A stretch of DNA of 24,380 bases from a virus. The notes beneath the pieces were generated by a model that was not told the DNA's origin, made no database searches, and saw only the letters and a list, made by a program, of their open reading frames with translations. The stretch spans positions 1 through 24,380 of the IMG/VR virus record IMGVR_UViG_3300014491_000016. One strand, 5' to 3'. Position 1 is the first letter of the stretch; each line of letters opens with the position of its first letter. The position numbers and the translations under genes were made by a program. Positions 1-24,380 of the stretch are shown here, one piece after another.

Positions 1-320
1 GCCGGTGCCGGTGCCGGTGCCGGTGCGAGAGCCGCAGCGGCTACGAGCGCGGGCGCAGCGGCGGGAGCCGGAGCGGCAGCGACAGTAGCGGCAGCGGCAG
101 CAACGGCAGCGGCGGCAGCGGGCGAGGCCTTCTTCACGACGGGGGTCGCGGCCTTCAGGTTGGAGAGCGCGGTCGTCTCGACGCCGTTGAGCGCCGTGCG
201 CAGATCGGACGGAATGCCCTTGAAGGTATCCGTGATCTTGGTCGAGAACACGACGCCTGCCACGAGGGCAACGACGCCGACGATGATGTTGATTTCGAGG
301 TCAGTGAAGAATGAGAACAT
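1..320 (-). CDS. Membrane-anchored Ala/Pro-rich protein (partial, runs off left edge)
   Basis: Reading minus from the ATG at 320 gives 106 open codons to the window edge. Residues about 10-27 (INIIVGVVALVAGVVFS) form one hydrophobic transmembrane helix. A short polar segment with FKGIPSDLR follows, then a Lys-containing linker, and from about residue 68 the chain is almost only Ala, Pro and Val, ending at the edge in repeated Ala-Pro codons (the GCCGGT repeats at 1-27). An AAAGG ribosome site lies 8-9 bases before the ATG. Small membrane proteins of this style occur near lysis or tail genes of proteobacterial phages. A holin-like or envelope-spanning role is possible but cannot be shown, because there is one helix and the C-terminus is missing. 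It follows a hairpin and a promoter candidate, so it probably starts a new transcription unit. Confidence 0.7.
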   Translation of the reverse strand, partial: MFSFFTDLEINIIVGVVALVAGVVFSTKITDTFKGIPSDLRTALNGVETTALSNLKAATPVVKKASPAAAAAVAAAAATVAAAPAPAAAPALVAAAALAPAPAPAP

Positions 321-353
321 GGCGGTGCCTTTCGCGGGAATGGAACTTCCCAC

Positions 354-382
354 GTGTAGCATTAACCGTGTTTCCCGTCAAG
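354..382 (-). promoter_or_regulatory. Candidate sigma70-type promoter for the Ala/Pro-rich gene
   Basis: On the minus strand, CTTGAC (377-382) and CTACAC (354-359) are separated by exactly 17 bases. CTTGAC is the full alphaproteobacterial -35 core. CTACAC matches four of six positions of a CTATAT-type -10. It lies in the 89-base gap between the reductase gene and the ATG at 320, so a transcript would have a leader of about 25 bases. A short inverted pair GGGAA/TTCCC (336-351) overlaps the expected start point and could bind a regulator, but is too short to claim. Confidence 0.4.
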
Positions 383-404
383 CTGGTTCCGGGCGGAACC
401 AACT
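381..404 (-). terminator. Hairpin after the sugar cassette, possible weak terminator
   Basis: A 10-base-pair stem with one mismatch (core GGTTCC/GGAACC, loop of four) lies just after the stop codon at 410 of the last sugar gene. No T-run follows on the minus strand, so intrinsic termination would be weak. Its downstream edge overlaps the -35 box of the candidate promoter, which fits a boundary between two transcription units. Confidence 0.35.
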
Positions 405-409
405 GGCAA

Positions 410-1354
410 TTACGCTCGGCTCCGGGCCGCCTTAAACCACTTATATGTCGCCCTCAATCCCTCCGGGAGAGGGTACTCCGGGGTGAAGCCGAGCGCGTTG
501 AGCTTGCTCAGGTCGGCGTAGCAATCCGGGCGCCCGTTCGGCTTGGTCGTGTCAAACTGCACACGATCGTAGCCGACGCCGCTGATCTCCGCCAGCATGT
601 AGACGGTGTCCTTGATGCTCCACGACTGGCCGTTCCCGATGTTGATCGCGCCGCCCGTGTCGGGCGCACTGGGCAGCACGATACGAACGATATGCGCGAG
701 GTCGGCGCTGTAGAGGAAGTCCCGCGTCGGCGTGCCATCGCCCCAGATCGACACGACATCGTCCGGTCTGATCGAGGCGTCGTAGAACTTCTTGATCAGC
801 GACGGCAGCACGTGGCCGGTCTCGACGTTGAACCGATCGCGCGGGCCGTAGAGATTGCCGGAGACAAGATAGGCGTAGTCGAGCCCATGGCTTTCCTTGT
901 ACGCTTCGAGCATCGCGAGCATGTGCCGCTTCGCGTGACCATAGCCGCTCTCCATGTCGTGCGGCCGGCCATCGAAGATGTTGGCTTCGCTGTACGGCAG
1001 CTTCGGCGGCCACGGATAGATGGCGTTTGTCCCCATGGCGACGATCTTCTTGACGCTGGCAACGATGTGCGATGCGTGGATGACGTTCGTATTGATCATC
1101 GTGTTGTCGTAGATCGACTTCGCTTGGTTCTTCATGTTGCCCATGATGCCATAGACGGTCGCGGCCGGATGGTAGACGTACTCCGGTTCGATCCGATCGA
1201 ACATCCGGATCACGGCGGCCGGATCGCGAAGATCGCAGTCCTGACGAGTGATCGGCACAGCGCATGTGAACTCGTGCGCGCGGAGATGCTCCACAACTGC
1301 GGAGCCGGCGAGGCCATTGGCCCCGGTGACGAGAATACAGGAATTCTTTTTCAT
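410..1354 (-). CDS. GDP-L-fucose synthase-like NAD(P)-dependent epimerase/reductase
   Basis: This 314-residue short-chain dehydrogenase/reductase has the usual length of GDP-fucose synthase (GDP-4-keto-6-deoxymannose 3,5-epimerase-4-reductase). Visible features are the Rossmann motif GANGLAGS (11-18), the catalytic Tyr138 and Lys142 in YGHAK, NLYGPRDRF (168-175) and His181 in GHVLP. These match the enzyme from Escherichia coli with a constant offset of two residues (Y136, K140, H179). The E. coli loop GSSCIYP reads GTNAIYP here, so the residue matching catalytic Cys109 is Ala111 and Ser107 is Thr109. The enzyme may therefore reduce the 4-keto sugar without full epimerisation. It is the last gene of the sugar cassette; its ATG overlaps the stop of the gene before it (ATGA). 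Its substrate would come from the GDP-mannose dehydratase encoded two genes upstream. Confidence 0.88.
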   Translation of the reverse strand: MKKNSCILVTGANGLAGSAVVEHLRAHEFTCAVPITRQDCDLRDPAAVIRMFDRIEPEYVYHPAATVYGIMGNMKNQAKSIYDNTMINTNVIHASHIVASVKKIVAMGTNAIYPWPPKLPYSEANIFDGRPHDMESGYGHAKRHMLAMLEAYKESHGLDYAYLVSGNLYGPRDRFNVETGHVLPSLIKKFYDASIRPDDVVSIWGDGTPTRDFLYSADLAHIVRIVLPSAPDTGGAINIGNGQSWSIKDTVYMLAEISGVGYDRVQFDTTKPNGRPDCYADLSKLNALGFTPEYPLPEGLRATYKWFKAARSRA

Positions 1355-2247
1355 GCGGTCTGTCCTTTGATTGATCTCTCATAAGCGGCTTGCTGGCGCT
1401 CTTGGAGAAGCTGCATCATGCGCTGCCGATGATTGGGGGCGATCACGTTGTTTCCCCCGATCCTTGGTCCCCGAGGCTGCACGAACGGCGTAGAGACTGT
1501 GCGGAATTTCTCCCACGCCTCCGGCCCGATCTCTTCCTCAAGCCATTGGATCGTGCCGTATCGGGTGATGTCGTTCATCTTGGTCAGAAGGTACGGGCTC
1601 TCGGTCATGAGCTTCGCCCGGATACCAAGCTCTTCGCGGCTCAGCATGTCAATCCACCGGAACGCGCCGTGGAAGCCGAAGTTGCCCGGGTTGCGCGGTC
1701 CAAGCTCCCACGAGAAGCACGACGCAAGGTCGCGATCAGGCCACTTGAAGCCTGCCAGCTCCAGCCCCTTGCGCTGATTGCGGCAGAGGTCCCAATCGGT
1801 GGAGACTGGGTGTTCTTTCGGGTGCGCGGCGAGATACTGGCCGAGACGTTTCGACATCAACGTGAAGCCGCCATTGCCCACGTCCATGTAGTTGATCTCC
1901 TGCGGCCGAACCTGCCACGGGGCGCCGATGTAGTCGTAGTTGAAAAACTCCGGCCGCCACTTCGCGGGATCGTAGATACCCGCATCCCATTCGAGCATCA
2001 ACGCGAAGTCCGTTCGGATGCCGGCGCACGCGTACTGATAATAGAACTGCCCGGCCTCTCTCTTGTTGGGGAAGTCAGGCACGCTGACGTAGGTCGCCCC
2101 GGGGACCGGGATGAGGTCCGGCTTATCCGTATAAAGCAAAATGCCGCCGAAATTACATTTTGAGATACAATCGTCGATCACGCGCTTGGTGATCTTGTGC
2201 GCGCGGGTCTCGACGAACAGAAGCGTGACGCGGGACAAATCGAGCAT
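1351..2247 (-). CDS. DUF5672-type glycosyltransferase
   Basis: The 298-residue product matches the layout of the DUF5672 family, which is related to GT-A glycosyltransferases. Visible features are an EWDAG acidic motif (86-90, in the place of DxD), YDYIGAPW (104-111), VGNGGFTL (123-130), then STDWDLC and FGFHG (190-194). I chose the ATG at 2247 rather than the upstream alternative at 2316, because an AAGGG ribosome site precedes it and it starts just after the stop of the previous gene (2250). The longer form would begin inside that gene. The donor and acceptor are unknown; the context suggests transfer of a sugar made from GDP-mannose. Its stop overlaps the start of the reductase gene. Confidence 0.82.
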   Translation of the reverse strand: MLDLSRVTLLFVETRAHKITKRVIDDCISKCNFGGILLYTDKPDLIPVPGATYVSVPDFPNKREAGQFYYQYACAGIRTDFALMLEWDAGIYDPAKWRPEFFNYDYIGAPWQVRPQEINYMDVGNGGFTLMSKRLGQYLAAHPKEHPVSTDWDLCRNQRKGLELAGFKWPDRDLASCFSWELGPRNPGNFGFHGAFRWIDMLSREELGIRAKLMTESPYLLTKMNDITRYGTIQWLEEEIGPEAWEKFRTVSTPFVQPRGPRIGGNNVIAPNHRQRMMQLLQERQQAAYERSIKGQTA

Positions 2248-2249
2248 GG

Positions 2250-3053
2250 TCAGCCCTTTTTGATGACCGGCGCGCGGAAGAACCTCGGCTGAGCGTCGGG
2301 GTTTTCCGCTAGCCACAACTTATGGGCCGCCGCCAGTTCGCGGATGGCGACCGAGTTCTTGACCGAGTGAAGGACATTCGTGCCCTTGTGCCGCACGCTC
2401 TCCATGGCGATGCGGAAGCCCATGCTGTACGTTTCAAGGTCCGCCTTGGAAGGGTTCTGCTTGCGCAGATCGATAGCGATGGGGCACGAGATCGCGTCGT
2501 TGAACCGCTTCCACTGGAGACCGGCGACCATGGTCAACTGCACCATGTAGAAATCGATGAATGGCATGACCGGCGACGCCTGCACGAGCGGATCATCCTT
2601 GACCGCAAGCATGGCTTCGATGGTCTTGCGGCTCAGAAAGTACGGCGGCTGGAACGCGACGTGCGGCCAGTTGGGTTGGAACGAATTTTGATGCTCGGGG
2701 ATGGCATCGTCCACTTGGTTCGACCAAACGACATCTGGCTCCGCGTAGAGATAGTCCGGGATTTTCGGGTCAAGCATAATGCTGTCGCTGTCGTGGATCA
2801 GGAAGTGGTTCTCGGGAAACGACAGCATCGCCCGAAGGTGATTGGCCTGCCGGTCAAGACTGTCCTGTCCGATGTAGGCGCGCTTGCCGCCGAAGTGGTT
2901 CGTGACGCCCGGGTAGTTGATCTCCGCTTTGCTGTCCTCGGGTGACATCACAGTGAGCGGGCACTCGTGATGGAGATAGAACTCAAGGGCTTCGATGACT
3001 TGATGGCTGTCGCCATGATAACAACAGACGACTACGCGGGTATCTTCATTCAT
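2250..3053 (-). CDS. Putative GT-A fold glycosyltransferase
   Basis: The product has 267 residues. It begins with a beta-strand (VVVCCYHGD, 7-15) followed by a helix, as in the nucleotide-binding half of GT-A enzymes. It carries HDSDSIML at 87-94, a DxD-like metal site placed where the family expects it (FLIHDSDS). The rest (aromatic, with [11 protein letters not shown] near residue 150) resembles acceptor-side regions of small phage and bacterial glycosyltransferases. Its start overlaps the end of the dehydratase gene by 8 bases, so the two are probably translated together. I do not recognise a named family. Calling it a glycosyltransferase rests on the DxD motif and on the company it keeps. 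Confidence 0.6.
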
Positions 3054-4083
3054 CGGTCAGGACCTTTCCAGCTTTCAGGTCCTCTCGGACCATCTCACAG
3101 ACGAGTTCTTCAAATCCGGTCTTGGGCTTCCACCCGAGAGCCATGCGGGCCTTCGTAGCGTCGCCGCGCAGGAGATCGACCTCAGCCGGCCGAAAGTATT
3201 TCGGGTCTATAGAGACAAGCGCCCTGCCTGTCAAGCCGCTGAAACCAACTTCGTCCACGCCGACGCCGCGCCAGACGATCGGGTGCCCGATGTAGGAGAA
3301 CGCCTCTTCGACGAACTCCCGGACAGAATGCGAGACGCCGGTCGCGATCACGTAGTCATCCGGCTTGTCTTTCTGGAGGGCCAGCCACATCGCTTCGACG
3401 TAGTCCCGGGCGTGGCCCCAGTCGCGCTGCGCGTCGAGATTGCCGAGCGTGAAATGGTCCGAGCGGCCTTGGTGGATCGCCGCGACCGCCTGAGTGATCT
3501 TCCGCGTGACGAAGGTCGGACCACGGCGCGGGCTCTCGTGATTGAAGAGGATGCCGTTGCTCGCGTGCATGCCGTAGGCCTCGCGGTAGTTGACCGTGAT
3601 CCAGTAGGCATAGAGCTTCGCGACGCCGTAGGGCGAGCGCGGTTCGAAGGGCGTATCCTCGCTGAGGAAATGCTCGCCGTCATGCTTGGCGAGGGAGTTG
3701 CCGTAAAGCTCTGACGTGGAGGCCTGATAGAGCCGCGTGTCTTCCATGCCGAGGTTGTTGATCGCTTCGAGCAGCCGCATGGCGCCGAGGCCGTCCGCGT
3801 TGGCGGTATACTCCGGCGTCTCGAAGCTGACTTGCACGTGAGACTGGGCGGCGAGGTTGTAGACCTCGGTCGGCTGGATTTCCGACAGGAGCCGCGTGAG
3901 GTTCGATCCATCCGTCATGTCGCCGTAGTGGAGCTTCAGCTCCGGCAAATGATCGATGCGCGAAGTGTTGAAGTTCGAAGCGCGGCGCTTGATGCCGTGG
4001 ACCTCGTATCCCTTTCCGAGAAGCAGCTCCGCAAGGTAGCTGCCGTCTTGTCCGGTGATCCCGGTGATCAGTGCTCGCTTCAT
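3046..4083 (-). CDS. gmd: GDP-mannose 4,6-dehydratase
   Basis: A full-length (345 residues) GDP-D-mannose 4,6-dehydratase, which converts GDP-mannose to GDP-4-keto-6-deoxymannose in the cytoplasm. Seen are the NADP-binding [15 protein letters not shown] at 8-22, NLAAQSHV (76-83), the catalytic Thr123 and Glu125 in ASTSELYG, Tyr152 and Lys156 in [11 protein letters not shown], and FNHESPRRG (180-188), a strong family signature. The product is the precursor of GDP-fucose, GDP-rhamnose and GDP-deoxytalose. The reductase-like gene downstream in the same operon should use it. The ATG overlaps the stop of the small membrane protein gene (ATGA). All key residues are present, so it should be active. 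Confidence 0.96.
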
Positions 4084-4397
4084 CGGAAAGCTCCTTCGAC
4101 CTTCGTTTCAATGTTCTGGAGAACAGCGCGACGGTGGTCCGTGACGCACTGCTTGCCCCATTCGATCTGCGCATCGGTGATGTCCGGATACTTCCGCCGA
4201 GCCTGCCGTTCGGCGAGCCACAATGGCTTGAGGCCCACGCGCTTGACAACTTCCTCGCACGTGATGCCTTGCTCCGGCCCCTGTCCACGAGCAAGGCTCA
4301 TCGCGCCGAGTGAGAACAGCACCGCGAACAAGAGAAAGAGCGCCCATGGAAACAGGCGCTTGATCTTCGGATCGACATCTCTCACTCTCGTCATCAT
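4080..4397 (-). CDS. Small single-pass membrane protein, unknown function
   Basis: The 105-residue product has a basic N-terminus, one transmembrane segment ([19 protein letters not shown], about 15-33), and then a soluble charged helical domain of about 70 residues with two cysteines (C47, C84). After export these could form a disulphide. The start at 4397 is preferred because ATGATG overlaps the stop of the gene before it. A long in-frame extension upstream to 4574 is antisense-like sequence inside that gene. The segment could act as a signal anchor placing the domain in the periplasm. Sitting between glycosyltransferase genes, it might anchor or regulate them, or be an unrelated lysis accessory (spanin-like topology). 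I do not recognise a family. Confidence 0.7.
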
Positions 4398-5017
4398 GCT
4401 CTTACCCCCGCTACCGCCCTTGGCGTGTGTTGATCGATAATCTCCGACCGAAGCCAATCCTCGGTCGGCATTCCCAGTTGCTCTTGCGTCCATCCACCGT
4501 AGCTTCTCACATACGGCTTCAATTCGTGCAATCGTGCGGTCCATCCCCGGCGGAAACCGTGCGCCGCGTTCCACGGCTGATCCCGAACGAAGTGCTTGCC
4601 CTCAACCGTCATGTGGACGCCGCACAGGATGACATGGACAAATCCCAGCTCGCGTGCGATCTTGACACAGAAGAGCCCGGTCGAGCCGGACCAATCGCGC
4701 GTCCAGTGGGTGACAGCCCCCTCGTAGTTTCGATGCGCCCAGACTTTCTCCGGCTGATTGAACCCTGCGGCCCGCCGACGTGGGAGCCACAACTGAAGCT
4801 TGTCCGGGTGAAGCGAAACCGCATGCGTAATGTCATCCGGGAATTTTTCTATCATGTCATTCCCAGCAAAGATAGTGACAGTACGGTTGACCTTAGCGCA
4901 AAGCTCTTTCGCGAGCACGTATTCAGCAAACGGATCGCCGCCGCCGGCCATGACGATGGCGACATCCTGTCGCGTGGGTTCTACGGGACGCGGTGGAGGC
5001 GGGCGCATGACGATCAT
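4394..5017 (-). CDS. DUF115/MptE-like Rossmann protein, probable sugar-modifying enzyme
   Basis: The product has 207 residues. After a Pro-rich N-terminus comes a strand and Gly-rich turn (VAIVMAGGGDPF), then a second half with a signature resembling DUF115-like and bacterial glycosyltransferase folds (TGLFCVKIARELGFVHVILCG, given here in part). It ends with a conserved-looking GVHMT and charged tail. The start at 5017 is preferred to 5041: it forms an ATGA overlap with the stop of the gene before it and has GGGG before it. The similarity is by pattern only, so glycosyltransferase activity is a guess supported by the cassette context. Related phage proteins are often annotated only as hypothetical. 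Confidence 0.6.
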   Translation of the reverse strand: MIVMRPPPPRPVEPTRQDVAIVMAGGGDPFAEYVLAKELCAKVNRTVTIFAGNDMIEKFPDDITHAVSLHPDKLQLWLPRRRAAGFNQPEKVWAHRNYEGAVTHWTRDWSGSTGLFCVKIARELGFVHVILCGVHMTVEGKHFVRDQPWNAAHGFRRGWTARLHELKPYVRSYGGWTQEQLGMPTEDWLRSEIIDQHTPRAVAGVRA

Positions 5018-5982
5018 GTGTTGTCCCCAATATGGGTGCATTCTTCGGACACAAACTTTAATACGGCGGCCTTCGCGGCGTCCATATCCAAGCTTTTATC
5101 GCACGACTTCTGGCACGCCGAGGTCCAGCACGAGCAGCCGACCCTCGGGCCAATTGCTAGATAGGGGGCAAACTTCGCACCGCTGTCGTGACAGTGCACG
5201 TCCTCATAGCCCCCGATGAGTGAGAGCGTGGGCGTCCCGACCGCTGGGCCGAGGATAGCTGCAAATCCGCTCGGAGTGAAAACGAGGTCGGAGAGCTTCG
5301 CCAAGGCAGCCATAGCTTCGAATACCAGCTCGCCACGGTGAAAACTCAGGTCTGCTTTAGTTTCCAGCCCCGGCGCAAGCCATTCCTTGCCCTCTTCGAG
5401 ATCGGCGATGCTTATAACGAAAAATTGGTCCCGAATTTCGTTATAGAGAAAATTATGGGCCGCGATGTCCGGGTTTCGCAGCGCTCCGCCGCGCCACTCC
5501 GGGCGCATGACCGGCGGCCGATAGAACATGATCGGTTTGGGCGTGCAGATGAGCGCGGCGAGGCCCTGCCAACCTAGCGAGGCCCGAAGCAGATCGGTCC
5601 ATGCGGCGGGGACCGGGAGCCGATAGTCCGCGTCGGCGAAGCTTGTGCCCGTTACGTCGCACATCACTTCGAGAATGGTCTTGCTTGGGGTCCGCAGAAC
5701 TTGGGTCCCGCTGTAGGCAGCACGCATCCCATTGGGGCTCCGCGTGAGCGGATGGCGCGCTGCGAACTTGGCGGCCTCACGCTGCTCGTTCTTCATCTGG
5801 GTCCGCAAAGCAATACCACGGCGCACGACGATCAGGCCCTCGGCGATGAGGTCGTGATACATCGCGGGCCATGGCGTCGCGAGCGTGACAGTGTACCGCT
5901 TCATGAGTTGGCGCAGAACCGCGCGTTGGTGAAGGCAATCTCCCATGCCTCCCATACCAGCGAAAAACAAATGAGGAAGCAT
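5014..5982 (-). CDS. GT9-like (heptosyltransferase-type) glycosyltransferase
   Basis: The 322-residue product has GT-B features. The N-terminal GMGGMGDCLHQRAVLRQL (residues 9-26) corresponds to the GGLGD...LP/LR start of ADP-heptose:LPS heptosyltransferases. The C-terminal FTPSGFAAILGPAVGTPTLS followed by LIGG corresponds to the donor-binding region where family 9 enzymes have a G(P/T)xxxxAxxxGxPxxxL(F/I)G pattern. A Cys cluster (CSCWTSACQKSC) near the end matches the cysteine-rich tail seen in some GT9 proteins. The start at 5982 is chosen because GGAG lies 6 bases before it; the upstream TTG would overlap that site. It opens the sugar cassette after a hairpin spacer. Acceptor and sugar are unknown. 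Confidence 0.72.
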   Translation of the reverse strand: MLPHLFFAGMGGMGDCLHQRAVLRQLMKRYTVTLATPWPAMYHDLIAEGLIVVRRGIALRTQMKNEQREAAKFAARHPLTRSPNGMRAAYSGTQVLRTPSKTILEVMCDVTGTSFADADYRLPVPAAWTDLLRASLGWQGLAALICTPKPIMFYRPPVMRPEWRGGALRNPDIAAHNFLYNEIRDQFFVISIADLEEGKEWLAPGLETKADLSFHRGELVFEAMAALAKLSDLVFTPSGFAAILGPAVGTPTLSLIGGYEDVHCHDSGAKFAPYLAIGPRVGCSCWTSACQKSCDKSLDMDAAKAAVLKFVSEECTHIGDNT

Positions 5983-6000
5983 TGAGAACTCCAAACGTCA

Positions 6001-6022
6001 GCCCCGAGATTTCTCTCGGGGC
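6001..6022 (-). terminator. Hairpin between the tail block and the sugar cassette
   Basis: A perfect 9-base-pair stem GCCCCGAGA/TCTCGGGGC with a four-base loop lies in the 92-base gap between the last tail gene and the GT9-like gene. No T-run follows on the minus strand, so it may pause, stabilise RNA ends or terminate weakly rather than stop transcription fully. It sits directly before the GGAG ribosome site of the first sugar gene. Confidence 0.45.
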
Positions 6023-6074
6023 TTGCTCCGGTGCTAGAGAGCCGGGCGGCCAAGCCCTAGCGGACGGCGTTCGT

Positions 6075-6449
6075 TTAACCGTGGGTGATCGACGCCGCCG
6101 TGATGGACACGGGCTGGCCGGCGACGACGTTCGTGCTCGACAAAACGATGTCGGTGCCCGAAGTGCCGACCGTCAGGCCGGTGATGACCGCCGTGCCGCC
6201 ATTGTTGATAGCGGTCGAAACCGTTGCCCCCGTCGCGGTGCCCGATGCGTTCGCCGAGCTTTCCGTCAAGGGCGTACCCGAGAAGGTCAGCACGCCGCCG
6301 GTCACAGTGCCCGCCGGATTGGCCAGCGGGATCGACGCGAGCACGACGGCGCTCGAATTGAGGATGTTGAGATATCCCGTCGTGCCGATGGCGGTGACGA
6401 CATCCGTCATCCGCGTATTTTTCAGTGTAGCGTTGTAGGTGACTGCCAT
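6075..6449 (-). CDS. Small beta-rich phage tail-tip protein, hypothetical
   Basis: The product has 124 residues, very poor in charged residues and rich in Thr, Gly, Ala and Val. It begins with the phrase MAVTYNATLKNTRMTDVV, common to small phage proteins encoded beside tail fibre genes. The middle (PAGTVTGGVLTFSG) and the end (DIVLSSTNV, then a terminal SITHG) look like strands of a beta-sandwich. A good GGAGG ribosome site precedes the ATG. Position at the end of the tail-tip block suggests a virion surface protein that works with the SPRY-like protein encoded 13 bases upstream. No enzymatic motif is visible. The exact role (fibre accessory, decoration) is unknown. Confidence 0.8.
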   Translation of the reverse strand: MAVTYNATLKNTRMTDVVTAIGTTGYLNILNSSAVVLASIPLANPAGTVTGGVLTFSGTPLTESSANASGTATGATVSTAINNGGTAVITGLTVGTSGTDIVLSSTNVVAGQPVSITAASITHG

Positions 6450-6462
6450 GGTGGCCTCCGTT

Positions 6463-7455
6463 TCAGGTTATAATGATCGGGCGGCGGCGGCGAACCTGAG
6501 AAACGCCTTCACCAAAAATGCTACACCGGTCCGTGGGCTCGGTGGACGCCCACGTGCCGGTGACGGGAACGGCTGCCGATGCAACCATGATGTCCGTGGC
6601 CTCGGTTGAGGCCCAGATGCCGTTCGTGCCCCAGCCGAGCCCAGCCGCCGCGAAGGCATCCTTGGCTTCGGTGGGCGTCCATACGCCACTGAGTTCTTGG
6701 AACGCATAGGCCGAGAACACATCGGCGCTCTCGAAGACCGCCATCGTCATGAGGTTGGACAGAAGAACCGTCGCCGCGAAAGTGTCGGTAGCCTCAGTCG
6801 CTTGCAAGTTGACAACGACCCCCGGAGCGCCGCTATAGCCGACTGCCGAAAAGCTGTCCGGGACATCGGTCGAAGCCCATGTGCCTGTCGGATAGCTGGA
6901 GCCATTCCACGCCGAGAAGCCCGCCGGAGCCGGGTATAAGAACGTCGGCGAAGGATAGTCCCCGCCGTCCACCGTGACGGAACAGGGGTTGAACTGGAGC
7001 CATGCATACGGAAAGACCGGCCCGGTGTAGCCCGCAATCGAGATACCGCCCGTGTTTGTCGCCGGGTCTGCGGTGCCGCTGCCGTTCCAGTTGCCGCCGT
7101 CTTCGCGGACCCAAAGCTCGTTGTTATCAAAGTCAACCGCGAAATCGAGAACGTGTCCACTTATGGCGGTGAGCGGGCCATAGTCGGTACCCCCTGAAAA
7201 AATATAGCCCGATGTATTGATGCCGAACTGCCCGTTGCCGCCGAGCGTATCGCTGGCCGCCGCGAAACCAATCTCTCCGCCGTAGGGCGTGACGATGCCC
7301 GTGAACTCGATATACCACTTGCCAGACGTGCCGCGCGATACGTTGCCGCGAATGCCCTCGTTACCTGAGCCCGAACCCGAGGTCGCGGTATGGTCCGTGT
7401 CCGATAGCGCGATGTGCGCGGTGCTATCGCCTGAGTTCCAGACTGTATTGGTCAT
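6463..7455 (-). CDS. SPRY-like tail fibre/receptor-binding protein with C-terminal WASTEA repeats
   Basis: The product has 330 residues. Residues 40-185 look like a phage SPRY-like beta-sandwich: SGKWYIEFTG (44-53), GGEIGFAAAS, LDFAVDFDNNELWVRE (103-118) and the closing PAPAGFSAWNG (175-185). SPRY folds bind protein or glycan ligands. From 193 to 315 there are six spaced copies of a 14-residue motif with consensus WASTEAxDxFAAxG. The clearest are at 193, 259, 281 and 302, with degenerate ones near 218 and 239. The same motif and domain occur in the protein encoded at 20769-21506. The C-terminus ends in a basic RRRR stretch. Lying in the tail-tip block, it is likely a receptor-binding or host-surface-recognition protein. 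Confidence 0.8.
   Translation of the reverse strand: MTNTVWNSGDSTAHIALSDTDHTATSGSGSGNEGIRGNVSRGTSGKWYIEFTGIVTPYGGEIGFAAASDTLGGNGQFGINTSGYIFSGGTDYGPLTAISGHVLDFAVDFDNNELWVREDGGNWNGSGTADPATNTGGISIAGYTGPVFPYAWLQFNPCSVTVDGGDYPSPTFLYPAPAGFSAWNGSSYPTGTWASTDVPDSFSAVGYSGAPGVVVNLQATEATDTFAATVLLSNLMTMAVFESADVFSAYAFQELSGVWTPTEAKDAFAAAGLGWGTNGIWASTEATDIMVASAAVPVTGTWASTEPTDRCSIFGEGVSQVRRRRPIIIT
6511..6879 (-). repeat. Six WASTEA-type 14-residue coding repeats
   Basis: Within the SPRY-like gene, six repeat units encode variants of WASTEAxDxFAAxG at protein positions about 193, 218, 239, 259, 281 and 302. Spacing is irregular (about 20-25 residues). Trp-Ala-Ser/Pro-Thr-Glu and an Asp five to seven residues into each unit are best kept. 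A single copy of the motif lies at 21345-21386 in another gene. Confidence 0.75.
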
Positions 7456-7459
7456 GCGG

Positions 7460-8308
7460 TCAGCCCGTCAATTGCGCGTAGAACGTGAAGCCGATGTTCG
7501 CGTGGGTCGCGTCCGCAGGCGACGGCGCGACGAAGGTGAGTAGGTCCACGCCTGCCAAGAACGCAACATCGTTCGGGAAGCTGACCGCGATGCCCGAGCC
7601 GTTGAACGTGATGGTGCCGATGGGGTTTCCGTTCTTGTTGATCGCGTATACCGCGTTAGCAGTCGCGCCGACGATGTTGTAGAACTTCGAGCCCACGAGC
7701 CCCGCCGGGAGCGTCATGTTGTCCACGGTGCAATACAGCAAGAGCAGTTCGCCCGCTTGCGGCTGCCCCTCAACGAAGATCGCAATGCGAATGGGATCAT
7801 CATGCCACTCGATGGCGAAGTCAGTCCCGGTAACGGACTTGACGAGCTTCTGCCCTTGTGTGCCGCCAGTCGGCAGTGCGTTCGACGGCGACATGAGCAA
7901 GAGCGAATACAAGTTGTGACTAAGGCCGTCCGTGGCGCTCGGCGAGAACGTCGCGCCGCTCGTGTGCGCGATGAGCACGAGGTAGAGGCTGCCGTTATAA
8001 GTGACGGTGTCATACGGCGCGTAGACCGTGATCGCCGTCCACGCACCACGAGGGTTCCACTGCGAAGTCGGGATTGTGAACGGCCCGAGCACGGCGTGGT
8101 TTAACAAGTGAACGTAGAAGGTATTGCTCCCGGTTGGCTGAGAGATATAATCAATACCCGCATCGACCGCCGAGTGATCTTCGAGAGCTTGCACGGCGGA
8201 GAATAGCGTCCAGAAATTGAGATCGATCTGGGTTGCTGACAGATCAGAGCCGTTGCCCCCGCCCCAGCGCGTGCCATCTGCCGTTCGATACGTGAGGGAT
8301 GAAACCAT
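7460..8308 (-). CDS. Tail fibre protein with carbohydrate-binding-like module
   Basis: The product has 282 residues. Residues 1-60 contain TRWGGGNGSDLSATQIDLNF, a phrase typical of phage tail fibre N-termini that dock to the tail. Residues 87-120 read as a small chitin/cellulose-binding-like module (CBM5/12 style): RGAWTAITVYAPYDTVTYNG with aromatics at the expected spacing. PTGGTQGQKLVKSVTG (146-161) is a common fibre linker. The C-terminal third is beta-rich (FNGSGIAVSFPNDVAFLAG). No catalytic residues are visible, so adhesion is more likely than depolymerisation. It is separated by 4 bases from the SPRY-like gene and probably forms part of the same tip structure. The module call is by pattern only. 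Confidence 0.75.
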   Translation of the reverse strand: MVSSLTYRTADGTRWGGGNGSDLSATQIDLNFWTLFSAVQALEDHSAVDAGIDYISQPTGSNTFYVHLLNHAVLGPFTIPTSQWNPRGAWTAITVYAPYDTVTYNGSLYLVLIAHTSGATFSPSATDGLSHNLYSLLLMSPSNALPTGGTQGQKLVKSVTGTDFAIEWHDDPIRIAIFVEGQPQAGELLLLYCTVDNMTLPAGLVGSKFYNIVGATANAVYAINKNGNPIGTITFNGSGIAVSFPNDVAFLAGVDLLTFVAPSPADATHANIGFTFYAQLTG

Positions 8309-8364
8309 GTGCGCGATCCTTTGAGTTTGGAGCTATTAACCATATTTCTCGGTGGTGTCAAGGG

Positions 8365-9957
8365 CTACGGCGACGGCGGCGGGTTGCGGAGCTTGGGGGC
8401 TTCGGGGCTTGTCGTATCCCATTTCAGCGGGTCCAATTGAGCAACGCCGATGAGCGTGGCGTAAGCGGGCAGCGAGAAGCCAACGTTCCCCCAGTTGCCA
8501 GTCCAGAAGCCGGGGTCGAGACCGCCCAAGAATGTGCCGGCGGTCTGCGGCGGATTGACGAGTTCGTTCGGCAGCGGCACATGGAAAGACGTGTCGGGGT
8601 AGCTGTAGTTAGCCGGGCCAGTGCCGTTGCCGAAGCGCTGTATCGACCCACCGGGCCATGTTATATACCACCAAAGGTCCGCAACGGTGATCGCTGCCGC
8701 TGCCATCTCATCGTTCCATGCTTGCGACGTTCCGTTCCAGCAAGCCAGATACGCGAGCGCGACTTGCTTCTGGATTGCGGACGACTGCGCGCCCGCTGTC
8801 CATTTGCCGGTCGGGTTCGGCGGCGGCACGAGCGCAGGCGGTGCGACGCCTGCCAACTGCCAGATGTCCGGGGTGCCGCTCACGCCGGGGATGCAGTAGT
8901 TCGCGTTGAGCCCGTTCGGCGCGCCGCTATCAATGCGGCTATCGGTGAAGTCGAGGACGCCCCAATCCTGCCCGAGCGCGCCGTGCTGGATTGCATCATC
9001 AAGCGACGCGAAGCCAAACTCCGGTAGCGGCGGCCCCGGCGTGTGCCGCCCGATGCTGTCAGCGCTGCCGTTGTCGTATCCCTCAGAAACATTCGGGAGC
9101 CGCTGCCACGTGTAAGACGGGGGTGTCCCGGCGAAGCTACTATCAGCGGGATTGCCGACCCAAATGTATACGCCGTTGTCGGTGTAGAGGCTAAACTCAT
9201 AGGGCTGTTGGACCGGAGTGTATTGATACCACGGTCCGCCCTTCTTGCTCATCCCGCGCGGCCACCATAGAGGCCCGCACGCGATCTTTTGGTCATGCGT
9301 CATCGCGCCCTTACTCGCCGCAGGGAAGAAGGCGTAGACCGATGGGTCGGTGTTCTGCGGAGGAACGACAGCCGTGGTCGTCGGATCGTAGTTCGCTGGC
9401 GTCGTGATACTGTCCGCGCGCCCGGTGTTAGAGCCGTCATCGTATGACGGCATCTCAATGATCATCTCGTCGCCGTTGGTCGTGCGGAAGCACATCGTAT
9501 CGCAACGTTCGACCGTCATGTAGTCGGATGTCTTGTCGGTCGGGTCGCTATAAATTTTCTCATCGTGGACGCGGCGAGTTGAATTAGTCGGGCCTGCGCC
9601 AGTCGTCGTGTTGTAGACGGAGAGGCTGCCGTCATCCGGCAAATTCATGATCCACTCTTTCCCCTGATCATCTTTGAACGCAATCGCGTCCAGCACTTCG
9701 ACATCAACGATCTGGGTTGCGTCCGTGGTACTCGTGATCTGCTTCATGTGCGACCGGCGTGTCGCGTTGAGCGTGGACTTTCCGTTGTTGTCGCCCGTGT
9801 TATCGACGATGTACGGGACAGCTTGCGCGCCGGGCAAGTTGAGGGTCATCTCTTTGCCGCTCTTCGTCTTGAACGAGACAGCGTCGAGCACTTCGATATC
9901 GATGTATCGATTGGTGTCCGTTCCGATGCGAACGATGTGGGTGCGTCGAGTAGCCAT
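8365..9957 (-). CDS. Tail-tip protein with three tandem N-terminal repeats
   Basis: The 530-residue product has three tandem repeats of about 60 residues at 3-42, 66-107 and 127-170. Each starts TRRxH and runs through an (I/V)(D/E)xEVLDAxxF-type strand to GKE-like and NLP endings; the third is most diverged (ERCDTMCF). Residues 200-530 are rich in Trp, Tyr, Pro and Gly, with many short aromatic motifs (WYQYTPVQQPYEF, WWYITWPGG), typical of a compact surface structure. No enzyme motif was found. Its ATG overlaps the stop of the 79-residue gene before it (TAATG), so the two are translated together. A role in the tail tip or fibre network is inferred from position. Confidence 0.8.
   Translation of the reverse strand: MATRRTHIVRIGTDTNRYIDIEVLDAVSFKTKSGKEMTLNLPGAQAVPYIVDNTGDNNGKSTLNATRRSHMKQITSTTDATQIVDVEVLDAIAFKDDQGKEWIMNLPDDGSLSVYNTTTGAGPTNSTRRVHDEKIYSDPTDKTSDYMTVERCDTMCFRTTNGDEMIIEMPSYDDGSNTGRADSITTPANYDPTTTAVVPPQNTDPSVYAFFPAASKGAMTHDQKIACGPLWWPRGMSKKGGPWYQYTPVQQPYEFSLYTDNGVYIWVGNPADSSFAGTPPSYTWQRLPNVSEGYDNGSADSIGRHTPGPPLPEFGFASLDDAIQHGALGQDWGVLDFTDSRIDSGAPNGLNANYCIPGVSGTPDIWQLAGVAPPALVPPPNPTGKWTAGAQSSAIQKQVALAYLACWNGTSQAWNDEMAAAAITVADLWWYITWPGGSIQRFGNGTGPANYSYPDTSFHVPLPNELVNPPQTAGTFLGGLDPGFWTGNWGNVGFSLPAYATLIGVAQLDPLKWDTTSPEAPKLRNPPPSP
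9448..9951 (-). repeat. Three tandem coding repeats of about 60 residues
   Basis: Units at 9832-9951, 9637-9762 and 9448-9579 encode related segments. The period is 61-63 residues including linkers. Shared anchors are TRRxH at the start, EVLDA or ERCDT in the middle, GKE/GDE and a final LP or MP. DNA identity looks low, so the repeats are old. Confidence 0.7.
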
Positions 9958-10196
9958 TATGCGCCTGTCAATTTCCCGGTAGACATATCGAATGAGGTCA
10001 CGGATTTCTCCGTGTGGACAGCGGCCATGTATGAGGTCAGCGTCGCACTCTGGCTGAATGAGAACGTCTTGGTCCCACCGACGAGGCCGATAGCCAACCG
10101 TACCGGCGGCACATTGACCGCGCCGTCAGGGTGGAACGGGGTAGGCCCAACGTCCAGTCCGACGAATGGGCGAATGACGCCTTCAAGTCCGGCCAT
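9957..10196 (-). CDS. Small tail protein, hypothetical
   Basis: The product has 79 residues. It begins MAGLEGVIRPFVGLDVGP and is followed by short beta-strands (VRLAIGLVGGTKTFSFSQS). I chose the start at 10196 because a perfect AGGAGG lies just before it; the longer in-frame form from 10286 would run into the hub gene. It sits between the hub and the repeat protein and shares a TAATG overlap with the latter. It is probably a small component of the tail tip. No family is recognised. Confidence 0.75.
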   Translation of the reverse strand: MAGLEGVIRPFVGLDVGPTPFHPDGAVNVPPVRLAIGLVGGTKTFSFSQSATLTSYMAAVHTEKSVTSFDMSTGKLTGA

Positions 10197-10209
10197 GGTA
10201 TCCTCCTGA

Positions 10210-12765
10210 TTATGGCGAAGACGGTGCTTCGAGATTGATGCCCATCGGCACCACGAGTGGTGAGACGCTGATTGTATACGCGCCATTGAACGGACCGTTG
10301 CCGGCGCATGGTTTGAGCAGACACGTCCATGAGACGGGGTTCGCCGCCATCACGTAAGGGGTATTCGAACTGACGAGGGCCAACTGCTCGCGCGTGACGA
10401 CCCACGCCGTTGTTGGGTCCTGCCCCGTGATCGTTTGGCTCGGGCTCTGGGAGGTTGAAATCGAGCCGCCGACGTTGTTGAGCCATGCCATCGTGCGCGC
10501 AGCGAGATACGACCCTTCGATCGCGACCGTCTGCTCGGCGAGACTGCCGCTGATGACACCGCCGTCGCTGACATCTTCCCAGCGCAACGGAAATTGCAGC
10601 CCGTCGTCGAACGCCTGATAGACCGGCGGAGTATATAGCGTGTCACCGCTGCCGGGATCGACCATCGCACCATCGTAAATCTGGTAGCCTACCTGTGCGT
10701 AGCCCGCCGACGCATACTCCGGCGTGCCGGTGATCTCGGAAATGCTGCCTCCGAAACCGACCGCGCATCCGATTTCGACCTTGCCATAGATTTTGCCGTC
10801 GCCGCCCGCGATGAGCGAATAGCTTGTGACCTTGCCCGTCGCGGCGCCGCCGGGGAACCGGGGATCAAACAGCGTCGCGTTGTGGCGACACGACAGACCC
10901 ACCGCGTACTCGAAGGGGCAGCTCCAGCCGACCGTGACCGCGCGAGCGCGAAAGCGCAACCGAGCGCGAGCGCGGCTGATCAAATACTGCAAGCTCATTT
11001 GGCCCCGAACAGTCGGGAAATAGTTGTTCGCGGTGATGTTGTCCGGCGTACCACCAATCGGGATACCGAGTAGCGCGGGCGACGTACCGAGCACGGTCCA
11101 CGTCACGGAACCATCAGTGATCGTTCCGCCCGTGGCGGTCGAGAAGGCAGGTGGCGCGATGTAGTCAATGATCCTCGGCGCAGGCGTCGGCTCAAGACTG
11201 TACGTCTTCACCGGGATAAACGAGAATTGCGTATAGACATCGTTGGATTTGCCCGCGCCCGTGCAGAGGTAGTATGACGTTTGCCCGGGGACATCCGTGA
11301 AGTCGCCGATGTTATAGTCGAACACCTTGTTCTGCAACAGAATGATTTGCCCAAGCGGAACAAAAGATGCGGGCGACCAATTCGGCGCATTTGTGATTGA
11401 GGTCTCGCCCAAGCTTGCCCACGTAACCGTGTTGTCTGGCGTGATCCCTCCGGGGGTGTCACTGAAGACAGGTTCGACAGGGCCAGCGATACCGGGCACA
11501 ACGCAAATCTGATACGACAGGCCACCCGGGGTCGTCGGGTTGTTCGGGAAGATAATTTGTGCGATGCCGACCGCGCTGTTCTTGAAGTCCGACCATGCGT
11601 CGAGCTGCACAAGCGGCTGACTGACATCTACCGACGACAAGGTCAGCAATTCGGTATGCTGCGCGACGGTCGGAGACGACAGGATACCTTGCGTATCCGC
11701 TGTCATGTCGAACGCGACCAACTCCGAATACTGTCGAGAAGCATCGTAGCGGAGGGTCATGTCGAGCGAGAAATTCCAGAGCGGGATGATCATGCCCGAG
11801 GACTGCATATGCAGCGGGATGTTGAGCGGCGGGTCCGAGAACGGGTCGCAGACGCCGGACTGAAAGTACCCGGTCAGCACGCACGACAAAGGGTTCGGCG
11901 AGAGCAGCGCCGGGCCGCTGGAGGCGTTCGACGCGGAGGCATTCGAACACTGACCCGGGTTCGGGTCGGTGTCCGTCCACGATGAGTTGTAGCTCGTGGT
12001 CGGCGTCGCGCCGACAAGGAACGTGTCCGTGACAAAGCTCGTCTCGCATTTATACCCGCCGCCAATGCTCGCGCCCGGCTTCGGCCAGTCACTTTCGAGC
12101 GTCTCCCCGGTATAGCTGGAGATGTTGACCGTAGGCACGGTGAAGAAGCCCGACGTGCGCTGGGTCCAGTTGACCGTCGCTTCGACGCGAATGTTCGTGA
12201 GCGGGGCCTGCCCGAGCTGCAACGAGACGCTGTTATAGAACGCCATGCCTTCGGTGAACTCGATATTGCCGTCTTCGCCGACAAGGATGTCAGACGCGGT
12301 GATGGCGAGCGACGTGCGATCGATATGCCAAAGCGCCGACCAACCTTCGAGGATCGTATCCGGGTCGTCTCGCTTGTTCGTTTCAACGAAGATCGGATCG
12401 TAGAACGGAGATGTCTTCATGGTTTCGGCGAGCGCCTGCTTGTTCTCAATGAACTGAGACGAGCGCGCGATAAACTGGAGAGTGACCTTCTCCTGAAACA
12501 GCGACGTGGGCACGCCAACGAGCACGCCAAAGAACAGCGGGATCACTCCGCTTGCGCTCTGCCAGCCAAGCCATCCCCACACTCTGCGGCCGGGCGCGAG
12601 CAGCCCGATACGCGGGTTCTCGACGATCAGCTCCAGCGTCGGGACCTGTCCCTCATCGTGCTTGATCGCGAACGAAAACACGTTCTCGTCGAACACGTTC
12701 ATCGTGTTCGGATCGAACGTGGTCTCGGTCTCGTTCGCCCAATACCAAGTGAAAGGCAATGTCAT
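10210..12765 (-). CDS. Large tail hub/tip protein
   Basis: The product has 851 residues. The N-terminal 130 residues (FSFAIKHDEGQVPTLELIVE, then GRRVWGWLG and LFFGVLVGVP) look like the first domain of phage tail hub proteins, the gp27/Tal type that closes the tail tube. Residues about 600-680 hold SCRHNATLFDPRFPGG with ATGKVTSYSL and KIYGKVEIGCAVG, a phrase found in hub proteins of many proteobacterial siphophages. A central insertion (about 200-560) with several cysteines is probably one or more carbohydrate-binding or Ig-like decorations. The start at 12765 is chosen for the ATGA overlap with the HNH gene and the AGGG before it. It should form the platform on which the fibre proteins encoded downstream assemble. 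Confidence 0.78.
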   Translation of the reverse strand: MTLPFTWYWANETETTFDPNTMNVFDENVFSFAIKHDEGQVPTLELIVENPRIGLLAPGRRVWGWLGWQSASGVIPLFFGVLVGVPTSLFQEKVTLQFIARSSQFIENKQALAETMKTSPFYDPIFVETNKRDDPDTILEGWSALWHIDRTSLAITASDILVGEDGNIEFTEGMAFYNSVSLQLGQAPLTNIRVEATVNWTQRTSGFFTVPTVNISSYTGETLESDWPKPGASIGGGYKCETSFVTDTFLVGATPTTSYNSSWTDTDPNPGQCSNASASNASSGPALLSPNPLSCVLTGYFQSGVCDPFSDPPLNIPLHMQSSGMIIPLWNFSLDMTLRYDASRQYSELVAFDMTADTQGILSSPTVAQHTELLTLSSVDVSQPLVQLDAWSDFKNSAVGIAQIIFPNNPTTPGGLSYQICVVPGIAGPVEPVFSDTPGGITPDNTVTWASLGETSITNAPNWSPASFVPLGQIILLQNKVFDYNIGDFTDVPGQTSYYLCTGAGKSNDVYTQFSFIPVKTYSLEPTPAPRIIDYIAPPAFSTATGGTITDGSVTWTVLGTSPALLGIPIGGTPDNITANNYFPTVRGQMSLQYLISRARARLRFRARAVTVGWSCPFEYAVGLSCRHNATLFDPRFPGGAATGKVTSYSLIAGGDGKIYGKVEIGCAVGFGGSISEITGTPEYASAGYAQVGYQIYDGAMVDPGSGDTLYTPPVYQAFDDGLQFPLRWEDVSDGGVISGSLAEQTVAIEGSYLAARTMAWLNNVGGSISTSQSPSQTITGQDPTTAWVVTREQLALVSSNTPYVMAANPVSWTCLLKPCAGNGPFNGAYTISVSPLVVPMGINLEAPSSP

Positions 12766-13223
12766 TTGGATAGCCCTACAGTAGCGTGCCACTCACGGTG
12801 ATCTGCGCTAAACTTTATCCCAGCGCACTTCGGCCCCAGCCCTTGAAGATTGTCCAACCTATTTGGTCCTTGTTTCCAGAGCGCGATTACATGATCGAAC
12901 TCTGTGATTGGCTCCCAGCCACAAGTGCATGTGTTGTTCTGACGACGACGAACAGCTTCAAGCTCTCCGCCTCCCAGTACACCCTCGCATCTAAATTTGC
13001 GAGCCCGTGCGTTATATTGACGGGCTTTTGTCTCATCCGCAAACGCCGGACTTGCGGCGTACCGGGCGTTGTTACGCTTGAGCACGTCTTCCCGATTGCA
13101 CTCGGCGCATGTTCGATTTGCCGTGAGCCGGTCGCAGATATGTCCACGAGCGCACTTCTCGCCAGTGTAATACCGAGAGAAACCGGAGGCCCGTGCTCTA
13201 TCCAATGTAAGGGGGAGCGTCAT
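12762..13223 (-). CDS. HNH endonuclease, free-standing in the tail operon
   Basis: The product has 153 residues. The N-terminal zinc-finger-like part YYTGEKCARGHICDR, followed by CAECNRE, gives four Cys/His ligands (C24, H28 or C30, C39, C42). The core has CTCGW (99-103), Asp110-His111 (DHVIALW), NRLDNLQGL (121-129) and KCAGIK (132-137). This is the HNH ββα-metal nuclease layout of homing endonucleases. The residue after C133, usually His or Asn, is Ala134, so activity is uncertain. Its start overlaps the previous stop (TGATG) and its stop overlaps the hub ATG (ATGA), so it has been fitted exactly into the operon. No intron or intein is evident around it. It may cut intron-less relatives at this locus, or have a structural or recombination role. 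Confidence 0.85.
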   Translation of the reverse strand: MTLPLTLDRARASGFSRYYTGEKCARGHICDRLTANRTCAECNREDVLKRNNARYAASPAFADETKARQYNARARKFRCEGVLGGGELEAVRRRQNNTCTCGWEPITEFDHVIALWKQGPNRLDNLQGLGPKCAGIKFSADHREWHATVGLSK

Positions 13224-13690
13224 CAGACTTCCTCAAGGTCGAGTGTCCACCCGATAACGCACTTCCATTCGTCAAAGTGCGTCTCGACAGTCTTCACCAT
13301 CATCGTAAGCTCGGGACGATAGAAGGTGTATGCTCCAGCAACATATTCCGATCCCGAGACCGGCGCCCGATTGGGGAGACCCGGAGTGCCCGTCAGGAAT
13401 GCAAGACCGACCGCACACTGCACGGTCACCGTCATCCCGGGCATGACGCCGTCGAGCGGGGGCGCGTCGGTGTCAGAAGGCGACGTAATTTTCGAGGCGT
13501 ATTTGCGAAACTGCGGAGCCGAGATATCGATCAGCGTGCCGTTGATCGTGCGCTCTTGCTGCGTTGCCTCGCTGATCACTTCGAGCGTCTGACTGAGGCC
13601 GCGCGCCTGATACAGCATGTTGCCGAACGACGAAATCGTCAGAAGCGTATCGGCGTTCGCCGGGAGAATGTTTTCAAATCCGCCACTCAT
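13223..13690 (-). CDS. Small tail protein, hypothetical
   Basis: The product has 155 residues, begins MSGGFENILPANADTLL, and is dominated by beta-strands (GMTVTVQCAVGLAFLTG at about 84-100; YRPELTMMVKTVETHF). There is no enzyme motif and no membrane segment. The gene lies between the ART-like gene and the HNH gene, in the slot where siphophages encode small proteins linking the tape measure end to the hub (distal tail components). That role is inferred from order only. Start and stop overlaps with neighbours suggest tight co-expression. Confidence 0.75.
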   Translation of the reverse strand: MSGGFENILPANADTLLTISSFGNMLYQARGLSQTLEVISEATQQERTINGTLIDISAPQFRKYASKITSPSDTDAPPLDGVMPGMTVTVQCAVGLAFLTGTPGLPNRAPVSGSEYVAGAYTFYRPELTMMVKTVETHFDEWKCVIGWTLDLEEV

Positions 13691-13696
13691 TTTTCG

Positions 13697-14311
13697 TTAT
13701 CCCATGAAGCCGCTAAGATGAGCGCGGCTTGGCACAACAGCCGAGATGCTGCCCGTGTCCTCGCCCTCATTTTTGTAATAGAACCCGTTCTTGCCGTTGC
13801 CTTTGGTCTGTTGCGCGTTCGCAAGCCGGTTAGCCGTCGTATCGCTATACGGAGTGCTCGGCGTGTTTTTCATCGCGCCGGATATTTGGTACGAGCGGAC
13901 GGCAGGTTTCAAGTCCATCGTCATCGGGGTCTGCTCACGCCCCATTTTCGGGACTTCTTTTCGTTCGGTCGGGTAGTAGTCTTTCCTCGGAACGTCATCG
14001 CCGCAGTTGTGGCCAGTCGCCGGATATTTGTTGTAATACGTTTTGTCCCCGCGCTCGATTGCTTCGAGCGTGTCTTTCCCGGCGAGCAGCGTCTTCCCGT
14101 ATTCCCGATTGCCGCTCCAGCCGTGAAGATCGGCAGGAACTCCGATGCGGGCTTCGAGTGCCATGCGCGCGGCTGCCGCCGTGCCGAGATGAATTTGCCC
14201 CGTAGCACCCGGAACGCCGGTCGGCGAGCCGTGATACCAAACGGGCAGATGATTGCCCGCGAGGGTCTGACCTTGTGGGTTGCTGCCGTGCCCGAGCGCG
14301 TCCTTTGGCAT
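13697..14311 (-). CDS. Putative ADP-ribosyltransferase-like phage protein
   Basis: The product has 204 residues. The N-terminal VWYHGSPTG (24-32) and QIHLGTAAAARMALEARIG (39-57) match the start of polyvalent ADP-ribosyltransferase-like domains, where YHGT/S binds NAD and is followed by (I/V)HxGT. The end has NGFYYKNEGEDTGSISAVV (about 175-193), resembling the last strands of the same fold (YxNxxEDxGSxSYIV). The middle (70-165) is polar and unlike any domain I know. The gene follows the tape measure stop by one base, so the protein may be part of the tail or carried in it, as T4 Alt is in the head. The fold call is from short motifs only; a plain tail protein with chance resemblance remains possible. 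Confidence 0.5.
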   Translation of the reverse strand: MPKDALGHGSNPQGQTLAGNHLPVWYHGSPTGVPGATGQIHLGTAAAARMALEARIGVPADLHGWSGNREYGKTLLAGKDTLEAIERGDKTYYNKYPATGHNCGDDVPRKDYYPTERKEVPKMGREQTPMTMDLKPAVRSYQISGAMKNTPSTPYSDTTANRLANAQQTKGNGKNGFYYKNEGEDTGSISAVVPSRAHLSGFMG

Positions 14312-14312
14312 G

Positions 14313-16622
14313 TCACTTCATCCAACTGGGGTTGGAACCCGCCGCCGAAGTCTGGCGTGCAATCGCGAAACTGGAAAGCTCGTCAACGGTGCTCTTCGGC
14401 CCCCGCAAGCCATTGAAGTTCCGGCCATCGATCGACAGGTTCAAAGTGCTTGTCGCCGGGACCGAGCCGCCACCTGCCAGCCGCACGGGTGCCGGTACGA
14501 GGCCGCCGGTCGCGAAGCCGGGCAGTTGCATGTTGTTGAGCGCGTGGAAGAGCCCGGTGCCATACGCCTGCACTGCCGCTGCCTTGACGACAAACTCGCC
14601 ACGCGAGAGCCGCGCGAGGACGCTGTCGCTCGTAGTTGTGCCCGGGCCGTGGACCTGACCGCCGCCGGCCAACCCAGTGATGCCGCCCTGAGTGACGCCC
14701 GGCGTCTGGCCTGCCGCCTGTCCGGTAGCCTGCGCTGCCGCGCTGCCGACGCCGGCCGCACCGGGAGCCGCACCGCCGGGCATTGCAGCCTTGATGCCCA
14801 TGAGCAGATTGTAGAACTTCGTGGCGACATCAATCGCTCGCTCGAAGAACCGCACGATAAAATTGTCCTTGAACGCGGCCTCCAGCTTCCCAGCATTCTC
14901 GACGAGATAGCCGACTGCCGCGATCACGAGACCGATCGCGACTGGAATGGCCGCCCATGAAGTAGCGAACGCCGCGACGACCCCAGCGATTGCAAGCAGG
15001 AGTGCCTTGAAGATCGTCCCCTGCGTAACGCCGAGCGCACTGGAGATCGCAGCCTCAAGCGCGATCCATCCCCTGATCCCCTCGCTGACGGTTGAGGAAA
15101 GCCCCTTGATGCCCTCAATGAAGATATGCAGGATGCCGTCGCTGTCTTTCAGGCTCGCTTGGATGGTCTGCAAGAACGAAGTGAACGCGGGGGCCGCCGC
15201 CGCCGCGAACGCCTGCGACAACTGACTGATCTGAAGGAGCAGATCAGCCAATGCACCACGGAACGCCTTGATGGCTGCCGGGTCTACGCTCTTGTCAAGC
15301 CCTTCGAGCTTGCCCTTGAGCCCATCGATCGCTTTGCTGTCATTCTCAATCACATCGAGAATTTCAGCCGCCGACACGCCGAGGGCCTGCATCGAAGTGC
15401 CCGACAGCTTGTTGACGATCGCCAACCGCTGTTGCGTATCAATTTGGTGCTCGACATCCTTCGTGAACAAGTTCGTAATCGTGCGCAATGTTTCGTAGGC
15501 AGTCGGTGTCGCCCCCTTGGCACTTTCGGCCGCCTGCGCAATGATGCCCTTGGTCAGGTTTTCAACCGAGACCTGAGTGAGGTCGATCGCGGCTTTGACC
15601 TTCCCATTCCCGGAGACAATCGTGTCCAGCGCGCCCCGGATGCTACTGGCGTTGGTCAGCGCAAACTTGGCTGCTTTTTCCTCAGTCTCGCCACGCGCGA
15701 TGACCGCTTCCTTGACACGGTTCTCATCCTTCTCGCGCTGTTCGGCGTCGTCGCGTGCGTCCTTGGATGCCTTGCGCGCGAGGTCGCTATACTCCTGCTC
15801 GACCTGACGCGCCTTGAGCGCGGCTCCGGCGGCCTTCTCTTGCTGAGCTACGCGGGCGTCAGTCTCGCTCTTGCGCGCATTATCAACCGCCAACTGCGCT
15901 TGCTCCAGCGCCAGCGCGGCTTTTGCGCCAGCCGTGGGTGGATTGCCCTGAAGCTCCGCAAGATGCTGTTGCGCGGCCGTGACACTGAGAACGGCGCCCT
16001 CTACGCTGAGCTGCGCGCCACGCTGCTCGGATGCGGCATGCTGGGCTGCAAACTGGAGTTTGGTGTACGACGCTTCGAGAGCGTCGTTGTTCTTCGACAT
16101 CTGGGACGAGCGCTGCTCAGAGTTGTCCCCGAGAGCGTTCTGCGCGTCCCGGACACGAAGGATCGCGCTGGATACGCGCAGCGTCGCCGCGTCGTTCTCA
16201 TTCGCGTAGGTCTTGATGCTCTCCGCGATCTGCGGCCACTCACGCGCGATCGTAATCGTGAGCCGGTTGGCGAACCGCTCGAACTGTTCGACCTTGACGC
16301 CCGAAGACGCAAAAACTTGTTCGAGTTCCTGAAGCTGGCCGGCGGTGACGCCGAACGCATTGGCAAGCAACTCTGTCTTCTGCGAAAGCTCGGTCTGTTG
16401 TTCGATGAACGCGACCAGCGCAGCGGTGATGCCCGAGACCGCTGCTCCGACCGCTGTAATCCCGTCAGCGAATAGGTTGAGGGGCTCAGCCCCGTGAGCG
16501 GCTTCCTCCGCGATCTTGGCCAGATGCTCCGCACCCTCCTTGCCGACCTTGCTCAAGGCGCTCAGGAGTTCGTCGTCACCTTTAAGCAGAATTTCTGCAA
16601 TGATTGGGTCAAGCTCAGCCAT
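14313..16622 (-). CDS. Tail tape measure protein
   Basis: The product has 769 residues. The N-terminal half is long alpha-helical coiled coil rich in Ala, Gln, Glu and Lys (about 140-330), after hydrophobic residues 53-73. A second hydrophobic region (about 540-590, IFKALLLAIAGVVAAF) probably crosses the host membrane during DNA entry. Residues 653-679 carry the tape measure signature GGGQVHGPGTTTSDS followed by ARLSRGEFVV. At about 0.15 nm per residue the tail would be about 115 nm long. The start overlaps the stop of the preceding minor tail gene (TAATG). It lies downstream of the chaperone gene, as in lambda-like tails. I saw no peptidase or lysozyme domain. Confidence 0.95.
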   Translation of the reverse strand: MAELDPIIAEILLKGDDELLSALSKVGKEGAEHLAKIAEEAAHGAEPLNLFADGITAVGAAVSGITAALVAFIEQQTELSQKTELLANAFGVTAGQLQELEQVFASSGVKVEQFERFANRLTITIAREWPQIAESIKTYANENDAATLRVSSAILRVRDAQNALGDNSEQRSSQMSKNNDALEASYTKLQFAAQHAASEQRGAQLSVEGAVLSVTAAQQHLAELQGNPPTAGAKAALALEQAQLAVDNARKSETDARVAQQEKAAGAALKARQVEQEYSDLARKASKDARDDAEQREKDENRVKEAVIARGETEEKAAKFALTNASSIRGALDTIVSGNGKVKAAIDLTQVSVENLTKGIIAQAAESAKGATPTAYETLRTITNLFTKDVEHQIDTQQRLAIVNKLSGTSMQALGVSAAEILDVIENDSKAIDGLKGKLEGLDKSVDPAAIKAFRGALADLLLQISQLSQAFAAAAAPAFTSFLQTIQASLKDSDGILHIFIEGIKGLSSTVSEGIRGWIALEAAISSALGVTQGTIFKALLLAIAGVVAAFATSWAAIPVAIGLVIAAVGYLVENAGKLEAAFKDNFIVRFFERAIDVATKFYNLLMGIKAAMPGGAAPGAAGVGSAAAQATGQAAGQTPGVTQGGITGLAGGGQVHGPGTTTSDSVLARLSRGEFVVKAAAVQAYGTGLFHALNNMQLPGFATGGLVPAPVRLAGGGSVPATSTLNLSIDGRNFNGLRGPKSTVDELSSFAIARQTSAAGSNPSWMK

Positions 16623-17152
16623 TATTTTGCGGCCCCTAGCGCGGTCTGGAAGATTTCCTTGAAGTTGGCCATCACGCTCTGTTGGATTTCCTCAATGTGG
16701 AATTTCTTCGGGACATTCACGCTGGCGATGCCGAAGTAGCGCGGAGCCCGCTCAGCGATGGAGAACAACAGCGGGGGACCGCCTGCTTTCCGATTGACCG
16801 AGAACAAGCCTCCCGGGTAGTCTTTGGCTTCCGTCCCGACTGCATCCGTGCCGCTGATCGGAAGCCATAGAAGCGGGTTGCCGTGGATGACGCCGCCGGT
16901 CTCGAAGAGCGATGCCCCGGGGCCGCCGACCGTCGTGGTGATCGTGTCGCCGTCCACGGTGACATTGATCTCATCCATGGTCCGACTGCCGAAGGCACCC
17001 GCGCTCGAAACATCCTTGATCGTCTCAGTGAGCAACATGGACTGGATCATGTTCTTCGCTGTCGAGAACGCCTCTTCGTAACGGGCAGCCTCACTCTCGA
17101 CGCTGGCCTCAAACGCCTCGGTATCAATCTTGACGGAGACTTCGAAGGTCAC
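16622..17152 (-). CDS. DUF6441-like minor tail protein
   Basis: The product has 176 residues. The central phrase NPLLWLPISG, followed by GGLFSVNRKAGGPPLLFSIAE, resembles the DUF6441 family of phage proteins encoded beside tail genes. The N-terminal third is helical (EAFEASVESEAARYEEAFS), and a beta-rich core follows. I chose the GTG at 17152: GGAG lies 8 bases before it, and it overlaps the stop of the frameshifted chaperone product (GTGA). A second GTG, at 17167, has no such site. It lies between the chaperone and the tape measure, an unusual slot, so it may help tail tube initiation. Family assignment is by pattern only. Confidence 0.7.
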   Translation of the reverse strand: MTFEVSVKIDTEAFEASVESEAARYEEAFSTAKNMIQSMLLTETIKDVSSAGAFGSRTMDEINVTVDGDTITTTVGGPGASLFETGGVIHGNPLLWLPISGTDAVGTEAKDYPGGLFSVNRKAGGPPLLFSIAERAPRYFGIASVNVPKKFHIEEIQQSVMANFKEIFQTALGAAK

Positions 17153-17777
17153 GTGTCTTTCTCCCACATCTCAAGCTGCTTCTTGATGGCTTTCGGATCG
17201 CCGCAATCTGCGAGCAGCATGAGCGAAAGAGCCATGTGATCCTCTCGGTTTTTGCGTTTGACCGCGAGGAAGGTGTAGGCAGCCATTTGTCGGGGGGTGT
17301 AACCCCAGACTACAGAAGGGGGGTGTCCGGCGGCAATGAGGGCTTCGATGCTGGCGGCGATTTCATATCCGGCACCTTTGAAGAGAGGGCGGAGTTTGCT
17401 GCGCCGGCCAGAGCCATGATCCTCGCCGCGAAAGGGGCGAACCCCTTCGTAAAGGTCAACCTCCCGACTGCTTCGAGGATATCGAACTGGGTCTCAAGGC
17501 CGAGGCTCGCCGCCGCACTTTCTGCGGTTTCGTCCCCGAGGTCGCCGGCAGCCGCCGCGATGATCGCCGCGACGGCCTGCGGCGCGACCGTGAGGAACGC
17601 GCCGAGGTTAAATCCCTCTCCGGTGATCATCCCCGTGATCTTGGGGAAGCGCCGGAAGATTTCGAGGCCGACTTCGGCACTGATACCGTGGACGCGGAGG
17701 AAGCTTTCGCCGATCGGCACGTCTTCGTGCATCGGTGCGAGGTCAGCCAGATTGAGGCCGGGCTTCTTCGAGGACAT
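17149..17777 (-). CDS. Tail assembly chaperone long form by -1 frameshift (gpGT-like)
   Basis: The chaperone gene starts at 17777 and its zero frame stops at 17310. A -1 frame is open from 17493 to a stop at 17149-17151 and has no ATG, GTG or TTG before residue QM near 17285. It codes GYTPRQMAAYTFLAVKRKNR and a charged helical end, much like the T domain of gpGT proteins. A shift on the run of six Cs at 17318-17323 (codons ACC CCC CTT) would add 56 residues. A canonical heptamer C CCT TTC at 17430-17436 and CTTCAAA at 17377-17383 are other candidate sites. Between 17375 and 17320 both frames look coding. In known phages this fusion recruits the tape measure protein and then the tail tube. The exact shift point is not settled. 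Confidence 0.75.
17310..17777 (-). CDS. Tail assembly chaperone short form (gpG-like)
   Basis: The product has 155 residues. It starts with a degenerate repeat-free region including a HGISAEVGLEIFRRFP helix (30-45), followed by Ala-rich helices (QAVAAIIAAAAGDLGDETAE) and GRLTFTKGFAPFAARIMAL (108-126), which is typical of phage tail chaperones. The end is Ser/Pro-rich. An AAGGA ribosome site lies 7 bases before the ATG. As in lambda, the short form should coat the tape measure protein during tail assembly and be absent from the finished tail. The gene comes directly before the minor tail and tape measure genes. Confidence 0.85.
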   Translation of the reverse strand: MSSKKPGLNLADLAPMHEDVPIGESFLRVHGISAEVGLEIFRRFPKITGMITGEGFNLGAFLTVAPQAVAAIIAAAAGDLGDETAESAAASLGLETQFDILEAVGRLTFTKGFAPFAARIMALAGAANSALSSKVPDMKSPPASKPSLPPDTPLL

Positions 17778-17823
17778 AGGTTATTCCTTATCAAGAGGGG
17801 GACAGTCGATAGGGCACGCCTTA

Positions 17824-18183
17824 TCAGGCGTGATACTTGGTGTGCCGGGTCCGGGGATGATCCGCCGGAGCGGCTTGGATGCCGTGCTTGGCGTGGTAGG
17901 TGGTCCCGTGCGTCGGCTCGACTTCGTCGAACTCGTCAAAGGCGTCCGGCTCTTCCGGGTCCTCGGCCGGGTCCGGAGCATCCGGATCAGTCGCCGGTAC
18001 ATCCGCGACAGGCTGATCGGTGCCCGTGTCCTCTACGATGGGCTCTGCCGGGGCAGCGGCGGGGTCTGGAGCGTCTGCCGCATCGGCGGCGGTTTCGGGA
18101 GCCGGATCAGTGGCGGACGCATCCTGAGTGCCGCCAGCGGTGTCGGCAGCCAGTTCATCGGTGTTCTGGGTCTCTTCGGTCAT
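17824..18183 (-). CDS. Acidic Ala/Pro/Asp-rich disordered protein
   Basis: The product has 119 residues and is almost free of hydrophobic residues apart from Ala. About a quarter of residues are Asp or Glu, with DPDAPDPAEDPEEPDAF-like stretches, and the last 30 residues turn basic and His-rich (HGTTYHAKHG). I chose the ATG at 18183 because GGAG lies 8 bases before it; the in-frame extension to 18246 runs into a hairpin-forming spacer. It lies between the tail tube and chaperone genes. A disordered acidic protein here might act as a tail assembly factor or as a surface tail. No family is recognised. Confidence 0.7.
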   Translation of the reverse strand: MTEETQNTDELAADTAGGTQDASATDPAPETAADAADAPDPAAAPAEPIVEDTGTDQPVADVPATDPDAPDPAEDPEEPDAFDEFDEVEPTHGTTYHAKHGIQAAPADHPRTRHTKYHA

Positions 18184-18210
18184 GGGAGTTCTCCGTGGGG
18201 GTGTACTTCG

Positions 18211-18247
18211 TATGCGGAAAACGACGGTTTTCGCCCCTTTCCGCATA
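18211..18247 (-). promoter_or_regulatory. Hairpin in leader of the acidic protein gene
   Basis: A perfect 10-base-pair stem TATGCGGAAA/TTTCCGCATA (18211-18220 with 18238-18247) encloses a 17-base loop. An alternative inner stem GAAAAC/GTTTTC (18217-18222 with 18227-18232) uses part of the same arm. It lies 28 bases before the start codon, between the tail tube stop and the acidic gene, and may tune how much RNA or translation continues into the chaperone region. Confidence 0.45.
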
Positions 18248-18255
18248 TGAAACCA

Positions 18256-18294
18256 TCAGGCCGGGGCCTGACTTCCCGAGCGGGAAATCAGGCC
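18256..18294 (-). terminator. Strong three-arm hairpin after the tail tube gene
   Basis: Arms GGCCTGA (18265-18271) and TCAGGCC (18288-18294), extended by TTCCCG/CGGGAA, form a 14-pair stem with one wobble and a two-base turn. A third copy TCAGGCC (18256-18262) can instead pair with GGCCTGA across GG. The two structures exclude each other. It starts 9 bases after the tail tube stop codon. No T-run follows, so it may pause, protect the abundant tail tube RNA or terminate weakly. Confidence 0.5.
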
Positions 18295-18302
18295 ATAGGC
18301 TG

Positions 18303-18872
18303 TTAGAGGACGTTGGTCGGCGAGTTCGGCAGCGAGACAGTCGCGGTGCCGAAGCCGCCGGTCAACTGATCGAACAGCACATCGCCTTCGAGATCGACCG
18401 TGCCCCACGTGTTCGCGATGAGCGAGATCGCCTTCGAGGGCGACAGCTTCACGAGCGGGAAGTTCACGGTCCAGATCGGGCCGATATCGTTGGTGCCGAC
18501 GAACTTCACCGACCCGTAGATAACCGGGCTGCCGAGAATATCGATCGTGTCCGGTACAGGCGACGGGCCGCCGGTCGGAAGACCGAGCAGAGCGAAGCCC
18601 ATGTTGCGGGCAGTCAGCTCTTCGAGCTGCATCGTGAGCTGGCCGCTGATTTCGATGACGGCGGTGAAGTCCTTCACACGGACGCCTGTGCGCGAGCTGT
18701 AATGGTCGAGGTTCGTCACCTTGGCCATGAACTCGAACTCGGGGACGTTTCCGCAATCGGTGAAGACGCTCTCGCCGAGCAGCTTGATGCTCACGATGCC
18801 TTTGCCGATGTAATAGTTGCCGATGTTGGGGGAGAGCAGCGAGCCCTCGATAAGTTCGTTTCCAAGAGGCAT
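18303..18872 (-). CDS. Major tail tube protein
   Basis: The product has 189 residues, mostly beta-strands without Cys-rich or membrane regions. Typical features are an N-terminal GNELIEGSLL, a central AVIEISGQLTMQLEEL (about 70-85), and a C-terminal strand pattern (GSVKFVGTNDIGPIWTVNFP, KLSPSKAISLI). The length and the place directly after the tail terminator candidate and before the chaperone gene fit the tail tube protein of siphophages. The ribosome site is GGAGAGTACCATG, almost the same as that of the major capsid gene (GGAGAGTATCATG), as expected for two virion proteins made in large amounts. Confidence 0.82.
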   Translation of the reverse strand: MPLGNELIEGSLLSPNIGNYYIGKGIVSIKLLGESVFTDCGNVPEFEFMAKVTNLDHYSSRTGVRVKDFTAVIEISGQLTMQLEELTARNMGFALLGLPTGGPSPVPDTIDILGSPVIYGSVKFVGTNDIGPIWTVNFPLVKLSPSKAISLIANTWGTVDLEGDVLFDQLTGGFGTATVSLPNSPTNVL

Positions 18873-18883
18873 GGTACTCTCCG

Positions 18884-19399
18884 TTAGGCTGCCGCAAATT
18901 CGTCAGGGATGAACGGGTAAACGAACGTCAACGAGATACCCATCTGCCCCTTCATGACCCGGTTGCGCGCGAGGTCCGTCACGCAACCGTCGTAAGTGAT
19001 CCGGCCGTTGCTGCCTGTAATCTGAAGCAACGTCTTGTCGTGCAACACGAGGTCCATGATCGCGGCTCGCGCCGTATTCAGGTCCTCGCCTACATTCTTG
19101 TTTTGCGGCGAGCGCACATCAAGAACGATATAAATCTCCGGCGTCATGCGCATAAGCGCCGGGCCGACCCTTGTCGTTCGACCCGGAGCCAGCGGCAGCG
19201 GGATAGCTGTTTCGTCGGCGTCCAACAGGACGATGCCGGGGACCAACTCTTGCGGCAACTGATCGCGATTGTGCACGATGTTGCCGGGAACAATAGTGAC
19301 CGGCCCGTTGGGGCCGCCGAGTAGCGGAACATTCAGCCCCGACAAGATGTCGTAGAGCTGAGTGAGGATCAATTGCCGCCTGTCAATCGTGGCTACCAT
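18884..19399 (-). CDS. Tail terminator/completion protein candidate
   Basis: The product has 171 residues. It starts with a helix (MVATIDRRQLILTQLYDILSGL), then strands, and contains PEIYIVLDVRSPQNKN followed by an alpha-helix (LNTARAAIMDLVLHD) and GISLTFVYPF near the end. This strand-helix-strand layout is that of tail terminator proteins such as lambda gpU and related rhizobial phage proteins. I chose the ATG at 19399, which overlaps the preceding stop (TGATG); a longer form from 19465 would lie inside the previous gene. Gene order (after the neck protein, before the tail tube) supports the call. Confidence 0.72.
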   Translation of the reverse strand: MVATIDRRQLILTQLYDILSGLNVPLLGGPNGPVTIVPGNIVHNRDQLPQELVPGIVLLDADETAIPLPLAPGRTTRVGPALMRMTPEIYIVLDVRSPQNKNVGEDLNTARAAIMDLVLHDKTLLQITGSNGRITYDGCVTDLARNRVMKGQMGISLTFVYPFIPDEFAAA

Positions 19400-19776
19400 C
19401 AGCGTCGCACCGTAAATTCCCAGAGCACTGTTACCCCGGCGGGTGCTGTCGGCTTTGGCTTGCACGTCAGCGGCAGAATTTCGTGGATCACTGGCGGGCT
19501 CGTGAGGGGTTGCACGAACGTCACCAATTGATCAAGCTCGTTGTCAGGCGGCATCAACTGCACTTCCGAGTTCTTCGCCGACATGATGACCTTGCGGTCG
19601 GTCGGGTTGGCGAGATCGGCGGGCTTCTCGTGCGGGTTATAATCGATGATCGCGACCCAACACGGTCGATCCTCGGGGCTACTTCCTACACGCCGGAGAA
19701 CCGCTCCCATCCCAAAATACTTGATGAGGTTGTCGGCATCCGTGATCGCCTGAATATAGTCAAAACCTGAAGCCAT
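19399..19776 (-). CDS. Head-tail stopper/neck protein candidate
   Basis: The product has 125 residues. It begins with a helix containing DADNLIKYFGMGAVLRRV, then RPCWVAIIDYNPHE and TDRKVIMSAKNSEVQLMPP, and closes with a beta-strand VTVLWEFTVRR. That succession (helix, then PC-(T/W)-VAI-D, TDRxxxxS, PxxELD) occurs in small phage neck proteins annotated as head-closure or stopper. A perfect GGAGGT ribosome site lies upstream. It is encoded between the adaptor and the tail terminator, as expected for a protein that seals the filled head. Confidence 0.72.
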   Translation of the reverse strand: MASGFDYIQAITDADNLIKYFGMGAVLRRVGSSPEDRPCWVAIIDYNPHEKPADLANPTDRKVIMSAKNSEVQLMPPDNELDQLVTFVQPLTSPPVIHEILPLTCKPKPTAPAGVTVLWEFTVRR

Positions 19777-19853
19777 AGGGACCTCCCTCGGGCTCCCGGG
19801 ATTTGGCGTTAAACTTAGCGCACCCTGCCCCCCGGAACAACTGGGATTTAGGC

Positions 19854-20765
19854 TTACCTCATCGTGGTCCGATTTCCGCTCGCCATGAGCAGTCCGGCAC
19901 TCCGGAGCATGCGATCCACGACAGGGAACGAAGCGAAGAAACCAAGCCCGAATTTGGTATCGTAAGCGGTGACAGTTTCCAGCGGTCCGACCTTCTTGGT
20001 AACCGAAGACACGACGGCGCCGCCGCCGGCAACGGACGTGTCGTAGTCCGGCTGGAGGTTGGTGCCATTGAGCACTCGAATGGCCAGCTCAGCGCACGCG
20101 CGCCGGATCGCCTCCGGGATGCCGTTGACAGTATCGCCGCTGAGATCGACGGCGCCCTGTCGGGGCCATTGGGTCGCTTGCGTGGATGTGGCTGGCGTGA
20201 GATACGAAACGCCGTTGAGCGCGTAGGGCGTGAGCCATGCTTCGAGGAAGGTGGCATTCGCATCGATCACGGCGTTGCCGACCGTCTGCAAAAGCTTGAT
20301 CCCGACAAAGCGATACTTCGCATCGATATAGTCAGTCGCCTGCACAATGGCGCTCTGGATCATCGGAGTGGTCGCGCCCGCTGGCACCGCGTTGCCGCGC
20401 GAGTTGTGATACTTCGTGAAGAAGGCGACATCGATATAGGCGTTCGCTCCATCGATCTCGAACACGTTGGAGGTTTCGGTTGCGTTCATGCCCGTCGCCC
20501 ACGTGATCTGCCCAAGGGCTGGCCAGTCAGACATGGTCGCGCGGTTCGTCGAAACGGAGAAGTGCTCGTTGTCGAGCACTTGGACCACGGTGAACGGGAG
20601 AGAGTTGAACGCGGGCGCGTTCGTGAGGTCGGTGCCATCATCCGGATAGCCCGCATAAACCCCGGTGTCGCCGACCGAGATGATCAGCGACGGAGACGGC
20701 GAGGGCATCAACGTCACTTGCGTAACGGTGCCCGTCTCATCTTGAACTGAGAAAACAGTGGTCAT
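19854..20765 (-). CDS. Head-tail adaptor, DnaT-like domain with N-terminal extension
   Basis: The product has 303 residues. Residues 107-235 match the DnaT-like/head-tail adaptor family found in phages: ANAYIDVAFFTKYHNSRGN, ATDYIDAKYRFVG (143-155), QWPRQGAVD (199-207), and IPEAIRRACAELAIR (216-230). About 40 extra residues sit between the FVG and WPR motifs. Residues 1-105 are an additional beta-rich part (VTLMPSPSPSLIISVGDTG) not usual for the family, which is normally under 200 residues. The adaptor should bind the portal and form the first connector ring. The gene follows the SPRY-like gene by 3 bases. Confidence 0.75.
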   Translation of the reverse strand: MTTVFSVQDETGTVTQVTLMPSPSPSLIISVGDTGVYAGYPDDGTDLTNAPAFNSLPFTVVQVLDNEHFSVSTNRATMSDWPALGQITWATGMNATETSNVFEIDGANAYIDVAFFTKYHNSRGNAVPAGATTPMIQSAIVQATDYIDAKYRFVGIKLLQTVGNAVIDANATFLEAWLTPYALNGVSYLTPATSTQATQWPRQGAVDLSGDTVNGIPEAIRRACAELAIRVLNGTNLQPDYDTSVAGGGAVVSSVTKKVGPLETVTAYDTKFGLGFFASFPVVDRMLRSAGLLMASGNRTTMR

Positions 20766-20768
20766 GGA

Positions 20769-21506
20769 TTAACCCCACGCGCTGTAGCCGGCCGGGAGCG
20801 TGCCGGTGAATGCTGTAGCCCCGAAGTTGAACGTCCAACTGGAGCCCGATGAAGCGTCGTCAATGCAGCATGCCGGCTTGAACGAAGCTTCGGCTGGCAA
20901 TGCGAGGCCGGTAACGAGCGGACCCCCTGTAGTGAGATTTTGGATTTGCATCGTGTTGGCTCCGGTATCGATGCCGATGCCGAAAACATTGCCAGCACTG
21001 GGCGCGGCAAAACTGCCGTTGACGTTCCCAACATGGGAACCGTTGATGTAGATGTCACCGCTGTTGATATAGCAGATACAGCCATGCGTCGCGACGCCAG
21101 TCGAAAGGTTCGCAAACGTCGCCGTAGGCCCGGCGACGCCAAAGCCATCCACGCCGCTTCCATTGTCGCCTTTGGTGACGAGCTGAATTTCGACGTACCA
21201 TTTTCCGGTGTTCGAAGCATGGGATTTGGTAGCAGCGGCTCCCCCGATGCCCGGGGTACCCGCGAACGTGAGGTTGCCATTCGACAGGGCGCCGCTCGTG
21301 ACGGTTGCCGGATCAAGCGTGGTCGGCGTGAATTGGGTTGCGATGCCCGTCGCCGCGAAGATGTCGGGGGCTTCAGTGGACGCCCAGCCGAGCCGCTCGC
21401 CCGCGCTGGCCGCGATCCGGATGAGACGCTGACGCTTGCGCGCGTAGAACATCGCCGCCTGCAAAGCAGGCGACGATTTGAATTTTGGAAAAAGAGGCTT
21501 GGACAT
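20769..21506 (-). CDS. SPRY-like virion surface protein in the head region
   Basis: The product has 245 residues. It starts with a basic helix (QAAMFYARKRQRLIRIAAS), then WASTEAPDIFAATG at 41-54, one copy of the motif repeated six times in the tail-tip protein encoded at 6463-7455. Residues about 60-245 form a SPRY-like sandwich: NTGKWYVEIQLV (99-110), GDIYINGSHVGN, FGIGIDTGANTM and the terminal PAGYSAWG, all matching the tail-tip protein. The motif is before the domain here but after it in the tail protein. Encoded between capsid and connector genes, it may decorate the head or neck. An AAAGG site precedes the ATG. Confidence 0.75.
   Translation of the reverse strand: MSKPLFPKFKSSPALQAAMFYARKRQRLIRIAASAGERLGWASTEAPDIFAATGIATQFTPTTLDPATVTSGALSNGNLTFAGTPGIGGAAATKSHASNTGKWYVEIQLVTKGDNGSGVDGFGVAGPTATFANLSTGVATHGCICYINSGDIYINGSHVGNVNGSFAAPSAGNVFGIGIDTGANTMQIQNLTTGGPLVTGLALPAEASFKPACCIDDASSGSSWTFNFGATAFTGTLPAGYSAWG
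21345..21386 (-). repeat. Single WASTEA motif shared with tail-tip gene
   Basis: These 42 bases encode the 14-residue motif WASTEAPDIFAATG, which fits the consensus of the repeats at 6511-6879 exactly at W-A-S-T-E-A, D, F-A-A and G. It is the only copy in this gene. Confidence 0.7.
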
Positions 21507-21532
21507 GGGGGTCGCCTTTGTAAGCGACCGCG

Positions 21533-22150
21533 TTAAGCCGCCGCGCCACTACGCCTCGGATGGATCATGCTCGCCGGAGCCGGCGCACCCGGGACCGGCC
21601 GCTTCCGGTTTGTCAACGAAGTCTGAAGCGGGGAAATCCCATGGTTCTCTTCCGCAAGCCGGATTTGCGCCGCGAGATGGGCCTTGATGTTCGCAGACGC
21701 CGTGATCCGGGGGAACCGACGATTGTGATCGTCGTGTGCCCGCGCGAGGCGCTTCTGGCACTGCACGACTTCCGCCTGCGCTTCCGACACTGCCGCTTGC
21801 GCGGCGGTCAAATGCAGTTCGGCGTCAGTGACGCGCCGGGTCAGGATTTTCCGCATCTCATCTTCCGTGAGTGGCTCATCGGCGACGGCTGTCGGCTTCT
21901 TGGCAGCGCGCTTCGGAGCGGTGGTCTCGGTGGACGCGGCCGGGTCCTCATAGGTCTTCGCGACTTCGGCGGCCGAGACGCGGGCGAACCCGGGGTTGGC
22001 ATCGTTGATCTGGGCTCGGGTGATGGAGGGGTCGTTGGCCAATTTCTGGATCACGCCGAGAGCCGGCGAACCGTCCTCGGTCCAGTTCGTGTCATCGGTG
22101 AGATCGAGCTTGGCGAGAATTTCTTGGATGGCTTCGTTGGGGGTCGTCAT
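21533..22150 (-). CDS. Head-associated protein with coiled coil, hypothetical
   Basis: The product has 205 residues. Residues 10-55 hold a pattern often seen in phage head-region proteins: LDLTDDTNWTEDGSPALG and then ITRAQINDANPGFAR (helix-turn pattern WTxDGxP...TRxxI...PGFxR). A Lys/Ala/Pro linker follows (77-90), then a helix likely to form a coiled coil (about 92-140, AELHLTAAQAAVSEAQAEV). The end is basic and Pro-rich. AGAGG precedes the ATG. Its place between capsid and connector genes suggests a scaffold- or head-related role, but no direct evidence shows this. Confidence 0.7.
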   Translation of the reverse strand: MTTPNEAIQEILAKLDLTDDTNWTEDGSPALGVIQKLANDPSITRAQINDANPGFARVSAAEVAKTYEDPAASTETTAPKRAAKKPTAVADEPLTEDEMRKILTRRVTDAELHLTAAQAAVSEAQAEVVQCQKRLARAHDDHNRRFPRITASANIKAHLAAQIRLAEENHGISPLQTSLTNRKRPVPGAPAPASMIHPRRSGAAA

Positions 22151-22208
22151 GGGTACCTCTGGGGGCTAGTGGGAATTACCCGATCCCTCATGGGATTGGG
22201 GAAGTCAA

Positions 22209-22232
22209 CCGGGACGCCCGAAGGCGTCCCGG
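22209..22232 (-). terminator. Very stable hairpin with UUCG loop
   Basis: A perfect 10-base-pair stem CCGGGACGCC/GGCGTCCCGG with loop TTCG (as read on the minus strand) lies 62 bases after the stop of the 72-residue gene. The C(UUCG)G tetraloop makes the RNA unusually stable. Only two short T pairs follow, so it is a weak terminator or an RNA stability element between two head genes. Confidence 0.55.
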
Positions 22233-22293
22233 CGATCTGCTAACTACGGACCGAAGTGTCCCCCTCTTATCCGCCGTCAGCAAACCATAAGGC

Positions 22294-22512
22294 TTACGGA
22301 AGAGCGGCGAGATTGGCAGCGGCCTTGACGCGGTCTGCGCCATACTTGATGAGCTTCGCCTCGACGACAGCGTTCGTGGTCGAGAGCCGGGCGGCCTGCG
22401 CGGCAAGAAAGGCGAGCGCCTGTTGCGAGTGGCGATTGCGCGCGGTGTGCCGCTGATGCTTGTTGTATTCCCGGGGCGATGCACCGGTTTGGCCGGAAAG
22501 CTGATTGGTCAT
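22294..22512 (-). CDS. Small basic protein after the capsid gene, hypothetical
   Basis: The product has 72 residues. The N-terminal half is polar with many Gln, His and Arg (NKHQRHTARNRHSQQA), and the C-terminal half is an Ala-rich helix (AFLAAQAARLSTTNAVVEAK, ANLAAL). An AAGGA site is present about 10 bases before the ATG. It lies behind the capsid terminator, and no other frame in this stretch looks coding. A basic helical protein next to the capsid gene could be a head accessory, but this is a guess. Confidence 0.6.
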   Translation of the reverse strand: MTNQLSGQTGASPREYNKHQRHTARNRHSQQALAFLAAQAARLSTTNAVVEAKLIKYGADRVKAAANLAALP

Positions 22513-22528
22513 GGGGTCGATCCTTGAT

Positions 22529-22561
22529 CAAGAGAAAGGGGCGGGCGATGAAGCCCGCCCC
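22529..22561 (-). terminator. Intrinsic terminator after the major capsid gene
   Basis: A perfect 9-base-pair GC-rich stem GGGGCGGGC/GCCCGCCCC with a six-base loop is followed on the minus strand by TTTCTCTTG. It starts 35 bases after the capsid stop codon. This is the best terminator in the window, consistent with making more capsid RNA than downstream RNA through partial read-through. Confidence 0.75.
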
Positions 22562-22595
22562 TGATTGTAGTTGGCGTCCGATGGACCGGAGAGCC

Positions 22596-23693
22596 TTAGC
22601 TCTCGCGGGTGATCAGGCGGGCAAGCTTGATCTGCTTGCGCTCGGGGAACACGCGGACCCACGAGCCGCTGTAGGCGAGGTTGTTCGCCGTCGCCGCGTT
22701 GGTCGGGCCACCCTCGTAGGACGGGCTGCCGACGTAGGCATGGCCGACCGGATGGATGCACCACTCGACGCGGTTGTAGAGGATGTCTGAACCGGCGCCG
22801 TTGCCGCGATCGGGGAAGCGGTAGACTTCGGTCGGGACGATGGGCGAGCCCACGCCGAGACGGAAGGATGCGGGGCCAACGAGCCACGTGTGGTAGACGC
22901 CGGAGGCGGTCTGCGCACCGTTGGAGTTGTCGCCTGCCGGGTTGGGCATGCCGTCGTCAACGATCACTCGGCGGCCGAGGAAGACCGGAATGTTGGTCTT
23001 GCCTTCGCTGTCGGGGATGAAGTCGATCAGGTTGTTCTTCTGGGCAGTCGAATACACGATCGAGTGCATGAACACGGCGGTCACGTCCTCGGAGGCGTCG
23101 CCGAGCAGCGTGGCGGTATCGATGAAGGCCGGGGCCGAGAAGTTGGTCACGCCCGCGACGAAGCTGACGCCCGAGATGTCGTGGGTCAGATCGTTCTGAT
23201 GGCCATAGCCGGCGTTGATGCCGACCGAGCCGGAGCGGCCCAGCGTGGGATCGGCCAGCGCGTTGTTGGCGAAGATGCCGTTGGCAACGGCGACGAACGC
23301 GCGCTGCAACCGGCGGACCCAGTAGTCGGACACGCGCGATGCGATGGACTGCATCGGGTCGGCGCCGGCAAGGGCGGTCGCCAGACGCATCGTGCTCCAG
23401 CTTGAGTTGCGGCTCAGACGAACCGCGACTTCGGCGGAGGTCTGAGTGACGTTCGGGGTCGAAGACGTGTTCGGGTCATCGCTCGACACGTTCTCGGCCG
23501 GATCGCCGATGTCCTGCCAAGACGGGACCGTGAAGGTCAGGCCGCCGCCAGCGAGCAGATTGTCGAGGAAGTCATCGCGCGCGGCGACGCCGCTCAGGAT
23601 GATCGCGGTCTTCTCCATCGTGAGCTGCTGGGTGTACGGCGTGAAGACGGCGGGGACGATAACGTCCGCAATTTGGGTGGACACGTTGACCAT
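22596..23693 (-). CDS. Major capsid protein
   Basis: The product has 365 residues. The N-terminal VNVSTQIADVIVPAVFTPYT, the Gly-rich GGGLTFTVPSWQDIG (49-63), the helix with DYWVRRLQRAFVAVANGIFAN (about 128-148), IPVFLGRRVIVDDGMPN (about 235-252), and the C-terminal GVHP-like VEWCIHPVGHAYVG are typical of a phage major coat protein family common in Proteobacteria with an HK97-type fold. No protease or scaffold domain is fused. The ribosome site GGAGAGTATC lies 6 bases before the ATG. The gene is bounded by a promoter candidate upstream and a strong terminator downstream, fitting high and separate expression. Confidence 0.92.
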   Translation of the reverse strand: MVNVSTQIADVIVPAVFTPYTQQLTMEKTAIILSGVAARDDFLDNLLAGGGLTFTVPSWQDIGDPAENVSSDDPNTSSTPNVTQTSAEVAVRLSRNSSWSTMRLATALAGADPMQSIASRVSDYWVRRLQRAFVAVANGIFANNALADPTLGRSGSVGINAGYGHQNDLTHDISGVSFVAGVTNFSAPAFIDTATLLGDASEDVTAVFMHSIVYSTAQKNNLIDFIPDSEGKTNIPVFLGRRVIVDDGMPNPAGDNSNGAQTASGVYHTWLVGPASFRLGVGSPIVPTEVYRFPDRGNGAGSDILYNRVEWCIHPVGHAYVGSPSYEGGPTNAATANNLAYSGSWVRVFPERKQIKLARLITRES

Positions 23694-23733
23694 GATACTC
23701 TCCGATGGTGCGTTGTGGGGTGAAGCGTCTCAG

Positions 23734-23797
23734 CATCTCCCCATGGAGAGCCTTGGTAGAAATCGTGAGAGACATTCGCGACATCTCGCCATGCGAG
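23734..23797 (-). repeat. Two palindrome-like elements in the capsid leader
   Basis: On the minus strand CTCGCATGGCGAGATG (23782-23797) and CTCTCCATGGGGAGATG (23734-23750) share the pattern CTCxCATGGxGAGATG and each can fold into a short stem. They lie in the untranslated leader about 40 and 90 bases before the capsid start codon. They may be a protein-binding pair or chance. Confidence 0.3.
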
Positions 23798-23826
23798 GAA
23801 ACGAAGTCACTGCAAATCGTGCGGGA

Positions 23827-23855
23827 AGAATAGCCCACAAAATTTAGGTTAACAA
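23827..23855 (-). promoter_or_regulatory. Candidate promoter for the major capsid gene
   Basis: TTGTTA (23850-23855) and TATTCT (23827-23832) on the minus strand are separated by 17 bases; each matches four of six sigma70 consensus bases. The region is AT-richer than its surroundings and lies in the 195-base non-coding gap between the glycosyltransferase stop and the capsid start. The leader would be about 125 bases. No other part of this gap looks coding. Confidence 0.4.
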
Positions 23856-23888
23856 CTGGGAATTATCGCAAACCGTTTTGGCTGAATT

Positions 23889-24380
23889 TCAGAACAGTTT
23901 TGCGCGCTCCGGATGCGGCTCATACCAGCCCTTGCCACCGAAAATATCCTTGAGGGACTGGAAATAATCGGTGTAGCGCGGACCGATATTTTCGAGCGAA
24001 AATTGCTCAGCCCATACGCGGCACGCCTGCGGATCAATCTTTTCGATATTGCGCGCGGCCCATTCGAACTGCTCGAAGGTGCGGCAGCGGAAGCCAGTCT
24101 GCCCTTGCACGTTGTACTCGGCAAACGCGCCTCGGTCCGATGAGATGACCGGGGTCCCCGACAGCATGCTCTCGATCTGCACGCCGCAGAACGGCTCAAG
24201 AAACGTCGAGGCGCAGATGGTTGCCTTGGCGTCGCGCAACAGCGCCGCACGCTTCAATGGGCCAACGTTGCCGACGTAGCTGACGAACTCAGTCGGCGGT
24301 TCTTGTGTGCCGGGACCCGCGATGATCAGGCGGGTCTTCGTCGCCTCCGCGATCTGCTTGGCGATGTGAACGCCCTTGCC
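23889..24380 (-). CDS. Glycosyltransferase family 4-like, C-terminal part (runs off right edge)
   Basis: The frame is open from the edge at 24380, so 163 residues are seen and the N-terminal half is outside the window. The visible start, GKGVHIAKQIAEATKTRLII with AGPG, is the donor-binding beginning of the second Rossmann domain of GT-B retaining enzymes. LEPFCGVQIESMLSGTPVIS contains the EX7E motif with both glutamates, followed by AFAEYNVQGQTGFRC. These define the GT4 type. It uses a nucleotide sugar to glycosylate an unknown acceptor. A glycosyltransferase directly before the capsid gene suggests it acts on virion protein, or that glycan genes flank the structural block at both ends. Confidence 0.88.
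   Translation of the reverse strand, partial: GKGVHIAKQIAEATKTRLIIAGPGTQEPPTEFVSYVGNVGPLKRAALLRDAKATICASTFLEPFCGVQIESMLSGTPVISSDRGAFAEYNVQGQTGFRCRTFEQFEWAARNIEKIDPQACRVWAEQFSLENIGPRYTDYFQSLKDIFGGKGWYEPHPERAKLF

Follow-up and report, generated by a model that had tools for sequence, protein, structure and literature searches.

Why should a single phage encode, once among its head genes and once among its tail genes, a protein that joins a SPRY-like domain to the same short repeat, with the two parts in reverse order? We addressed this question in a soil phage represented by a complete, 24,380-base viral record of IMG/VR (the window, meaning the whole stretch of DNA analysed), whose virion genes lie on the minus strand. 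A sequence-only reading had described a tail protein composed of a SPRY-like domain and then six repeats, and a head-region protein composed of one repeat and then a SPRY-like domain, and had proposed the duplication and rearrangement of a surface-adhesion module. Both open reading frames, here P0001 and P0002, are present on the minus strand where that reading placed them, and their parts are arranged as it described. That the two lie at opposite ends of the virion block is correct as gene order, since the window is a whole viral record, but says nothing direct about position on the particle. The features on which the analysis draws are as follows.

22596..23693, minus strand: major head protein (MCP; phrog_247, E = 4e-96).
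21533..22150, minus strand: P0005, conserved gene between MCP and P0002, with a phrog_17843 match (E = 7e-13).
20769..21506, minus strand: P0002, putative head-region display protein (245 aa), immediately upstream of Ad1.
21396..21506, minus strand: basic helical stub at the P0002 N-terminus (aa 1-37), a proposed virion anchor; constant at the locus, predicted helix.
21339..21392, minus strand: single TExxD repeat of P0002 (aa 39-56), 24.2 bits with an HMM from other phages.
20772..21338, minus strand: predicted SPRY domain of P0002 (aa 57-245); phrog_10080, E = 6e-14; Ash2L SPRY match.
19854..20765, minus strand: head-tail adaptor Ad1 (P0006; phrog_477, E = 5e-34), landmark downstream of P0002.
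7460..8308, minus strand: P0003, tail fibre-like protein with CBM5/12 (PF02839, E = 4e-8; phrog_7049, E = 1e-12), landmark upstream of P0001.
6463..7455, minus strand: P0001, putative tail-region display protein (330 aa), between P0003 and P0004, as are the orthologues in 14 related contigs.
6898..7455, minus strand: predicted SPRY domain of P0001 (aa 1-186); phrog_10080, E = 8e-9; AF2 pLDDT mostly 82-97; Ash2L SPRY match.
6502..6885, minus strand: array of six ~21-aa TExxD repeats of P0001 (aa 191-318), from the repeat HMM; beta-hairpin pattern, pLDDT about 40-60.
6466..6501, minus strand: basic C-terminal tail of P0001, SQVRRRRPIIIT, a proposed virion anchor; constant in tail orthologues and kept in the repeat-free G011.
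6075..6449, minus strand: P0004, phrog_3758 virion structural protein (E = 5e-9), landmark downstream of P0001.

Several other features of the window were noted. Ad1 carries about 100 additional N-terminal residues ahead of its phrog_477 match and is labelled DnaT_2 by Pfam, which is probably a naming artefact. P0007 (8365-9957) has three ~50-aa repeats of the form RRxH...VEVLDAxxFKxxxGKEMxxNLP in its N-terminal third, and an HNH endonuclease-like ORF (phrog_7785, phrog_333) lies amid the tail genes at 12762-13223. Genes for a GDP-mannose 4,6-dehydratase, an epimerase, a DUF5672 protein and glycosyltransferase-type proteins (410-5994 and 23889-24257) bracket the virion block, and sugar-gene homologues come after P0004 in most of 11 relatives compared; a role of these flanking genes in virion or host-surface glycosylation is possible.

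By their predicted structures, P0001 and P0002 each contain a SPRY (B30.2) domain. AlphaFold2 models made from small alignments (18 rows) show the concanavalin-like SPRY beta-sandwich with good confidence in both proteins, and match the SPRY domain of Ash2L with Z 22.8 over 170 residues at 2.0 A for P0002 and Z 21.2 over 164 residues at 2.1 A for P0001. The SPRY-like label is therefore borne out by structure prediction, the two folds being related and both SPRY (Z 21-23 to solved SPRY domains). A Pfam search returned no PF00622 (SPRY) match for P0001 or P0002; the phrog_10080 proteins Burkholderia phage AH2 tail fibre gp46 and Sphingomonas phage MMDA13 gp24, which have the same SPRY domain, scored 25.6 and 25.4 against the PF00622 cut-off of 26.3, and the best PF00622 E-value among relatives was 1.4e-5. 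In AH2 gp46 the domain is joined to DUF2793 and in MMDA13 gp24 to other domains, and the TExxD array was found in neither. Weak Pfam matches to TGF_beta_GS, TFIIF_alpha, G8 and others fell below cut-off and were dropped. Searches by tblastn gave no match to P0002 in named phages and none to its repeat-SPRY part in plasmids. Among the virion components of jumbo phages, tail fibres included, SPRY has been noted as a domain of lectin type (PMC7824862). The two domains described here, one encoded with head genes and the other with tail genes, probably serve in surface recognition, in keeping with the adhesion module first suggested. SPRY ligands may also be proteins, and for that reason a glycan target can only be presumed.

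The repeats of P0001 and P0002 are homologous, and their resemblance goes beyond chance. With an HMM trained on other phages only, leaving out the P0001 repeats, the P0002 unit scored 24.2 bits, against a best score of 11.1 bits among 20,000 shuffled copies; the profile search thus upholds the shared motif. The P0001 units, starting at residues 191, 215, 236, 257, 279 and 300, scored 19.1, 15.1, 5.0, 22.7, 21.9 and 17.3 bits. Only four of them match well the consensus originally read from the sequence, because W is missing from units 2 and 3 and unit 3 reads ESAD; position by position, the consensus is G-T-W/L-x-S/A-T-E-A-x-D-T-F-x-A-x-G. Across the 72 units collected D never varies, though partly by construction since the search pattern demanded it, and it is likewise invariant in all six units of a nine-row whole-array alignment built without that pattern. 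No Pfam or NCBIfam match to the repeat was found in array-bearing proteins, and the array profile found no sequence relative in the PDB.

The array profile also picked out related arrays in gp7 of Curvibacter phage P26059A (E = 1e-16) and in contig G036 (E = 1e-12). P26059A gp7 (394 aa) consists mostly of related repeats and is encoded in the head gene block, but it is without SPRY, matches a family of unknown function (phrog_38872) and lies among unrelated flanking genes. A 255-aa ORF (L059:464-1231:-) has eight repeats without SPRY, upstream of MCP and on the opposite strand. We also observed an 860-aa ORF (L148:7407-9989:+) with related SLAVTNANDTLAASG repeats and a middle that by eye is glycerophosphodiester phosphodiesterase-like. 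A scan of genome contigs with concatenated repeats gave 50 pattern matches, 0 of which were confirmed, and a contig scan with MCP gave two MAG loci, with no array in the one genome searched.

What the repeat might do is best approached from the tail locus, where P0001 runs from its SPRY domain through the six repeats to its basic end. Of 32 relatives, 18 have a P0003 homologue, and 17 such regions were retrieved. In 14 of these, the gene flanked by P0003 and P0004 combines repeats with N-terminal domains that vary from contig to contig, and its product usually ends in a basic C-terminus; three pairs among the 14 contigs are near-identical. P0011, the G001 orthologue, adds an F5/8C-like domain to SPRY and has eight repeats; some long proteins of the locus carry additional interdomain repeats; and in L130 and L132 a repeat stands immediately ahead of SPRY, as in P0002. 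The G011 orthologue passes from SPRY directly to NKRRVFFVA without any repeat, so that the short C-terminus emerges as the most constant part of the tail protein. The L135 orthologue is without the RR motif. A stalk or spacer is the best reading of the array. A docking tag, as had been suggested for the repeat, is unlikely, because G011 keeps the C-terminus without the repeat and because repeats lie between domains elsewhere.

Classical tail fibres have a constant N-terminal part that binds the virion and a variable C-terminal part that binds the receptor. P0001 departs from this arrangement, with a variable N-terminus and a constant C-terminus, so that its proposed anchor would lie at the end opposite to that of most tail fibres. 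We suggest that the conserved basic C-terminus of P0001 fastens the protein to the tail, that the six beta-hairpin repeats would form a stalk with the SPRY domain outermost, and that the repeat may also act as a spacer between the domains of longer tail proteins. The conserved C-terminus could, instead of an anchor, be a folding or trimerisation element, and the array chiefly an oligomerisation domain of a fibre, probably a trimer. The array usually has a fixed length of six units and is position-specific: 10 phages share six units in register, with same-unit identity of 0.450 vs 0.383 for other units (0/1000 permutations). Its strand-turn-strand units are modelled with low confidence in the AF2 monomer, as in obligate oligomers, and in L126/L127 it forms a nearly free-standing 183-aa protein. 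The single copy in P0002 and the interdomain repeats, however, suit a spacer, and G011 retains its C-terminus where there is no array; we consider an oligomerisation domain somewhat unlikely.

At the head locus the constant part is at the other end. The P0002 stub has a predicted helix at residues 13-39 (AF2 pLDDT 82-85 in its core), ahead of the single repeat and SPRY. Relatives were gathered by a scan with the major head protein, which gave 80 viral contigs, and in these the gene immediately upstream of Ad1 usually opens with the same stub, approximately QAxxYYARKRxR, which is followed by unrelated domains. An HMM of the stub found further stubs outside its training set at the same locus, with E-values down to 2.6e-11. 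Among 48 close relatives with an identified Ad1, stub and domain are present in 30, stub only in 5 and neither in 13, counts that are not independent events because several contigs are near-duplicates. The cargo of the stub comprises SPRY, Laminin_G_3 (8e-18), F5/8 type C (2.5e-4), SASA acetylesterase (6e-5), GDSL (0.008) and Ig-like domains, all matches except Laminin_G_3 being below the Pfam curated cut-offs. Two isolates carry the stub as well, Sphingomonas phage MMDA13 as a 53-aa stub-only gene (gp08) and Roseobacter phage RDJL3 with an Ig-like domain.

The exchange of the outer domain is visible in the DNA. P0002 and its L017 counterpart share 87.5% identity over stub and repeat but only 38% over SPRY; along the DNA, identity between the window and L017 falls from 85-90% to 38-58% where the repeat ends and is back at 90% by Ad1, and in L016 it drops immediately past the stub. 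In the lineage of L017 and the window, the head gene would have acquired one repeat unit. In L027 and L057, insertions of ~3.4 kb with several ORFs lie between the stub gene and Ad1, which suggests a wider insertion hotspot. What had been taken for a permuted order of one module is better described as two separate constant segments of opposite polarity, an N-terminal stub at the head locus and a basic C-terminus at the tail locus, each a putative anchor. The basic helix of P0002 may fix the protein at or near the head or neck, with the SPRY domain facing outward. P0002 might otherwise be a neck or assembly factor, its stub acting in head completion and the remainder incidental rather than a displayed decoration. 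Such a role would accord with the position of the gene, directly abutting Ad1, and with the existence of stub-only forms of 41-64 aa, but the gene is missing in 13 of 48 relatives and the cargo domains are those usually seen in surface recognition or in sugar enzymes, and we regard an assembly factor as unlikely.

A display role for P0002 has precedents. T5 pb10 joins its divergent displayed Ig-like domain to a helical capsid-binding part that is conserved, and it has anchor-only relatives (PMC5292684). P0002 resembles it in its conserved N-terminal putative anchor, its divergent and presumably displayed domain, and the occurrence of anchor-only forms; it differs in that the stub, about 37 aa long, is predicted to form one helix, the gene abuts Ad1 and the cargo reaches far beyond Ig. 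Pb10-type proteins bind at the centres of major capsid hexamers. Their anchor motif is F-G-X2-L-P (PMC5292684), and because FG..LP is absent from P0002 we do not file P0002 as a member. By analogy T5 pb10 is its closest functional parallel, and P0002 may bind the capsid in like manner. The 936 lactococcal neck passage structure (PMC4759559, PMC10684548) is similar by description, being the product of an optional head/neck-region gene with exchanged C-terminal domains that are sometimes carbohydrate-binding; unlike the gene at the head locus, its gene precedes that of the major tail protein, and the structure is backed by immunogold data. Domain exchange in neck and receptor-binding proteins is a known theme (PMC10684548).

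The sugar genes raise a further alternative, that the Ser/Thr-rich repeats are glycosylation acceptors for the products of these adjacent genes. The GDP-mannose dehydratase, epimerase and glycosyltransferase-type genes that flank the virion block are conserved with it, and T or S occupies repeat position 0 in 70 of the 72 units; the same sugar genes, however, stand next to the repeat-free G011 tail gene, and the invariant D and G point to a structural turn, which leaves this alternative improbable.

The origin of the two SPRY domains was examined in a tree. Both motif pairs reported as shared, SGKWYIE/TGKWYVE and PAGFSAW/PAGYSAW, are present, but a special link between P0001 and P0002 on these grounds is ruled out because GKWY and PAGF/Y are common throughout the phage SPRY family. 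Because branches are long and few forks are strong in the tree, which covers 20 SPRY domains, only topology tests were relied on. The P0001 domain pairs with the tail SPRY of L117 and next with the head SPRY of L028 from another phage (support 90/91 for the L028 grouping), and the P0002 domain clusters with head SPRYs from L017 and L025. That one SPRY-plus-repeat module was duplicated and rearranged within this lineage into a head copy and a tail copy, a reading to which the presence in the same phage of two shared motif types in reverse order had lent appeal, is very improbable, because constrained trees in which P0001 and P0002 are sisters (p-AU 9.4e-5) or all head SPRYs form a single clade (p-AU 0.003) are both rejected. 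The part of that proposal which survives is movement of the module between head and tail positions within the phage group, as the position of L028 indicates.

We consider it reasonably probable that P0001 and P0002 are two virion-anchored display proteins of one siphovirus-like phage, each with a SPRY domain on a site-specific anchor, that draw on a shared pool of recognition domains and use the repeat as a beta-hairpin spacer. Comparison of ~80 related viral contigs reveals two independent exchange sites, and because the relatives retain the mounts and swap the recognition domain, both loci look like modular display rather than simple duplication. The two proteins would follow one plan, in which an anchor bears a recognition domain with or without a spacer, and outer domains are exchanged among relatives at both loci from one pool; as this pool is mostly sugar-binding or sugar-processing, it suggests that the proteins help in attachment to host or surface glycans. 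The evidence consists of predicted structures and metagenomic contigs, many of them near-duplicate. Head and tail placement follows gene order, and no virion proteomics for PaMx25-type phages was found in the open literature; virion location, anchor function, glycan ligand and stalk role are what we infer.

Head-displayed accessory domains are known in few model phages. Unusual here are the short stub with varied cargo, the reversed polarity of the tail protein and the uncatalogued repeat, which would be a new stalk element if our reading of it is true. A short constant peptide, proposed to dock, has six or more kinds of cargo joined to it at a single locus in dozens of uncultured soil phages, which have a separate constant mount at the tail. 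We tentatively extend this to a large siphovirus group, in which the 30-40-residue basic helical stub may be a general docking plug for interchangeable recognition or enzyme domains on the head or neck, and the basic C-terminus with its beta-hairpin stalk may serve likewise at the tail, both supplied from one shared pool of domains. If the stub binds heads, it would be a natural display tag and would offer a simple rule for the discovery of head and neck adhesins in metagenomic phages.
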